In this document: one piece after another, positions 1 through 64,000 of the stretch
Position numbering within the stretch: the stretch's first letter is position 1
Layout: each line of letters starts with the position of its first letter
Assembly (NCBI RefSeq): GCF_027622945.1
Contig: NZ_JAPZVQ010000011.1
Coordinates: forward strand, 108,569 to 172,568
Source of the DNA: Glycomyces lechevalierae
GTDB taxonomy: Bacteria > Actinomycetota > Actinomycetes > Mycobacteriales > Micromonosporaceae
Direction: 5' to 3'
Length of the DNA stretch: 64,000 nucleotides
Program-made: the position numbers and the translations under genes
The notes under the pieces: model-generated
Told to the model about the DNA's origin: nothing
What the model saw: the letters and a program-made list of their open reading frames with translations, nothing else
The model's database searches: none

Positions 1-4
1 CACT

Positions 5-71
5 CCCCCCCCAACGTCTTGGGGGCCTCGCCCGCCCGGGGGGGCCCCCCGGGGGGCCCCCCCCCCCCCCG
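5..71. repeat. G/C homopolymer palindromes at the window edge
   Basis: The first 71 bases are almost pure G and C. Positions 8-14 and 19-25 pair as a 7-bp hairpin around CGTC. Positions 38-44 (7 G), 45-50 (6 C), 51-56 (6 G) and 57-70 (14 C) form stacked self-complementary runs. This could be a terminator for a gene to the left, but runs like these also stop polymerases and assemblers, so a contig end or a sequence error here is equally possible. Confidence 0.5.
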
Positions 72-119
72 CCCCTTGAACGTTTGTTCACCGCATTCGA
101 CGCGAGGGATACTCGCCCC

Positions 120-815
120 GTGCCTCCCCGCTTCCTCCCCGAACGCGACCGCGACATCTGGCGCGACGCCCTCGCCATGTCGATCGGCATCTGCATCGTC
201 GGCGTCTCCTTCGGCGCCCTGGCCACCTCGGCCGGGCTGCCCTGGTGGATCCCGGTCGCCATGTCCTTCCTGACCTTCGCGGCCACCTCCCAGTTCGCGA
301 TGCTCGCCGTCGTCACCGCCGGCGGCGGCGTGCTCGCCGGCCTCGCCGCGGGCGTGCTCGTCCACCTGCGCCACACCCCGTACGGGCTCGCCGTCGGGAA
401 CCTGTACTGGGACAAGTGGTGGACGCGGATCCTCGGCACGTTCATGCTCATCGACCAGTCGACGGCGTTCGCGCTCGCCGCGGGCGACGACCGCCGCAGG
501 GCCAAGGCCGCGTACTGGATCACCTCGTCGATCATGTTCGTCGCGTGGAACGTCGGCACGGTCGTGGGCGTCCTCGCGGGCGGCTTCATCCCCGACCCGG
601 ACGTGTTCGGGCTCGACGCCGCGTTCCCCGCGCTGCTGCTCGCACTCGTCATGCCCGCGTTGAAGGACCGCGACACGCTCCTGGCCGCGCTCGTCGGCGC
701 CGCGATCGCCGCCGCCACCGCGCCGTTCCTGCCCACCGGCGTCCCGGTCCTGCTGGCCCTCGCCGGGCTCCTCGCGACCTGGCCGCGCCGCAAACCGAAG
801 GAGGACGCGGCATGA
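120..815 (+). CDS. azlC: AzlC family amino-acid exporter, large subunit
   Basis: A 231-residue multi-spanning membrane protein of the AzlC/BrnF family, the large subunit of two-component exporters for branched-chain amino acids (with AzlD/BrnE). Visible family features are the N-terminal RDIWRDALAMS stretch, LPWWIPVAMS, the small-residue TM segments, HLRHTPYGLAVGNLYW, and D-WWTRILGTF. The GTG at 120 is preferred over a TTG at 84 because the paralogue at 1153 starts at the equivalent place and both have a TACTCG box just upstream. Its stop overlaps the azlD start by 4 nt (ATGA), so the two are probably translationally coupled. Substrate is inferred from family only. Confidence 0.85.
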   Translation: MPPRFLPERDRDIWRDALAMSIGICIVGVSFGALATSAGLPWWIPVAMSFLTFAATSQFAMLAVVTAGGGVLAGLAAGVLVHLRHTPYGLAVGNLYWDKWWTRILGTFMLIDQSTAFALAAGDDRRRAKAAYWITSSIMFVAWNVGTVVGVLAGGFIPDPDVFGLDAAFPALLLALVMPALKDRDTLLAALVGAAIAAATAPFLPTGVPVLLALAGLLATWPRRKPKEDAA

Positions 816-1120
816 CCATGACCGCCGTGCTCGCCCTCGCCGTCGGCGTGTTCCTCGTGCGCCTCGCCGGGCCGCTCATGCGCAGCCGCATCAACGTCTC
901 CGAGCGGACCGAGACGCTCATGAAACGCGGCGCGATCGTCGTCCTCGCCGCACTCGTCATCACCGGCGCCCTGTTCGCCGATGGCGGCTTCGCGGGCTGG
1001 GCGCTCCCCGCCGGCGTCCTCGTCGGCGGGCTCCTCGCCTGGCGGCGCGCCCCGATCCTCGTCGTCGTCATCGCCGCCGCCGCGACGACCGCGCTCCTGC
1101 GCCTCGCCGGGATCGCCTGA
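812..1120 (+). CDS. azlD: AzlD family small exporter subunit
   Basis: A 102-residue hydrophobic protein of the AzlD/BrnE family, the small partner of AzlC in branched-chain amino-acid export. It has three to four membrane segments, the family-typical RLAGPLMRSR after the first helix, and a WALPAGVLVGG loop before the last helices. The start ATG overlaps the azlC stop (ATGA); a second ATG at 818 is possible. It serves as the intact reference against which the frameshift in the second azlD copy is seen. Confidence 0.85.
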   Translation: MTMTAVLALAVGVFLVRLAGPLMRSRINVSERTETLMKRGAIVVLAALVITGALFADGGFAGWALPAGVLVGGLLAWRRAPILVVVIAAAATTALLRLAGIA

Positions 1121-1152
1121 TTCAACCTCCGCCCGACGGGTACTCGGGCGCG

Positions 1153-1857
1153 ATGCGTGCCCGCAACGGCCTCACCGCGCTCATCGGCCGCGACCTGCTG
1201 CGCGACACCGCCGCCTACAGCGTCGGCATCGCCGTCGCCGGCGCGTCCTTCGCCGCGCTCGCCACCGCGCAGGGGCTCCCCTGGTGGATCACCCTCGCCA
1301 TGTCGATGCTCGTGTACGCCGGGACCGCCCAGTTCGCGGCCATCGGCGTCGCCGCCGCCGGGGGCGGGCCCGCGGCCGTCCTCGCGACCGGCCTGATCCT
1401 CAACCTCCGCCACCTCCCCTACGGGATGGCCGTCGGGCACCTCTACTGGGACCGCTGGTGGACCCGGCTGCTCGGCACGCACAACCTGCTCGACACGACG
1501 ACCGCGTTCGCGCTCGCCGAAGCGGACCCGCGGCGCGCCAGGATCGCGTACTGGACGACCGGCGCGGGGAACTTCGCCGCATCGGCGGCCGGCAACGTCG
1601 TCGGCATCGCCGCCGGGCGGCAGATCGCCGACCCGGCCGCACTCGGGCTCGACGCGGCGCTCCCCGCGATCGTCCTGGCCCTCGTCCTGCCGTCCCTCAA
1701 GGAGAAGAGCACGCTGCTCGCGGCGCTGACGGGCGCGGCGATCGCCCTGGCCGCGAGTCCGTTCCTGCCCGCCGGGATCCCGGTGCTGCTGGCCCTCGCC
1801 GGGCTCGTGTTCGCCTGGCCGAGCGGGGAGACCGAACCGGAGGAGGCCGAACGGTGA
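1153..1857 (+). CDS. azlC: AzlC family amino-acid exporter, second copy
   Basis: A 234-residue AzlC paralogue starting 32 nt after the first azlCD pair and similar to it along its full length (LPWWITLAMSML, LRHLPYGMAVGHLYW, DRWWTRLLGTHN, and the closing LLALAGLVFAWP). It is probably the product of a tandem duplication of the azlCD pair. The stop overlaps the start of the second azlD by 4 nt (GTGA). Whether this copy works alone is doubtful, because its azlD partner carries a frameshift. Confidence 0.85.
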   Translation: MRARNGLTALIGRDLLRDTAAYSVGIAVAGASFAALATAQGLPWWITLAMSMLVYAGTAQFAAIGVAAAGGGPAAVLATGLILNLRHLPYGMAVGHLYWDRWWTRLLGTHNLLDTTTAFALAEADPRRARIAYWTTGAGNFAASAAGNVVGIAAGRQIADPAALGLDAALPAIVLALVLPSLKEKSTLLAALTGAAIALAASPFLPAGIPVLLALAGLVFAWPSGETEPEEAER

Positions 1858-2161
1858 GCATCTGGACGGTGCTGGCGCTGGCGGTCGGCACGTTCGCGAT
1901 CCGGTACGCCGGGCCGCTGCTGCGCGACCGCGTGGCGATCTCGAAGCGCACCGAGACGTTCCTGAACCGGGCCGCCACGGTCGTGCTCGTGGCGCTGGTG
2001 GCGACCTCCGCGATCATGGTCGACGGCGCGTGGGCCGGGTGGGCGCTGCCGGCCGGGGTGCTGGTCGGCGGGTCCTGGCCTGGCGGAAGGCCTCGCTCGC
2101 GGTGGTCGTCATCGCCGCCGCAGCGACCACGGCGCTGCTGCGGCTGGCCGGGATCGCTTGA
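1854..2161 (+). pseudogene. azlD: AzlD small subunit, second copy, frameshifted
   Basis: GTG at 1854 opens a frame reading an AzlD protein (IWTVLALAVGTFAIRYAGP ... WALPAGVLVGG) up to about 2072. There the frame is lost: the intact copy reads GGG CTC CTC GCC TGG, this one reads GGG TCC TGG CCT GG, as if one C had been deleted after 2072. In the next frame the expected C-terminus (LAWRKASLAVVVIAAAATTA, then LLRLAGIA) continues perfectly to a TGA at 2159-2161. The unbroken conservation after the break argues for a very recent mutation or a sequencing error. If real, the original frame runs on with an unrelated tail. Confidence 0.8.
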
Positions 2162-2171
2162 GGCGCACGAG

Positions 2172-2199
2172 AAAGGGCCGCGCGAGACGCGCGGCCCTT
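2172..2199. terminator. Bidirectional hairpin between azlD copy 2 and the surface protein
   Basis: AAGGGCCGCGC and GCGCGGCCCTT pair around a short GAGA-like loop, with A-rich sequence before it and T-containing sequence after it. It sits between two convergent transcription units and can serve both. Confidence 0.75.
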
Positions 2200-2238
2200 C
2201 CCGTTATCGAGTTAGCGGTCCCTCAACGGGAGCCGGTG

Positions 2239-3348
2239 CTACCAGTCCTGCGCGGCGCGGCGGCGGCGCATGATCAGGAAGATCGCGGCTGCGGCCACGA
2301 TGAGCGCGGCGGCCGAGCCCAGCATGATCGTCATCGAGCTACCCGTGGTGGGGAGCTGCGGCTGCGCCGACGGGGTGTCGCTCGGCGAGGGGGTCTCCTC
2401 GTCGCACGGCAGCCAGTAGACGTCGCCGCCGATGGCGTCCTTCGGCGTCTCGACGTAGTAGTTCACCCACAGGTCCTCCTGGCCTTCACCGGAGACCTCG
2501 ACGGTCTCGGACTCGCCCGGGGCGAGGGTGTAGGTCTGGGGGTCTTCGCCGAGGCTGGTCCAGATCTCGAAGTAGGTCTCCTCGCCGTCCTGGGGGACGG
2601 TGAGGGTGAAGGTCAGGCCGTCACAGGTGTCCTCGACCGAGATGTAGGAGCAGAGCGCGTTGTCGTACCACTCGAAGGTGTCGACCAGCTCGCCGTCGAC
2701 GAGGACGTCGACCGAGAGGCCCGCGTCAGCGTCTTCGACGTAGAAGTACCAGCCGAAGCCCTCTTCGACCTCGGGGGTGTAGCTCTCCTCTTCGCCGTCG
2801 CTCGAGACGAAGGTGAACTCCGCCAGGGCGTCGGGGTTGAGGTTGTCGGCCCAGACCCAGATGCCGGCGCAGTCCACGTCGCTGTCGATCGAGAACTCGG
2901 GCTCGGGCTCGGCCGGGGGCTCCTCGGAGCAGCCGCCTTCGGGCTGGGAGACGATGGCCGCGCCACCGGTCTCGATGACCCCGTTCGACCACTCGACCGT
3001 GAGCTCGAGGCTCGCGGTGTCGACGTCGGCGGGGAGGATCTGGGTGCCCTTGAGGGTGTCGGCGGCGTCGATGGCGGGAAGCGCCGCGCCTTCGGCGAAC
3101 AGGTCGCCGGAGACTTCGCCCTCGACCTCCCAGGACTTGACCTTGGCGGTCAGGTCGGCCGGCTTGCCCTGCCAGTCGCCGTCGGTGGCTTCCCAAGTGA
3201 CGGTCCAGGTGCCGTCCTCGTTGCAGGACGAGGTGCCCCAGTACTCAGAGTGGTGGGCTTGGGCGGCGGAAGCGAAGGTGACCGCTCCTGCGAGGCCGAG
3301 GACGACGCTGCCGCTCAGTCCCAGCACCCGCTTGAGGGTACGGTTCAT
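2239..3348 (-). CDS. LPXTG-anchored acidic surface protein
   Basis: A 369-residue secreted protein to be fixed to the cell wall by sortase. The ATG at 3348 follows AGGAG at a good distance. An N-terminal signal peptide (basic start, then a hydrophobic stretch ending ASAAQA) is followed by a very acidic ectodomain rich in D, E, W and Y with several cysteines that may pair. A Pro/Ser/Thr stretch then leads to LPTTG, a hydrophobic helix and an RRRR tail, the complete cell-wall sorting signal. The ectodomain matches nothing I recognise. No sortase gene is in the window. Longer upstream extensions of the frame lack a signal-peptide start and are rejected. Confidence 0.85.
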   Translation of the reverse strand: MNRTLKRVLGLSGSVVLGLAGAVTFASAAQAHHSEYWGTSSCNEDGTWTVTWEATDGDWQGKPADLTAKVKSWEVEGEVSGDLFAEGAALPAIDAADTLKGTQILPADVDTASLELTVEWSNGVIETGGAAIVSQPEGGCSEEPPAEPEPEFSIDSDVDCAGIWVWADNLNPDALAEFTFVSSDGEEESYTPEVEEGFGWYFYVEDADAGLSVDVLVDGELVDTFEWYDNALCSYISVEDTCDGLTFTLTVPQDGEETYFEIWTSLGEDPQTYTLAPGESETVEVSGEGQEDLWVNYYVETPKDAIGGDVYWLPCDEETPSPSDTPSAQPQLPTTGSSMTIMLGSAAALIVAAAAIFLIMRRRRAAQDW

Positions 3349-3605
3349 GGTTCTCCTAAGGATGGCAATTGCATTGGGGGGATTGGAAGCCGCGCGGCCG
3401 AGGATGTGAGCGCTCGACCGGCTTCGGCAACTTACCAAAAGAGACACGCCGCAATGCGAGGAGAGGTCGCATAACGATCGCATAACGGGACGGGCGCGGC
3501 CGCGAGTGACTCGATGAGACCCGAAGGGGCGCAGTGAAACGCCTGGCCGCGCAGGGAAACGACCGGCGGCGCGGCAAACGGCTGAAACAGCCGGGGCGCA
3601 GCGAA
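3349..3605. other. Non-coding stretch with an 11-bp tandem repeat
   Basis: No convincing gene. TCGCATAACG occurs at 3467-3476 and again at 3478-3487, one helical turn apart, about 120 bp before the start of the surface-protein gene. This could be an operator or part of its promoter. The rest is ordinary GC-rich sequence. Confidence 0.4.
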
Positions 3606-3629
3606 ACGGCCGGGCTCGCGCCCGGCCGT
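3606..3629 (-). terminator. Hairpin after the sugar-binding lipoprotein gene
   Basis: ACGGCCGGGC and GCCCGGCCGT form a perfect stem with a 4-nt loop, 26 nt beyond the stop of the gene on the minus strand. There is little T-tract, as is usual in this kind of genome. Confidence 0.65.
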
Positions 3630-3654
3630 GGAGGACTCGTCGCTTTCGGGACGG

Positions 3655-4764
3655 TCAGCCCTCGTCGTCGGGGGCGTCGTCGATGCCCTCCTCGGTGGCG
3701 TAGCCGGAGTCGACCACGATCTCCTGGTAGTTCTCGGCGGTCACGTCCACCGGGTCGAGCAGGTAGGACGGGACGAACTTGAACCCGTTGTCGTACGTGC
3801 CGAGGTCGTTCACGTCCGGGGTCGAGCCCTCGACGATCGACTGCACCATCTTCACGGCGACCTCGGCGAGCAGGCGGGTGTCCTTGAAGACCGTCTCCGA
3901 CTGGCCGGTGCCCTCCTTGATCGCCTTGAGCGACCGCAGCTCGGCGTCCTGGCCGGTGATGACCGGGAAGTCGTCCGAGCCGGGCTCGTAGTCGGCGGCG
4001 ACCAGCGCCTCGACGATGCCGCGGCTGATGCCGTCGTACGGCGAGAGCACGGCGTGCAGCGGGCGGTCCTGGTAGAACTCCTCGAGCAGCCCGGTCATGC
4101 GGTCCCGCGCGACCTCGCGGCTCCACTTGTCCGTGGAGGTGGGCTCGAGCTCGGTCTGGTTGGAGGGGATGACGACCGCGCCGCTGTAGATGTAGGGCTC
4201 GAGGGTGTCGAGGCCGCCCTGGAAGAAGTACTGCGAGTTGTTGTCGTCCAGGGACCCGGCGAACAACTCGATGTTGAACGTCTCGCCGGTGTTCTGGTCG
4301 AGGCCGAGCTTGGAGATGATGTGCTTGGCCTGCAGCACGCCGACCTGGTTGTTGTCGAACGAGGCGTAGTAGTCGACGTCGGGGGTCTCGAGGATGAGGC
4401 GGTCGTACGAGATGATCGTGACCCCCTTGTCCTTGGCATGGCTCAGGACCTCGCCCAGGGAGGTGTTGCCGATGGCGGCGACGATCAGGAACTCCACGCC
4501 CTTGTCGATCATCGACTGGATCTGGCGGACCTGGGTGGGGATGTCGTCCTCGCCGTTCTCCAGGATCGTCTTGTAGCCGAGGGCCTGCAGCCGCTTCTCC
4601 AGGTCGGCGCCCTCCAGCACCCACCGGTCGGAGGTGGTGGTGGGCATGGCGATGCCCGTGTAGCCCGTGAGCTTGTCCGACTCCTCGCCAGCGCCGCAGG
4701 CGGCGAGCGATACGGCTGCGACGCCTGCCGATCCGTACAGCAGGCCGCGACGACTGAGGTGCAT
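3655..4764 (-). CDS. Sugar ABC transporter substrate-binding lipoprotein (ChvE/XylF type)
   Basis: A 369-residue periplasmic-binding-protein fold of the xylose/multiple-sugar class (PF13407-like). The ATG at 4764 follows AAGGAG. The signal has twin arginines (SRRGLL) and a lipobox LAAC with the acylated Cys at residue 23, so Tat export and lipid anchoring are likely. Family-typical pieces are GYTGIAMPT at the mature N-terminus, VEFLIVAAIG, ISYDRLIL, FDNNQVGVLQ, the late ITGQDAE segment and NGFKFVPSYLLDPV. It would deliver a sugar to an ABC permease, but no permease or ATPase gene is adjacent, so it either works with a distant transporter or acts as a sensor. A GC hairpin follows the stop. Confidence 0.85.
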   Translation of the reverse strand: MHLSRRGLLYGSAGVAAVSLAACGAGEESDKLTGYTGIAMPTTTSDRWVLEGADLEKRLQALGYKTILENGEDDIPTQVRQIQSMIDKGVEFLIVAAIGNTSLGEVLSHAKDKGVTIISYDRLILETPDVDYYASFDNNQVGVLQAKHIISKLGLDQNTGETFNIELFAGSLDDNNSQYFFQGGLDTLEPYIYSGAVVIPSNQTELEPTSTDKWSREVARDRMTGLLEEFYQDRPLHAVLSPYDGISRGIVEALVAADYEPGSDDFPVITGQDAELRSLKAIKEGTGQSETVFKDTRLLAEVAVKMVQSIVEGSTPDVNDLGTYDNGFKFVPSYLLDPVDVTAENYQEIVVDSGYATEEGIDDAPDDEG

Positions 4765-5079
4765 GGGGGAAGTACTCCTTCGTACAGGTGAGGGGGTTGG
4801 ATCACACCCTCGAAATTTACACGAGTGGAAACTCGCCAAATCGGGTCATTCCGTGATCGAACCGTGTCCTGGAAGGAGGGACGAAACGGGATTCGCAGGC
4901 GCATCGACGCCTTATTACCCCGCTGCGTTCAAGGACCGTGTCCGGCGATTTCGCGGTATTCCCAATCGAACGTAGAACCCTCCTGTAACACGGTTCCCGG
5001 CGGCCCCCGCGCAAAGCGACGGGACTCGCTCCCACTTAGATGCGGTGATCACCGTCGATATGTCCGGGCGCGGACCGCA
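4765..5079. other. Divergent non-coding region, relatively AT-rich
   Basis: Separates the sugar-binding lipoprotein and the metallo-hydrolase. CGAGT-GGAA-ACTCG at 4820-4833 is a small perfect hairpin in the leader of the lipoprotein gene. No open frame with a ribosome-binding site was convincing. The promoter of the lipoprotein must lie here but no clear -35/-10 pair stands out. Confidence 0.4.
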
Positions 5080-5085
5080 TACCAT
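5080..5085 (+). promoter_or_regulatory. -10 box TACCAT for a leaderless transcript
   Basis: TACCAT ends 7 nt before the ATG at 5093, matching TANNNT; transcription would start at or next to the start codon. No Shine-Dalgarno sequence is present. Confidence 0.55.
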
Positions 5086-5092
5086 TGCGCCC

Positions 5093-5998
5093 ATGAGTGA
5101 TCGGTGGATCGAAGTGGCCCCCCGCGTGTGGGTGCGGCGCCTGGAGGAACTGGACCAGTCCGTGGGGCTGGTCATCGGCGACGAGTGCTGCCTGGTGATC
5201 GACACGGGCATCAGCGCCGAGTCCGGGTTCGCCCTCGCCACGGCCGTGCGCGAGAAGACGGACCTGCCGTGGCAGGTCGCGTACACGCACGACCACTTCG
5301 ACCACTGGTTCGGGACGTCCGCGTTCGGGGAGTCCGCGATCTGGGCCGTCGGGGACGGCGCGCACTACGTGAGCGTCGGCGACGAGCAGCGCAAGGCCTG
5401 GGCCGCCCGGTACCGCCGGGAGGGCCGGGAGGAGGACGCGCGGCGCATCGGCGCCACGAAGCTCGTGCCGCCGAACTGCCGCGTGAGCGGCGCGATCGGG
5501 CTCGACCTGGGCGGTCGCACCGTGGTGCTGCGCCAGGTCGGCTTGGCGCACAGCGACAACGACATGGTCGTCGAGGTGCCCGACGCGGGCGTCCTGTTCG
5601 CCGGGGACCTGCTGGAGAACGGCGCGCCGCCGTCCTACGACGGGGCGTTCCCGTACGAGTGGCCGCAGGCCGTCGAGTACCTGCTGAGCTGGAAGCCCGC
5701 GATCGTGGTCCCCGGGCACGGCGACCCGGCGGACTACTGGTGGGCGCGGGCGCAGGCGCGCGACCTCGCCGAGATCGCGCGGCTCTGCGGCGAGGTGGCG
5801 CAGGGGTTCCTCTCTGAGGAAGAGGCCTTGGCGCACAACCCGTTCGGCGAGGCGGTCATGCGCACGGCCCTCGACCGCTGCAAGGCCCTGGCCCCGGCCG
5901 CGCCCGAGCCGCAGGCGCCCGCGGCGGCGCCGACGCCTCCGCCGCCGGCGGTCGTGTACGAGGTCTTCGACTACAGCGTGGACCTCACGCAGCGCTAA
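5093..5998 (+). CDS. Metallo-beta-lactamase fold hydrolase
   Basis: A 301-residue member of the metallo-beta-lactamase superfamily. The zinc-binding HxHxDH motif is present as HDHFDH at residues 66-71, with the preceding strand VIDTGI and later LAHSDNDMVVEV and VVPGHGDP supplying further metal ligands. The substrate cannot be told from sequence; thioesterase, lactonase or glyoxalase-like activity are all possible. The ATG at 5093 is chosen because of a TACCAT box 7 nt upstream. The last 60 residues are Pro/Ala-rich and end with an unusual VFDYSVDLTQR tail. The gene runs into the convergent marR with a 4-nt overlap in which both stops share CTAA. Confidence 0.8.
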   Translation: MSDRWIEVAPRVWVRRLEELDQSVGLVIGDECCLVIDTGISAESGFALATAVREKTDLPWQVAYTHDHFDHWFGTSAFGESAIWAVGDGAHYVSVGDEQRKAWAARYRREGREEDARRIGATKLVPPNCRVSGAIGLDLGGRTVVLRQVGLAHSDNDMVVEVPDAGVLFAGDLLENGAPPSYDGAFPYEWPQAVEYLLSWKPAIVVPGHGDPADYWWARAQARDLAEIARLCGEVAQGFLSEEEALAHNPFGEAVMRTALDRCKALAPAAPEPQAPAAAPTPPPPAVVYEVFDYSVDLTQR

Positions 5999-6510
5999 TC
6001 CCCGAACGGCTGGTCCTCGAATCCGAGGTGGAGCTTGCGCAGGAGCGCGCCGAGCTGGGCGCGCTCCGCTTCGGTGAGCACTGACAGCGTCTCGAGTTGC
6101 AGGTCGATGCCGGTGCGCACGGCCTCCTCGATGACCTCGCGGCCGCGTTCGGTCATGCGCACCTTCAGGCCGCGCCGGTCCGCCGGGTCGGGCAGCCGCT
6201 CGACGAACCCGGCGGCCTCAAGTTTGTCGAGCCGCCCGGTGAGTCCGCCGGAACTGAGCATCAGGGTCGCCCCGATCTCCTTGGGCGAGAGCGTGAACGG
6301 CTCCCCTGAGCGCCGGATCGAGGCGAGCACGTCGAACTCGTTGCGGCCGAGTCCCTGCTGCGCCCGCAGCTCGTGGAGGCGCGCGCCGAGCTTCTGCGAG
6401 ATCCGGTGGATGCGCCCGTAGAGGGCCATGGACTCGAGCTCGAGGTCGGGCAGCTCGCGGTGCCACTGCGCGACGATCCTGTCAACGGCGTCTTCGGTCA
6501 TGCCGGTCAT
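5995..6510 (-). CDS. MarR family transcription regulator
   Basis: A 171-residue winged-helix regulator. Helices around RIHRISQKLGARL lead into the DNA-binding part: EFDVLASIR, LSPKEIGATLMLSSGGLTGRLDKLEAAGFVERLPDPADRRG, the typical MarR recognition helix and wing. It is divergent from the DMT exporter gene across a 99-bp AT-rich region with repeated motifs, so it most likely represses that exporter and itself until a ligand binds. Start ATG 6510; a second ATG at 6501 is possible. Its stop overlaps that of the metallo-hydrolase. Confidence 0.85.
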   Translation of the reverse strand: MTGMTEDAVDRIVAQWHRELPDLELESMALYGRIHRISQKLGARLHELRAQQGLGRNEFDVLASIRRSGEPFTLSPKEIGATLMLSSGGLTGRLDKLEAAGFVERLPDPADRRGLKVRMTERGREVIEEAVRTGIDLQLETLSVLTEAERAQLGALLRKLHLGFEDQPFGD

Positions 6511-6609
6511 TATGGCCTGCTCCCGTGATCTAACTCAAGTCCAAGTATCTTGACTAAAAGTATCTTTAGAGTAAGCTACTTCTTGTCAAGCTACTTCAAG
6601 GAGCCCCCG
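6511..6609. promoter_or_regulatory. Divergent marR/exporter promoter region with paired direct repeats
   Basis: The most AT-rich stretch nearby. AAGTATCTT occurs at 6543-6551 and 6558-6566, and AAGCTACTTC at 6573-6582 and 6588-6597, each pair 15 bp apart. TTGACT at 6550-6555 with TAAGCT at 6572-6577 (16-bp spacer) can drive the exporter; TTGACA on the other strand (6589-6584) can serve marR. The repeats overlap both and are good candidates for MarR sites. AAGGAG at 6598-6603 is the exporter ribosome-binding site. Confidence 0.6.
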
Positions 6610-7506
6610 ATGAACCGCAGCACGAAAGACCTCCTCCTCACCGCCCTCGCCCCCGTCATGTGGGGCACCACCTACGTAGTCACCACCGAGTTCCTCCCCG
6701 CCGACCGCCCCTTCCTCACCGCCATGCTCCGCGCACTCCCCGCCGGACTCCTCCTCATACTCCTGTCACGAAGGCTCCCAACCGGATCCTGGTGGTGGAA
6801 GTCCGCCGTCATCGGCACCCTCAACATCGCCGCGTTCTTCGCCCTGCTCTTCATCGCCACCTACCGCCTCCCCGGCGGCGTCGCCGCCGTCGCCGCAGCC
6901 GTCGGCCCCCTCGTCACCGCCGCAGCGACCATGCTGATCCTCCACCAGAAGGTCACCCTCCGCTCCTGGCTCCTCGGCCTCGCCGGCGTCGCGGGCGTCG
7001 CCATGGTCGTCCTCACCGCCGAAGCCCGCCTCGACCTCATCGGCGCCCTCGCCGGCATCGGCGGCGCCGTCTCCATGGCCATCGCCGTCACCCTCACCAA
7101 GCGCTGGGGCATGCCCAAGGAAGCCGGACCGGCCGCCCTCGCCGGGTGGCAGCTCACCGCCGGCGGCCTCCTCCTCATCCCCCTCGCCTTCGCCGCCGAA
7201 GGCGCCATCCCCGCCCTCACCGGCACCAACCTCCTCGGCTACGCCTACCTCGGCCTCATCAACACCGCACTCGGCTACTGGCTCTGGTTCCGCGGCATCG
7301 GACGCCTCTCCGTCGTGCCCCTGAGCTTCCTCGGCCTGCTCTCCCCGCTCACCGCCGCCACCGTCGGCTGGATCGCCCTCGGCCAGACCTTCACGCCCTG
7401 GCAGACCGCGGGCTTCGCTGTGGCGCTGGCCGCCACGGTCGCCGCCCAGCTCCACGCCAAGCCCAAGACCCCTGCCACGCCCGCTCCGCAGCTCGCCCGC
7501 GTCTGA
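6610..7506 (+). CDS. EamA/DMT family exporter
   Basis: A 298-residue drug/metabolite transporter with ten predicted helices in two EamA repeats. The first repeat opens with APVMWGTTYVVTTEFLP; the second contains GYAYLGLINTALGYWLWFRGIGRL and PLSFLGLLSPLTAATVGW, the standard family signature. ATG at 6610 follows AAGGAG. The divergent MarR gene suggests induction by a small-molecule substrate, which cannot be identified. The NAD(P)-binding protein 12 nt downstream is probably in the same operon. Confidence 0.85.
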   Translation: MNRSTKDLLLTALAPVMWGTTYVVTTEFLPADRPFLTAMLRALPAGLLLILLSRRLPTGSWWWKSAVIGTLNIAAFFALLFIATYRLPGGVAAVAAAVGPLVTAAATMLILHQKVTLRSWLLGLAGVAGVAMVVLTAEARLDLIGALAGIGGAVSMAIAVTLTKRWGMPKEAGPAALAGWQLTAGGLLLIPLAFAAEGAIPALTGTNLLGYAYLGLINTALGYWLWFRGIGRLSVVPLSFLGLLSPLTAATVGWIALGQTFTPWQTAGFAVALAATVAAQLHAKPKTPATPAPQLARV

Positions 7507-7518
7507 GAGGAAACCCCA

Positions 7519-8148
7519 ATGCGCCTCATCATCTTCGGAGCCGCCGGCAGCGTCGGCTACCGCACCGCCGCAGAAGCCCTCGAACGCGGCCACGAGGTGA
7601 CCGCAGTGGTCCGCAGGCCCACTGATCAACTCCCCCAAGGCGTCAAGGTCGAAATCGGCGACGCCGCGGACCCGGCCCAAGTGGCCGGGCTCAGCGCAGG
7701 CCACGACGCCGCCGTCAGCGCGATCCGCGCCCCCGCAGGCCGCGAACACGAACAGGTCGACGCCACCGACGCGCTCCTCAAAGGCGTCGCCGAAGCCTCC
7801 GTACGCCTCCTCATCGTCGGCGGCGCCGCGACGCTGAAAGTCCCCGACAGCGGCAAGCTGGTCCTCGAGGACGCCCGCTACATCTCCGAGGAATGGCGCG
7901 CGGTGGCCGAAGCCAGTGCGGCCCAGCACTACCGCTGCATCGCCGAGCAGACCGCCGACTGGACCTACCTCAGCCCGCCCGCGAACCTCGAACCCGGCGA
8001 GCGGACCGGCCGGTACCGCAAGGGAACCGACGACCTCCTCGTCACCGACGGCACGTCGCGAATCTCAGTCGAAGACCTCGCCGTGGCCGTGGTCGACGAA
8101 CTCGAGAATCCCGCCCACCACCGCACCCGATTCACCGTCGCCCACTGA
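7519..8148 (+). CDS. NAD(P)H-binding atypical SDR (NmrA/YwnB type)
   Basis: A 209-residue Rossmann protein. The N-terminal IIFGAAGSVGYR is the GxxGxxG dinucleotide-binding loop, followed by VVRRP at the end of strand two. It lacks the classical SDR YxxxK, as is normal for this atypical group, and its later part (WTYLSPPANLEPGERTG, then a short C-terminal segment) resembles YwnB-like proteins. Role unknown: reductase or redox sensor. It lies 12 nt after the DMT exporter with AGAGGAAA as ribosome-binding site, so the two are likely co-expressed under MarR control. Confidence 0.8.
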   Translation: MRLIIFGAAGSVGYRTAAEALERGHEVTAVVRRPTDQLPQGVKVEIGDAADPAQVAGLSAGHDAAVSAIRAPAGREHEQVDATDALLKGVAEASVRLLIVGGAATLKVPDSGKLVLEDARYISEEWRAVAEASAAQHYRCIAEQTADWTYLSPPANLEPGERTGRYRKGTDDLLVTDGTSRISVEDLAVAVVDELENPAHHRTRFTVAH

Positions 8149-8153
8149 GCCCG

Positions 8154-8178
8154 GGGCCGGTCGGTCGCCGACCGGCCC
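8154..8178 (+). terminator. Hairpin after the exporter operon
   Basis: GGGCCGGTCGG and CCGACCGGCCC pair around a 3-nt loop, starting 6 nt after the stop of the NAD(P)-binding protein gene. The next gene has its own -10 box right after it. Confidence 0.7.
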
Positions 8179-8184
8179 TGTCAG

Positions 8185-8190
8185 TAACCT
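8185..8190 (+). promoter_or_regulatory. -10 box TAACCT for a leaderless transcript
   Basis: TAACCT lies 8 nt before the GTG at 8199 and just after the terminator hairpin at 8154-8178. No Shine-Dalgarno sequence is seen. Confidence 0.5.
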
Positions 8191-8198
8191 CAGCTCCT

Positions 8199-8852
8199 GT
8201 GAGCGAGCCAGAGTTCCTTTCCACCACCCGATCCGGATACAACGCGAGGGCGGAGGAGTACCACGACCTCGTGCGCGAGACCTGGGGCGAGAACCTCTTC
8301 GACCTGGCGATGCTGGACGTCTTCGCCGGTCTCGTCAAAGCCGTCGAACCCCGCAGGGTCGCCGACATCGGCTGCGGCCCAGGCCATGTGACCGCCCACC
8401 TCCGCACCCTCGGGCTCGAAGCCGCCGGCATCGACCTCTCCCCCGAGCTCCTGGCCATCGCCCGCCGCGAGCACCCCGAGGTCCCCTACAGCGAAGGCAC
8501 GATGACGGCCCTCGACCTCCCCGACGCGTCCCTGGGCGGCGTCCTCGCGCGCTGGTCGATCATCCACACCCCGCCGGAACAACTCCCCGAGGTCTTCGCG
8601 GAATTCAGCCGCGTCCTCGTCCCGGGCGGCGTCCTCCTCCTCGGGTTCTTCGCCCACACCAACGACTCCCGCATCGGCTGGCAGTTCGACCACACCGTCG
8701 CCCCCGCCTGGCGCCTCTCCACCAACCGCATCGCCCGCCTCCTCGAGGAAGCCGGCTTCCGCGAGAAGGCCCGCCTCATCGAATCCGCGTCACCCCACAG
8801 CAAACGCGGCTTCGAAGCGGGCCACCTCCTGCTCCACAAGGAACAACCGTGA
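8199..8852 (+). CDS. Class I SAM-dependent methyltransferase
   Basis: A 217-residue small-molecule methyltransferase of the Methyltransf_11/25 type. Motif I is VADIGCGPGHVT at residues 54-65, followed by GIDLSPELLAIAR (motif post-I) and ARWSIIHTPPEQLPEVF (motif II region), then RVLVPGGVLLLGFF. The start GTG has no ribosome-binding site but a TAACCT box 8 nt upstream. Substrate unknown. Its stop overlaps the GTG of the DinB-like gene (GTGA), so the two are translationally coupled and may act on the same compound. Confidence 0.85.
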   Translation: MSEPEFLSTTRSGYNARAEEYHDLVRETWGENLFDLAMLDVFAGLVKAVEPRRVADIGCGPGHVTAHLRTLGLEAAGIDLSPELLAIARREHPEVPYSEGTMTALDLPDASLGGVLARWSIIHTPPEQLPEVFAEFSRVLVPGGVLLLGFFAHTNDSRIGWQFDHTVAPAWRLSTNRIARLLEEAGFREKARLIESASPHSKRGFEAGHLLLHKEQP

Positions 8853-9424
8853 TCGACGAGTTCGCCAAAGACCTCCTCCACGGCCGACTCCGCCGCGACC
8901 GCGAAGCGCTCCTCTGGAAGCTCGACGGCCTCTCCGAATACGACGTCCGCCGCCCCCTCACCGCCACGGGCACCAACCTCCTCGGCCTGGTCAAGCGCGT
9001 CGCCACCGTCGAAGCCCGATACTTCGGCGAGGTCTTCGACCGCCCCTCTCCGGAACCACTCCACCCCTGGCAGGACTCCGACGGCAGCGACCAATGGGCG
9101 GCCCCCGACGAGACCCGCGACCAGATCACCGACTTCTACCGCCGCACCTGGGAGCACTCCGACGCGACGATCACCGCCCTCCCGATCGACGCGCCCGGCT
9201 GCGTCCCCTGGTGGTCAGACCCCCACGCCCACACCAACCTCTTCGCCATCCTGATCCACGTCCTCGGCGAAACCACCCGCCACGCCGGCCACGCTGACAT
9301 CCTCCGAGAGTCCCTCGACGGCCGAACCGGCCTCCGCCCCGAACACGAACAGCAGATCAACGAACAAGCCCGAGCCGCCCACCGCGCCAACCTCGAACAG
9401 ATCGCGAAGTCGGCCGACCAATGA
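8849..9424 (+). CDS. DinB-like / DUF664 family protein
   Basis: A 191-residue predicted four-helix bundle of the DinB/DUF664 superfamily. Family features are DREALLWKLDGLSEYDVRRPLTATGTNLLGLVKR near the start, ARYFGEVFDRP, and HVLGETTRHAGHADILRE near the end; the conserved histidines are the usual metal ligands. Such proteins include thiol-dependent transferases using mycothiol or bacillithiol, but most are uncharacterised. The GTG start overlaps the upstream methyltransferase stop by 4 nt. It is the last gene before the repeat-flanked HNH element. Confidence 0.8.
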   Translation: MIDEFAKDLLHGRLRRDREALLWKLDGLSEYDVRRPLTATGTNLLGLVKRVATVEARYFGEVFDRPSPEPLHPWQDSDGSDQWAAPDETRDQITDFYRRTWEHSDATITALPIDAPGCVPWWSDPHAHTNLFAILIHVLGETTRHAGHADILRESLDGRTGLRPEHEQQINEQARAAHRANLEQIAKSADQ

Positions 9425-9467
9425 CTGGCGGCTGCTTTCTGCGCCGTGTGGGGCCCGACTTAAGGCG

Positions 9468-9552
9468 GGCAGCGACAAAGAGGTCTGAGGGCGGGTGGGG
9501 TGTGCCCAGCGGCTGACAGGCAGCGCGGAGCTGAGGGTGGCGGGGCAGCGAT
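9468..9552 (-). repeat. Left inverted copies of the 75-bp repeat
   Basis: GGCAGCGACAA at 9468-9478 is the exact reverse complement of the TTGTCGCTGCC core of the right-hand array, and the bases after it (AAGAGGTCTGA) match the TGAGGCCT part at most positions. A second, weaker copy GGCAGCGAT starts at 9544, 76 bp away, the same period as on the right. Confidence 0.6.
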
Positions 9553-9604
9553 CTTCTCTTGGTTGGCCTTGCGCCCCAAGGTGGTCGAGGGTGCTGGTAG
9601 GGCG

Positions 9605-9673
9605 GACATTGATAGTCCTCTATGGAATATTCACTCTATCGGGTGATGACACTGTCGCGGTGGGATGTCATCA
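9605..9673 (+). promoter_or_regulatory. AT-rich promoter region with an 8-bp inverted repeat before the HNH gene
   Basis: TTGATA at 9609-9614 begins an AT-rich stretch through GAATATTC (9625-9632) and CACTCTATC, likely the promoter. TGATGACA at 9644-9651 and TGTCATCA at 9666-9673 form a perfect inverted repeat with a 14-bp spacer, a candidate operator or leader hairpin. AGGAGG follows at about 9725, before the ATG at 9739. Confidence 0.45.
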
Positions 9674-9738
9674 TTGAAGTACGAACAAGGAAGCGAAAAC
9701 AGGCAGATCATTCGAGAACAGGTGAGGAGGCGAGACCC

Positions 9739-11571
9739 ATGGCCGCATGCAACACCCACACCACTCCGGCCCTCTCCTCCGCCTCGAACCTCTCTGCTTC
9801 TGCCGATCGCAGGTCTCAGGCTGCGGCGATCCGTTCGGCTCTCGATGAGGCCGCCTCGCTGATCAACACCCAGCACGCTTCGGTACTGGCCTCGGTCATC
9901 GCGATGAAGGAGCAGGGCCTGCACCGTTCGGAGTTCGGGTTCTCGGCGCTGCGGGATCTGTTGCTGTCGCAGTTCGACTTCACGTTCAACACGGCTGGAT
10001 CCATCGCGGTCATCGCGAGACTGTCAGGGAAGTTCCGGATCCTGGCCAAGGCGGCAACGACAGGAACAGCCAGGATCGACCAGGTCGCCTATGCCGTCCG
10101 CCAGCTCGACCAGACCCCCGCCATGAGACTCTTCGCCCGCACCCCCTTCAGGGCCCCGGTCGCTTCCCCCTTCGACCCCGAGATCCTGTGCGCGACTCCG
10201 GAAGCAATGGTGGCTGAGTATTGCGCTCATGCTTCGTTCAAGGAGCTGCGCCGCCACCTGGATGAGCTGTGGGCCTCGATCGCCGAGGAGACCGAACTCT
10301 TCGACGAGTTGGGTGAGCAGTCCCTCCAGCGGCTCGAACTCACCGAGACCGGCAACGGCATGTGGCACCTCGAAGGCACCCTCTCAGAGGCGACCGGTCG
10401 TCTGCTCGACAAGTACCTGAAGACCGCCTGCCCACCGCCCCGCCAAGAAGACACCGAGGCTGAGGCTGATACTGAGGGCGGGGAAGGGCTCCTGCCTGCG
10501 CAGGCGAACCGCAATGCCGAAGCCCTCCACCAGCTCCTGGCCGGGTACGGGTCCTCCCCGCAAGCCGCCACCCGCCACGGCCATACCGCCACCCTGGACC
10601 TGGTCGTGGACATCGAGACTCTGCAGGGCAAAGACACCGGCCGCCTCCCCCTCCTGGAAGGCCAGCCCATCAGTGTCGCCCGCGCCCGCCTGCTCGCCTG
10701 CGAAGCCGGGGTCATCCCCTCGGTCTTCAACTACACCACCGGCGAAGCCGTCGAGCTCGGCCGGGCTATGCGCCTGCCGAACGCTTCGCTGCGTCGCAAG
10801 CTGGAACTGGAGCAACCGGAAGGGTGCGCTTGGCACGGCTGCGACCGCCCGGTCGCCTGGACAGAGGCGCACCACATCCAGCACTGGGCCGACGGCGGCG
10901 TGACGGCCGCCGAGAACCTGATCCTGCTCTGCCGATTCCACCACGGCCGCATCCACACCCAGGGTTGGTCGGTAGAGAAGACCGGCCCCGGCCAGGCCAT
11001 CATCACCCACCACGACGGCCACGAACCGGCCTTGAGCGCCCCCGGTGAATCCGGGTGCGGCTGCTCGGACTGGCGCACCGACCACGACATGGACACGGAA
11101 CACCAAGACTCGGACTGGGATGTGTTCCCGACCGGGCTCTACCGCTCGGAATGGTCCGAGACCATGAAGCCCGACCTGGATGGGATGGCCGAGGCCATCG
11201 ACAGAGACCGGGCATTCAAAGCAATGCGGGCCGCCAAAGCAAGATGCCGAGAGAAGTTCAGGGCACCGAGCCCGCCCTCCCCGATACCGGTCTTAGGCTG
11301 CCCCAGCAGGCAGACTGCTGGGGGAAGCGCCGCAAAGCAACACCACGCAGCGCAGCTCGAACCTCCCCTTGAGGTTCGGGCCCCTCGGCATGCCCAAGGC
11401 AGGAAACCGACACCTGCTAACCACTTCCAGTCACTGCCCGCCCGAACCCCGAACCGAACCGACAAGGAAGCCGGAGGCAGACCAAAGCCCCGCCACCACC
11501 TCGTTGTCGCTGCCAGGTTGAACCTCGAGACGATCAGACCAAGCAGCCGGAGACCGGCCAGGACCGCCTGA
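9739..11571 (+). CDS. DUF222 / HNH endonuclease domain protein (13E12 repeat family)
   Basis: A 610-residue protein. Residues about 30-330 are the DUF222 region (LHRSEFGFSALRDLL, then ALHQLLAGYG and VVDIETLQG), and residues 363-405 are a Cys-containing HNH nuclease domain: CAWHGCDRP, AWTEAHHIQHWADGG, NLILLCRFHHGRIH. The ATG at 9739 follows AGGAGG. After about residue 440 the sequence is low in conserved features, and the last 45 residues are translated repeat DNA whose TGAGGCC motif supplies the stop, so the natural C-terminus was probably shorter. Such proteins are thought to cleave DNA nonspecifically or as homing-like nucleases; function is unproven. Codon use is less GC-rich than in neighbours, suggesting transfer. 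Confidence 0.85.
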   Translation: MAACNTHTTPALSSASNLSASADRRSQAAAIRSALDEAASLINTQHASVLASVIAMKEQGLHRSEFGFSALRDLLLSQFDFTFNTAGSIAVIARLSGKFRILAKAATTGTARIDQVAYAVRQLDQTPAMRLFARTPFRAPVASPFDPEILCATPEAMVAEYCAHASFKELRRHLDELWASIAEETELFDELGEQSLQRLELTETGNGMWHLEGTLSEATGRLLDKYLKTACPPPRQEDTEAEADTEGGEGLLPAQANRNAEALHQLLAGYGSSPQAATRHGHTATLDLVVDIETLQGKDTGRLPLLEGQPISVARARLLACEAGVIPSVFNYTTGEAVELGRAMRLPNASLRRKLELEQPEGCAWHGCDRPVAWTEAHHIQHWADGGVTAAENLILLCRFHHGRIHTQGWSVEKTGPGQAIITHHDGHEPALSAPGESGCGCSDWRTDHDMDTEHQDSDWDVFPTGLYRSEWSETMKPDLDGMAEAIDRDRAFKAMRAAKARCREKFRAPSPPSPIPVLGCPSRQTAGGSAAKQHHAAQLEPPLEVRAPRHAQGRKPTPANHFQSLPARTPNRTDKEAGGRPKPRHHLVVAARLNLETIRPSSRRPARTA

Positions 11572-11821
11572 GGCCTGGTTGTCGCTGCCAGACTGAACGC
11601 GGACCGGATCGGACCGGGTGGCCGGAGAGAGGCAATGACCTTATGAGGCCTTGTTGTCGCTGCCAGACTGAGGTTGAACCCCGGCCCACTCTGACTGGAA
11701 GGCCGGAGGCAGACCAAAGCCCCGCCACCACCTCATCGTCGCTGACAGATTGAACCTCGAAACGAACGGACCGGGCATCCGGAGACCGGCCGGGATCGCA
11801 TGAGGCCTTGTTGTAGCCGCC
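11428..11821 (+). repeat. Tandem array of about 75-bp repeats
   Basis: The core GTTGTCGCTGCC occurs at 11503, 11578 and 11653, in degenerate form at 11735 (ATCGTCGCTGAC) and 11810 (GTTGTAGCCGCC), and very degenerate at 11428. Spacings are 75, 75, 75, 82 and 75 bp. Each unit runs core, AGACTGAAC-like segment, GGACCGG, GCCGGAGACCGG and TGAGGCCT. Two unit types alternate: one with CAGACCAAAGCCCCGCCACC (11479 and 11710) and one with the GGAGACCGGCC segment. Because 75 is divisible by 3, the minus strand reads an open 25-residue repeat, which I regard as chance. Confidence 0.8.
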
Positions 11822-11825
11822 ACTC

Positions 11826-12557
11826 CTATGCCCAGGCGCCCGGGCCGCCAGCGAGGATTACCTGGCCGGTTTCGATGTCTGCAACCGCAGCTTCTGCGAC
11901 GTGGGCGGCGAACTCTTCAACTGAGAGGAGCCCACCGGCAGCCTCTCGCCGTTGCTCGATTGTGCCCGGTTGCGCTCGCTCAAGCAGTGTGGCGGTGATG
12001 GTTCCCTCGATCATGTCTCCCGAGACGGTGACAAAGTCGATGCCGCACTCGGTGAAGGCCGGGATCATGGCACGCAGGGCGTCCTCTCCTGCACGCTTGG
12101 AGCGGGCCACCGGTGCGTAGGTGTCGAGCGATTCGCTTGATGTGTCGGCGAAGTGGGCGGGGTGGCTGGTGATGTACACGATCCTGCCGCCCTCGCGCAT
12201 GAGCGGGAGGGCCTTGGTGGCGAGGTCGACTTGCGCGTCGCGGTTGAGTCGGTACGCGTAGTCGGGGTCGACGTCTCGTTCGAGGCCGCCGGACGCGTTG
12301 AGGACCAGCACTGCCAGATCTCCGACCTCTGCAAACATGCGGTCCACGTCCGAGGCTCGGGTGATGTCGGCCTGTACCGCAGTCGCGGAGCCACCGGATG
12401 CCGCGATCTCGGCCACGACGGCGTGGGCGCGCTTCGCCTTGTCGCGGTAGTTGACTACGACATGCGCGCCCTCACCCGCGAGAAGGCGGGCGGTGGCCGC
12501 GCCGATGCCGCGGGAGGCGCCGGTGATGAGCACGGTCTGGTCCGTCAGCTTCCCCAA
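11826..12557 (-). CDS. SDR family oxidoreductase
   Basis: A 243-residue short-chain dehydrogenase/reductase. TGASRGIGAA near residue 12 is the cofactor-binding glycine motif, VVVNYR suggests NADP(H), and VLNASGG replaces the usual NNAG. The active site is unusual: after YITSHPAHF the expected YxxxK reads YAPVARSK, with six residues between Tyr and Lys, a pattern I associate with an actinobacterial subgroup. The start is taken as TTG at 12557 because AGAGAGG lies 7 nt before it; the open frame extends upstream without a better start. It ends 5 nt from the repeat array. Substrate unknown. Confidence 0.8.
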   Translation of the reverse strand: MGKLTDQTVLITGASRGIGAATARLLAGEGAHVVVNYRDKAKRAHAVVAEIAASGGSATAVQADITRASDVDRMFAEVGDLAVLVLNASGGLERDVDPDYAYRLNRDAQVDLATKALPLMREGGRIVYITSHPAHFADTSSESLDTYAPVARSKRAGEDALRAMIPAFTECGIDFVTVSGDMIEGTITATLLERAQPGTIEQRREAAGGLLSVEEFAAHVAEAAVADIETGQVILAGGPGAWA

Positions 12558-12725
12558 TGCATGACCTCTCTCCACTTTGTGTTGATGCCGCGCCAGCCTA
12601 CGAGGAGAAGCATCCCGGGCGAATCGATGCGGCTGGGAGTGTGGCGAATCGGCGCGGACACAAGAACCGGACAGCCGTGAGATCGGCACGGCGTTTATGC
12701 GGATGAAAGTCGCCGCAGGGCCAGT

Positions 12726-12830
12726 TAGCATGACGCCGTGACATACAACTTCTTCCGCCTCGGTTAGCGCCCCGCTAGCCGCCCAGAGGGATATCCCCGT
12801 GGCTGGCGATGTGGCGCGGCTGTTCGCCGC
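12726..12830 (+). promoter_or_regulatory. Candidate leader-peptide attenuator before the THUMP methyltransferase
   Basis: TAGCAT (12726-12731) stands 6 nt before a GTG that opens a 9-codon ORF. Its stop lies in hairpin 1:2, CGGTTAGCG (12761-12769) with CGCTAGCCG (12773-12781). Strand 2 can instead pair with GGCTGGC at 12801-12807 (2:3), enclosing the palindrome GGGATATCCC. A further hairpin GCGGC/GCCGC (12816-12830) lies before the ribosome-binding site of the methyltransferase. Mutually exclusive stems after a short ORF are the layout of ribosome-controlled attenuation. Inference only. Confidence 0.45.
12738..12767 (+). CDS. Nine-residue putative leader peptide
   Basis: GTG ACA TAC AAC TTC TTC CGC CTC GGT TAG would give MTYNFFRLG. 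There is no Shine-Dalgarno sequence; a TAGCAT box 6 nt upstream suggests a leaderless start. The stop codon sits inside the first of two alternative hairpins. Two adjacent Phe codons, Tyr, Asn and Arg could make translation sensitive to charged tRNA supply or to ribosome-binding drugs. No homologue is known to me. Confidence 0.35.
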   Translation: MTYNFFRLG

Positions 12831-12857
12831 TCCAGGTCGTTCACCCGGAGCCTTGTC

Positions 12858-13928
12858 ATGTCATCGAACCGTCCTTCGACGGTGGGCGCGTTCGCGCCCG
12901 AGCCTCAGCACCTCTTCGCCAGCACCGTTCATGGACTCGAACATCTCGCAGCCGAGGAACTCACCGAGCTCGGCTATCGCGTGGTCTCCATCCGGAAGCG
13001 CCAGATACTGCTCACCGCTGCAGATCCTGATGTTCTCGATCGACCCAGAACGGTCGACGACTTGCTCATTCAGGTACTGCAGACAGCCGACCCCGGTCCC
13101 ACCAAAGCCGACCTCCAACGGCTTCGTCGCCTGTTCCGACCCGTCGTCGCCCTGGGGCCGGTCAAGGCCGACTTCGATTGCGGCGAGCCGGTGTTCACCG
13201 TCTCGGCCTCCATGGGCGGTCGGCGCACCTACAACCGCCATGATCTCGAAGACGTCGTCGGTGCGTTCCTGTCCGAACGCCTCGGGGCCCGGTTCGCCTC
13301 CCGCCGCGGCGGCGTACGCCCGCCCGAAGGTGCCGCCGAATGGCGCGCGGTGCTCTCCCCCGAGGGCCTGCTCCTGGGCTACCGGGGCCGCCGGCCGCCG
13401 CTGCATCGCCGGGTGTGGAAGACCGCTTCGATCCGGGGCACGCTGCATCCGCCGGTCGCTGCAGCCATGGCGCGGCTCGCCGGCATCGAATCCGGGATGA
13501 CCGTGCTCGACCCGTGCTGCGGTGCGGGAACGATCCTCATCGAAGCGCGAGAACTCGCTCCCGCGGCCACCTACACCGGTTCGGATCTCGACCGGAACGC
13601 ACTCGCGTCTGCAACCCGGAATGCGCGACACCGCAACGGGATCGCGTTGGCGCAAGCCGATGCCGCCCGCCTGCGACTGCCTTCCGGATCCATCGACCGG
13701 ATCGTGACCAACCCCGCATGGGGCCGCCAAGTCGCCGCGCCGCAGCAGTTCCCCGCGCTCCTCGCTGAGTGGCGGCGGGTCATCGCTCCAGACGGACGGC
13801 TCGTATGCCTGATACCGCCTGAACTGTTGCGGCACTTCGAAACGTCGCGTTGGCGTCTGACGGGCACCCGGCAGCTCAGCCTGTCAGGGCAGCATCCGGT
13901 GATCGCGATCGCGAGGCCGAACCCATGA
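12858..13928 (+). CDS. THUMP-domain class I RNA methyltransferase
   Basis: A 356-residue protein with the two-part layout of Trm14/RlmL-like RNA methyltransferases. The N-terminal ferredoxin-like and THUMP part starts with LFASTVHGLEHLAAEELTEL, residues 19-38. The C-terminal Rossmann domain has motif I VLDPCCGAGTILIEA near residue 214, GSDLDRNAL, and the catalytic TNPAWGR near 283, a variant of the NPPY/NPPF motif used by N-methyltransferases acting on bases. The target is tRNA or rRNA guanine by analogy. The ATG at 12858 has a weak ribosome-binding site; a possible attenuator precedes it. It ends 8 nt from the convergent drrB-like gene with no terminator between. Confidence 0.8.
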   Translation: MSSNRPSTVGAFAPEPQHLFASTVHGLEHLAAEELTELGYRVVSIRKRQILLTAADPDVLDRPRTVDDLLIQVLQTADPGPTKADLQRLRRLFRPVVALGPVKADFDCGEPVFTVSASMGGRRTYNRHDLEDVVGAFLSERLGARFASRRGGVRPPEGAAEWRAVLSPEGLLLGYRGRRPPLHRRVWKTASIRGTLHPPVAAAMARLAGIESGMTVLDPCCGAGTILIEARELAPAATYTGSDLDRNALASATRNARHRNGIALAQADAARLRLPSGSIDRIVTNPAWGRQVAAPQQFPALLAEWRRVIAPDGRLVCLIPPELLRHFETSRWRLTGTRQLSLSGQHPVIAIARPNP

Positions 13929-13936
13929 CCCGGCGG

Positions 13937-14736
13937 TCAGACCATCTTGCGCTTGTAGGCGCGCATGGCGAGTGGGGCCGTGACTGCGAAGATCGCGACC
14001 GCCCAGACGAAGGTCCACATGAGCGGTTCGGTGATGGGGCCGAAGGAGAGGAGGCCTCTCATGGTGTCGGCGAGGTGGGTGACCGGGTTGACCTTGGCCC
14101 AGGCCTGCATGAAGCCGGGCATGGTGTTGATGTCGACGAAGGCGCTGGAGGTGAAGGTCAGCGGCATGATGATGACGAAGGCGTAGATCTGAACCTTCTC
14201 CTCCGAGTCGGCGACCACGCCCATGAGGACCGAGATCCACGAGATCGCCAGCGCGAACACCACGAGCACCAGGGCCGCAAGCAAGGCGCCCGCGACGCTG
14301 CGCAGTTCGAAGCCCATCAAGAGCCCCAGGCCGAGCATGACCACGATCGACCAGACCTGCTTGAACATGTCCGCGAAGATCTTCCCGGCCAGAGGCGCCG
14401 AGCGGGCGATGGGCAGGGACCGGAAGCGGTCGTACACGCCTTTTCGCAGGTCGGCGTTGATGCCGGTGCCCGTGTACATGGTGAGGAAGATGGCGTTCTG
14501 GGCGATGAGGCCGCCGAGGACGTACTGGAGGTAGTCCGAGGTGGATCCGGCCATCTGGCCGCCGAAGACGTAGACGAACAGCAGCAGGAACATGATCGGG
14601 CTGAGGCTGAGGTCGACGAGTTCGAACGGGTTGTGCTTGATGCGGACCATCTGGCGCCAGGCCATGGAGAGGACCTGACTGATCGTGGAGCCGAGGCCCG
14701 GGCGGTGGACGACGGGGGCCTCGATGGTTGCGGCGG

Positions 14737-14740
<4 letters not shown>
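13937..14740 (-). CDS. ABC-2 type exporter permease (DrrB type)
   Basis: A 267-residue permease with six predicted membrane segments. Family features are the N-terminal MAWRQMVRIKHNP amphipathic helix, the first TM PIMFLLLFVYVFGG, DLRKGVYDRFRSLPIARSAPLAGK in the coupling region, and MPLTFTSSAFVDINTMPGF followed by NPVTHLADTMRGLL, which is the ABC-2 signature. It forms a daunorubicin-resistance-like efflux pump with the ATPase encoded just upstream (4-nt ATGA overlap). The transported compound is unknown; no biosynthetic gene cluster is adjacent. Confidence 0.88.
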
Positions 14741-15744
<1,004 letters not shown>

Positions 15745-15814
15745 TTCGTCCTCCTTGGAGTGGTGTCGTCGTGTGGAAGGGTTCTGGTTTCCGGGCGTCG
15801 CGCGCCCGAGTTCA

Positions 15815-15844
15815 TGATGTCATATTGACGCGTGCTTGACATCA
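15815..15844. promoter_or_regulatory. Inverted repeat upstream of the drrAB-like operon
   Basis: TGATGTCA (15815-15822) and TGACATCA (15837-15844) form a perfect 8-bp inverted repeat with a 14-bp spacer. It overlaps an AT-rich stretch (CAATATGAC on the minus strand) that could be the -10 region. Size and position fit a TetR-type operator. Confidence 0.5.
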
Positions 15845-15933
15845 CCTTTGCGGTGTCGATTCGCCGCCCCCTGCGCGGCTACACCGGAACTCGATCATGC
15901 ACCCCGGGTGTGACATCCGGGAGCGAATGCCCG

Positions 15934-18900
15934 CTAGAGGGTCTGGAGGAGCTTCCGGATCCGCTTCTCGCTCACCTGGTAGCGGGTGCCGAGCTGCTGG
16001 GCGAAGAAGCTGACGCGCAGTTCCTCGAGCATCCAGCGGACCTCGCGGCCCTCACCGGAGCGGAGCGCGGCGGGACGGGTGCGCGCGAGCGAGTCCCGTT
16101 CGGCCTCTAGGGACTGGATGACTTCCATCTTGCCCTTGTCGGCGGCGATGTCGGCGACCGCGCGCTTGGCGCGGAAGCTGATGGCCTTGACGTAGCGGTG
16201 GAGGTCGTCGAGGCGCCACCAGCCGGTGGTGCCGATGAAGCCGTCCGCGCCGATGAGCCCTTCGAGCTGGCGGCGCATGTCGCTCAACGCGGGGAGGGCG
16301 CGGAGGTCGAACTTGCCTTCGAGGAGGCGGGAGGCCTCGCGGGCCTCGGTCAGGACCGCGGCGGCCTTGCGGGCGACGGCGGCGGACTCGCCGGCGACCT
16401 CGGGTTTCGCGCGTTTGAGGAGGGCTTCGAAGCCTTCACGGTCCCAGGCCGGGCCGCCGCCTTCGATGAGGACCTTGTCGAGGACGGTGCGCACGCAGTC
16501 GGCGAGGAGCGCGTCGACGTTCGCGTAGGGGCCGGTCGCGAGGGCGAGCTGCTCGTTGCGGGTGAGGGCGTCCTTGAGGCGGGGGTCGGGGATGTTGAGG
16601 CGCAGGAGGCGGCGGGTGCCGGCCCACATGTTCGCGGCCTGGGAGCCGGGGTCGGGGAAGGCCTTGATCCCGACGGAGCCGCCTTCGTCGACGAGTCCGG
16701 GGTAGGCCTTCGCGGTGTAGCCCTTGCGCGGGGTCTCGTGGAGCTTGGGGAGGGCGTCGAAGTCCCAGGTCTTGAGGCCGGTGCGTTCGAGGTCGAAGGC
16801 CTCGGAGGCGGCCTCCTGGGTCTTGGGGGCGAGCTGGCGCTGCAGGGCGCCGAGCTCCTTGCCTTCGGCGAGGACCTTGCCTTCCTCGTCCTTGACCTGG
16901 AAGGTGACGAGCAGGTGCCCGGGGACCTTGGTGAGGTCGAAGGCGTCGGCGGGGACGTGCACGCTCGTCATCGACTTGAGGGTGTCCGCGAGCGCGGCCA
17001 TCATGGGCCGGCCGGGGGCGGGGGCCATGCGGGCGACGGCGGCCCTCGCGAAGTCCGGGGCGGGCACGAAGCTGCGGCGCAGGGACTTGGGGAGGCTCTT
17101 GATGAGCGCTTCGGCGAACTCGGCGCGCAGGCCGGGGACCTGCCAGGTGAAGGCGTCCTGGTCGAGCTGCTGGAGGGCCGGGAGCGGGACGGCGACGGTG
17201 ACGCCGTCCCGGGCGGAGCCGGGCTCGAACTCGTAGTCGAGTTCGAGGTCGGCGCCTTCGGAGGTCCAGACCTCGGGGTAGGAGTCGGCGGCGACGCCTT
17301 CGGCGCGGTCGCCGAGGAGCAGGGCCTCGTCGAAGTCGAGGAGGGTCTTGTCCTTCTCCTTCTTCCACCAGGAGTCGAAGTGGCGGCCGGAGACGATGTC
17401 GGCGGGGAGGCGCTCGTCGTAGAAGTCGAAGAGGGTCTGCTCGTCGGCGAGGAGGCCGCGCTGGCGGATCCGGTTCTCGAGGTCCTCGACCTCGCTGATC
17501 TTGGCGAGGTTCCGGGCGAGGAACTTGTGGTGGGTGTCCCATTCGGCCTGGACGAGGGCGTGCCGGATGAACAGCTCGCGGCTGGTCTCGATGTCGATGC
17601 GTCCGAAGTTGACCTTGCGGCGGGCGACGATCGGGACGCCGTAGAGCGTGACGCGCTCGAACGCGAGCACGGCCCCGGCCTTCTTCGACCAGTGCGGCTC
17701 GGAGTAGGTGCGCTTGCTGAGGTGCTCGGCGAGCGGTTCGACCCATTCGGGTTCGATCTTGGCGCAGACGCGGCCCCAGAGGCGGCTGGTCTCGACGAGC
17801 TCGCCGGCGACGACCCAGCGCGGCTGCTTCTTGGCGAGGCCGGAGCCGGGGAAGATCGCGAACTTGGCGTTGCGGCCGCCGAGGTATTCGCGGGTGTCGG
17901 CCTCTTTGACGCCGATGTGGGAGAGGAGCCCGGCGAGGAGCGCGGTGTGGACGCGTTTGGGGTCCGGCGTGGAGTCGGGCGGCTCGATCTCGATCTTCAG
18001 GCTCTTGAGGACGCCGAGGATCTGGCGCACCAGGTCCTGCCACTCGCGGATGCGCAGGTAGTGCAGGTACTCCTGTTTGCACATGCGGCGGAAGGAGCTC
18101 GAGGAGCGGGTCTTGCGCTCGTTCTCGAGGTACCGCCACAGGTTCAGGTACGCGGAGAAGTCGGAGTCGGGGTCGTTGAAGCGCGCGTGGGACTGGTCGG
18201 CCTGGGCGCGCTTGTCCGCCGGGCGCTCCTTCGGGTCCTGAATGGACATCGCGGCGGTGATGACGGCGACGGCGTGCACGCACTGCTCGTCGCGGGCCTG
18301 CAGGATCATGCGGGCCAGGCGCGGGTCGATCGGCAGGCGCGCGATGTCGCGGCCGGCCTTGGTGAGGCGCCGCTCGCCGGCGCGCACGTCCTCGAGCGCG
18401 CCGAGCTCCACCAGGAGGTCCATGCCGTCCTTGATGTTGCGCGAGTCGGGCGCGTCCACGAACGGGAAGGACTCGACCCGGCCGAGCTTCGCGGCGGTCA
18501 TCTGCAGGATGACGCTGGCGAGGTTGGTCCGCAGGATCTCCGCGTCCGTGAACTCGGGGCGGGCGTTGAAGTCGTCCTCGGAGTACAGGCGGATGCAGAT
18601 GCCCTCGGCAACGCGGCCGCAGCGGCCCGCGCGCTGGTTGGCGCTGGCCTGGCTGATCGCCTCGATCGGCAGGCGCTGCACCTTGGTGCGCGCGGAGTAG
18701 CGCGAGATGCGGGCGTACCCGGCGTCGATCACGTACCGGATGCCCGGCACCGTCAGGGAGGTCTCGGCGACGTTGGTGGAGAGGATGATCCGGCGGCCGG
18801 TGTGCGAGGAGAAGACCCGGTGCTGCTCCTGGGCGGAGAGGCGCGCGTAGAGCGGGACGACCTCGGTGTGCCGGAGCTTCGCCTTCTCGAGGGCGTCGGC

Positions 18901-19827
18901 GGTGTCGCGGATCTCCTGCTCACCGGAGAGGAAGACGAGGATGTCGCCGTCGCCGACGCGGCCGAGCTCGTTGACGGCGTCGAGGATGCCGTCGATCTGG
19001 TCGCGCTGCTCCTCGCCGTCCTCGTCCCGCAGCGGCCGGTACCGGACCTCGACGGGGAAGGTGCGGCCGGAGACCTCGAGGATCGGCGCGGGCGCGTCCT
19101 CCGATCCGAAGTGCTTGGCGAACCGCTCGGGGTCGATCGTCGCGGAGGTGACGATGACCTTGAGGTCCGGGCGCTTGGGGAGGATCTGCTTCAGGCAGCC
19201 GAGGATGAAGTCGATGTTGAGGCTGCGCTCGTGCGCCTCGTCGATGATGATCGTGTCGTAGGCGCTCAGGAGCCGGTCGTGCTGGATCTCCGTGAGCAGG
19301 ATGCCGTCCGTCATGAGCTTCACATAGCTCTTGTCCGAGACCTGGTCGGTGAAGCGGACCTTCCAGCCCACGGCCTCGCCGAGCGGCGAACCCACCTCTT
19401 CGGCGATGCGCTCGGCGACCGCGCGGGCCGCGATGCGGCGCGGCTGCGTGTGCCCGATCATGCCGCGCACCCCGCGGCCCAGCTCGAGGCAGATCTTCGG
19501 GATCTGCGTGGTCTTGCCCGAACCGGTCTCACCGGCGATGATCACGACCTGGTGGTCCCTGATCGCCTCCAGGATGTCGTCCTTGCGCTGCGACACCGGC
19601 AGCGCCTCGGGGTAGACGATCCTCGGCACGCCCGCTGCGCGGGCCGCCAGCGCGGCCTCCTTGCGCTCCACGTCGGCCTCGAGCTTCGCGAAGGCCTCGG
19701 CGCGGGCCGGGCCCTCGAGTTCGCGGGCCTCCCGCAGGCGGCGGCGCAGCGCACGCTGATCGGCCGTACGCAGGGCGAAGACGCGCTCGCGCAGGCTGGT
19801 TCGGGAGTCAGGGACGCTGCTGGGCAT
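15934..19827 (-). CDS. hrpA: ATP-dependent RNA helicase HrpA (DEAH box)
   Basis: A 1297-residue DEAH/RHA helicase, the same size as E. coli HrpA (about 1300 residues). Walker A GETGSGKTTQ at 99-108, DEAH at 196-199, SATIDPERF (motif III), the motif VI QRAGRCGR, then the HA2/OB region (QEYLHYLRIREWQDL) and the long DUF3418 C-terminal domain typical of HrpA. HrpA is known to resolve stalled or collided ribosomes in E. coli. The ATG at 19827 is chosen over upstream starts because conservation begins near SLRERVFALR; no strong ribosome-binding site is visible. A single-gene transcript is likely. Confidence 0.92.
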   Translation of the reverse strand: MPSSVPDSRTSLRERVFALRTADQRALRRRLREARELEGPARAEAFAKLEADVERKEAALAARAAGVPRIVYPEALPVSQRKDDILEAIRDHQVVIIAGETGSGKTTQIPKICLELGRGVRGMIGHTQPRRIAARAVAERIAEEVGSPLGEAVGWKVRFTDQVSDKSYVKLMTDGILLTEIQHDRLLSAYDTIIIDEAHERSLNIDFILGCLKQILPKRPDLKVIVTSATIDPERFAKHFGSEDAPAPILEVSGRTFPVEVRYRPLRDEDGEEQRDQIDGILDAVNELGRVGDGDILVFLSGEQEIRDTADALEKAKLRHTEVVPLYARLSAQEQHRVFSSHTGRRIILSTNVAETSLTVPGIRYVIDAGYARISRYSARTKVQRLPIEAISQASANQRAGRCGRVAEGICIRLYSEDDFNARPEFTDAEILRTNLASVILQMTAAKLGRVESFPFVDAPDSRNIKDGMDLLVELGALEDVRAGERRLTKAGRDIARLPIDPRLARMILQARDEQCVHAVAVITAAMSIQDPKERPADKRAQADQSHARFNDPDSDFSAYLNLWRYLENERKTRSSSSFRRMCKQEYLHYLRIREWQDLVRQILGVLKSLKIEIEPPDSTPDPKRVHTALLAGLLSHIGVKEADTREYLGGRNAKFAIFPGSGLAKKQPRWVVAGELVETSRLWGRVCAKIEPEWVEPLAEHLSKRTYSEPHWSKKAGAVLAFERVTLYGVPIVARRKVNFGRIDIETSRELFIRHALVQAEWDTHHKFLARNLAKISEVEDLENRIRQRGLLADEQTLFDFYDERLPADIVSGRHFDSWWKKEKDKTLLDFDEALLLGDRAEGVAADSYPEVWTSEGADLELDYEFEPGSARDGVTVAVPLPALQQLDQDAFTWQVPGLRAEFAEALIKSLPKSLRRSFVPAPDFARAAVARMAPAPGRPMMAALADTLKSMTSVHVPADAFDLTKVPGHLLVTFQVKDEEGKVLAEGKELGALQRQLAPKTQEAASEAFDLERTGLKTWDFDALPKLHETPRKGYTAKAYPGLVDEGGSVGIKAFPDPGSQAANMWAGTRRLLRLNIPDPRLKDALTRNEQLALATGPYANVDALLADCVRTVLDKVLIEGGGPAWDREGFEALLKRAKPEVAGESAAVARKAAAVLTEAREASRLLEGKFDLRALPALSDMRRQLEGLIGADGFIGTTGWWRLDDLHRYVKAISFRAKRAVADIAADKGKMEVIQSLEAERDSLARTRPAALRSGEGREVRWMLEELRVSFFAQQLGTRYQVSEKRIRKLLQTL

Positions 19828-19914
19828 GACGATCGTCAACGATACTTGGACGGCGCGCCCGGCCGCCATCCATTAAGCGCCGCAGTGACCGACACGGCGC
19901 GGCGGCCGTGCGGC

Positions 19915-20421
19915 CTAGTCCTCCTCGAGGTCCCCGCACAGCACCCGGTTCGCGTCCAGGCCCTCGGACTGCATGAGGGCATCGGGGGCGTGGACGACGA
20001 CGCTCTCGGCGCGGTCGTCGAGGACGAGGCCGCTCGAGACGGTGGCCGAGCCGACGCCCGTGTCCGAGGTGGTGAAGGACAGCTCGATGATGTTCCCGGC
20101 CGCGTCCTCGCCGTCGGGGTCGGAAAGCCAGTGGCCGCCGCCGGGCGGGTCCTCGTCGCATTCGCCGTCGTGGACGTGCGCCGTGTACTCGGTGCCGGGC
20201 GCGAGGCCGGCGACCGCGAGCCGCACCGAGGTGCTGCCGGTCGAGGAGATGTCGGCGGTGCCGGTCGCGTGCGGGGCGACCTGGCTCCAGTCGGCGGTGA
20301 CCGCGAGCGTGGCGGTCCAGGCGCCGCCGAGTTCATCGCTCTTGGGGTCCTCGCCGCCGCAGCCGGCGAGGGCTCCGGCGAGGACGACCGCGGCAACGGG
20401 CAGTGCTCGGGTGGACGGCAT
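19915..20421 (-). CDS. Cu/Zn superoxide dismutase-like lipoprotein
   Basis: A 168-residue lipoprotein. ATG 20421 follows AAGGAG; the signal ends in a lipobox LAGC with Cys 21 as the acylated residue. The mature part resembles SodC: AHVHDGEC (His 82 and His 84), GGHW (His 97), DPDGEDAAGN and VVVHAPD (His 144), with Cys 88 and Cys 162 placed for the usual disulfide. In SodC these histidines bind copper and zinc, so dismutase activity at the outer membrane face is plausible, though some ligands look shifted and the protein may be only SodC-like. Actinobacterial respiratory supercomplexes can carry a SodC subunit, a possible link. Confidence 0.65.
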   Translation of the reverse strand: MPSTRALPVAAVVLAGALAGCGGEDPKSDELGGAWTATLAVTADWSQVAPHATGTADISSTGSTSVRLAVAGLAPGTEYTAHVHDGECDEDPPGGGHWLSDPDGEDAAGNIIELSFTTSDTGVGSATVSSGLVLDDRAESVVVHAPDALMQSEGLDANRVLCGDLEED

Positions 20422-20508
20422 CGGCGCTCCTTCGTCAGTGCCCCTGTTCTGCGGGCGCACCCAGTATCGGCCCGCCGGTGCCGTCCTCCCGGTATTCCAC
20501 GCCGGTCG

Positions 20509-22098
20509 CTACGCCGCGACCGGCACGTCGACCGCGATCCCCTCCCCGCGCGTGAGCTCGACCCGGCGGGTCAGGCCGAGCCCGTCGAGGAACGCCTCGT
20601 CGTGGCTGACGACCACGAGCGCCCCCTGGAACGCGGTGAGCGCCTGCTGGAGCTGCCGGATCGAGCTCATGTCGAGGTTGTTCGTCGGCTCGTCGAGCAG
20701 CAGCAGCTGCGGCGCGGGCTGGGACGAGAGGACCGCGGCGAGGGCGGCGCGCAGGCGCTGGCCGCCGGAGAGGGTCGAGACACGCTGGAAGACCGCGTCG
20801 CGGCGCATGCCGAAGCGGGCCAGGCGGGTCCGCAGGACCTTCTCTTCGGCGTCGGGCGCTTTGGCGCGCACGTTGTCGAGCACGCTCGCGTCGTCGTCGA
20901 GCAGTTCGAGCCGCTGGGTGAGGAACCCGTGCGGGACGCGGGCGGCGTCGGCGACGGCGCGCAGCAGCGTGGTCTTGCCCGCGCCGTTGTCCCCGGTGAT
21001 CGCGACGCGCTCAGGGCCGCGGAGGTGGAGTCCGAGGCCGTCCCCGTAGAGGTCGCTCACTTTGAGGCCCTTGAGGATCACGATGTCGCGGTGACTGGAG
21101 ACGCTGGTCTCGGGCAGGTCGACGTTGATGCCGCCGTCGTCGCGCAGCGCCTCCTCGGCCTCGTCGAGGCGCTCGCGGGCTTCGGCGACGTCGTCGAGTT
21201 TGGCGTTGAGGATCTTCGCGGAGGAGACCTCGCCGGCGTTCTTCTTGCCGTTGAGCAGGATCTTCGGTGTGCCGCCGCGCTCGCGTTCGCGGCGCCAGGA
21301 CGCGGCGCCCTTGTCGTTCTGGACGCGGGTGGCGATGAGCTCCTTCTTCTGGCGGGTCAGGTCCTGCTTGGCGTCGCGCACCATGCGGGCCGCGACCTCC
21401 TGCTCGACGGCGATGACCTCCTCGTAGGCGCTGTAGTTGCCTTCGAAGACGCGGATGCTCCCCTTGTAGAGCTCGGCGACGGCGTCGACGTGCTCGAGGA
21501 GCGCCCGGTCGTGGCTGACGACCACGAGGGTGCCGTTGAAGCGCCGGATCGCCTGGTACAGGCGCTTTCTCGCCGAGGCGTCGAGGTTGTTCGACGGTTC
21601 GTCGAGGAGCAGCACGTCCGGGCGGCGGGCGAGCCTCCCGGCGAGTCCCACGAGCATCGACTCGCCGCCGGACAGGGTCGCGACGGTGCGGTCGAAGCCC
21701 ACGTGGTCGAGGCCGAGTTCGTCGAGCGCGACGCGGGCGCGGTCCAGGAAGTCCCAGTCGTCGCCGATCACGTTGAAGTTGGCCTCGTCCGCGTCGCCGG
21801 CTTCGATGGCGGCCAGCGCGCGGCGCTTCTCTGCGATGTCGAGGAGGTCGGACACGGTGTCGCCCAAGCGGAGCGGGAGCTCCTGCGGCAGGTACTCGAT
21901 GAGGCCGGAGGCCGTGATCGTGCCGGATTCGGGTTTGACGAGCCCGGCCACGAGTTTGAGCAGTGTGGACTTGCCGGTGCCGTTGTCGCCGATGAGGGCG
22001 GTGCGGCCGTCGGAGAAGACGACGTCGAGGCCGTCGAAGATCCGCTCGCCCTCCGGCCACAGGAAGCGGAGCTGCTGAACGTTGATATAGGTGGTCAT
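20509..22098 (-). CDS. ABC-F family ATPase (possible antibiotic-resistance type)
   Basis: A 529-residue protein with two ABC domains and no membrane segments. Walker A motifs are GDNGTGKS (37-44) and GDNGAGKT (about 360); signatures LSGGES and LSGGQRLR; Walker B LLLDEPSNNLD and LLLDEPTNNLD. The linker between them is charged and helical, as expected of the P-site tRNA-interaction motif. ABC-F proteins bind the ribosomal E site and either relieve stalling or protect against ribosome-targeting drugs. It differs from the EttA encoded at 44.7 kb. A long leader with an ORF and hairpins precedes it, which favours the inducible resistance subgroup. ATG 22098 follows GAGAGAGG. Confidence 0.85.
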   Translation of the reverse strand: MTTYINVQQLRFLWPEGERIFDGLDVVFSDGRTALIGDNGTGKSTLLKLVAGLVKPESGTITASGLIEYLPQELPLRLGDTVSDLLDIAEKRRALAAIEAGDADEANFNVIGDDWDFLDRARVALDELGLDHVGFDRTVATLSGGESMLVGLAGRLARRPDVLLLDEPSNNLDASARKRLYQAIRRFNGTLVVVSHDRALLEHVDAVAELYKGSIRVFEGNYSAYEEVIAVEQEVAARMVRDAKQDLTRQKKELIATRVQNDKGAASWRRERERGGTPKILLNGKKNAGEVSSAKILNAKLDDVAEARERLDEAEEALRDDGGINVDLPETSVSSHRDIVILKGLKVSDLYGDGLGLHLRGPERVAITGDNGAGKTTLLRAVADAARVPHGFLTQRLELLDDDASVLDNVRAKAPDAEEKVLRTRLARFGMRRDAVFQRVSTLSGGQRLRAALAAVLSSQPAPQLLLLDEPTNNLDMSSIRQLQQALTAFQGALVVVSHDEAFLDGLGLTRRVELTRGEGIAVDVPVAA

Positions 22099-22220
22099 GA
22101 GACCTCTCTCAGGTCGATGCTGAACGGGATCGAGATGAGAGACATCGCGCCGGAACGGCGAAAAGGGAGTCCTCCCGGGCTGGCTTCTTCCAGCGGGCAC
22201 TCTCTTGATCGAAGACACAC
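22095..22220 (-). CDS. Possible 41-codon upstream ORF overlapping the ABC-F start
   Basis: GTG at 22220 opens a frame of 41 codons whose TGA overlaps the ABC-F ATG (ATGA), which would couple translation of the two. It starts MCLRSREC and ends SIDLREVS. Leader ORFs control many ABC-F and erm genes through ribosome stalling. There is no clear ribosome-binding site, and an in-frame N-terminal extension of the ABC-F gene is also open, so it may be chance. Confidence 0.3.
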   Translation of the reverse strand: MCLRSRECPLEEASPGGLPFRRSGAMSLISIPFSIDLREVS

Positions 22221-22316
22221 CGGTCACGTGCACAGAGACGTGATGGCGCGATGTCTACGACCTAGAGCTTCAAGTGAGTGCCTAACGTCGGGAACAAGGA
22301 CGTCGTCAAGGTTAGG
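22161..22316 (-). promoter_or_regulatory. Leader of the ABC-F gene with hairpins and inverted repeat
   Basis: CCTAAC (22281-22286) and GTTAGG (22311-22316) are inverted around TTGACG and likely frame the promoter. In the leader, GCTGG/CCAGC (22179-22194) forms one hairpin, and GGGAGGACTCCC followed by TTTT on the minus strand (22176-22161) looks like a weak intrinsic terminator, that is, a possible attenuator before the ABC-F start. Confidence 0.4.
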
Positions 22317-22349
22317 TCAGGGACGCATCGGTCGTCAAGGGAGATGCGC

Positions 22350-22428
22350 GACACGGGCCCCCTGCGGTGAGGCGGGCGGCCCGTGTCTCTCAGGCGATGA
22401 CGAGGCCGCACACGGTTCGTGTGCGGCC
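22350..22428 (-). terminator. Two hairpins after metPS
   Basis: GACACGGGCC (22350-22359) pairs with GGCCCGTGTC (22378-22387), and GGCCGCACAC (22404-22413) with GTGTGCGGCC (22419-22428) around GGTTC. Both lie between the metS stop and the divergent leader of the ABC-F gene. Confidence 0.65.
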
Positions 22429-22453
22429 ATCGTCGATGGACAGTCGCCGAACG

Positions 22454-22564
22454 TCAGTCCTCGTGCTGCTCGGGATTCCTGATGAGCGCGATGATCGAGA
22501 CGAGCAGACCGCCGCCGACCACCGCGAGCGCGACGATCATCATCGCAATGGCGCTGGGAGTCAC
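22454..22564 (-). CDS. metS: Small subunit of MetPS-type NSS transporter
   Basis: A 36-residue one-helix membrane protein (VTPSAIAMMIVALAVVGGG then LLVSIIALIRNPEQHED), too short for usual gene callers. Its GTG overlaps the stop of the transporter gene by 4 nt (GTGA). In Corynebacterium glutamicum such a small protein, MetS, is needed with MetP for sodium-dependent methionine and alanine uptake. The single TM followed by R-NP-E is the family pattern as I know it. High confidence from position and sequence together. Confidence 0.85.
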   Translation of the reverse strand: MTPSAIAMMIVALAVVGGGLLVSIIALIRNPEQHED

Positions 22565-24126
22565 AGGTCCACCTCCTTCTCGATCGCAACGAATCCCGCG
22601 TCGTCGAAGACCTCTTCAGGCACGGCCGGCGGCCCCTCCTTGCGACGCAGCACGACCGCCATGACCAGCGCGAACGCGAGCGAGCCGCCCGCGACCGCCC
22701 AGCCGAAGGCCTGGTACTCGCGGTAGTCGGCGAGCGGGCTGTCGGGCCCGGCCGTGAGCAGGTCCTGGACGTTGAAGAACAGGATGACCGCCAGCGCGAG
22801 CGGCGTGATCACGCCCAGGCAGGCGAACCAGATCGGGCCGATCTTGAAGGCCGAGGTGGCGTTCGCGTCGTCGCGCAGTTCCTTCCACCGCCACAGGACC
22901 CACACCACGGCGATGATCGCGACCGGAGCGGCCACCGCGATGCCGTAGTTGTTGATGAAGTGGTCGGTCACGTCGAGCACCATGAGGCCGTTCACCGTCG
23001 GGAACAGGATGAGCGAGACCACGGCCATGCCGCCGCCGACGATCATGACGGTCTTCCTGCGGCCCCAGCCGAAGCGGTCCTCGAAGGCCGCGACCGGGAC
23101 CTCGACCACGCTGATGAGGGAGGCCCACCCCGCGACCACGAGGGACACGAAGAAGAGCACGCCGAACAGGCCCGCGAGGTACGGCAGCGTGTTGATGATC
23201 GCCGGGAAGGCGATGAACGCCAGGCCCACGCCCTGATACGACTGCTCATCGATCGGCACACCGGTCTCGAGCGCGAGGAAGCCGAGCACCGAGAAGACCG
23301 CGATGCCGGCCAGGATCTCGCCGAACGAGTTCGACATGCCCACGGTCCATGCGGAGGTGGTGATGTCGGACTTGCGTTTGAGGTAGGAGCCGTAGGTGAT
23401 CATGATGCCGAAGCCGACGGACAGCGTGAAGAAGATCTGCGCGTAGGCGGCGAGCCACACCTGCGGGCCGCGGATGGCCTCCCAGTCGGGCGTGAAGAAC
23501 GCGTTCAGGCCGTCGACCGCGCCGTCGAGCGTGAGGGACTGGACAAGGAGCGCGCCGAAGAGCACGACCAGGAGCGGGATGAAGATCTTGCTGGTGGCTT
23601 CGATGCCCTTCTTGACGCCCGCGCCGATCACCGCGAGGGTGGCGAACCACACCAGCGCGAGGGCGACGGCCAGGCCCGGGAGCCAGGTCCCGAAGTCGTA
23701 GAGGCCTCCGGCCTGGAGGAAGTCGACCATGAGGAACTGGGCGGGGTCCTCTCCCCACTGCTGCTCCAGGGAGAAGTACGCGTACCAGGCGGCCCAGGCG
23801 ATGATGACCGCGTAGTAGACGCCGATGACGATCGAGATCGCCACCTGCCACCAGCCGATGAACTCGGTGTTCCTGTTCAGGCGGCGGAAGGCCAGCGGGG
23901 CCGAGCCCCGGAAGCGGCGCCCGATCGTGAATTCGAGGATCAGCAGCGGGATGCCTGCCGTGCAGAGGGCGACCAGGTAGGGGATGAGGAACGCGCCGCC
24001 GCCGTTCTCGTAGGCGACGCCGGGGAAGCGCCAGATGTTCCCCAGGCCGAGGGCGGAGCCGACGGCGGCGAGGATGAACCCGAGCCTGCTCCCCCAGTTC
24101 TCTCTGACATTCGGTTCTCTCGCCAT
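22561..24126 (-). CDS. metP: Neurotransmitter:sodium symporter family amino-acid importer (MetP-like)
   Basis: A 521-residue LeuT-fold transporter with about 12 membrane segments. The first helix reads GFILAAVGSALGLGNIWRFP, the NSS signature with the unwound substrate- and sodium-binding site. YSAAYSLG-like TM3 region is present as VGVYYAVIIAW, and TM6 as FFTLSVGFGIMITYGSY. The charged tail ends in EKEVDL. With the adjacent 36-residue MetS partner it is likely a methionine/alanine importer; the substrate is inferred from that pairing. ATG 24126 is chosen because GGAGAG lies 9 nt upstream. Two hairpins terminate the operon. Confidence 0.85.
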   Translation of the reverse strand: MAREPNVRENWGSRLGFILAAVGSALGLGNIWRFPGVAYENGGGAFLIPYLVALCTAGIPLLILEFTIGRRFRGSAPLAFRRLNRNTEFIGWWQVAISIVIGVYYAVIIAWAAWYAYFSLEQQWGEDPAQFLMVDFLQAGGLYDFGTWLPGLAVALALVWFATLAVIGAGVKKGIEATSKIFIPLLVVLFGALLVQSLTLDGAVDGLNAFFTPDWEAIRGPQVWLAAYAQIFFTLSVGFGIMITYGSYLKRKSDITTSAWTVGMSNSFGEILAGIAVFSVLGFLALETGVPIDEQSYQGVGLAFIAFPAIINTLPYLAGLFGVLFFVSLVVAGWASLISVVEVPVAAFEDRFGWGRRKTVMIVGGGMAVVSLILFPTVNGLMVLDVTDHFINNYGIAVAAPVAIIAVVWVLWRWKELRDDANATSAFKIGPIWFACLGVITPLALAVILFFNVQDLLTAGPDSPLADYREYQAFGWAVAGGSLAFALVMAVVLRRKEGPPAVPEEVFDDAGFVAIEKEVDL

Positions 24127-24262
24127 GGGCGGTCTCTCCAAGTACATCGGGGTCAGGGCACTGATAACGGCCTATACCGTAGCGAAGCCCATGGTCCTGG
24201 AGCGCGCGAGTACCTCGGATCCGCTGTGCGCACGGTCTCCGCGGACGCGGCAAGAGGAGACG

Positions 24263-24283
24263 ATGCGTCCTCGCAAGCGCTAA
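24263..24283 (+). CDS. Six-residue basic mini-ORF with strong ribosome-binding site
   Basis: AGAGGAGA is followed by ATG CGT CCT CGC AAG CGC TAA (MRPRKR), about 120 bp before the helD start and right before a T-rich run. The strong Shine-Dalgarno sequence in front of a stop-limited six-codon frame suggests a regulatory leader for helD rather than chance, but no alternative hairpins as clear as those at 12.76 kb were found. Confidence 0.3.
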   Translation: MRPRKR

Positions 24284-24403
24284 GCTTTTTCAGTTGCGCA
24301 CTCCGCGGCCTCGGCGGCACTGGCGAGTCGAATTCCTCGCAGAACCCGGGCACTCGCGCACCGTTCGCGCATCAATCCGCCCGCTCCGCATCAGAGGAGA
24401 GCC

Positions 24404-26629
24404 GTGTCCGCTGCCATCAACCCGGCCGTCAAGCAGGCAGTCCTGTACGAGCAGCGCCGCCTCGACGAGTTGTACGCCCGCCTCGACAACCTCCGCGACG
24501 AGGCCGCCGGACGCCTCGGCGAGTCCCGCCGCAAGCATGTGGAGAACGACCAGGAGCGCTCGCAGCGCGACGCCGAGACCCACCTGTACCGCCGCCGCCT
24601 CACCGAGCTCGACGCCGTCGAGGAGGGCCTGTGCTTCGGGCGCCTCGACTACCTCGCCTCGGACGCGCCGATGTACCTGGGCCGCATCGGGATCCACGCC
24701 GAAGGCGGCGAGCAGCTGCTCGTCGACTGGCGCAGCGAGGCCGGCCGCCGGTTCTACCTCGCCACCGCCGCGTCCCCGGCCGGGGTGCGCCGCCGGCGCC
24801 ACCTGCACACCAAGGGCCGCCGCATCCGCTCGGTGAACGACGAGGTCCTGGACCTGGACGCCGCGAGCGAATCCGCCTCCACGATCGGCTCCGAAGGCGC
24901 GCTCATGGCCGCCCTCGACGCCGCCCGCACGGGCACGATGCAGGACATCGTGGCCACGATCCAGGCCGAGCAGGACCGGATCATCCGCGCGCCCTTGGAG
25001 GGGATCATGATCGTCGACGGCGCGCCGGGCACCGGCAAGACCGCCGTCGCCCTCCACCGCGCCGCGTACCTCCTGTACGAGCACCGCGAACGGCTCAAGC
25101 GCCAGGGCGTGCTCATCATCGGCCCCGGCAAGCAGTTCCTGCGCTACATCTCCGAGGTCCTGCCGGGCCTCGCCGAGACGGACGTGCTGCTGCGCACGCC
25201 CGCGCAGCTCTTCCCCGGCGTCGTCGCCGACCGCCCCGAGACCGAGGCCGCGGCCGCCGTCAAGGGCCGGGCCGTCATGGCCGGGGTCATCGCCAGCGCC
25301 GTCGCCGACCGCCAGGTGGTGCCGCGCGAGCCCGTGCCCGTGGACTTCGAAGGCCACGAGCTGTACCTGCGGCCCGAGAAGATCACGGCCGCGCGGGACG
25401 CGGCGCGCGAGACGGGCCTGCCGCACAACGAGGCCCGCGAGACCTTCCACAAGCGGGTGATCGCCGACCTCGCGACGCAGTACGCGGACATCATCGGCGA
25501 GGACCCGCTCGGCGGGGAGAACCTGCTGGGCCTGGAGGACCGGGCGCAGTTCGCGGTCGAGATCGCCTCGGACCCGGTGATCCGGGGCCAGATCGAGGTG
25601 CTGTGGCCGGAGCTGACGGCGAAGGAGCTGCTGGAGGACCTGTTCTCGTCCCGGGAGCTCATCGCCTCGGCGGCCGCGGTGCTGCGGAAGGAGGAGCGGG
25701 CGCTCCTCCACCGGCAGCCGGGCGGCTGGAGCGAGGCGGACGTGGCGCTGCTCGACGAGGCCGCGGAGCACTTGGGCGAGATCGAGGCGCCGAAGCGGAT
25801 CGGCGAGCTGACGGCCGAGCAGATCGCGTACGCGCAGGACGTGCTCACGATCGCGGCCGGCTCGGCCTCGTTCGACTTCGAGGACGAGGAGTCGGAGATC
25901 CTGCAGGCCACGGACGTGATCGACGAGTTCTGGCTCGGCGAGCGGCAGGTCGACGAAGCGTTCGTGTCCGTCGCCGAGCGCGCGGCCGCCGACCGGCGCT
26001 GGATCTTCGGGCACGTGATCGTCGACGAGGCCCAGGAACTGTCCCCTATGGAGTGGCGGGCGCTGCTGCGGCGGTGCGTGACGCGCTCGTTCACCGTCGC
26101 CGGGGACCTCGCGCAGGCCGCGGGCCCGACGGCGCCCGCGAGCTGGGGCGAGGTGTTCGGGAACTCGGGGCTCGACTGGCGGGCCGAGCAGCTGACGGTC
26201 TCGTACCGGACCCCGGCCGAGATCATGGAGGTCGCGGCGCGGGTGCTCGACGCGATCGACGTCCAGGCGGCGCGGCCGCGCTCGGTGCGCGAGTCCGGGC
26301 ACCGGCCGTGGCTGGAGATCGCCCAGGTGGACCTGGACGCGCGGGTCGAAGCGCTCGTCGCGGCCGAGAAGGCCGCGGTCGGTGAAGGCAGCGTGGCGAT
26401 CGTGACGACCGCCGAGCGGGCCGCCGGGCTCGCGGGGATCAATGATGCGTCGGTGCTCACGGTCAAGCAGGCCAAGGGACTCGAGTTCGACAGCGTGATC
26501 GTCGTCGACCCGGACGCCATCGCGGCCTCGGGCCTGCGGAACCTGTACGTGGCGCTCACGCGCGCGACGAAGCGGCTCGGCGTTGTGGCGCCCGACAAGC
26601 CTGTGTTCCCCGGCGCAGAGGTCCTGTGA
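24404..26629 (+). CDS. helD: RNA polymerase-recycling motor HelD (SF1 helicase-like)
   Basis: A 741-residue UvrD/Rep-like ATPase of the HelD family (mycobacterial HelD is about the same length). A charged coiled-coil N-terminus (about residues 1-80) comes first, then Walker A GAPGTGKTAV near 206, a large insertion, Walker B VIVDEAQELSPMEW near 540, VSYRTPAEIMEVA, and the C-terminal VKQAKGLEFDSVIV and LYVALTRATKRL. HelD removes stalled RNA polymerase from DNA; in actinobacteria some versions give rifampicin tolerance. No rifampicin-associated inverted repeat was found upstream. Start GTG at 24404 follows AGGAGAG. Confidence 0.85.
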   Translation: MSAAINPAVKQAVLYEQRRLDELYARLDNLRDEAAGRLGESRRKHVENDQERSQRDAETHLYRRRLTELDAVEEGLCFGRLDYLASDAPMYLGRIGIHAEGGEQLLVDWRSEAGRRFYLATAASPAGVRRRRHLHTKGRRIRSVNDEVLDLDAASESASTIGSEGALMAALDAARTGTMQDIVATIQAEQDRIIRAPLEGIMIVDGAPGTGKTAVALHRAAYLLYEHRERLKRQGVLIIGPGKQFLRYISEVLPGLAETDVLLRTPAQLFPGVVADRPETEAAAAVKGRAVMAGVIASAVADRQVVPREPVPVDFEGHELYLRPEKITAARDAARETGLPHNEARETFHKRVIADLATQYADIIGEDPLGGENLLGLEDRAQFAVEIASDPVIRGQIEVLWPELTAKELLEDLFSSRELIASAAAVLRKEERALLHRQPGGWSEADVALLDEAAEHLGEIEAPKRIGELTAEQIAYAQDVLTIAAGSASFDFEDEESEILQATDVIDEFWLGERQVDEAFVSVAERAAADRRWIFGHVIVDEAQELSPMEWRALLRRCVTRSFTVAGDLAQAAGPTAPASWGEVFGNSGLDWRAEQLTVSYRTPAEIMEVAARVLDAIDVQAARPRSVRESGHRPWLEIAQVDLDARVEALVAAEKAAVGEGSVAIVTTAERAAGLAGINDASVLTVKQAKGLEFDSVIVVDPDAIAASGLRNLYVALTRATKRLGVVAPDKPVFPGAEVL

Positions 26630-26644
26630 GAGTCGTATCAAGCT

Positions 26645-26668
26645 CCTACACTGATCACCAGGTGTAGG
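26645..26668 (+). promoter_or_regulatory. Inverted repeat overlapping a -10-like box before the PASTA kinase
   Basis: CCTACAC (26645-26651) and GTGTAGG (26662-26668) form a 7-bp inverted repeat around a 10-nt centre containing TGATCA. TACACT (26647-26652) within it fits a -10 box about 60 bp before the kinase start. Confidence 0.4.
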
Positions 26669-26711
26669 GCCACGGCGCCCGCTGGCCGGCCGTAAATGAG
26701 TGAGGTGCGGG

Positions 26712-28511
26712 TTGACAACGACGACTGGGGACTTGACCGGTGCGCGCGTCGACGGGCGGTACCGGCTCGCGCGGCTCATCGCGCGCGGCGGGATGGCCGA
26801 CGTCTACGAGGCGCAGGACGAGCGCCTCGACCGCACCGTGGCGGTGAAGATCATCACGAACGCGGCCGTGGCCGGGTTCGACGTGAAGGCCTTCGCGAAC
26901 GAGGCCAAGACCATCGCCCGGCTCTCGCACCCGAATGTGGTGGCCGTGTTCGACCAGGGCGTCCACCAGGGACTGCCGTACGTCGTCATGGAGTACGTGC
27001 CCGGCACCACCTTGCGCGACCTGCTCAACCGGCGGCGGCGCCTGCGCCTCGAGGAGGCCGTGGAGCTGTGCGGGCAGGTCCTCGACGGGCTGCAGGCCGC
27101 GCACGACGCCGGGCTCGTGCACCGCGACATCAAGCCCGAGAACATCCTGCTCAAGAACGGCGGCCGGGGCGACCGCGTCAAGGTCGTGGACTTCGGTCTG
27201 GCCGAAGCGGTCCACGGCGACCGCGACACCGGCGGGCCGCTCGTCGCCACCGCCGCGTACGTCGCCCCGGAGCTGGTGAACGGCAAGCCCGCGACCACCG
27301 CGAGCGACGTGTACTCGACCGCGATCCTCCTCTATGAACTGCTCACCGGTGAGGTGCCGTTCGACGGCCCCGACTCGGGCGCGGTGGCGCGCAGGCACGT
27401 CGAGGAGGACGTGCCGTCCCCGCAGTTGAAGGCCCCTGACGTGCCGGAAGGCCTCGCGGAGCTCGTGACCGCGGCGGCCGCGCGGCGGCCCGGCGCCAGG
27501 CCGGTCGACGCGGGCGCGTTCCTGCGGCGGCTCCAGGCGGTCGACGTGCGGCCCGCGAAGGGCAGCACCGGCAAGGTCCCGCGGCCCACGAGGGTGGTGC
27601 AGACGACGATGGTCGTCGAGCCGCCCAAGGCGCAGCGGTCGTGGAAGGCGCTGCTCACGTTGGGGCTCATCGCGACCCTGCTCGTGGGCGTCGCGGCGGC
27701 CGGATGGTGGATCGGCATCGGCCGGTACACGGCCACGCCGTCGCTGCTCGACCAGACGCAGGAGTCCGTCGAGGCGTACGCCGAAGGCGAGGGCTTCGAG
27801 GTCGACCTCGTGGACGGCTACAGCGAGAGCGTGCCCGTCGGCGGGATCGTCTCCCAGGACCCCGGCGTGGGCGACCGGATCCGGCGCGGCGCGACCATCA
27901 CCGTCGTCGTCTCCCAAGGGCCCGAGCGGTACCAGGTGCCGAACCTGGCCGGGATGACCGAGGAGCAGGCCCGCGAGGAGCTCGCGAAGTTCGACGCGGC
28001 AGTGAAGGTGGAGCGCGAGTACAGCGCCGACTACGAGGCCAACCAGGTCACCCGCACCGACCCGGTCGCGGGCGAGGAGGTCAAGGCGGGGACGCCGGTG
28101 ACGGTCTTCGTCTCGGACGGGTACCCGCCGCTCACCGTCCCGGACGTGGTGGGCCAGGACGAGGCGGCCGCGACCACCGCGATCGAGGACGAGGGCCTCA
28201 CGGTCGGCGAGGTCACCCGCAGCTACAGCGACACCATCGAGGCGGGGCTCGTCATCTCGCAGACCCCGGCCGCACAGGACCCGGCGGGCCCGAGCGACGC
28301 CGTGGACCTCGTCGTGAGCGACGGACCCGAGCCGGTCGAGGTCCCGGACGTGGTCGGGATGGACATCGAGGACGCCACCGATGAGCTGGAAGGCCTGGGC
28401 TTCACGGTGAAGACCGCGCAGATCTGGTTCACCGGCACCGTGTTCGACCAGTCCCTCGACGCCGGGACGGAGCACCCGAAGGGCTCCGAGATCTGGCTCT
28501 GGGCCAGGTAA
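26712..28511 (+). CDS. PASTA-domain Ser/Thr protein kinase (PknB-like)
   Basis: A 599-residue membrane kinase. The Hanks kinase domain (about 1-270) is intact: GGMADVYEA, VAVKII, HRDIKPENILL at 137, DFGLAEA, APE. A basic-proline linker leads to one TM at about 312-335 (LLTLGLIATLLVGVAAAGWW), then four PASTA repeats outside the cell (three with VPxLAG/VPDVVG openings). PASTA kinases sense cell-wall muropeptides and control division and wall synthesis. The start is ambiguous: TTG at 26712 with GAGGTG before it is preferred; GTG at 26700 would add four residues. A 17-bp terminator follows. Confidence 0.88.
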   Translation: MTTTTGDLTGARVDGRYRLARLIARGGMADVYEAQDERLDRTVAVKIITNAAVAGFDVKAFANEAKTIARLSHPNVVAVFDQGVHQGLPYVVMEYVPGTTLRDLLNRRRRLRLEEAVELCGQVLDGLQAAHDAGLVHRDIKPENILLKNGGRGDRVKVVDFGLAEAVHGDRDTGGPLVATAAYVAPELVNGKPATTASDVYSTAILLYELLTGEVPFDGPDSGAVARRHVEEDVPSPQLKAPDVPEGLAELVTAAAARRPGARPVDAGAFLRRLQAVDVRPAKGSTGKVPRPTRVVQTTMVVEPPKAQRSWKALLTLGLIATLLVGVAAAGWWIGIGRYTATPSLLDQTQESVEAYAEGEGFEVDLVDGYSESVPVGGIVSQDPGVGDRIRRGATITVVVSQGPERYQVPNLAGMTEEQAREELAKFDAAVKVEREYSADYEANQVTRTDPVAGEEVKAGTPVTVFVSDGYPPLTVPDVVGQDEAAATTAIEDEGLTVGEVTRSYSDTIEAGLVISQTPAAQDPAGPSDAVDLVVSDGPEPVEVPDVVGMDIEDATDELEGLGFTVKTAQIWFTGTVFDQSLDAGTEHPKGSEIWLWAR

Positions 28512-28563
28512 GAGGCCTTCCGAGGGGTGCCGGGATCCGGGCCCAGGCCGGATGAGAGACAGC

Positions 28564-28601
28564 GAAGCGGGGCCGGACGAGTGATCGTCCGGCCCCGCTT
28601 C
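28564..28601. terminator. Perfect 17-bp bidirectional terminator
   Basis: GAAGCGGGGCCGGACGA pairs with its exact complement around GTGA, between the convergent PASTA kinase and pyrE genes. Confidence 0.85.
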
Positions 28602-28609
28602 TGCTTGCG

Positions 28610-29149
28610 CTAGTTCGCTCCCGCGGCCTTCAGTTCGGTCATCGTGAACAGCGGCCGCACCTCGACGCCGATGTCGGCCAGGTTCTTCAACCCGCCCGAC
28701 TCGCGGTCGATCACGCACAGCCCGCCGTCGACGATCCCGCCCCGGTTCCGCAGCTCCGCCACCGCGTCGAGCACCGCGCCACCGGAGGTGATCACGTCCT
28801 CCACGATGAACAGCTTGCGGCCCTCGACCTCGCCGCCCTCGGCCAGACGGCACGTGCCGTACGTCTTGGCCGCCTTGCGGACGAACAGGGCCGGGAGGCC
28901 CGTCACCTGCGAGAGGGCCGTGACGACGGGGATGCCGCCCATCTCCAGGCCCGCCAGCGCGTCCACGCCGTGCGCGGGCACCAGGGGCGCCAGCGCCTCG
29001 GCGATGCGCCGCAGCAGGACCGGGTCGGACTCGAACAGGTACTTGTCGAAGTACTCGTGCGCGACCACACCGGACCGGAGGGTGAACTCCCCGGTCAGGT
29101 GCGAGCGGTTGAAGATGTCGCGCGCGAGGTCGGCGTCAGTGGTGCTCAT
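28610..29149 (-). CDS. pyrE: Orotate phosphoribosyltransferase
   Basis: A 179-residue PRTase catalysing orotate plus PRPP to OMP in pyrimidine synthesis. The PRPP-binding motif VEDVITSGG is at residues 116-124; LSGVVAHEYFDKYLFE-like N-terminal segment (RSGVVAHEYFDKYLF) and FVRKAAKTYGT (catalytic lysines in the flexible loop) are present. ATG 29149 follows GGCAGG. It stands alone on the minus strand, away from other pyr genes, as in many actinobacteria. The adjacent dioxygenase gene is 26 nt upstream and may be co-transcribed. Confidence 0.93.
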   Translation of the reverse strand: MSTTDADLARDIFNRSHLTGEFTLRSGVVAHEYFDKYLFESDPVLLRRIAEALAPLVPAHGVDALAGLEMGGIPVVTALSQVTGLPALFVRKAAKTYGTCRLAEGGEVEGRKLFIVEDVITSGGAVLDAVAELRNRGGIVDGGLCVIDRESGGLKNLADIGVEVRPLFTMTELKAAGAN

Positions 29150-29175
29150 GCCGTCAGCCTGCCACGTGCGGGCCC

Positions 29176-30054
29176 TTACGGGCGCAGCGGCGGGTAATCC
29201 GGGTCGAGGAGGTCACGCTCGGCCAGCCAGTTGTACAGCGGCGTCTCCTTCGGCCAGTGCCCCCAGCCGTGGTCGCCGGTGGCCATGTGGCCGCCGAGCA
29301 TCTGCTGCTGGACCGGGTCGAGGTCGTTCCACCACGGCTCGTTCGGCAGGTGGTCGACGAGGTCGCGGGCGCGGATCCAGCGCGGCGTGAACCCGAAGAA
29401 CGCGACCTTGCGGGTCAGGTCCGAGTAGTTGTCGCTGCGGGCGTGCCAGATGCGGCGGTCGAAGAACATGACGTCGCCGGCGTTGCCGGTGACCTCGATG
29501 GCGCCTTCGGGGTCGGGCCACTCCATGTCGCGGCGCGGCGGGCCGTCGATCTGGTTCCACTTGTGGGAGCCGGGGATGATCTTGGTGTTGCCGCGGCCCT
29601 CTTCGGCCAGGTCGGTGAAGAAGAAGGCGAGCTTGACCGAGAGGCGCGGGCGCGGGTCGGTCTCGGTCTCGCGGTTCTGGCGGCCGCCGTCCTGGTGCCA
29701 TTCGAAGCGGAAGGGGCGTTTGCCTTGAATCGGCGGGTGCTTGTCCACGTGGGAGTGGTAGACGTGGAAGTTCCAGCCCAGGATCGACCACACATAGTGG
29801 AAGGTCTTGGGGTGGTTGAGAAGGAACGCGAGTTCCGGGCAGGAAGTGACGGCGTCGAGGCGGTGCATCGCGCCTTCGGGGCTGAGTCGCCCGGCTTCCT
29901 TCTCGATCTCGTACACGCGGTCCAGAGCGTCGTTGCAACGCTGGATCTCAGCGGCGTCGAGCGCGCCGCGGATCATCAGATAGCCGTCGCGATCGAAGGC
30001 TTCTCGCTGCTCAGGAGTGAGAGCTGCGGCACCGACCGATGTCAATGCGGTCAT
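29176..30054 (-). CDS. Phytanoyl-CoA dioxygenase (PhyH) family Fe(II)/2-oxoglutarate oxygenase
   Basis: A 292-residue cupin-fold oxygenase. The iron ligands are visible as WHQDGG (His 120, Asp 122) and the distal IWHARSDN (His 204), with Arg 215 placed to bind 2-oxoglutarate. FDRDGYLMIRGALDAAEI at the N-terminus is the usual PhyH opening. Members hydroxylate very different small molecules, from ectoine to antibiotic precursors, so the substrate is not predictable. A polar extension around HPPIQGKRPFRFEWH supplies part of the pocket. The start ATG follows AAAGG. Function is open. Confidence 0.82.
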   Translation of the reverse strand: MTALTSVGAAALTPEQREAFDRDGYLMIRGALDAAEIQRCNDALDRVYEIEKEAGRLSPEGAMHRLDAVTSCPELAFLLNHPKTFHYVWSILGWNFHVYHSHVDKHPPIQGKRPFRFEWHQDGGRQNRETETDPRPRLSVKLAFFFTDLAEEGRGNTKIIPGSHKWNQIDGPPRRDMEWPDPEGAIEVTGNAGDVMFFDRRIWHARSDNYSDLTRKVAFFGFTPRWIRARDLVDHLPNEPWWNDLDPVQQQMLGGHMATGDHGWGHWPKETPLYNWLAERDLLDPDYPPLRP

Positions 30055-30276
30055 CTCAATGCCTTTCGGTTTCCAAGGGGGGTCTGTCGTCTACCTAGAC
30101 GCGGGATCCGCCCTTCGCGGTTGCACCGCGGGAGTCGGAAAATCCAGGCAAGGATCCCGCGGTGCCGATTACCGGAAAGCGTAGTTCTGATCGGTTCGAT
30201 TGCGCTGGAGAAATACTCGAAGTTCCATGGGAAGTCTTGGAAATGCGCATGGAATACGCGAATCCGGACGGGTCCG

Positions 30277-31965
30277 TCATTGCCCGAAAAGGTCGGTGAT
30301 CCAGTCCAACCACCCGAAGTCGAGCGAAATCCAATTCCAACTGAGCTGATCGAGGTAGCTCATGCCGACCATGAAGAGGAAGACGCCCGTGGCGAGGTGC
30401 GCGAGGCGCGCCGACTTGCGCTTGGCGTGGAGCCAGCGGCCCCAGAGGATGCCGCCGGCGATGCGGATCAGGAAGAACACGCCGATCGCGACGGCGAGCA
30501 CGAACAGGTAGCTGAAGACCTGGCTGCGCAGGGTCTCCATGCCCTGCTGGATCGCCCAGATGAGCCACATGATGAGCGAGAAGAGGCCGCCGATGACGGA
30601 GAGCTCGAAGCCCTTCGAGAGCGATCCGGGCGGGCCGAGCAGCGGGGGCCGGTCGGCCTTGTCGAGTTCGCGTTCGCTCGGCTCCTCGGGGTCGGTGGCG
30701 AGCTTGAGGCGCGGCAGGGGGCCGCGCTCGGGGCTCGGGCCGCCGGAGCGTCCGGGCGAGTAGCCGTCGGAGCGCTCGTTCTGGCCGGGGACGCGCACGC
30801 GGCCGGTGATCGGCTTGTCGTGCATGGGCGCCGGCGCGCCGGCCTCCATGACGCGGGTGCCGTCGGCCGCCGCGCGGTGGTCGCCCATGACGCGGGTGCC
30901 GTCCGCGGGCGGTCCCGAGGCGGGCGCGGCCGGCATGGGCGGGCCGACCGGCAGGTCGAGGCGGCGGGTCGCGGCGGAGTCGATCGGGCGGCCCATCGGG
31001 GCCGAATGCACACCCGCGGTGTGCTCGGTGTCCCAGTCGACGCCGAGATCGGGGAGGTTGGAACGGGTCATGACCGCGCACAGCTCGCCGATCCAGCGCG
31101 GCAGCTCCTCGGTGCGGGGCCGGTTCTCCGGGTCGTCGTCGAGTGTCGCGGTGAGCAGGTCGCGCAGGCGCGGGTTCGCCTCCAGCGCCGGGTGCTTGCG
31201 CAGCCGCGCCCACGGCACGGACTGCTCCTGGCCGGGCGAGTCGGTGCGGGCGCTCGCGCCGGTCACGAGGTAGAACGCGATCGAGCCGAAGCCGTGCACG
31301 TCGTAGGCGGGGCCCACGCTGCCCTGGTGCGCTTCGGGTCCGGCGGTCTCGCGGGTGTAGGCGATCGTGGTCAGGTGCGCGGGCGTGTAGTAGCGGGCGC
31401 CGGTGAAGTCGATGACCTTCGCCGAGCCGTCCGGGCCGATGATCACGTTGGCGGGCTTGAGGTCCATGTGCAGGACCGGGTGCGCGCCCACGGGCGGGTG
31501 GTGCATCGCCCGCATGACCTCGGCGACGGACTTGAGGGTGCGGGCGGCGTCGACCCGGCCGATGCGCCACTGCAGCAGTTGACGCAGGTCGTGGCCGGGC
31601 AGGTACTCGAGGACCTGGAACGGGACGGGTTCGCCCTGCGGGGCCTGGCCGGGCGGGTGCGGCAGGCGGCCGTAGAACGCGTCGATGCGGCGGCAGATCG
31701 CGCCCACGTTCCGGCCGTGGAGGTCCATGAGGACGGCGTCGCCCTTGTCCCAGGAGCGGAACTGGTGCTCGCGGGTGTCGTGCGGGTTGAGGCGGAGCAC
31801 CTTGACGCTCAGGGGGGCGGAGGCGACCCCGGCGGAGACGCGAACGGCCTGGTACACGTCGGCCTGCCCGCCCGAGCCGAGCAGGCCGGTCAGCCGGTAG
31901 CTCTGCTCTGACCCCGGCAGGGGGTCGGCCGGGCCGCAGACGAGGTCGACGGTGGCGTTCGACAT
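30277..31965 (-). CDS. Membrane-bound kinase-like protein with altered catalytic motifs
   Basis: A 562-residue protein. Kinase-like residues 23-320: G-loop GSGGQADVY, Lys 55 in LSVKVL, but the catalytic loop reads HMDLKPAN (166-173) with Met replacing the Arg of HRD, and the magnesium motif reads DFTGA (186-188) instead of DFG. It then has a Pro/Gly-rich linker with DGTRVM twice, and a C-terminal membrane part of three or four helices (about 455-562). It could be a weak kinase or a pseudokinase scaffold. ATG 31965 follows AAGGA; frames extending further upstream are not convincing. A small membrane protein gene lies 158 nt upstream on the same strand. Confidence 0.75.
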   Translation of the reverse strand: MSNATVDLVCGPADPLPGSEQSYRLTGLLGSGGQADVYQAVRVSAGVASAPLSVKVLRLNPHDTREHQFRSWDKGDAVLMDLHGRNVGAICRRIDAFYGRLPHPPGQAPQGEPVPFQVLEYLPGHDLRQLLQWRIGRVDAARTLKSVAEVMRAMHHPPVGAHPVLHMDLKPANVIIGPDGSAKVIDFTGARYYTPAHLTTIAYTRETAGPEAHQGSVGPAYDVHGFGSIAFYLVTGASARTDSPGQEQSVPWARLRKHPALEANPRLRDLLTATLDDDPENRPRTEELPRWIGELCAVMTRSNLPDLGVDWDTEHTAGVHSAPMGRPIDSAATRRLDLPVGPPMPAAPASGPPADGTRVMGDHRAAADGTRVMEAGAPAPMHDKPITGRVRVPGQNERSDGYSPGRSGGPSPERGPLPRLKLATDPEEPSERELDKADRPPLLGPPGSLSKGFELSVIGGLFSLIMWLIWAIQQGMETLRSQVFSYLFVLAVAIGVFFLIRIAGGILWGRWLHAKRKSARLAHLATGVFLFMVGMSYLDQLSWNWISLDFGWLDWITDLFGQ

Positions 31966-32123
31966 GAGTGGTCCTTCGCGATGAATGGCTCCGGGCCCGC
32001 CCGCGGCGACGCCTGCGGGCCGTGAATCCATATAGCGTAACGCCCGGTATCCACCTTCCACGGCCCCCAGAGGCGGTGCTGTTCGCAGCGTCTCAGCTGA
32101 CAACCCCGGCCCGCCGGAACGCG

Positions 32124-32558
32124 TCAGCGGCCCGAACCCCAGGGGCTGGTCCCGGCCTGCGGCGAGGAGGACGGCGCCATGCCGCCGGCCGAGGGCTGGC
32201 CGTAGGAGCTGGCGGGCGGGGCGGGCGCGGCCGAGGCGTTCATCGGCTCGAACACACCGCCGGGCTGCTGCTGGGGCTGGGGCTGGGGCTGGACAGTCGA
32301 GCCCTGGACGCGGTCGAACGAGCCGGTGGAGGCGGGGGCGGCCTGGCCGCCGCGGCGGACCAGGGACCAGAGCGCGGGCGAAGTGGCGATCGAGAGGAGC
32401 GCGAATCCCAGGATCCACGTGTCGACGAAGCGCTGCTCGCCTTCGGTGGCGCCGAAGTCCACGTACGCCATGAGGAAGCTGAAGGTCATGAAGAGCAGGG
32501 CGCCCAGGATGAACAGCACCTGGAAGACCTGGAGGAGAACCCGAAAACCCTTATTCAT
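32124..32558 (-). CDS. Small two-helix membrane protein with Pro/Gln-rich tail
   Basis: A 144-residue protein of unknown function. Residues about 7-33 and 45-65 are membrane helices separated by a short acidic loop (VDFGATEGEQRF). The rest is a soluble tail rich in P, Q, S, A and G, including a PQPQPQ run encoded by a hexanucleotide repeat near 32270-32290. It precedes the kinase-like gene at 31965, and both have membrane parts with disordered Pro-rich stretches, so they may work together. Start ATG 32558 has no strong ribosome-binding site. Not recognised beyond this. Confidence 0.6.
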   Translation of the reverse strand: MNKGFRVLLQVFQVLFILGALLFMTFSFLMAYVDFGATEGEQRFVDTWILGFALLSIATSPALWSLVRRGGQAAPASTGSFDRVQGSTVQPQPQPQQQPGGVFEPMNASAAPAPPASSYGQPSAGGMAPSSSPQAGTSPWGSGR

Positions 32559-32634
32559 GTGTCGACGCTACCAACACCCGTCCAATTACTCCAGATCCGA
32601 TGTGCCGAATTCGCCTGGTTTTCGCGCAAGCGGA

Positions 32635-32660
32635 AAGGCCCGGGCCGAAGCCCGGGCCTT
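32635..32660 (-). terminator. Terminator after rpiB
   Basis: AAGGCCCGGG and CCCGGGCCTT pair around CCGAAG, followed on the minus strand by TTTCC, 19 nt past the rpiB stop. Confidence 0.8.
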
Positions 32661-32679
32661 GACCTAGATGCGTTGCCGC

Positions 32680-33147
32680 CTAAGGGAGTTCGGGCAGCTC
32701 GTGAGTGGCCTCCCACTCGGTGAGCATGTCGATGCGGCGCTGGTGGCGCTCGGCCCCGGAGAAGGACTCGTCCACGAACGCGTCGGCGAAGCTGGTGGCC
32801 TCGTCGAGCGAGTGCATGCGGCCGCCGATGGCGACCACGTTCGCGTCGTTGTGCTGGCGGCCGAGCTTCGCGGTCTCGACGCTCCAGGCCAGGGCCGCGC
32901 GGCAGCCCGGGACCTTGTTCGCGGCGATCTGCTCGCCGTTGCCGGAGCCGCCGATCACGATGCCGAGGCTGCCCGGGTCCGCGACGACCTGCGAGGCGGC
33001 GTTGAGGCAGAACGGCGGGTAGTCGTCCTCGGCGTCGTACCGGTGCGGGCCGACGTCGACGATCTCGAAGCCGCGGCCGCTCAAGTGCTTGACCAGGTGG
33101 TCCTTGAGCTCGAGGCCCGCGTGGTCGGAGGCGAGATAAATGCGCAC
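32680..33147 (-). CDS. rpiB: Ribose-5-phosphate isomerase B
   Basis: A 155-residue LacAB/RpiB enzyme interconverting ribose 5-phosphate and ribulose 5-phosphate in the pentose phosphate pathway. N-terminal MRIYLASDHAG is diagnostic. GSGNGE at 67-72 carries the glutamate that replaces the Cys base of the E. coli enzyme, as in M. tuberculosis RpiB. DVGPHRYDAEDDYP and KLGRQHNDANV are further family blocks. It lies 9 nt downstream of the DUF1015 gene and is probably co-transcribed with it. A clear terminator ends the unit. Confidence 0.93.
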   Translation of the reverse strand: MRIYLASDHAGLELKDHLVKHLSGRGFEIVDVGPHRYDAEDDYPPFCLNAASQVVADPGSLGIVIGGSGNGEQIAANKVPGCRAALAWSVETAKLGRQHNDANVVAIGGRMHSLDEATSFADAFVDESFSGAERHQRRIDMLTEWEATHELPELP

Positions 33148-33156
33148 GATGGGACC

Positions 33157-34362
33157 TTAGCCTTTCGGGAGCTCGACGATGGCGAGACCGGCGCGCGCCT
33201 TCGGCACGAACCAGGTGGACTTGCGCGGCATCTTGAGCCGCTGGAGGTTCACGTCGATGAAGTCGGGGACCGTGACCGGCGCGATGAGGATCGCCAGGTC
33301 GGCCTTGCCCGCGTCGACCTGCTCGGCGAGCCAGGACGCCGGGTAGTCGCCGCCCACGTACGTGATGCGCTTGTCCCCCGCGTCCCAGCCGAGCAGGCCG
33401 GTGAAGACCTCGTTCTCGACCTGCGTGTGGTCGAGCTTGTCGACCACGGAGCCCTCGACCGCCGGGAACGCGATCTCCCAGGTGCGGCCCTGGCCGTAGA
33501 CGACCACGGTGCCGCCCTCGGACGGGGTCTCCGGCGGGCCGTCGGTCTCGATGACGCTCGCGCCGATCTGCCCGATCTGCTCGACGAGCTGCGCGGCCGA
33601 ACCCGGCAGGCCCTTCACGAGGCGGTGGTACGGGCGGATGACGACCGACTGCGGAGTGGTGATCACCGCGAGGAACCGGTCGAGCTCGCCGACCTGCGCG
33701 GCCAGCGAGCGGTGGTTGCCGTCGGCGACGATGAGGTCGCCGTCCCCGGCCAGCGCGGTCAGGGCCTCGCCGGCGTCGCCGCCGATCGCCCAGATCTCGT
33801 GCGCGCGCCCGGCCTCGTCGACGTCCTTCGCGACGGGCTCGCCCGCGCCGGCGATGGCGGTCTCGATCGCGGCGTGCAGCTCTTCGCCGCGGCTCGACTG
33901 GAGCAGCAGGACGGGGCTGAGGAGGTGGCGCAGGCGCTGGTTGAGCTCGTTGCGCTGCTTGACCTTCTCGATGAAGACGTCCTCGTTGCGGATGACCTTG
34001 CCGGGCTCCTCGGCGGAGGAGGAGATCTCGGCGGTGTCGACGAGGCAGAACACGCCGTACGCGGTCGGTTCTTCGCCGCCGGAGATCCGGTAGGCGACGG
34101 CCACGTCGCCGAACGCGGCGAAGCGTCCGGCCTCCTTCAGCGCGGCGAGGCGCTCGGCCGCGGCGGGCAGCGCCTGCTCGAAGGTGAGTCCGGCGGCCAC
34201 CGCCTCGGGCGTGTGGGCGGGCATCTCGACGCCCAGCATGGACGCCGGGTTGGCCTCGATGATCCGCGTGATCTCGGTTTCGTCGGGGAACTCGTCGTAG
34301 TTCTTCGCACCAGTGTTCCCGGTGGAGAGCCAGGCCTGGTCGATCGGGTGTGCAGCAGTCAC
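33157..34362 (-). CDS. DUF1015 family protein
   Basis: A 401-residue protein of the widely conserved DUF1015 family (function unknown; proposed kinase-like or SpoIIAA-related roles are not established). Family blocks seen are VADGNHRSLAA near residue 210 and the C-terminal KSTWFVPKARAGLAIVEL. The longest frame begins at 34389, but GTG 34362 is preferred: it has TACGCT exactly 6 nt upstream, the leaderless pattern seen repeatedly here. It is followed 9 nt later by rpiB. Divergent from pepN across about 100 bp. Confidence 0.82.
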   Translation of the reverse strand: MTAAHPIDQAWLSTGNTGAKNYDEFPDETEITRIIEANPASMLGVEMPAHTPEAVAAGLTFEQALPAAAERLAALKEAGRFAAFGDVAVAYRISGGEEPTAYGVFCLVDTAEISSSAEEPGKVIRNEDVFIEKVKQRNELNQRLRHLLSPVLLLQSSRGEELHAAIETAIAGAGEPVAKDVDEAGRAHEIWAIGGDAGEALTALAGDGDLIVADGNHRSLAAQVGELDRFLAVITTPQSVVIRPYHRLVKGLPGSAAQLVEQIGQIGASVIETDGPPETPSEGGTVVVYGQGRTWEIAFPAVEGSVVDKLDHTQVENEVFTGLLGWDAGDKRITYVGGDYPASWLAEQVDAGKADLAILIAPVTVPDFIDVNLQRLKMPRKSTWFVPKARAGLAIVELPKG

Positions 34363-34368
34363 GCCACG

Positions 34369-34374
34369 AGCGTA
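34369..34374 (-). promoter_or_regulatory. -10 box TACGCT for the DUF1015-rpiB leaderless transcript
   Basis: TACGCT (minus strand) ends 6 nt before GTG 34362; fits TANNNT. Confidence 0.5.
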
Positions 34375-34464
34375 ATCGACCCTGTTCATCGGCGACGTGG
34401 CCGCTTAATGAACTTCCAAGATGTGACACACTTCTTTCATATCCGAACCCTGACTGGAGGCATT

Positions 34465-37005
<2,541 letters not shown>

Positions 37006-37020
37006 AACCGGATCGAGTCT

Positions 37021-37069
37021 CTCGGGGCTCCGGGACCGCCGCGCACAACGGCGGTCCCGGAGCCCCGAG
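37021..37069 (+). terminator. Perfect 21-bp terminator after pepN
   Basis: The arms 37021-37041 and 37049-37069 are perfectly complementary around CGCACAA, starting 15 nt after the pepN stop. It is the longest stem in the window. Confidence 0.88.
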
Positions 37070-37161
37070 CGCTTTTCGCGCCGTTGATAAGCTCGCCGTG
37101 ACCCACCCCCGTGTGCCTCCCTGGCGATCCTGCGCCTTCCAACACAGAGGAGAGAGCCGTC

Positions 37162-38091
37162 TTGTCCGCGCTTTTGCCGGTGGCCGTCCTGAGCGCCACC
37201 TTGGTCGCGTTGTTCGGGATCGTCCTGCCGCTCCTGCTGCTCGGGCCCGTGCTCGCCTCGCGCACCCGCCCGCAGCCGCAGCAGCTGATGTTCGCCGTCG
37301 TGCTGCTCATCCCCACCGTGCTCATCGGCTCGGGCTTCATGGCCTGGTGGGCCGTGGACTGGCTGCGCCGCTACGACGTGCCCGCGCCCGAGCTCGTCGG
37401 CATCGCCCTGGTCGCCGCGGCCGTGATCGGGCTGATGGCGCCGTTGCGCCTGCCCGGCGGGAACGGGCCGTTCTGGCTCAAGCCGCTCCTCGGGCTCGCC
37501 TCGGGCGTGCTCGTGCCGATGTCGATCATCTGGTCCATCGACGCGGGCCTGCACGAGGTCGCCGCGTGCGGCATCGGCGTGCTCGTCCTCGCCGTGCTCG
37601 TGGTCGCGTTCCGGCTCGTCGCGAAGCCCCTCGCCGACCGCCGCCAGGCCAAGCAGGCCCGGAACTCGGTGCGGCGCTTCCAGGGGCAGCTCGTGGACGT
37701 CACGGACGCGGCCTGGAGCCTGTCGAGCGCGCGCGGGGACGCGAACCGGATCGTGCTCACCTACAACGGCGAGTCCGGCGGCAAGTCCGTGGGCGCGGCC
37801 CTCATGCTCAAGCGCGACATGGAGTGGGTGCCGAAGGCCAAGGAGAACGAGTCGGCCGTGTTCGAACTCGCGAAGGGCCTCAACGGCCAGCCGACCGAAG
37901 CGGTCCTGGCCCAGAAGCAGATCGGCTCCCCCGCGACGCTGACGATGCGCATCCCCGGGACGACGATCCTGTCGATCCGCGAGACCGTCGCCGATTCCCT
38001 CTCGTGGGTCGAGTTCATCTCCAAGCTCGAGCTCACCGAGGCCGACGACCTGCTCAAGCGGCAGTTCCCCGAGGACGCCAAACGCAAGTAG
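37162..38091 (+). CDS. Five-helix membrane protein with C-terminal soluble domain
   Basis: A 309-residue protein of unknown function. Five hydrophobic segments at about residues 8-30, 40-63, 78-96, 105-127 and 132-152 are followed by a basic stretch and a soluble domain (about 165-309) with a mixed alpha/beta pattern. The start is TTG 37162 with GGAGAG 7 nt before it; an ATG-led extension upstream to 37111 has no ribosome-binding site. TAAGCT at 37087 is a possible -10 box. I do not recognise the family. It lies between pepN and the DUF5130/CtaJ genes. Confidence 0.7.
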   Translation: MSALLPVAVLSATLVALFGIVLPLLLLGPVLASRTRPQPQQLMFAVVLLIPTVLIGSGFMAWWAVDWLRRYDVPAPELVGIALVAAAVIGLMAPLRLPGGNGPFWLKPLLGLASGVLVPMSIIWSIDAGLHEVAACGIGVLVLAVLVVAFRLVAKPLADRRQAKQARNSVRRFQGQLVDVTDAAWSLSSARGDANRIVLTYNGESGGKSVGAALMLKRDMEWVPKAKENESAVFELAKGLNGQPTEAVLAQKQIGSPATLTMRIPGTTILSIRETVADSLSWVEFISKLELTEADDLLKRQFPEDAKRK

Positions 38092-38105
38092 CCCAAAGCG
38101 AAGCG

Positions 38106-38137
38106 AAGGCCCGGAAGCGGAAGCTTCCGGGCCTTCG
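38106..38137. terminator. 14-bp hairpin with GGAA loop
   Basis: GAAGGCCCGGAAGC pairs with its exact complement around GGAA, between the converging membrane-protein and DUF5130 genes; usable in both directions. Confidence 0.85.
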
Positions 38138-38148
38138 TCGTATGCGCG

Positions 38149-38583
38149 CTAGCGGCTCGCGGCGGTCTCGGCGAGCATCCGCAGGCCGGTGATGATGCCC
38201 CCGGCCAGCTGGCCGGCGCCGAACGCGGCCTCCATCGAGAAGACCACGAGGGCCGCCGAGCGGTCCGGGACCTTCTCCTGGGCGAGCTTGCCGGTCACGA
38301 TCTCCAGCTGCCGCTGCTCGGGCGAGACGGCGACGAGGATCGAGCGGTCCGGGTCGGCGAGCTTGTCGTGCAGCGCCTCGGCCGCGCCGCGGACCGGGTC
38401 GTGCAGCGGGCCGACGTAGACGCTGTAGTGCAGGCCGCCGCCGTCGCGCTCGGCCACGGACAGGGCCTCGTCGATGTGGAGCAGCTGATGGGTGTCGAAG
38501 GGTCCTTCGAGCATCGCGGGCCGGACGTTCTCCGGGCTCTTGTCGACGCCCTCGACGATCGCCACCTGGTTACCACTTGCCAT
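38149..38583 (-). CDS. DUF5130 family protein
   Basis: A 144-residue protein matching the actinobacterial DUF5130 family as I know it: GGGLHYSVYVGPL, AAEALHDKLADPDRSILVAVSPEQRQLEIVTG, then a helix with GAGQLAGGIITGLRML. This resembles the TPM-like fold of TLP18.3/Psb32-type proteins (a guess). ATG 38583 follows GGGAGG. It overlaps the end of the upstream ctaJ-like gene by 14 nt, so the two are co-translated. Homologues lie near pepN in mycobacteria, to my knowledge. Cellular role is unknown; the link with a cytochrome oxidase subunit hints at the cell envelope. Confidence 0.75.
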   Translation of the reverse strand: MASGNQVAIVEGVDKSPENVRPAMLEGPFDTHQLLHIDEALSVAERDGGGLHYSVYVGPLHDPVRGAAEALHDKLADPDRSILVAVSPEQRQLEIVTGKLAQEKVPDRSAALVVFSMEAAFGAGQLAGGIITGLRMLAETAASR

Positions 38584-38830
38584 GCGAGCCTCCCTTGGGT
38601 CCACTGGCGAAGGTCTCGGCGCCGTGGGCGCCGGACTCGAGTTCGGCCAAGCCGGACTCGCCTGCCACCGCGCCATTGCGGGCGACGAACCACACCGGTT
38701 TGAAGTTGTAGGGCTCACCCGCGCGGTAGCGGGACTGGGGCCTCGGGTGTCGCAGGAAGATCAGGGCGAAGACCGCGACCACGACCAGGATCGGGGCGCC
38801 GAAAAGTATCAGCCAGTCCTGGAAATTCAT
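38570..38830 (-). CDS. CtaJ-like aa3-type cytochrome oxidase accessory subunit
   Basis: An 86-residue protein: one N-terminal membrane helix (LILFGAPILVVVAVFALIFL), then SRYRAGEPYNFKPVWFVA, matching the RYRxGxxWxxxPVWW pattern of CtaJ, a small subunit of the actinobacterial cytochrome bcc-aa3 supercomplex. In M. smegmatis the ctaJ gene lies close to pepN, as here. A Gly/Ser-rich tail follows. It overlaps the DUF5130 gene by 14 nt. The other oxidase genes are not in the window. Confidence 0.6.
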   Translation of the reverse strand: MNFQDWLILFGAPILVVVAVFALIFLRHPRPQSRYRAGEPYNFKPVWFVARNGAVAGESGLAELESGAHGAETFASGPKGGSHGKW

Positions 38831-39008
38831 GTTGCTCCCCTAAATTCAGGTACAGGATGACTCGGCGGACTTGCGACTGGCAAGGGGCGCCGTCACCATG
38901 TCCCTCAGACTAATCCAATTACGCCCCTCACATCGCCGCAGGTGGTAACTCGGTGCAGCCGGTCGCACCAGTCGCGAATGCGTCGGTGCGCCAAGGCGAG
39001 TACGCGAA

Positions 39009-39048
39009 CAGGGCCCGCCGGACGTCTTTCGACGTTCGGCGGGCCCTG
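39009..39048 (-). terminator. 18-bp terminator after the HNH gene
   Basis: CAGGGCCCGCCGGACGTC and GACGTTCGGCGGGCCCTG pair (one G-U) around TTTC, 25 nt beyond the stop of the HNH gene. Confidence 0.85.
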
Positions 39049-39073
39049 CGCGTCCGATGGCGACGGGCGCCCG

Positions 39074-39682
39074 TTACGAGAGGCGGGCGCGCTCCTTCCC
39101 ATGGCGGGGCAGCCAGGCCTCCCACGCCGGGTCCGGGCGGCGCTGGCCGCGGAAGCCGCGCAGCTGCCAGCCCGAAGGCGGGCGGGGCACGCGCGGCAGG
39201 CGCCAGCCGAGCTCGGCCAGGGTCTTGTCGCTCTTGCGGTGGTTGCAGGGGGCGCACGCCGCCACGACGTTGTCCCACGTGTGCGTCCCGCCGCGCGAGC
39301 GGGGCACCACGTGGTCGATGGTCTCCGCCGACGCGTTGCAGTACACGCATCGCCAGTCGTCACGCGCGAACACGCCGCGCCGAGACGGGCTCGACCCGAC
39401 CTGCCTGGGGATCGGGACGTAGCGGTTGAGGCGGACCACCGAGGGGACGGGAATGTGCATGGTTTCCGAGCGCAGAAAACCGTCACCAGGAGTGACGGTT
39501 TCGGCCTTCCGAGTGAGCAGCAGCACTGCCGCCCGCTTGACCGGTATCACGCACAGCGGCTCGTAGCTCTGGTTCAGAACGAGGGCGGAGCCCAGCGTGG
39601 CGTTGTGCGTGAAGAGATTCGGGAGCAACCCTGGGGCAGGGTCATCGCTGTCGAGCGTGCTCCTATGTCGAGGACCTATCAC
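39074..39682 (-). CDS. HNH endonuclease family protein
   Basis: A 202-residue protein with a Cys4-type HNH domain: CVYCNASAETIDHVVPRSRGG, then ACAPCNHRKSDKTL, carrying both zinc-binding CxxC pairs and the HNH catalytic His. The N-terminal part (VLNQSYEPLCVIPVKRA) is the conserved opening of a family found in single copy across actinobacteria and cyanobacteria. It is part of the core block near glbO and pepN, not linked to mobile DNA, so a housekeeping DNA-repair-like role seems likelier than a selfish one. GTG 39682 with GGAGGT 8 nt upstream is chosen over an ATG at 39703. Confidence 0.85.
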   Translation of the reverse strand: MIGPRHRSTLDSDDPAPGLLPNLFTHNATLGSALVLNQSYEPLCVIPVKRAAVLLLTRKAETVTPGDGFLRSETMHIPVPSVVRLNRYVPIPRQVGSSPSRRGVFARDDWRCVYCNASAETIDHVVPRSRGGTHTWDNVVAACAPCNHRKSDKTLAELGWRLPRVPRPPSGWQLRGFRGQRRPDPAWEAWLPRHGKERARLS

Positions 39683-39885
39683 GGTGACGTACCTCCAAGC
39701 CATCGGTCCCGTCAAGTTTGACCTAAATCTCAGAAAATTGCACCCTGGTTCCGTGGGATCTTGAATGACACGCGAATATCGTCTGTGCGGACCCGCGACG
39801 ACGCCGGATCGGACGGACGTCGGTAAGGGTGCGCGCGGGGCGTGAACACTGCCATCGCGCCTCGATGACCTTGAGAAGGACGAAC

Positions 39886-40917
39886 GTGGAACTGCTTGCC
39901 GCCAACGAGGGGACCCCGCCCTGCGACGCGGGGTTCAACTCGTGCTCGCTGCTGTACAAGATCACCGGCAGCGAGGGCTTCGCCGTCGACGGCGGCGTCG
40001 TCCTCGACAAGATCGGGCAGGTCCTGCTCATCATCGTGGCGGCCTTCTTCCTGCGCTGGCTCGTCAACCGCGCCATAGGCCGCATCATCAAGCAGGTCAC
40101 CTCCATCAAGGGCCCCCAGTCGATCGCCGAACTCGCGGACAAGCTCGGCTCCGGCAACGCCCGCCGGGACGAACTCCTCGGCGACCGCAGCGACAAACGG
40201 GCCGAAACCCTCACCGGCGTGCTCCAGCACGTCGCCGGGATCGTCATCTTCACGGTCGCGTTCATGCTGGTCCTCAGCGCCTTCAACGTCAACCTCGCCC
40301 CGATCCTCGCCAGCGCCGGCATCGCCGGCATCGCGATCGGCTTCGGCGCCCAGAACCTCGTGCAGGACTACCTGGCCGGGATCTTCATCCTCATCGAGGA
40401 CCAGTACGGCGTCGGCGACAACGTCGACGTCGGCGACGCCCAGGGCACCGTGGTCGACATGGGCCTGCGCGTCACCACGCTGCGGTCGCTCGACGGGACC
40501 CTCTGGTACGTGCGCAACGGCCAGATCCTGCGCGTCGGCAACTCGAGCCAGAGCTGGGCGTACGTGGTGGTGGACACGCCGCTGCCGCCGACCGCGGACA
40601 TCGACAAGGCCGGCGAGGTCATCACCCAGGTCGCGGAGGGCTTCGTCGAGGACGAGGAGTGGAGCCCCCACATCCTCAAGGAGCCCGAGTACCTCGGCCC
40701 GATCGAGATGACCATCGACGAGATCAAGGTGCGCCTCGGCGTGCGGACCACCTCCGACCAGCAGTGGGCCGCCGGGCGCGAGCTGCGGCTGCGGGTCACC
40801 GAGGCGCTTCGGGAGGCCGGGGTCATCGACCTGGCGTCCTCCGGGCGGATCTACGTGCCCCGCTCGGCGGCGGGAGGGGCCGCTGGTGCGGCAGGGGCGG
40901 CCGGGACGACCGCGTAG
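39886..40917 (+). CDS. MscS family small-conductance mechanosensitive channel
   Basis: A 343-residue channel. Three membrane segments (about 25-50, 105-127, 130-158); the third, ASAGIAGIAIGFGAQNLVQDYLAGIFI, is the gating pore helix of MscS. The beta domain follows with IEDQYGVGDNVDV and GTVVDMGLRVTTLRSLDGTLWYVRN. It releases solutes on hypo-osmotic shock. The C-terminus is an Ala/Gly-rich tail. GTG 39886 follows AAGGA; ATG 39865 is an alternative. Its product may complement the trehalose genes 6 kb away in osmotic stress. Confidence 0.88.
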   Translation: MELLAANEGTPPCDAGFNSCSLLYKITGSEGFAVDGGVVLDKIGQVLLIIVAAFFLRWLVNRAIGRIIKQVTSIKGPQSIAELADKLGSGNARRDELLGDRSDKRAETLTGVLQHVAGIVIFTVAFMLVLSAFNVNLAPILASAGIAGIAIGFGAQNLVQDYLAGIFILIEDQYGVGDNVDVGDAQGTVVDMGLRVTTLRSLDGTLWYVRNGQILRVGNSSQSWAYVVVDTPLPPTADIDKAGEVITQVAEGFVEDEEWSPHILKEPEYLGPIEMTIDEIKVRLGVRTTSDQQWAAGRELRLRVTEALREAGVIDLASSGRIYVPRSAAGGAAGAAGAAGTTA

Positions 40918-41044
40918 TCCTGCGTCGTCGACGTGCGGTGCAGTGCCGTTCAGTGCTGTGCCGTCTGAGTGATATACGGCCCATTCGGTGTGACGCGTGC
41001 CGGATCGGCTTCCGTGTCGGTCCCGCCCTTGGCACGATTGGGAG

Positions 41045-41473
41045 ATGCCTAGTGACAGCCCGCGAGCCGTGGTCGCCTTGACCCCGACCGGACAGCCTGC
41101 GCCCACGCAGTCCTTCTACGAGGCCGTGGGCGGCGAAGCGACCTTCGAGCGCCTGACGACCGCGTTCTACGCGCAGGTGGCCGACGACCCGATCATGCGC
41201 CCGATGTACCCCGAAGAGGACCTGGCCCCGGCCGCCCGGCGGCTGAAGATGTTCCTCGAGCAGTACTGGGGCGGCCCCCACACGTACTCCGAGGAACGGG
41301 GCCACCCGCGCCTGCGGATGCGCCACGCGCCTTACACGATCGGCGAACGCGAGCGCGACGCCTGGCTGCGCTGCATGCGCCACGCCATGGACGAGATCGC
41401 GCTCACTCCCGAGTACGACAAGGTCATGTGGGAGTACATGGAGCGAGCTGCGGACTTCATGCGGAACGCATGA
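41045..41473 (+). CDS. glbO: Truncated hemoglobin, group II (GlbO type)
   Basis: A 142-residue group II truncated hemoglobin. FYEAVGGEATFERLTTAFYAQVADDPIMRPMYPEEDL at the start and the block QYWGGP, YSEERGHPRLRMRHAP with the proximal heme His are nearly identical to M. tuberculosis trHbO as I know it. Such proteins bind oxygen and are proposed to act in peroxide chemistry or oxygen delivery to the terminal oxidase. The ATG at 41045 has GGGAG directly before it and little room for a ribosome-binding site. A strong terminator follows. The nearby CtaJ-like gene fits an oxidase connection. Confidence 0.92.
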   Translation: MPSDSPRAVVALTPTGQPAPTQSFYEAVGGEATFERLTTAFYAQVADDPIMRPMYPEEDLAPAARRLKMFLEQYWGGPHTYSEERGHPRLRMRHAPYTIGERERDAWLRCMRHAMDEIALTPEYDKVMWEYMERAADFMRNA

Positions 41474-41533
41474 AGCTTGAGCACAGTATGTGGAACTCGT
41501 AGAAGTCGTTCTGCGGCAAGTCAATTCAACGTG

Positions 41534-41569
41534 AGAACGGAGCGGCGGGTCATCCCGCCGCTCCGTTCT
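41534..41569. terminator. 16-bp terminator between glbO and the coiled-coil membrane protein
   Basis: AGAACGGAGCGGCGGG and CCCGCCGCTCCGTTCT pair perfectly around TCAT and are followed by TTCC. Confidence 0.88.
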
Positions 41570-41586
41570 TTCCTCTGCTACTCAGC

Positions 41587-42408
41587 TCAGGCGAGGCATT
41601 GGCGCTCGACCTCGCGGTAGAGCTCGTCGTGGGCCTCGGCCCATTCGATGTACTCGGCGCTGCCGAGGTCTTCGAAGCTGTCGACGGTGCCCGGGTACTC
41701 GTCGTCGATCAGGATGTCGAGCGCGTCGGAGCAGGCCTGGCGGGCGTCGGAGTCGAGTTGGAGGGTGTCGCGCTCCAACTGGAGGGCGACGATCTCGTCC
41801 TCGAGCTCGTTGCGTTCGGCCTCGACGGCCGCGAGCTCGTCGGCCTGCGCGTCGAAGTCGTTCGTCTTCTCCGAGTAGAGGATCCCGAAGGTCGCCACGC
41901 CGGCGAGCAGGGCGAGGGCGATGACGCCGAAGGTGATCGCGGCCTTGTTGCGGGGCTTGCGAGGGGCCATCGGCAGCGGCATGGGCCCGGTCTGCATGAC
42001 GGGCGGCGGGGGGCCGACCGGTGAGCCGACTGAGGGGGCCATCGGCGGCGGGGTCATCGCGTAGCCCTGGGCGGGCGGGGGCGCCGGCGAGGGGAGTGTC
42101 GCCTGCGGCATGGCGCTCGGCGGCGCGGCGGGGGCCGGGCCTTGGGGTGCGACTGCCGGAAGCGGTGCCTCCGTGAGGAAGCCGTCGTTCGATTCGAACG
42201 CGGACTGCGGCGACGCGACGGGTGAAGGCGCGTGCTGAGGCGGCGGGGAGGACTGCGGCGCGGCGCCCGGGACGACCTTCACGGTGGCGTCGTTCTCGCC
42301 CGAGAACACGGAGGGCTGGACCGGGATCGTCGCATCTGCTTGGGGCACTTGGGGTTCGGGTGCCGCGGCGGGCTCGGGGGGACGGTCGCCCTGGGGGTCG
42401 GGGGTCAT
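41587..42408 (-). CDS. Pro-rich single-pass membrane protein with coiled coil
   Basis: A 273-residue protein of unknown function. Residues 1-150 are disordered and rich in P, A, Q and M; one TM helix follows at about 157-178 (AAITFGVIALALLAGVATFGIL). Next is a coiled coil of about 45 residues with regular E/L/R heptads (DELAAVEAERNELEDEIVAL), and a small acidic C-terminal domain with two cysteines (RQACSDAL, ERQCLA) that could form a disulfide. A Pro-rich cytoplasmic part and an outside coiled coil are reminiscent of cell-wall or division accessory proteins, but this is a guess. Start ATG 42408 has a weak ribosome-binding site. Confidence 0.7.
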   Translation of the reverse strand: MTPDPQGDRPPEPAAAPEPQVPQADATIPVQPSVFSGENDATVKVVPGAAPQSSPPPQHAPSPVASPQSAFESNDGFLTEAPLPAVAPQGPAPAAPPSAMPQATLPSPAPPPAQGYAMTPPPMAPSVGSPVGPPPPVMQTGPMPLPMAPRKPRNKAAITFGVIALALLAGVATFGILYSEKTNDFDAQADELAAVEAERNELEDEIVALQLERDTLQLDSDARQACSDALDILIDDEYPGTVDSFEDLGSAEYIEWAEAHDELYREVERQCLA

Positions 42409-42486
42409 GGGGTGCTCCTATCCAATTTGGAGATGGGGGTTCCTCATGATCGTACCGGCCCAAAGCGAACCGCACCTGCTCAAAGC

Positions 42487-42520
42487 GCCGCCCCGGGCTC
42501 CGACGGGAGCCCGGGGCGGC
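42487..42520. terminator. 15-bp terminator after the ybjN-like gene
   Basis: GCCGCCCCGGGCTCC and GGAGCCCGGGGCGGC pair around a 4-nt loop, on the 3' side of the minus-strand YbjN-domain gene. Confidence 0.85.
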
Positions 42521-42547
42521 GGTGCACAACGGTCAGACCGGCAGGGT

Positions 42548-43345
42548 CTACAGCAGTTCGCCTTCCAGCCACTCGACGAATGTGCCCGAGATCGCTGTGC
42601 CGCAATCGATGAGCTCTTCGAGGAGGGCGGTGGTGATGCCGGGGCGGACGGGGACCTGGATCTCGCCGAAGACCGGGAGCGCGCCCGATTCGGTCGGCTC
42701 GCCGAGGTAGGCCTTGAGGAAGCGGCGGGTGCGGTTCCACTCGTTCATGGCCGCGTAGCCGCGCTCGGCCCACTCGCGGGGGACGGTCTGGTACGCGCGG
42801 GCGCGCAGCACCAGGATGTCGGCGTCGGGGCCCTCGGCGCGGACCTGGACGATGTGGCGCTCCCAGAGGGCCACGATCCCGCCGTTCTCGTCGACGAGGT
42901 AGCGGATGTCGAGGCTCTTCAGGGCCGCGATGATGCGGTCCGAGTCGAGCGGGGCGGCGTCGTCGGTCTCCTGGGCGACCGCCTCGGCGGCGATCTGCTC
43001 CAGGTCCGTGATGAACTCCGGGTCGATCTCCTCGAGGTCGCGCTTGATGAGGTGCCAGCGGTCGACCTCGGAGATCTGCTCGTGCTCGGGGCCGAGCAGG
43101 AGCTGTTCCGCCGTGAGTTCCTGGCGCAGCTCGCGGGAGGCGAACTCGAGGTCGACCTCGTACTCCTCGGTGTCGAGCTCGGATTCCTCGTGCTGCTCGG
43201 CGCGCGGGCTCGGGACCGCGCTGGGCTGGCTGCCGCGCGCCTGGGCGCGTTCGGCGGCACCGCCGAGCTCGGTGTCGGCTTCGGCGACCGCCTCGGCGAT
43301 CGACTCTTGCTGTGCGTCGCGTTTTCTGCTGCGCCACCATGCCAT
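42548..43345 (-). CDS. YbjN-domain protein
   Basis: A 265-residue protein with a YbjN (PF10722) C-terminal domain: IIAALKSLDIRYLVDENGGIVALW, VLVLRARAYQTVPREW, MNEWNRTRRFLKAYLGE, EIQVPVRPGITTALLEELIDCGTA. YbjN-like domains also resemble secretion chaperones. The first about 110 residues are acidic and predicted disordered or helical, longer than in typical members. ATG 43345 is chosen at the start of a clear basic MAWWRSRKRD; an upstream extension is not supported. Role unknown; in enterobacteria YbjN affects motility and stress response. Confidence 0.75.
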   Translation of the reverse strand: MAWWRSRKRDAQQESIAEAVAEADTELGGAAERAQARGSQPSAVPSPRAEQHEESELDTEEYEVDLEFASRELRQELTAEQLLLGPEHEQISEVDRWHLIKRDLEEIDPEFITDLEQIAAEAVAQETDDAAPLDSDRIIAALKSLDIRYLVDENGGIVALWERHIVQVRAEGPDADILVLRARAYQTVPREWAERGYAAMNEWNRTRRFLKAYLGEPTESGALPVFGEIQVPVRPGITTALLEELIDCGTAISGTFVEWLEGELL

Positions 43346-43687
43346 GGTGTTGTCCGCCTTCCCACCCAAAATGCGAATCACTGGCAGTGTTGGGTAATAC
43401 GTTGGCATTCATCCTGAGCTGAACCATTGGATGTGATTGGTTGTGCTTCGCGGGGCATAGCCAAGTTACGTCGTGTTGCAGTGAGCAGACTAGGGCTCGC
43501 TACTGACATGGCACAACCGTCAACCAATCCTGACCAAAAGTATGAACCGTCGTGCGTTTGTTCGCAGGCGCGAACGGGGTACTGTCACCGGTTTCATATG
43601 TATCAGAACAGGAAGGGCGGTCCCATCCTCCGGACGTCGGGTATCCGTCACTGATCGGTACAACGATCACCGTGTGTTCCGAATCGG
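43346..43687. other. Long non-coding stretch, no gene seen
   Basis: 342 bp with somewhat lower GC. A small open frame on the plus strand (43427-43654) lacks a ribosome-binding site and any family likeness. GTTCGC-AGGC-GCGAAC at 43560-43575 is a perfect short hairpin. Promoters for the minus-strand ybjN-like gene should lie at its left edge, but no clear -10 was identified. Confidence 0.4.
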
Positions 43688-44251
43688 TCACAGCAACGGT
43701 AGGCCGCGGTCCCTGTCCCAGACGGCGCCGTAGGTGGCGGCGAGTCCGATGCGGCGCCCGGCCTTGACGACCCGGACGGGGTCCTCGCCGAGGAAGCCCA
43801 TGCGGCACAGGCCGGCGACGAGTCGGAACTCGACGGGGTAGATCCGGCCGTCGTGTTCGACGCGGAGGGTCACGTGGTCGAGCATGGCGTCGCGCAGGCG
43901 GCGGTCGCCGATCCCCTGGCCGCGCCGCTCCCGCAGGGCCTGTGCGGCCTTGCGGTCGATGTCGGCGATGTCGGCGGCGGGCACGGACTCCACGGTCGTC
44001 CACGGCGGCCTGGGGAGCCGCCCGCGCCATGCCGCGGCGGGCCGGGGCGCCGGGGAGCCGGCGGCGAGGTCGCCGGCGCGGTAGAGCCCTTCGGCGAGCG
44101 GCGAGGCCCCGGCGTCGCGGACGGCGAGGACGCCGATGGGCAGGGCGGCCCAGAGGCGGCCGCCCTGCGCGAGCACGAGCGTGTCGGGGTCGAGCCTGGC
44201 GGCGCGGGCCGCGAAGGCGGCCTCGTCCCCGGCGTTCAGCGGGTCGTTCAT
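43688..44251 (-). CDS. Conserved-looking hypothetical protein
   Basis: A 187-residue protein, soluble, rich in Ala and Arg; not recognised. It has an N-terminal EAAFAARAARLDPDTLVLAQGGRLW, a middle with ADIADIDRKAAQALRERRGQG, and ends FLGEDPVRVVKAGRRIGLAA then TYGAVWDRDRGLPLL. The start ATG 44251 is chosen; a GTG at 44284 would overlap the thioesterase gene by 13 nt. It lies 20 nt downstream of that gene and is likely part of the ettA operon. GC-rich codon use agrees with a real gene. Confidence 0.55.
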   Translation of the reverse strand: MNDPLNAGDEAAFAARAARLDPDTLVLAQGGRLWAALPIGVLAVRDAGASPLAEGLYRAGDLAAGSPAPRPAAAWRGRLPRPPWTTVESVPAADIADIDRKAAQALRERRGQGIGDRRLRDAMLDHVTLRVEHDGRIYPVEFRLVAGLCRMGFLGEDPVRVVKAGRRIGLAATYGAVWDRDRGLPLL

Positions 44252-44271
44252 CGGAGGATCGGCATGCCGCG

Positions 44272-44673
44272 TCAGTCGGTCCACTGCTCGAGGTACGCCC
44301 GCTCCTCGGCGGTGATGCGGCGGGGCCGCTGCGAGACGATGTCGAACGGCACCATGACGGTCTTGGCGCGCAGGGCGAGCTTGTCGTTCGCGGTGAGCTC
44401 GTAGGCGAACGAGAACGAGGAGTTCCCGATCCGCTCGACCCAGAGCTCCACGCGGGTCTCGGCGGGCACGGTCACGGGCAGCAGGAAGTCCACCTCGTGG
44501 CGGGCCACGACGACGCCTTCGCGGAACCCGGGGATGCCGGATTCCGCGGCGGCGGAGAACATCATCGCGACCCGGGCCTCTTCGAGCAGGACCATGAACT
44601 GGTTGTTGTTCACGTGCCCGAAGGCGTCCATGTCCGACCAGCGCAGGGGGACGTCGACCTTGAAGCGCGCCAC
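44272..44673 (-). CDS. Hotdog-fold acyl-CoA thioesterase
   Basis: A 133-residue 4-hydroxybenzoyl-CoA thioesterase-like (YbgC/4HBT) protein. The catalytic region RWSDMDAFGHVNNNQFMVLLEEARVAM contains the conserved Asp and HVNN. VVARHEVDFLLPV and RIGNSSFSFAYEL follow the family plan. It hydrolyses acyl-CoA esters; the substrate is unknown. The GTG start lies 2 nt beyond the ettA stop, so it is in the ettA operon, an arrangement also known from mycobacteria to my recollection. Confidence 0.85.
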   Translation of the reverse strand: MARFKVDVPLRWSDMDAFGHVNNNQFMVLLEEARVAMMFSAAAESGIPGFREGVVVARHEVDFLLPVTVPAETRVELWVERIGNSSFSFAYELTANDKLALRAKTVMVPFDIVSQRPRRITAEERAYLEQWTD

Positions 44674-44675
44674 GG

Positions 44676-46355
<1,680 letters not shown>

Positions 46356-46518
46356 GCTGATCCTTCGCTTGAGCGACGAACTGTACTGAACTGACCGGTG
46401 TCAATGATGTCAAGTCCCCGGGGGTATCCGCCAATGGGGCCGTCGCGGGGACCGCCTGCGTCACCGCCACCGCCCGATCACCCGTCCCGGTAGGCTTGCG
46501 AAAAGGAGGGAACACGAA

Positions 46519-47949
<1,431 letters not shown>

Positions 47950-48014
47950 TACCCGGCGGTCGGGCGGCAGGCACAGACATTTCCGCAACGACGGTGTTGG
48001 AGAGATACGCCACG

Positions 48015-50600
48015 ATGACCGCACCACGCCCTGAGGGCCCCGATTTCAGCTCCTCCGAAGAGCTGCGCTCGGCCCTCACACTGCTCGCACGCGTTCCGCA
48101 ACTGCTGATCGCGTGCGACTACGACGGCACGCTCGCGCCGATCGTCACCGATCCTTCGCAGGCCATGCCGGTTCCCGAGTCGGTCTCGGCCCTGCGGACG
48201 CTGGCGAACCTGCCGCAGACGAAGGTCGCGGTCATCTCCGGCCGGGCGCTGCGGGACCTGGCGGCGCTCTCCCGCCTGCCTTCCGAGATCCACCTGGTCG
48301 GATCCCACGGATCCGAGTTCGACATCGGCTTCACCCGGGCGCTCTCCAGCGAGGACCAGCGGTTGCGCGACAAGCTCGTGGCAGAGCTGTCGGCGATCGC
48401 CGAACGCTACGAGGGCGCCCGGATCGAGCCCAAGCCGGCCGGCTGCGCGCTGCACGTCCGCGAAGCGTCGGAGCAGGACGCGATGCGGGCCGTCGAGGAC
48501 GTCCGCGAAGGTCCGTCCACTTGGGACGGCGTGCAGACCACCGAGGGCAAGGCCGTCATCGACCTGTCCGTGGTCGCCACCCACAAGGGCGACGCGCTCG
48601 ACAAGCTGCGCCACCAGCTGGGGGCCTCCGCGGTCCTCTTCCTGGGCGACGACGTGACCGACGAGAATGCGTTTGCGCACCTCCACGGTCCCGACGTGGG
48701 CGTCCGCGTCGGCCCCGGCCCGACCCGCGCCGCGTTCCGCATCTCCGACCCCGAGGACGTGGCGAAGCTCCTCGCGCGCCTCGTCGACACCCGCCGCGCC
48801 TGGCTGCAAGGCGAGCAGGCCCAGCTGATCGAGCGGCACACGATGCTCGCCGACGGCGCCAACCACGCGCTCCTCACCCCTGACGGGCGCGTCACCTGGA
48901 TGTGCCACCCGCGTCCGGACTCCGGCTCGGTCTTCGCCGACCTCCTCGGCGGCGAGCACGCCGGCCACTTCAGCGTCCAGCCCGTCAACGCCGGCATCCC
49001 GCTCGGGCAGCGGTACGTGTCCGGCACGATGACCGTCGAGACCCGCTGGCCGGGCCTGTCGGTCACCGACTGGCTCGACTCGACCCCGCGCCGCCGCGGC
49101 GACCTCAACGCCACCGTCCTCGTGCGCGAGATCAACGGCGAGGTCCCCGTCAAGATCACGTTCGCGCCCCGCCCCGAGTTCGGGCAGCTGCCGGTGCAGC
49201 TCCAGCCCGTCGGGGACGACGGCCTGCACGTCCTCGGCGGCCGCGAGCCCATCAGCCTGCGCTCGCCGGGCGTGGACTGGCACATCGAGTACGACGGGCA
49301 GCACTCGCTCGCCGTCGCCGTCGTGGACCTCGCCGCCGTCGGCGGGAACCTGGTCCTCGAGATGCGCGCCGGCTCGTCGAGCCTCGACGACTGGAAGCCG
49401 GGCGTGGGCGTCCGCCGCCGCACCACCGAAGCCGGGTGGCGCAACTGGTCGGACTCGCTCAAGCTCCCGCGCGTCGAGACCGAGATGGTGTCGCGTTCCG
49501 CGCTGGCGCTCAAGGCGCTGTGCTTCCAGCCGACCGGCGCGATCCTCGCCGCGGGCACCACCTCGCTCCCCGAGGAGCTCGGCGGCGTGCGCAACTGGGA
49601 CTACCGGTTCTGCTGGATCCGCGACGCCGCGATGACCGCGAACGCCCTCGTCGACCTCGGCTCGCTGCAGGAGGCCGAGTCGTACTTCGCGTGGGTCGCC
49701 GGGATCATCGAGCGCACCGCGGGCCACCCCGAGCGGCTCGCCCCGCTGTACGACATCGAGGGCATGGCCCCGAGCCCCGAGGCGATCATCGACACGCTCC
49801 CCGGTTACGCCGGGGCGCGGCCGGTGCGCATCAACAACGCCGCGTCGAACCAGGTCCAGCTGGACGTGTTCGGCCCCGTGGCGATGCTCGTCGAGGCCGT
49901 GGCGCAGCGCCGCGGGCACCTCTCGGACTTCGAGAGCCAGGTCCTCGGCAGCATGGTCGAGGCCGTCGCGAAGCGCTGGCACGAGCCCGACCACGGCATC
50001 TGGGAGGCCCGCCAGGCCCCCCGGCACCACGTGTACTCGAAGGTCATGTGCTGGGTGACCGTGGACCGCGCGCTCAAGGTCGCCGAGCAGTTCGGCATGG
50101 AGTACGGGCCCGACTGGCACGAGCTGCGCGACCAGATCGCGAAGAACGTGCTCGAGCTCGGCTGGAACGACGAGGCCGGGGCCTACACGGCCGCGTACGG
50201 CCACGAGGACCTCGACGCCGCGTCCCTGTGGATCGGCCTCTCCGGGCTGCTCCCGCCGGACGACCCGCGCTACCTCCGGACCGTCCTCAAGATCGAGGCC
50301 GGCCTGCGCTCGGGCCCGACCGTGTACCGCTACCACCGCGACGACGGCCTGCCGGGCACCGAGGGCGGGTTCATCATCTGCGCCGCATGGCTCGCCGAGG
50401 CGTACCTGCAGGTGGGCCGCCGGACCGACGCCGAGGAGCTGTTCGAGCAGATCCTCGCGTGCGCGGGCCCGACGGGCCTCCTGCCCGAGCAGTGGGACCC
50501 GATCGCCGAGCGCGGCCTGGGCAACCACCCGCAGGCGTACTCGCACCTGGGCCTCATCCGGGTCGCGAACCTGCTGAACGGCCAAAGCGGCCGCATCTGA
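48015..50600 (+). CDS. Trehalose-6-phosphate phosphatase fused to a GH15 glucoamylase/trehalase domain
   Basis: An 861-residue fusion. Residues about 15-260 are OtsB: HAD motif CDYDGTLAP with nucleophile Asp 35, SGRALRDL, and the acidic LGDDVTDENAF near 212. After a short linker, residues about 265-861 are a GH15 glucoamylase-type enzyme: an N-terminal beta domain (HALLTPDGRVTWMCHPRPDS), the (alpha/alpha)6 barrel with NWDYRFCWIRDAAMT near 527, and LLPEQWDP near 822. Mycobacterial GH15 trehalases share these blocks. One chain could both make trehalose and cut it, or the GH15 part may act on other glucans. ATG 48015 follows GGAGAG; a GTG at 47994 is possible. Confidence 0.88.
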   Translation: MTAPRPEGPDFSSSEELRSALTLLARVPQLLIACDYDGTLAPIVTDPSQAMPVPESVSALRTLANLPQTKVAVISGRALRDLAALSRLPSEIHLVGSHGSEFDIGFTRALSSEDQRLRDKLVAELSAIAERYEGARIEPKPAGCALHVREASEQDAMRAVEDVREGPSTWDGVQTTEGKAVIDLSVVATHKGDALDKLRHQLGASAVLFLGDDVTDENAFAHLHGPDVGVRVGPGPTRAAFRISDPEDVAKLLARLVDTRRAWLQGEQAQLIERHTMLADGANHALLTPDGRVTWMCHPRPDSGSVFADLLGGEHAGHFSVQPVNAGIPLGQRYVSGTMTVETRWPGLSVTDWLDSTPRRRGDLNATVLVREINGEVPVKITFAPRPEFGQLPVQLQPVGDDGLHVLGGREPISLRSPGVDWHIEYDGQHSLAVAVVDLAAVGGNLVLEMRAGSSSLDDWKPGVGVRRRTTEAGWRNWSDSLKLPRVETEMVSRSALALKALCFQPTGAILAAGTTSLPEELGGVRNWDYRFCWIRDAAMTANALVDLGSLQEAESYFAWVAGIIERTAGHPERLAPLYDIEGMAPSPEAIIDTLPGYAGARPVRINNAASNQVQLDVFGPVAMLVEAVAQRRGHLSDFESQVLGSMVEAVAKRWHEPDHGIWEARQAPRHHVYSKVMCWVTVDRALKVAEQFGMEYGPDWHELRDQIAKNVLELGWNDEAGAYTAAYGHEDLDAASLWIGLSGLLPPDDPRYLRTVLKIEAGLRSGPTVYRYHRDDGLPGTEGGFIICAAWLAEAYLQVGRRTDAEELFEQILACAGPTGLLPEQWDPIAERGLGNHPQAYSHLGLIRVANLLNGQSGRI

Positions 50601-50698
50601 GGCACCCTCAAGGCGAGGGCTACTCTGTTCAGGACGATACGGCGAAGCTTGCGAGCCGTGCAGGGACACAGTCCGACTCCTGACAGGAAGCCCTCGCC

Positions 50699-52513
50699 TT
50701 GAGCTCCCCCACTCCTGCCATTCCCGGCTACCGCGACTTCGCGATGGTCGCGCACGGTTCGACCGCGTTCGTGTACACGGCCGTCCAGGAGCGCCTCGAC
50801 CGGACGGTCGCGATCAAGGTCCTGCTCGTCGACGACGACATGACCACCGCGGAGTCGGTCGAGAAGGAGCTCGAGGCCACCGTCGCGGTCTCGAACCACC
50901 CGCACATCGTCTCGATCATCGACACCGGCCACACCGAGGCCGGGCAGCCGTACATCGTCATGGAGTACTGCGAGGGCGGCTCGTACTCGGCGATCCTGAA
51001 GGCCAACGGGCCCTTGCCCGTCGACGACGTGATCGACGTGGGCGTCAAGATCGGGCAGGCGCTCCAGGCCGCGCACAACGCGGACATCCTCCACCGGGAC
51101 GTCAAGCCGCAGAACATCCTCCGCGGCCAGTACGGTCCCGCCCTGGCGGACTTCGGCATCGCGCGCACGCCCGCCTCGCTGGCGGCGACGGCCGCGATCG
51201 ACAAGCTCACGCCGCTGCACGCCTCCCCTGAAGCGCTCCTGCGCCAGGCCCAGACCTCCGCGAGCGACCTGTTCAGCCTCGCGTCGAGCATGTGGCACCT
51301 CCTCGCCGGGTACGCGCCGTTCGCGAACCCCGAGGGCGGCACCGACCCCGACACGCACCGCGAGCGCGTCACCTCCGATGCGCCGCCGCCGAAGCTCCCG
51401 CGCGAAGACGTGCCCGAGTGGCTCGAGAGCCTGCTCGTGCGCGGCCTCTCCCGCGACCCGGACCGCCGTCCCGCCTCGGGGCAGGCGTTCGCCGAGGAGC
51501 TGCAGCGCGGCATGTACGGCGGCGGGGTCGGCAAGGCCTCCGCGCCGGCCGTGATCGGCGACGTGAGCAACGAGGAGACGGTCTACCGGCCCGAGGTCGC
51601 CTCGCGCGGCACCCGGGTTCCGTTGGACCCGTTCGCACCCGTGCAGCCCGTGCCGCAGCCCGAACGCGGCGGCACCCTCGGCAGCGGCCTCACCGGCGGC
51701 CGCACCGGCGGGTACGGCGCGGAGCTCGGCCACGCGGTCGACCCGCGGTACGCGCAGCTCGACGGGAGCACGCAGGGCGGCCCGGTCTCGGCCGCGCCGT
51801 TCTCGGGCGCCCCGATGAGCGCCCAGCCGTTCTCGGGGGCGCCGATGAGCGCCCAGCCGTTCTCCGGTGCGCCGCAGCAGATGGCGCCCAACATCGCACC
51901 CTACTCGGCGCCGCCGCAGGCGCCGGTGAGCATGCAGCCGCCGCCGATGCCGTGGGGCCAGCAGTCGCCCCAGCAGCAGGCGGCCCGGCAGGAGCAGGTG
52001 TTCGCCCCGCCGGTGATCGGCCGAGACGGCACCAAACCGCGGAAGACCAAGGCGTACAAGGCGCCCAAGCAGATCCAGCCGAAGCAGAAGGACGAGCGGA
52101 GCCTCAAGGGGTACGTGTACCTCGGGCTCGCGATCACCGTGCTGCTCGGCGGGATCATGAGCGTGTGGCTGTGGATCCTCACGCCGAACAAGGACGCCGA
52201 CGACCTGGAGCAGGCGAACACCGAGGGCGGCGGGGCCGCGCAGGAGGTCGCGATCGAGTCGTGGAGTGACGGCGAGGTGTCCCTGACGTGGACGCCGGCC
52301 GCGGACGCCGACGGCCTGCGGTACATCGTCTTCGCCCAGCGCGTCGGCGACGAGCAGGCCGAGCCGCTCAACCCGGACGGCACCACCGAGACCGAGTTCA
52401 GCACGGCGGGCCTGATCCCCACCGAGGACTACTGCTTCACCATCGGCGTACTGCGGAGCATCGACGACGTGCCGATGTCCGAACCGGTCTGCACCGCGGA
52501 TCTGGGCGACTGA
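50699..52513 (+). CDS. Ser/Thr protein kinase with TM and extracellular FN3-like domain
   Basis: A 604-residue receptor kinase. The kinase domain (1-260) has HRDVKPQNIL at about 131 and ADFGIART, but a worn glycine loop (AHGSTAFVYTA). A long Pro/Gln-rich linker includes a tandem 10-residue repeat FSGAPMSAQP (51800-51875, 30-bp period). One TM lies at about 470-493, followed by a basic/acidic stalk and a C-terminal FN3-like domain (SLTWTPAADADGLRYIVFAQ, ending with two cysteines). Start TTG 50699 with AGGAAG. TACTCT near 50621 may be its -10 box. Its location after the trehalose genes suggests envelope or osmotic sensing, which is unproven. Confidence 0.82.
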   Translation: MSSPTPAIPGYRDFAMVAHGSTAFVYTAVQERLDRTVAIKVLLVDDDMTTAESVEKELEATVAVSNHPHIVSIIDTGHTEAGQPYIVMEYCEGGSYSAILKANGPLPVDDVIDVGVKIGQALQAAHNADILHRDVKPQNILRGQYGPALADFGIARTPASLAATAAIDKLTPLHASPEALLRQAQTSASDLFSLASSMWHLLAGYAPFANPEGGTDPDTHRERVTSDAPPPKLPREDVPEWLESLLVRGLSRDPDRRPASGQAFAEELQRGMYGGGVGKASAPAVIGDVSNEETVYRPEVASRGTRVPLDPFAPVQPVPQPERGGTLGSGLTGGRTGGYGAELGHAVDPRYAQLDGSTQGGPVSAAPFSGAPMSAQPFSGAPMSAQPFSGAPQQMAPNIAPYSAPPQAPVSMQPPPMPWGQQSPQQQAARQEQVFAPPVIGRDGTKPRKTKAYKAPKQIQPKQKDERSLKGYVYLGLAITVLLGGIMSVWLWILTPNKDADDLEQANTEGGGAAQEVAIESWSDGEVSLTWTPAADADGLRYIVFAQRVGDEQAEPLNPDGTTETEFSTAGLIPTEDYCFTIGVLRSIDDVPMSEPVCTADLGD

Positions 52514-52673
52514 GACGCCCGCCCCATTGGGGATCGTCCGATCGGGTGAGGCGCACCGCTTCAGACGGCTTATTCGGAGTGCCTTCGATAAACCGATCAC
52601 GGAATGCCGAAGCGCCATTCTCGAACAGGCGATCGAGCAATTCCGGGAGCGGTGAAACCCGGGCAAGAGAAAA

Positions 52674-52703
52674 GCGCCCCACGCCCTGGCGGGCATGGAG
52701 CGC
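52674..52703 (-). terminator. Imperfect hairpin with T-tract after the 116-residue gene
   Basis: On the minus strand GCGC-T-CC-ATG-CCC pairs with GGG-CGT-GG-G-GCGC around GCCA and is followed by TTTTCTC, one of the few classic T-tracts here. Confidence 0.75.
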
Positions 52704-52723
52704 GAACGTCGCGGGTGCGAAAC

Positions 52724-53074
52724 CTAAGCGGCGACGGCCTCGGCAGCGAACGCGTCCGCCTCTTCGAGGGTCTTGAGGGTGGTGTCCCAGCCCTGCTCCG
52801 CGGGGAGCTTGGCGGCGAGGCCCTCGATCTCGGCCTTGATCTTGGCGCCGTGACCGGCGGCGGCGAGGGCCTTGACGGCCTCGGTGAACGCCTCGGAGCC
52901 GGTGGCGAGGTGCAGGGTCTTGCCGTCGACCAGGTTGCGCAGGTACACGTGCTTCCCGTTGTTGAGCGGGATCAGGTACTTGAACTCGCCGAGGACGTTG
53001 AGGCCGCCAGCGGCCCCGCCCTTCTGGCCGGCCTTGACGGAAGCGCGTGCTGTCTTGGAAGTGTTGGCTGCCAC
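52724..53074 (-). CDS. Small basic protein of unknown function
   Basis: A 116-residue protein. GTG 53074 follows GAGGAG; longer forms of the frame are not supported. The N-terminal 30 residues are basic and Gly/Ala-rich (ARASVKAGQKGGAAGG), the middle reads LGEFKYLIPLNNGKHVYLRNLVDGKTL and the end is an Ala-rich helix (KAEIEGLAAKLPAEQGWDTT, EEADAFAAEAVAA). The basic start with a beta-like middle hints at nucleic-acid binding. It is not recognised. A terminator follows its stop. Confidence 0.6.
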   Translation of the reverse strand: MAANTSKTARASVKAGQKGGAAGGLNVLGEFKYLIPLNNGKHVYLRNLVDGKTLHLATGSEAFTEAVKALAAAGHGAKIKAEIEGLAAKLPAEQGWDTTLKTLEEADAFAAEAVAA

Positions 53075-53468
53075 GCCGGTCTCCTCACCATGTCGTGTAA
53101 GACGAATCTTCGGCCCGGCGCAGGGAGAGCAGCTCGAAAGGCGGGCTCTGAACCTGGGTTGGACCACAAAAGAAAACCGACAGTCCGCCGGTCATGCGCA
53201 AGTCTAGCTCAGCCCTGCGGTGCGGCAACTAGCACACGTACCGGGTGTGACGCATCGAATGATCGAAAAAGTGAGCCGCCGGGGCGCTTTAAGCCTAGCG
53301 CGATGCTTTCGAAGCTGTCAGTATGTAACTGAGCGGAATAGCGTGCCGGGTTCGAGTTCATCCCACTCTCATCCCGGCCGATGCTCGTTGCACGGCTTTA
53401 AGTCGTAGCGAAATGACCACAAGGAGTGAGCCAGTACTCAGAGACGCCGATTCCCGAGGAGGTGCGCG
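53075..53468. other. Non-coding region with a repeated CTTTAAG-TAGCG box
   Basis: No gene with a ribosome-binding site was found. CTTTAAGCCTAGCG (near 53288) and CTTTAAGTCGTAGCG (near 53396) are direct repeats about 108 bp apart; each contains a TAGCG-like -10. They may be two promoters for the DUF3145 gene or sites for one regulator. GAGGAGG directly before 53469 is its ribosome-binding site. Confidence 0.4.
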
Positions 53469-53981
53469 ATGCAGACACGCGGCGTGATCTACATCCACTC
53501 CAGCCCGTCTGCGGTCTGCCCGCATGTCGAGTGGGCGATCGGCCGGGTCCTGGAGCGCTCCGGCTCCAACGCGAGCCAGGGCGTGAAGCTGGGGTGGACC
53601 CCGCAGAACGCCGAGCGCGCCACCATGCGCGCCGAGCGCCCCTGGACCGGCTACGCCGGCATGGGCGCCGAGTTCGCGAAGGCCCTCGCCCAGTGGCCGA
53701 TGCTGCGCTTCGAGATCACCGAGGATCCGAGCGCGGGCGTCGACGGCGAGCGGATCATGCACGTCCCGGGCCGGGGTATCTACCGTGCGGCGATGAGCGC
53801 CGGCGGCGAGATCATGATCGCCGAGGACCGCATCCGCGCGCTCCTGGCGACCACGACCAGCGCCGAGGCGCTGCGCAACGGACTGGACCAGCTGCTGGGC
53901 CTGGAATGGGACCGCGAACTGCGCCCCTACCGGCAGGCCGCCGGCGGCACCGAGCAGTCCTGGCTGTCGCAGGTCGGCTAG
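53469..53981 (+). CDS. DUF3145 family protein
   Basis: A 170-residue protein of the actinobacteria-specific DUF3145 family: RGVIYIHSSPSAVCPHVEWAI, SASGVKLGWTPQN-like VKLGWTPQNAERATMRAERPW, GYAGMGAEFAKALAQWPMLRFEITEDPS, MHVPGRGIYRAAMSAGGEIMIAEDRIRALLA. The ATG at 53469 has GAGGAGG right before it. The function is unknown, though conservation is very high across the phylum, which argues for a core role. It is monocistronic here: a 15-bp hairpin terminator lies 24 nt past the stop. Confidence 0.85.
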   Translation: MQTRGVIYIHSSPSAVCPHVEWAIGRVLERSGSNASQGVKLGWTPQNAERATMRAERPWTGYAGMGAEFAKALAQWPMLRFEITEDPSAGVDGERIMHVPGRGIYRAAMSAGGEIMIAEDRIRALLATTTSAEALRNGLDQLLGLEWDRELRPYRQAAGGTEQSWLSQVG

Positions 53982-54004
53982 TCAGGCCCTTATAGACGAA
54001 GCGA

Positions 54005-54039
54005 TTCGGGCCCCGCGTGGCGATCACGCGGGGCCCGAA
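54005..54039 (+). terminator. 15-bp terminator after the DUF3145 gene
   Basis: TTCGGGCCCCGCGTG and CACGCGGGGCCCGAA pair around GCGAT. Confidence 0.82.
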
Positions 54040-54147
54040 CGCGTCGTGGCCCTCAAGGGCTGTCGTACCCGCGAGCGATCATCGATTCGGGGGCGGTCGC
54101 GTTCGGACACACCCGACCCCGGGGAGCGGAGGCTTCACAACGCACGA

Positions 54148-54180
54148 CGATGCCCGCGACGCTTTGCGTCGCGGGCATCG
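54148..54180 (-). terminator. 15-bp terminator after the DsbA-family gene
   Basis: CGATGCCCGCGACGC and GCGTCGCGGGCATCG pair around TTT, on the 3' side of the minus-strand gene. Confidence 0.82.
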
Positions 54181-54202
54181 CTGTTCGTTCTGCTTGCGGC
54201 CC

Positions 54203-54850
54203 TTACAGATCGGCCGTCAGGTTGTCGAAGTTCGGGCCGTCCGTGCGGGAGCGCTTGAGCTCGTAGAAGCCCGGAGTGGTGGCCACGGCGTAGACGCCGT
54301 CCCAGAGCTTCGCGGCGGCCTCGCCCATCGGGGCGGGGGTGACCACGGGGCCGAAGAGGCCGACCTTGACGCCCTCGTCGTTCTCGACCGCGACGACCGG
54401 GGTGCCGACATCGGTGCCGACGAGGTCCATGCCGCGGTGGTGCGAGGCCTTCAGCGCCTCGTCCCACTCCTCCGTCTTGCCGGCGTCGGCCAGCTCGGCG
54501 GGAAGGCCGACGGCCTCGAGCGCGGCAGGGAGGTAGACCTCGGCGTCCTTCTCGCCGCCGAGGTGGATGCGGTTGCCCAGGGCGGTGTAGAGGCGGCCCA
54601 GGGTCTCGTTGTCGTACTGCTGCGCCACCGCGGTCGCGACCCGCACGGCCGGAACGGTCTTCGGCAGCAGGTTCTGGTAGAACTCGGGGAGCTCGTCGAG
54701 CTTCGGCTCGTTGAGCACGAAGAGGCTCATCACGTTCCAGCGGACGTTGATCGGGCGGAGCTTCGCGGCCTCGAGGATCCAGCGGGAGGTCATCCACGCC
54801 CACGGGCAGGCGGGGTCGAACCAGAAGTCGACGGTCTTGGTTTCAGCCAT
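54203..54850 (-). CDS. DsbA-family oxidoreductase, mycothiol nitroreductase-like
   Basis: A 215-residue thioredoxin-fold protein similar to M. tuberculosis Rv2466c, a mycothiol-dependent nitroreductase: FWFDPACPWAW then TSRWILEAAKLRP and WNVMSLFVLNE. The active-site motif is CPWA (Cys 15 to Ala 18), so the second cysteine of CPWC is missing; a one-cysteine mycothiol mechanism is still possible. ATG 54850 has TAGTGT 7 nt upstream (leaderless) rather than a ribosome-binding site. The gene is divergent from an AraC-type regulator that probably controls it. Confidence 0.82.
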   Translation of the reverse strand: MAETKTVDFWFDPACPWAWMTSRWILEAAKLRPINVRWNVMSLFVLNEPKLDELPEFYQNLLPKTVPAVRVATAVAQQYDNETLGRLYTALGNRIHLGGEKDAEVYLPAALEAVGLPAELADAGKTEEWDEALKASHHRGMDLVGTDVGTPVVAVENDEGVKVGLFGPVVTPAPMGEAAAKLWDGVYAVATTPGFYELKRSRTDGPNFDNLTADL

Positions 54851-54857
54851 GCGCACT

Positions 54858-54863
54858 ACACTA
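54858..54863 (-). promoter_or_regulatory. -10 box TAGTGT for the DsbA-family gene
   Basis: TAGTGT (minus strand) ends 7 nt before ATG 54850; no ribosome-binding site is seen. Confidence 0.55.
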
Positions 54864-54900
54864 CTTCAAATTTAAACAACCTTCCTGGGCGGCTCGACCC

Positions 54901-54906
54901 TATGAT
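54901..54906 (+). promoter_or_regulatory. -10 box TATGAT for the AraC gene
   Basis: TATGAT is close to the sigma-70 consensus, 38 nt before the chosen TTG start and beside the AT-rich AAATTTAAAC shared with the divergent gene. Confidence 0.5.
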
Positions 54907-54943
54907 CGAGACACAACGCGGAACCACGATAAAAGGGATAAAC

Positions 54944-55849
54944 TTGCCGTCGATGCTGGTGAATACGCGACAAGATGACATAACGGGCCGCCTTTTCACG
55001 CCCTCCCCGGAGCCGGCTCCGCTGGACGGCCGCGGCCCGCTGATCGAGATCCTCACGCTCTCGCGCCTGCGCGCGGGCGGCGACGCGCCCGCCCTCGCGC
55101 GGCCGTTCCGCTCCGACCGGCACTGCCTGCTCACCCTCAACTCGGGCGCGGTGCGGCACAGCGTGGACTTCACCGAGCACGACCTCGCGCCGGGCCAGTG
55201 GCTGTGGGCGCGGCCGGGCCAGGTCCAGCAGTGGGGCGGCCTCGAACAGGCCGAAGGCACCGTCATCCGCTTCGCGACCGAGTTCCTGGACCCCGACACC
55301 GCGATCGGCGTCTGCGTCGACGACCCGCACGCCCCCGTCGTGCGCGTCCCTTCGAGCGAGGACCACGCGCTGCTACGCGCGGCGACCACGCAACTGCAGT
55401 GGGAGCACTCGGCGGACCGGCTGCCGCTGGACACCCGGCTGCAGGTGCTCCGCCACCTCCTCGCGGTGCTCGTGCTGCGCATCGCGAGCCTGCCCGCGCC
55501 GCAGGCCGGGCCGGACCCGAGCGAGGTGTACCTGGCGTTCCGCGACGCCGTCGAACGCGACTACGCGAACTCGCGGCGGCTCAGCGACTACGCCGAGGCG
55601 CTCGCCTACTCCCCCAGGACGCTCTCGCGGGCCACGCTCGCGGCGGCGGGGATCCCCGCGAAGGAGTTCATCGACCGCCGGGTCATCTTGGAGGCCAAGC
55701 GGATGCTCGCCTGCTCCCCGATCCCGGCCGCCCGCATCGGCGACCGGCTCGGCTTCAGCAGCGCCACCAACTTCAACAAGTTCTTCGCCCAGCGGACCGG
55801 GATGACCCCGATCGCCTTCCGGGCCTCGGCCCAGACCAGGGGCGCCTAG
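54944..55849 (+). CDS. AraC family transcription regulator
   Basis: A 301-residue regulator with an N-terminal cupin-like sensor domain (LTLNSGAVRHSVDFTEHDLAPGQW) and a C-terminal AraC DNA-binding domain (about 210-301) with two helix-turn-helix parts: LSDYAEALAYSPRTLSRATLAA and IGDRLGFSSATNFNKFFAQRTG, MTPIAFR. The start is uncertain: TTG 54944 with AAAAGGGA 6 nt upstream is preferred, ATG 54953 or ATG 54902 are alternatives; TATGAT overlapping the last makes it less likely to be translated. Divergent from the DsbA-family gene. Its stop shares CTAG with truB. Confidence 0.82.
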   Translation: MPSMLVNTRQDDITGRLFTPSPEPAPLDGRGPLIEILTLSRLRAGGDAPALARPFRSDRHCLLTLNSGAVRHSVDFTEHDLAPGQWLWARPGQVQQWGGLEQAEGTVIRFATEFLDPDTAIGVCVDDPHAPVVRVPSSEDHALLRAATTQLQWEHSADRLPLDTRLQVLRHLLAVLVLRIASLPAPQAGPDPSEVYLAFRDAVERDYANSRRLSDYAEALAYSPRTLSRATLAAAGIPAKEFIDRRVILEAKRMLACSPIPAARIGDRLGFSSATNFNKFFAQRTGMTPIAFRASAQTRGA

Positions 55850-56772
55850 CTCGCCGCCGCGAAGACCGTCTCCGGCTTCGCCTTGCCGTCCTGCTCGATC
55901 ATGACCGCGAGGAGGTCGCCGGCCCCGCTGAGGACGGCGTACCGGCCGTCGATCCCGGCGGCGTCGAGCGGCTTGCCGTAGGACAGCGCCTTGGCTTCGA
56001 CCTCGGTCGCCGTGCGCGTGGGCATGAGCCGCGCGGCCGCGTCGCCCATCGTGAGCGCGCCCAGGGGTTCGCCCGCCTCGGACCGCTCCGCGAGCGCCTC
56101 CAGGGTCGCGGCGGTGTCGATGCCGAAGCCGCCGATCCTGGTGCGCCGCAACGCGGTCAGGTGTCCGCCGACGCCGAGGGCGGCGCCGAGGTCACGGGCG
56201 ATCGCGCGGATGTAGGTGCCCGAGGAGCACGAGACGTCCACGTCCACGTCAACGAATTCGCCCTCGCGGCGGATGGCTTCGATCGCGATCGAGGCGATCG
56301 TGACACGCCGGGCCTTCAGCTCGACGGTCTCGCCGTCGCGCACGCGCTTGTAGGCGCGCTGGCCGTCGATCTTGACAGCGCTCACCGCGCTCGGCACCTG
56401 GTCGATCTCGCCGGTCATCGCGGCGAGGCCCGCGCGGATCGCGTCGTCGGCGACCGCCGACGCATCGGCGCTCGCGGTCACGTCGCCTTCGGCGTCGTCC
56501 GTGACCGTGGCCTGGCCGAGCCGGATCGTCGCGGCGTAGGACTTGTCAAGGCCGGAAACGTAGGTCAGCAGTTTGGTGGCCTTGCCGACGGCGACGATGA
56601 GCACGCCGGTCGCCATGGGGTCGAGCGTGCCGCCGTGGCCGACCTTGCGGGTGCCGCAGATGCGGCGCATCCGGGACACCACGCCATGCGAGGTGATGCC
56701 CTGCGGCTTGTCGACGACGACGAGTCCCGGCTGCGGCGCGGGTTTGGCGGATCTGGGCGGCACTGTGGTCAC
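55846..56772 (-). CDS. truB: tRNA pseudouridine(55) synthase
   Basis: A 308-residue TruB forming pseudouridine 55 in the T-loop of tRNAs. Catalytic Asp 51 is in GHGGTLDPMATGVL; LVVVDKPQGITSHGVV at the start, YKRVRDGETV and CSSGTYIRAIARDLG are standard blocks. GTG 56772 is preferred over upstream starts because TAGCCT lies 8 nt before it. It belongs to the infB-rbfA-truB region common to bacteria, though here ribF does not follow; an AraC gene converges with it. Confidence 0.93.
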   Translation of the reverse strand: MTTVPPRSAKPAPQPGLVVVDKPQGITSHGVVSRMRRICGTRKVGHGGTLDPMATGVLIVAVGKATKLLTYVSGLDKSYAATIRLGQATVTDDAEGDVTASADASAVADDAIRAGLAAMTGEIDQVPSAVSAVKIDGQRAYKRVRDGETVELKARRVTIASIAIEAIRREGEFVDVDVDVSCSSGTYIRAIARDLGAALGVGGHLTALRRTRIGGFGIDTAATLEALAERSEAGEPLGALTMGDAAARLMPTRTATEVEAKALSYGKPLDAAGIDGRYAVLSGAGDLLAVMIEQDGKAKPETVFAAAS

Positions 56773-56780
56773 GGTCGTAG

Positions 56781-56786
56781 AGGCTA
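56781..56786 (-). promoter_or_regulatory. -10 box TAGCCT for truB
   Basis: TAGCCT (minus strand) ends 8 nt before GTG 56772; fits TANNNT. Confidence 0.45.
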
Positions 56787-56820
56787 ACCGCGCCCCGCAC
56801 CGCACCCGCCGCGCGGGTCG

Positions 56821-56934
56821 CTACTGGTGCCGGTCGAGCGATTCCTGAAGGGCGCGCAGGGCCGCCGCCTTCTCCTCGTCCCAATTATCGGGACGAGTGC
56901 GGCGCTTCCGTCGGGTCGATGAATGAGTCTTCAT
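56821..56934 (-). CDS. Small basic protein, 37 residues
   Basis: ATG 56934 follows AAGGTG by 6 nt and opens MKTHSSTRRKRRTRPDNWDE, continuing EKAAALRALQESLDRHQ to a stop at 56821. A basic N-terminus followed by a charged amphipathic helix suggests an RNA- or ribosome-associated small protein. It lies between MATE and truB on the same strand. Too short for most gene finders. The strong composition bias and the ribosome-binding site support a real gene; no family is known to me. Confidence 0.6.
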   Translation of the reverse strand: MKTHSSTRRKRRTRPDNWDEEKAAALRALQESLDRHQ

Positions 56935-57000
56935 CCTCGACACCTTAACGAAGGTTCAGGCGGAGTTCCGCGCACAATTCACATAGTGGGATGCGCATTG

Positions 57001-58323
57001 TCAGGCGCGCTCGGCGCCGGTGACGGCCCACTCACCCGAGCGCAGACGCCAGAGGATCATGCCGAGACGCACGAGCATGAACACGGCGATGCCGCCCCAG
57101 ATGCCGGTGAGGCCCCACCCGAAGACGAGCGTGAGCCACGTGAACGGCAGGCCGCTGGCGATCGAGATGACGGTCATGTTCCGCATGAACCGCAGGTCCC
57201 CCGCGCCGATGAGCACGCCGTCGAGCGCGAAGACCACGCCGGCCACGGGCAGGAGCAGGACGAGCCACGGCCAGATGTAGCCGAGCTGTTCGTGGACGCC
57301 CGGCTCGGCGGTGAACAGGTCCGGGAGGACCGGCAGCAGCGCGAGCACGGTGAGCAGGAAGGCCACGCCGTAGCCGAGGCCGACGATCGTCAGCCGCTTC
57401 GCGGTGGCGCGCGCGGCGGCGGGCCGGCCCGCGCCGAGGTCGGCGCCGATGAGGGCCTGCGCGGCGATCGCGACGGCGTCGAGCGCCAGCGCCGCGAAGA
57501 ACCAGAGCTGCATGCCGATCTGGTGCGCGCCGAGGGCGACCGTGCCGACGCGCGCGGCGACGGCGGTGGCCGAGAAGGAGCTGACCTGGAAAGCGATGCC
57601 GCGGATGATCAAGTCGCCGTTGGCGACGAGCTGCTTCGACATGAGCTCGCGGTCGATGCGCAGCGGGACGCCTTCGCGGCGCAGGGCGAGGAGGAACAGC
57701 ACGCCCGATACGGCCTGCGCGAGGGCGTTGGCCCAGGCGGAACCGACGAGGCCGAGTCCGACGGGGTAGACGAGGACGGGCGCGAGGACGGCCGAGAGGA
57801 GGAACGAGGCCGTCACGAACCACATGGGGCGCTTGGTGTCCTGCACCGCGCGCATCCAGCCTTGGCCGGCGCCGGCGACGAGCAGGAAGGGGGCGCCGAG
57901 GACGGCGACGCGCAGCCATTCGGCCGCGGCCGCTTCGACGGCCGGGTCGTCGCCCATGAGCCCGGCGACGGGGCCGGCGAGGAACTGGAAGGCGACGATC
58001 ATGACGAGGCCGGCGGCGAGCGCGAGCCAGGTCCCTTGCACGCCTTCGGCGACCGCGCCGGTCCGGTCCCCGGCGCCGTAGCGGCGGGAGGCCCGGGCGG
58101 TCGTGCCGTAGGCGAGGACCGCGCCGATGAACGGCGCGAGGCCCATGATGACGCCGCCGAGGGCGAGCCCGCCGAGCGGGACCGCGCCGAGGTGGCCGAC
58201 GACGGCCGTGTCGATGAGGAGGTAGATCGGCTCGGCCGCGAGCACGACCAGCGCCGGGATCGCGAGGGAAGCGATGCGCCGGTACGAGGCCGGGCGGGGC
58301 GTCGTGTCCCGCTCCGGGGTCAC
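57001..58323 (-). CDS. MATE family efflux transporter (DinF type)
   Basis: A 440-residue transporter with 12 membrane segments in two MATE halves. IASLAIPALVVLAAEPIYLLIDTAVVGHLG is the family opening; GLMGDDPAVEAAAAEWLRV is the loop after the fourth helix. It exports cationic compounds in exchange for sodium or protons. GTG 58323 overlaps the rbfA stop (GTGA), so it is coupled to rbfA. A MATE gene in the rbfA-truB interval is an actinobacterial habit; the DHH phosphoesterase often found there is absent. Confidence 0.88.
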   Translation of the reverse strand: MTPERDTTPRPASYRRIASLAIPALVVLAAEPIYLLIDTAVVGHLGAVPLGGLALGGVIMGLAPFIGAVLAYGTTARASRRYGAGDRTGAVAEGVQGTWLALAAGLVMIVAFQFLAGPVAGLMGDDPAVEAAAAEWLRVAVLGAPFLLVAGAGQGWMRAVQDTKRPMWFVTASFLLSAVLAPVLVYPVGLGLVGSAWANALAQAVSGVLFLLALRREGVPLRIDRELMSKQLVANGDLIIRGIAFQVSSFSATAVAARVGTVALGAHQIGMQLWFFAALALDAVAIAAQALIGADLGAGRPAAARATAKRLTIVGLGYGVAFLLTVLALLPVLPDLFTAEPGVHEQLGYIWPWLVLLLPVAGVVFALDGVLIGAGDLRFMRNMTVISIASGLPFTWLTLVFGWGLTGIWGGIAVFMLVRLGMILWRLRSGEWAVTGAERA

Positions 58324-58766
58324 CGGGTGGACTCTTCCGAGTCCTCCGCTTCTTCCTTCTCTATGTACGGGTTCTCGTCGCCGGCGTAGGAGGCGCCTTC
58401 GGCGATCTTGTGGACCTCGGCGTCGGCCGCGGCGGCCTTCGCGAGGAGCTCTTCGATGCGGTTGGCCTGGTCCGGGACGGTGTCCGCCACGAAGGTGATG
58501 GACGGCGTGTGGCGCATCCCGAGGGCGCGTCCGACGGTGGTGCGGAGGTGCCCGGTGGCCCGCTCCAGCCCGGCCGCGGAGGCCTTGACCTGGTCCTCGT
58601 CGCCGAGGACGGTGTAGAACACGGTCGCTTCGCGCAGGTCGGGGGTCATGCGCGCGTCGGTGATGGTGACCATGCCGACCCGGGGGTCCTTGAGCTTGCG
58701 CACCGCCTGGGCGGTCAGCTCCATGACCCGCTTGGAAACCTGGGCCCGCTTCGACGCGTCTGCCAT
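58320..58766 (-). CDS. rbfA: 30S ribosome-binding factor RbfA
   Basis: A 148-residue KH-fold protein needed for late 16S rRNA maturation. RAQVSKRVMELTAQAVRKLKDPRVGMVTITDARMTPDLREATVF and LERATGHLRTTVGRALGMRHTPSITF with the KH-like core are clear. The C-terminal tail is acidic (ENPYIEKEEAEDSEESTR). ATG 58766 follows AGGAGTG. It lies 127 nt downstream of the DUF503 gene and is coupled to MATE by a 4-nt overlap. Confidence 0.93.
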   Translation of the reverse strand: MADASKRAQVSKRVMELTAQAVRKLKDPRVGMVTITDARMTPDLREATVFYTVLGDEDQVKASAAGLERATGHLRTTVGRALGMRHTPSITFVADTVPDQANRIEELLAKAAAADAEVHKIAEGASYAGDENPYIEKEEAEDSEESTR

Positions 58767-58893
58767 CGCACTCCTGCCTTCCGCTACACGCGCACCTCGG
58801 TTCGGATGCGCCTTACTCATCGACGGCTCTCGGGCTTCGCCGAGGCCGCTCCGCCGCTCGCCGGTGGGCGAGCCGCTACTGGTCTTGCCTTCG

Positions 58894-59190
58894 TCAATCG
58901 TCCTCGGGGCCGAAGACGCGCCGCCGGACGCTCAGGAGCTCCACTTCGGGACGGCCCGCGATGTGGTGCTCGCACGCGTCCAAGAGCTCTTGGACGTGCC
59001 GGTTCTCGCCCGCCACGGCGGCGACGCCGATGGTGGTGCGGCCGTGGACGTCCTGGTCGCTGACTTCGGCCACCGCCACCTCGTACTTCCGCAGTGAGGC
59101 GACGATCGGGCGCACGTAGGAGCGCTTGGCCTTCAGTGAGCGGGAGTCCGGCGGGAGGAGGAGGTCGAATTCTGCGCATCCGGTGAACAC
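58894..59190 (-). CDS. DUF503 family protein
   Basis: A 98-residue protein of the DUF503 (YlxP) family, usually encoded between infB and rbfA: FDLLLPPDSRSLKAKRSYVRPIVASLRKYEVAVAEV, DVHGRTTIGVAAVAGENRHVQELLDACE. Its function in ribosome assembly is suspected only from context. GTG 59190 has TAATGT 6 nt upstream, so it probably starts its own leaderless transcript here rather than depending on infB. Confidence 0.9.
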   Translation of the reverse strand: MFTGCAEFDLLLPPDSRSLKAKRSYVRPIVASLRKYEVAVAEVSDQDVHGRTTIGVAAVAGENRHVQELLDACEHHIAGRPEVELLSVRRRVFGPEDD

Positions 59191-59196
59191 CGCTCT

Positions 59197-59202
59197 ACAT
59201 TA
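59197..59202 (-). promoter_or_regulatory. -10 box TAATGT for DUF503-rbfA
   Basis: TAATGT (minus strand) ends 6 nt before GTG 59190; fits TANNNT and gives rbfA a promoter of its own. Confidence 0.55.
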
Positions 59203-59410
59203 CGCGCCGCCTCCGACATCCCCAAGATGTTTTCACCCCGGGCGCAGCGTGCGCCTCGTGAGTTAGCCCGCTCGGCGACGTTCGCGAGATGAAAATTAGC
59301 AGAGTCCGAAAACGTCGGTTTCGCGACCTCCGTCACGGGTTACTGCCAACATGAGGCCGGGAAGCGGGCCGCTCCGGGCGGTCCGCGGGCTTCGTCGAGA
59401 AGGAGGAACC

Positions 59411-59944
59411 ATGTCGGCACCGCAAGGCGGGTGGGCCGGGAACCACGAGGAACCGACGAGGCGCTACCCCGCGACCGCCCAGCCGGCGCCGCAACCGCAG
59501 CGCCCGACGGTCGACGCCGGGAAGCTCTGGGCGGGCGGGTTCGGCACGGCCGTGGTCGCCGCGCTGGTCGCGCTCGTCGGCATCCTGCTGGTGCGCGGGG
59601 TCCTCGGCATCCACATCCTCTCCCCCTCGGACGCGGGGGCGTACGGCGACACGACCACCACCACGTACGCGTTCGGCGCGTTCGGCGTCGCGATCCTCGC
59701 CACCGGGGTCGTGCACATGCTGCTGCTGCTCATGCCGCGGCCGATGAGCTTCTTCGTCTGGATCATGCTGCTGGTGATCGCGGTGGGCGTGCTCATCCCG
59801 TTCACCGTGGTGGCCGATCTGGACTCGCAGATCGCCACGGCCGGCCTGAACTTCGTGATCGGGATCTGCATCCTGAGCCTGCTGAACTCGGTGGCCGGGA
59901 TCGCCACCCGGGAGGCGCGCCGACCAGGGGTCGAAGTCATGTGA
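59411..59944 (+). CDS. DUF6069-like four-helix membrane protein
   Basis: A 177-residue protein. An N-terminal Pro/Gln tail (about 1-45) is followed by four hydrophobic helices at about 48-70, 88-110, 115-137 and 145-165. The layout, with KLWAGGFGTAVVAALVALVGILLVRG at the first helix and FTVVADLDSQIATAGLNFVIGI near the end, resembles actinobacterial DUF6069 proteins. ATG 59411 has AGGAGGAA upstream. Role unknown. It precedes the sensor kinase gene, separated by a terminator, so is a separate unit. Confidence 0.65.
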   Translation: MSAPQGGWAGNHEEPTRRYPATAQPAPQPQRPTVDAGKLWAGGFGTAVVAALVALVGILLVRGVLGIHILSPSDAGAYGDTTTTTYAFGAFGVAILATGVVHMLLLLMPRPMSFFVWIMLLVIAVGVLIPFTVVADLDSQIATAGLNFVIGICILSLLNSVAGIATREARRPGVEVM

Positions 59945-59977
59945 GGTAGGGCTGGCCCTACCAGGAAGACACAGGAC

Positions 59978-60003
59978 GGCCGGGTCGCCGCGGCGACCCG
60001 GCC
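59978..60003 (+). terminator. Terminator directly before the sensor kinase promoter
   Basis: GGCCGGGTCG and CGACCCGGCC pair around CCGCGG and are followed by TTTCT. The T-tract runs into the TAGTGT box of the next gene at 60008. Confidence 0.82.
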
Positions 60004-60007
60004 TTTC

Positions 60008-60013
60008 TAGTGT
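60008..60013 (+). promoter_or_regulatory. -10 box TAGTGT for the sensor kinase
   Basis: TAGTGT ends 6 nt before ATG 60020; there is no ribosome-binding site. It follows the terminator T-tract without a gap. Confidence 0.55.
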
Positions 60014-60019
60014 TGTCCT

Positions 60020-61282
60020 ATGCGAACAACCCTGCGACAACTGGGCGTCGACACCGGCTATCTGCTCTCGATGTTCTTCATCGCCTTGCCCTCCTTCATC
60101 ATCGGCCTGGTCGGCACGCTGCTCGGCGTCGGCACCGCCGTCATCTGGATCGGCGTGCCCATCGGCGCCGCCACCCTCCTCGCGATGCGCGGCATGGCCG
60201 CCGCCGGGCGGGCCCAGCTCCCGGCCGTGCTGCGCAGGGAGCTCCCCAGGCCGCGGTACAAGCGCGCCCGCGAAGGCGCCTCGGGCCTGCGGCGCTTCCT
60301 GACGCCCCTCACGGACGGGCAGTCCTGGCTCAACGTCCTGTGGGCCGTGGCGATCCTGCCGGTGGCGATCACCGGGTTCGTGGTCGCGATCGTGTGGTGG
60401 GCGGTCCTGGCCGGGACGCTCCTGTGGCCGCTGTACGGGTGGATCATCATCGCCGCCACCGGGGAGCCCGAGAGCGGACTCGAGTACGCCACGCGCTGGC
60501 TCGGCTGGGGCGATTCGTACCTCGCGATGTCCGTGCTCGCGGTCATCGGCGGCGTGGTCATGGCGCTCACGATCGTCCCGGTCCTGCGCGGCCTCGCGCT
60601 GGCGCAGGCCTTCATCGGCAAGGGGATGCTCACGTCGATCAGCGGCCTGCACGAGCGGATCGACCAGCTCGAGGAGTCCCGGAACGCGGCCACCTCCGCC
60701 GAAGCCGACGCGCTGCGCCGGATCGAGCGGGACATCCACGACGGCCCGCAGCAGCGCCTCGTGGGGCTGGGCATGGAACTGGCCCGCGTCAAACGCCAGC
60801 TCGCGACGAATCCCGAAGCGGCGCAGGCGACCCTGGAGGCCGCGATCGCGCAGACGCGGGAGACCATCGACGAGCTGCGGTCGCTCTCGCGCGGCATCGC
60901 CCCGCCGATCCTGACCGACCGGGGCCTGGACGCGGCGCTCGCGGCCCTGGCGGCGCGGTCGCTCGTGCCGGTGGAGCTGGAGACGAACCTCAACGGCCGC
61001 TACAAGGCGAGCGTCGAGAGCACCGTCTACTTCGTCACGGCCGAGTGCCTGACGAACATCGCGAAGCACTCACAGGCGTCGAAAGCGACGGTATCGGTCG
61101 AGGACTGGGGGGATAGGCTGGTGCTCTCGGTCGGCGACAACGGGATCGGGGGCGCGCACGTCTCGAAGGGGCACGGGCTCTCGGGTCTCACCGACCGTGT
61201 CAAAGCCGTCGAGGGCCAGTGGACCATCGACTCCCCCGACGGCGGTCCGACCGTGATCGTCGTGGAGGTTCCTAGTGCGTAG
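60020..61282 (+). CDS. NarL-type sensor histidine kinase with membrane sensor domain
   Basis: A 420-residue kinase. Residues about 15-210 are a membrane region with several helices (sensor domain of the PF13796 type: LLSMFFIALPSFIIGLVGTLLGVG, FLTPLTDGQSWLNVLWAVAI). His 240 in RRIERDIHDGPQQRLVGLG is the phosphorylated site of HisKA_3; the ATPase part has ECLTNIAKHSQAS, DNGIGG and GHGLSGLTDRV. It phosphorylates the response regulator encoded 60 nt downstream. ATG 60020 is a leaderless start. The ligand is unknown; such kinases often sense envelope or membrane stress. Confidence 0.9.
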   Translation: MRTTLRQLGVDTGYLLSMFFIALPSFIIGLVGTLLGVGTAVIWIGVPIGAATLLAMRGMAAAGRAQLPAVLRRELPRPRYKRAREGASGLRRFLTPLTDGQSWLNVLWAVAILPVAITGFVVAIVWWAVLAGTLLWPLYGWIIIAATGEPESGLEYATRWLGWGDSYLAMSVLAVIGGVVMALTIVPVLRGLALAQAFIGKGMLTSISGLHERIDQLEESRNAATSAEADALRRIERDIHDGPQQRLVGLGMELARVKRQLATNPEAAQATLEAAIAQTRETIDELRSLSRGIAPPILTDRGLDAALAALAARSLVPVELETNLNGRYKASVESTVYFVTAECLTNIAKHSQASKATVSVEDWGDRLVLSVGDNGIGGAHVSKGHGLSGLTDRVKAVEGQWTIDSPDGGPTVIVVEVPSA

Positions 61283-61342
61283 GAACAGTGTTTGCTCGTT
61301 TTCGGGGAGAGGCGCCGAAGGCGCCGGTGGGTGGGGTGACGG

Positions 61343-61990
61343 GTGCGGGTAGTGGTGGCCGATGACGCCGTGCTCATCCGTTCAGGGCTGGTCAGGCTCC
61401 TGGAGGAGTTCGGCTGCGAGGTGGTCGCCGAGGTCGGCGACGGCGACGCCCTCGTGGAGGCCGTCGCCGAGCACCGGCCGGACGTGTCGGTGGTGGACGT
61501 GCGGATGCCGCCGTCCTTCACCGACGAGGGCCTGCGGGCCGCCACCCGCGCCCGCGAGCTCGTGCCGGGCGCGCCGGTGCTCATCCTCAGCCAGTACGTG
61601 GAGGTCTCCTACGCGGACGACCTCCTCGCCGACGCGCGCGGCGCGGTGGGCTACCTGCTGAAGGACCGCGTGATCGACGTGGACGACTTCATGGACTCGC
61701 TGAAGCGCGTCGCCGGCGGCGGCACGGTCTTCGACCCCGAGGTCGTCTCCCAGCTCATGGTGCGCCGCAGGAAGAACGACCCGGTCGCGACGCTCACGCC
61801 CCGCGAGAAGGAGGTCCTGGGCCTCATGGCCGAGGGCCACTCCAACAAGGCGATCGGCAAGAAGCTCTTCATCTCCGACGGCGCGGTCGAGAAGCACATC
61901 CGCAACATCTTCACCAAGCTCACGTTGAGCAGCGAGGACGGCGACCACCACCGGAGGGTGAAGGCGGTCCTCGCCTATCTGCGTTCCTAG
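61343..61990 (+). CDS. LuxR/NarL family response regulator
   Basis: A 215-residue regulator: receiver domain with Asp 52 in VVDVRMPP and the acidic pair ADD at 6-8, then a LuxR-type HTH at about 150-215 (LTPREKEVLGLMAEGHSNKAIGKKLFIS, DGAVEKHIRNIFTKLTL). Partner of the adjacent sensor kinase. GTG 61343 has a GGGGTGACGG region upstream. Its stop shares CTAG with the convergent methyltransferase gene. Target genes are unknown. Confidence 0.92.
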   Translation: MRVVVADDAVLIRSGLVRLLEEFGCEVVAEVGDGDALVEAVAEHRPDVSVVDVRMPPSFTDEGLRAATRARELVPGAPVLILSQYVEVSYADDLLADARGAVGYLLKDRVIDVDDFMDSLKRVAGGGTVFDPEVVSQLMVRRRKNDPVATLTPREKEVLGLMAEGHSNKAIGKKLFISDGAVEKHIRNIFTKLTLSSEDGDHHRRVKAVLAYLRS

Positions 61991-63417
61991 ACGAGGAAGC
62001 CGCGCTCGATCAGGTGGCGGATCACGGGGTAGAGCTGGGCGTAGAGCATCGCCGGCTCTGCCCCGTACGTGTCGGCGAGGAGCTGGACCTGCAGGCGGAC
62101 TTCCGCTTCGCCGTTGCAGGCGCCCATGAACTGGACGACCAGCGGGTCGAGCTCCTCGGCGTAGCGCATGCCGTTCGCCTGCTGGAGCCACTGGCGGTCG
62201 ACGTCCCAGCCCTCGCCGCCGACCGCGGCGCTCTGCTGGAGCACCACGCCCTCGGCGACGCGGAGCCGCGCCTGCCACAGGGTCTCGGGTTCGAGGTCCC
62301 GCTCCCGCATGGCGAACCAGTCGCCGACGCGGTCGCGCCACGGGGTCTCGACCGCGTGCCGGGCCTCCTCGCAGACGACCTCGCTCGGGCCTTCGATGCG
62401 GCGCACGTTGATGAAACCGAACCCGACGCCTTCGACGCGGTTCGACCCGAACCAGTCGAGCCAGGCGGCGGCCTGCTCGGCGTCGTGGTCCTCGCCGGAG
62501 TCGCGCTGCCAGGTGCGCACGTAGTCGAGCGGGTCGAGCTTCTCGCGTTCGACGGCCCAGACGCGGACGCCTTCGTCGGGGAACCAGCCGGCGACGCGCT
62601 CGGCCCAGTCCTCGCCTTCGAGGTGCAGCCAGTTCGCGAGGAACTGCATGGTGCCGTTCGGGTTCAGGAGGTCGGCTGAGGCCGCCGCGAGTTCGGCCGC
62701 GATGCCGTCTGCTTCGCGGCCGCCGTCGCGGTAGGTCCAGCCCGAGCCGGGCGTGGCGATCACGAACGGCGGGTTCGCGACCACGAGGTCGAAGCGGCGG
62801 CCCGCCACGGGGGCGAGCAGATCGCCTTGCAGCAGTTCGAGATTCACACCGTTCACGACGGCGTTCAGCGCCGCGAAGGCCACCGCGCGGTCGCTCAGAT
62901 CGGTCGCGGTCACGCTCGCGGCGTGCTCGGCCAAGGCGAGGGCCTGGACGCCGCAGCCGGTGCCGAGGTCCAGGGCGCTGCCGACCGGCTCACGCAAGGT
63001 CGCGTCCAGGAGGAGCTTCGAGGCGCCGCCGATGCCGAGCACGTGCTCGCGGGTGCGGCCGCCCGTGGTGTTCGGGAGCTGGTCCGAGAAGAGCAGGCGC
63101 TCGCCCTCGAACTGCGCGCCCCAGCCCGCCAGGTACTCCGAGTTCCCCCACACCAGGCCGCATTCGCGGGCCTCGTCGAACCCCAAGGGGGCCAACGCTT
63201 TCACGACCTCCTCAGCCGGGACCGGCACACCGATCACGAACAGCCGGGTCAGCACACCGAGCGGATCGTCCCCGCATTGCGCGAGCAGGGCCCGGTAGTC
63301 GCCGCGGTCGGCCGCGCGCATCGCCGGGTCGCCGTAGACGGCCGACAGCGCGGCCCGGCGGAAGCCCCGAAAGGCCTCGCCGAGCCGCGCTGCGGCTTCG
63401 GTCTCGAGGAGACGCAC
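61987..63417 (-). CDS. DUF7059-type class I SAM methyltransferase
   Basis: A 476-residue protein with an N-terminal helical domain (about 1-140), a Rossmann methyltransferase domain with ALDLGTGCGVQALALAEHAASVTATDLSD and the NPPF catalytic motif near 213 (VVANPPFVIA), and a long C-terminal domain. NPPF suggests N-methylation of a base or of a Gln side chain, as in RlmJ/PrmC-like enzymes. GTG 63417 shares its G with the last base of the infB stop (TAGTG), so translation is coupled to infB. That link hints at a ribosome- or translation-related substrate, an inference. Confidence 0.8.
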   Translation of the reverse strand: MRLLETEAAARLGEAFRGFRRAALSAVYGDPAMRAADRGDYRALLAQCGDDPLGVLTRLFVIGVPVPAEEVVKALAPLGFDEARECGLVWGNSEYLAGWGAQFEGERLLFSDQLPNTTGGRTREHVLGIGGASKLLLDATLREPVGSALDLGTGCGVQALALAEHAASVTATDLSDRAVAFAALNAVVNGVNLELLQGDLLAPVAGRRFDLVVANPPFVIATPGSGWTYRDGGREADGIAAELAAASADLLNPNGTMQFLANWLHLEGEDWAERVAGWFPDEGVRVWAVEREKLDPLDYVRTWQRDSGEDHDAEQAAAWLDWFGSNRVEGVGFGFINVRRIEGPSEVVCEEARHAVETPWRDRVGDWFAMRERDLEPETLWQARLRVAEGVVLQQSAAVGGEGWDVDRQWLQQANGMRYAEELDPLVVQFMGACNGEAEVRLQVQLLADTYGAEPAMLYAQLYPVIRHLIERGFLV

Positions 63418-64000
63418 TAAACGCGCGGCTTCTCGCGCATCTCGAAGGCTTCGACGATGTCGCCCTCTTCGATGTTGTTGTAGTTCTTCAAGGTGAAACC
63501 GCACTCGAAGCCCTCGCGGACCTCGGTCGCGTCGTCCTTGAACCGGCGCAGCGACGAGATGGTGGTCTCGATGACGACGTTGCCGTCGCGCATGAGGCGG
63601 ACCTTCGCGTTGCGCTTGATCGAACCGCTCGTGACGAGCGCACCGGCGATGTTGCCGAGCTTCGAGGAGCGGAACACCTCGCGGATCTCGGCGGTGCCGA
63701 GCGCCACTTCCTCGTACTCGGGCTTGAGCATGCCCTTGAGCGCGGTCTCGATCTCTTCGATCGCCTGGTAGATGACCGTGTAGTACCGGACGTCCACGCC
63801 TTCGCGCTCGGCCATGTCGCGGACGCGACCCTCGGCGCGAACGTTGAAGGCGATGATCGTCGCCGACTCGCCGTCGCCCGCCGCAGCGAGGTTGACGTCG
63901 CTCTCGGTGATCGGACCGACGCCGCGGTGGATGACCTGCAGGTGCACTTCCTCGGGGATCTCCAGCGCGACCAAGGCCTCTTCGAGGGCCTCGACCGAAC
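63417..64000 (-). CDS. infB: Translation initiation factor IF-2, C-terminal part (gene continues past the window)
   Basis: The last about 194 codons of infB, running off the right edge. [97 protein letters not shown] and [24 protein letters not shown] are domain III and IV of IF-2, ending KPRV. IF-2 places initiator tRNA on the ribosome. The stop TAG overlaps the GTG of the methyltransferase gene. In most actinobacteria DUF503 and rbfA follow directly; here about 4 kb of other genes intervene. Confidence 0.94.

Follow-up and report, generated by a model that had tools for sequence, protein, structure and literature searches.

In the draft genome of Glycomyces lechevalierae, a soil bacterium (5.6 Mb, 33 contigs), a gene for a DUF222/HNH nuclease is bordered by copies of a 75-bp sequence that stand inverted to its left and in tandem to its right. 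What are these repeats, and is the gene between them an ordinary host gene or part of something that moves? The original prediction, made on the 64,000-nucleotide stretch of DNA that we call the window, took the repeats for the ends or the target of an element whose only gene is the nuclease, possibly moved by nuclease-directed recombination. The reading at which we arrive, and to which we would assign a probability of about 0.55, is that the gene belongs to a nuclease-bearing, selfish chromosomal element of ~2.4 kb that is maintained by copy-to-copy repair.

Architecture of the element

The element in the window (9439-11822) is made up of an inverted end unit, a leader, the DUF222/HNH gene and a set of tandem 75-bp units (Table 1). 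Two genes converge on it, one for a mycothiol-S-transferase/DinB-like protein on the left (Pfam Mycothiol-S-transferase, E 6.6e-41, with DinB_2 just under the cut-off) and one for a short-chain dehydrogenase (SDR) on the right; in the two genomes that list both neighbours (G005, G013), these are on separate contigs. The core of the unit, GTTGTCGCTGCC, recurs where it had been predicted, at 11503, 11578 and 11653 and in worn form at 11735 and 11810, with spacings of 75, 75, 82 and 75 bp, and the stretch 11499-11671 (period 75) has the top score, 195, among the 13 rows that Tandem Repeats Finder returns for the window. A profile built from 54 units of the G. lechevalierae genome, the window's own included, finds five plus-strand units in the 64 kb (E 6.6e-10 to 1.2e-20), one of which, at 11424-11493, is new, as well as one inverted unit (E 0.0017) that corroborates the inverted core proposed at 9468. 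Up to E 1 it finds nothing further in the 64 kb, and the weaker left copy that had been proposed at 9544 is not recovered. The downstream array (11424-11822) comprises five direct units of ~75 bp and one truncated unit. The distances to the neighbours also agree with the prediction, with 44 nt from the left gene's stop codon to the 9468 core and the array ending at 11822 against an SDR stop at 11826. Seven stretches of the 75-bp unit fold no better than shuffled sequence (z -0.53 to 0.41, RNA parameters), and we therefore reject a role for it as a hairpin or an RNA.

Table 1. Features of the nuclease element in the window, and of the second element and its associated motif at other loci
Feature	Position	Strand	Evidence or remark
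Inverted unit at the left end, covering the first ~45 nt of the 75-bp unit	9439..9483	-	Profile E 0.0017; alignment with 8 other G. lechevalierae copies
Conserved leader, resembling the 5' part of the second element's RNA	9597..9700	+	Bcore profile (model 8-102) E 2.7e-5; leader alignment
Imperfect palindrome GGTGATGACA ... TGTCATCATT in leader	9642..9675	+	TGTCATCATT exact in 13 of 16 aligned nuclease-element (type A) leaders
DUF222/HNH nuclease gene, 610 aa	9739..11571	+	Pfam DUF222 E 3.8e-10, HNH E 3.6e-6
DUF222 domain, residues 164-355	10228..10803	+	Pfam
HNH domain, residues 367-406	10837..10956	+	Pfam; EAHH, CRFHH and GRIH invariant in 8 own copies
First unit, degenerate, within reading frame	11424..11493	+	Profile E 6.6e-10
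Unit containing the nuclease stop codon	11499..11573	+	Core search, Tandem Repeats Finder, profile (11499-11572)
Unit	11574..11648	+	Core search, Tandem Repeats Finder, profile (11574-11647)
Unit, 82 bp	11649..11730	+	Core search, profile (11649-11727)
Unit	11731..11805	+	Core search, profile (11731-11804)
Truncated last unit, right end of element	11806..11822	+	Core search; many other copies also end on the right in partial units
Second, non-coding dispersed element	L216:2489-3891; L260-L275; L213:1123-2331		End units common with the nuclease element
28-bp hairpin-like motif	L264:2470-2501; L330:1158, 6041; L333:1283, 6116; L331:1518

The predicted protein has a DUF222 domain followed by an HNH domain, both above the Pfam cut-offs, and a Pfam search returns these two models only, with no RuvC, no Y1 transposase and no known transposase. 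As the first unit lies inside the 3' end of the frame, the C-terminal tail of the protein is read from array sequence, and these tails differ from copy to copy. Among the nuclease copies of the same genome, differences at codon positions 1, 2 and 3 amount to 8.3, 3.8 and 27.7%, and none of the seven own copies given has a stop codon before the HNH motif; to judge from the sequences, the reading frame is kept under purifying selection. The imperfect palindrome in the leader may be an operator or a hairpin, and is a candidate for either.

Copies in the Glycomyces lechevalierae genome

The genome contains nine DUF222 matches plus four right halves (L069, L073, L077, L079) and four left halves at contig ends, the contig breaks of this draft assembly falling inside four copies; if the halves pair, there are about 13 nuclease elements. 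Homology to the window's copy (79-87%) extends from the left inverted unit through the array and ends there. A divergent copy, L075, has 70% DNA identity to that of the window (52% for the protein) and occupies a place common to 12 other loci of the genus. When the 75-bp unit was searched for genome-wide, the array DNA gave 26 matches including itself, every one in or beside a DUF222 element, and the exact core occurred 34 times, 32 of them in or beside such elements, against six occurrences of a reversed control pattern. Neither of the two exact cores that lie outside elements (L080, L081) is matched by the unit profile. The 25 further array matches and the number of exact cores relative to the control exclude chance, and the placement of the matches shows that this is not a common dispersed repeat without a tie to HNH genes.

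Both the purifying selection on the nuclease and the conserved position of L075 would be expected if the copies were a dispersed host gene family, once duplicated together with its flanks and passively converted by homologous recombination, in which the nuclease has another job, such as defence or repair, and the units are hitch-hiking minisatellites. We consider such a family somewhat unlikely. A defence-system identity was tried, and PADLOC found no match, which counts against such a family; further evidence on both sides is given below.

Layout in relatives and in other genera

Among 34 named loci that encode a relative, 33 are from Glycomyces (one comparison took 24 of these 34 alongside the window, five having no suitable frame and five being left aside). 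The unit profile finds units in 25 of the 34 loci fetched at E <=1 and in 17 at E <0.01. Upstream units have minus orientation (22 loci) and downstream units plus orientation (14 loci), and just two matches, both weak (E 0.58 and 0.83), run the other way. In G. luteolus (G022) and Glycomyces sp. YM15 (G023) taken together, an inverted unit is present at 19 of 23 left ends (fragment L205 being left out of this count) and a direct unit at 20 of 22 right ends, the ends without a unit being the left ones of L178, L184, L185 and L189 and the right ones of L184 and L185. In one locus, L088, three units lie on the left and one on the right, so that unit number is variable on both sides, and the right ends of the elements are not constant, being truncated at varying points.

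Different species retain the arrangement of inverted unit on the left and tandem units on the right, which counts against a dispersed host gene family. Terminal units that are inverted copies of each other on the two sides are what one would look for in a transposon, with the DUF222/HNH protein as its transposase and the units as its binding sites, several of them at the right end; transposons such as Mu and Tn7 do carry tandem binding sites at their ends. We nevertheless think a transposon of this kind quite improbable, given the variable truncation of the right end, the fact that HNH nucleases are not known to act as transposases, and the lack of a target duplication described in the next section.

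In this actinobacterial class DUF222/HNH genes are common and occur in many copies: DUF222 was found in 49 of 60 sampled genomes, with 31 matches in one of them, a distribution that favours the host-family account. The end units are another matter. An array test that demanded a period of 40-160 backed by at least five repeated 12-mers was positive at none of 20 DUF222 loci from 12 genomes of other genera, and at 12 of the 15 Glycomyces loci given, of which L083 and L195 are one element (the gene position in L319 and L322 was set by hand, and L322 is cut by a contig end). With no such array at the 20 loci of other genera, the end units are not a general feature of DUF222 genes. Carriage by phages or plasmids was rejected: of 48 pattern matches in viral contigs none was confirmed as a relative, and plasmids gave two remote matches.

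Occupied and empty sites

A search with 36 flank probes, together with single comparisons, identified five element sites that are empty in a relative (L177, L181/L192, L180, L078 and L076). The L177 site of G023 is empty in both G. lechevalierae and G022. The L181/L192 site of G023 is empty in G022, and these two contig ends are counted as one element because their flanks adjoin there. At the L180 site of G023, beside which lies a terminator-like hairpin, the flanks are ~70 nt apart in G022, and G023 has an additional 1 kb on the right; at the L078 site of G. lechevalierae, G022 has ~60 nt between the flanks and G. lechevalierae also carries a further 1.75 kb. The L076 site of G. lechevalierae corresponds to a short intergenic stretch in G. 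buryatensis. A search of the empty-site stretches (L210, L211, L212, L222, L227, L336, L096) turned up no end unit, which indicates that the units arrive with the element. Of the two roles originally proposed for the repeats, that of ends therefore holds, since they recur with the gene and empty sites exist, and that of a pre-existing target is not supported, since no unit turned up in the empty stretches. At two further sites, that of L074 (L214 and L224) and that of L185 (L215), relatives have a ~1-kb open frame between the same flanks instead of an element.

This polymorphism of element sites argues against a dispersed host gene family. Many insertions are nonetheless common to species (L070/L182, L067/L178, L071/L202, L076/L188, L069/L197/L186 and others), and jumps must accordingly be rare and movement slow. 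A target duplication was sought in 19 of 22 elements, the ends of L184, L185 and L198 not being reliably found, and the longest shared word was 5.6 for paired as against 6.0 for unpaired comparisons. When three occupied sites were set against four empty counterparts, the overlaps were 38, 28, -11 and -59 nt, with no consistent target duplication and no exact donor site, and at the L177 site shuffles equalled the overlap of 28-38 nt (13/200 and 43/200). The lack of a target duplication in either comparison weighs against a transposon and counts in favour of a host gene family.

At one further locus (L217:6121-7028; G000:C23), a frame that by eye is PIN/VapC-like takes the place of a nuclease element present in G022, and the L217 flank in G023 has a different nuclease element in the opposite orientation.

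Concerted evolution of the copies

Do copies at the same site in different species share a history? Over the N-terminal half of the nuclease gene, six same-site pairs between species are 80.1-81.1% identical, and the means for any cross-genome pair are 79.6-79.9%. Within genomes, the mean identity is 87.0% in G. lechevalierae (10 rows, L075 left out), 85.7% in G022 (8 rows, range 77.9-97.8, L203 and L204 left out) and 93.7% in G023 (8 rows, L184 and L185 left out); the resident pair L075/L203 is 86.0% identical. The flanks of the same-site pairs are 84-96% identical over long stretches (80-92% for L070/L182), with the L228/L200 match resting on one 120-base probe (87%). In windows along the left flank, L076/L188 is 91-98% identical up to ~250 nt from the element and L067/L178 81-91%; the left flank of L070/L182, at 66-85%, is no better kept than the gene. 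Nuclease genes at shared sites resemble the copies of their own genome and not their positional partners.

A quick maximum-likelihood tree was built from 42 of 44 rows (L203 and L204 were too short). It groups ten G. lechevalierae copies (support 82; nine of them, 97), eight of G023 (100) and five of the eight of G022 (99), with L195, L198 and L199 placed outside the G022 group. On this tree site labels require 10 changes for 12 rows and genome labels two, the minimum for three genomes. A runs test on polymorphic third positions, which seeks converted tracts and was evaluated by 1000 permutations, gave ratios of 1.36 for G. lechevalierae (7 rows, 0/1000) and 1.43 for G023 (6 rows, 0/1000). For G022 the ratio was 1.34 (4 rows, 35/1000), the longest run not being unusual (213/1000), and for the single-copy resident orthologues that served as controls it was 1.09 (8 rows, 1/1000; longest run 610/1000) and 1.06 (3 rows, 277/1000). 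There is gene conversion among the copies, clear in two genomes and weak in the third, and at most a slight excess in the control. Recombination among the copies is supported by same-site identities, tree and runs test alike.

A proposed model for spread by repair

These elements are dispersed, have definable ends, are absent from some sites in relatives and undergo conversion within genomes. That relatives lack copies at some sites, and that copies overwrite one another, speaks for a selfish element rather than an ordinary gene, and the lack of a target duplication, together with the presence of the element in place of a host gene at two sites, fits repair-based spread better than cut-and-paste. 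We infer that the HNH nuclease is the driver of the recombination. In the model that we favour, the nuclease would cut in or next to related elements, with the gene itself or the end units as obvious targets, and the break would be repaired from another copy, with the repeated units serving as homology arms. Such repair would homogenise the family and would occasionally carry the element to a new intergenic site. Repair of nuclease breaks would explain how copies remain similar and arrays gain or lose units, how a gene can be replaced, and why no target duplication is left. A counterpoint to the nuclease as driver is that repeats that are 85-90% identical may convert unaided.

A second element with the same ends and a structured RNA

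The site of L072 in G. lechevalierae is occupied in G022 by another insertion, ~1.2 kb long, which shares the left unit and has a comparable leader along with tandem units of ~70 bp. It represents a second dispersed element, and there is no DUF222 match inside it. In G. lechevalierae at least 17 of 18 matches to L216, a relative of this insertion, carry its RNA core, and the element is present in at least 16 of 22 Glycomyces genomes, counting listed matches within the element part of the query. The original description of the nuclease as the only gene of its element is right for the window and is incomplete in that the ends are common to this second, nuclease-less element. That an element lacking the nuclease gene has the same ends also counts against a dispersed host gene family.

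The ~300-nt core of the second element is highly conserved and shows the covariation of an RNA. Changes on both sides occur in nine pairs, where shuffles give 4.1 +- 1.3 (0/500) and slid partners 2-5, controls that lean in favour of the structure as it was predicted on the same alignment. The nine loci searched gave no match to Rfam, HEARO included, within the elements. Mean identity of the RNA core is 88.4% within G. lechevalierae and 83.6 and 85.0% across genomes; the sole same-site pair of cores is 83.9% identical, and that core is 85.8-92.0% identical to 16 other cores of its own genome. We looked for a straight swap of one element type for the other at three sites, and rejected each, the places at the L216/L335/L201 site being neighbouring and not identical, the right junction alone agreeing at L072/L213, and the right flank alone being in common at L078/L334.

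The profile of the RNA core (Bcore) matches the leader of the nuclease element (E 2.7e-5). It is tempting to speculate that the two elements, the non-coding one at least as numerous as the other and sharing its ends and leader, are parts of a single mobile system in which the ~300-nt RNA would act with the nuclease in cutting or in copying into new sites; we regard this as improbable. That the structured RNA, whose 5' part would also head the nuclease mRNA, guides or regulates the nuclease seems to us very improbable. The similarity of the leader, the covariation and the ends common to both element types are all consistent with such an RNA partner. However, the likeness of the leaders may reflect just a common promoter or operator, Rfam (HEARO included) gave no match in the nine loci, and Pfam detects no RuvC in the protein.

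A 28-bp hairpin-like motif, GGGCGACAC.CCCG.CCGCGGGGGTCGG, precedes the RNA of the second element. The motif occurs again upstream of the ribosomal protein S12 and L3 genes of a related genome (L330), and is perhaps a leader or antitermination signal.

Relation to known systems

DUF222/HNH repeats are known as REP13E12 and appear among the repetitive elements listed in a 2023 paper (PMC10589994). A 2026 preprint on M. tuberculosis, where REP13E12 is a hotspot of frequent gene conversion, counts 87 such events in these regions, places a putative prophage attachment site inside the repeat and describes the repeats as lacking a defined biological function (PMC13061034). Compared by these published descriptions, the Glycomyces elements are similar in their DUF222/HNH genes, their several dispersed copies and the conversion among them, and differ from REP13E12 as described in showing 75-bp end units, empty sites and a sister RNA element. 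Searches of open-licence papers on DUF222, 13E12, REP13E12 and Glycomyces repeats brought up no account of the end units or the RNA element. With definable ends, occupied and empty sites and a conversion signal in hand, both selfishness and nuclease-driven conversion become testable, and with the sister element comes a structured RNA that is abundant and unmatched in Rfam.

Other systems share some of these features. REP elements and their RAYT proteins have one gene between inverted repeats and non-coding relatives with the same ends across the genome, as here, but RAYT is a Y1 tyrosine transposase that acts on hairpins, whereas the Glycomyces protein is an HNH protein with no Y1 transposase, and its unit folds no better than shuffled sequence. 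HNH homing endonucleases spread by repair of the break from a copy-bearing partner, the very mechanism proposed for the Glycomyces element; unlike them, it shows no intron, intein or fixed allelic target and is inserted at scattered intergenic sites. IscB/HEARO elements likewise combine HNH nuclease genes and structured RNA within one element superfamily, the differences being that RuvC is absent from the Pfam results, that the RNA has no Rfam match and that it is found mainly in separate elements. Finally, the units on both sides recall the inverted terminal repeats of DDE transposons and insertion sequences, from which the element differs in showing neither a target site duplication nor a known transposase.

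Large insertions that split nuclease copies

Some nuclease copies are themselves interrupted. In L082 (G000:C2:104300-119900) a copy is split within the HNH codons by an integrated element of ~13.7 kb, whose integrase (L082:841-2715) is a large serine recombinase with Resolvase, Recombinase and zinc ribbon domains; it resembles in this the phage phiRv1, which sits in REP13E12. In G022, the left junction sequence of L200 is nearly the same as that of L082, and in L199 ~13 kb (5267 to 18129 of the reverse complement) interrupts a copy at a different point of the HNH codons.
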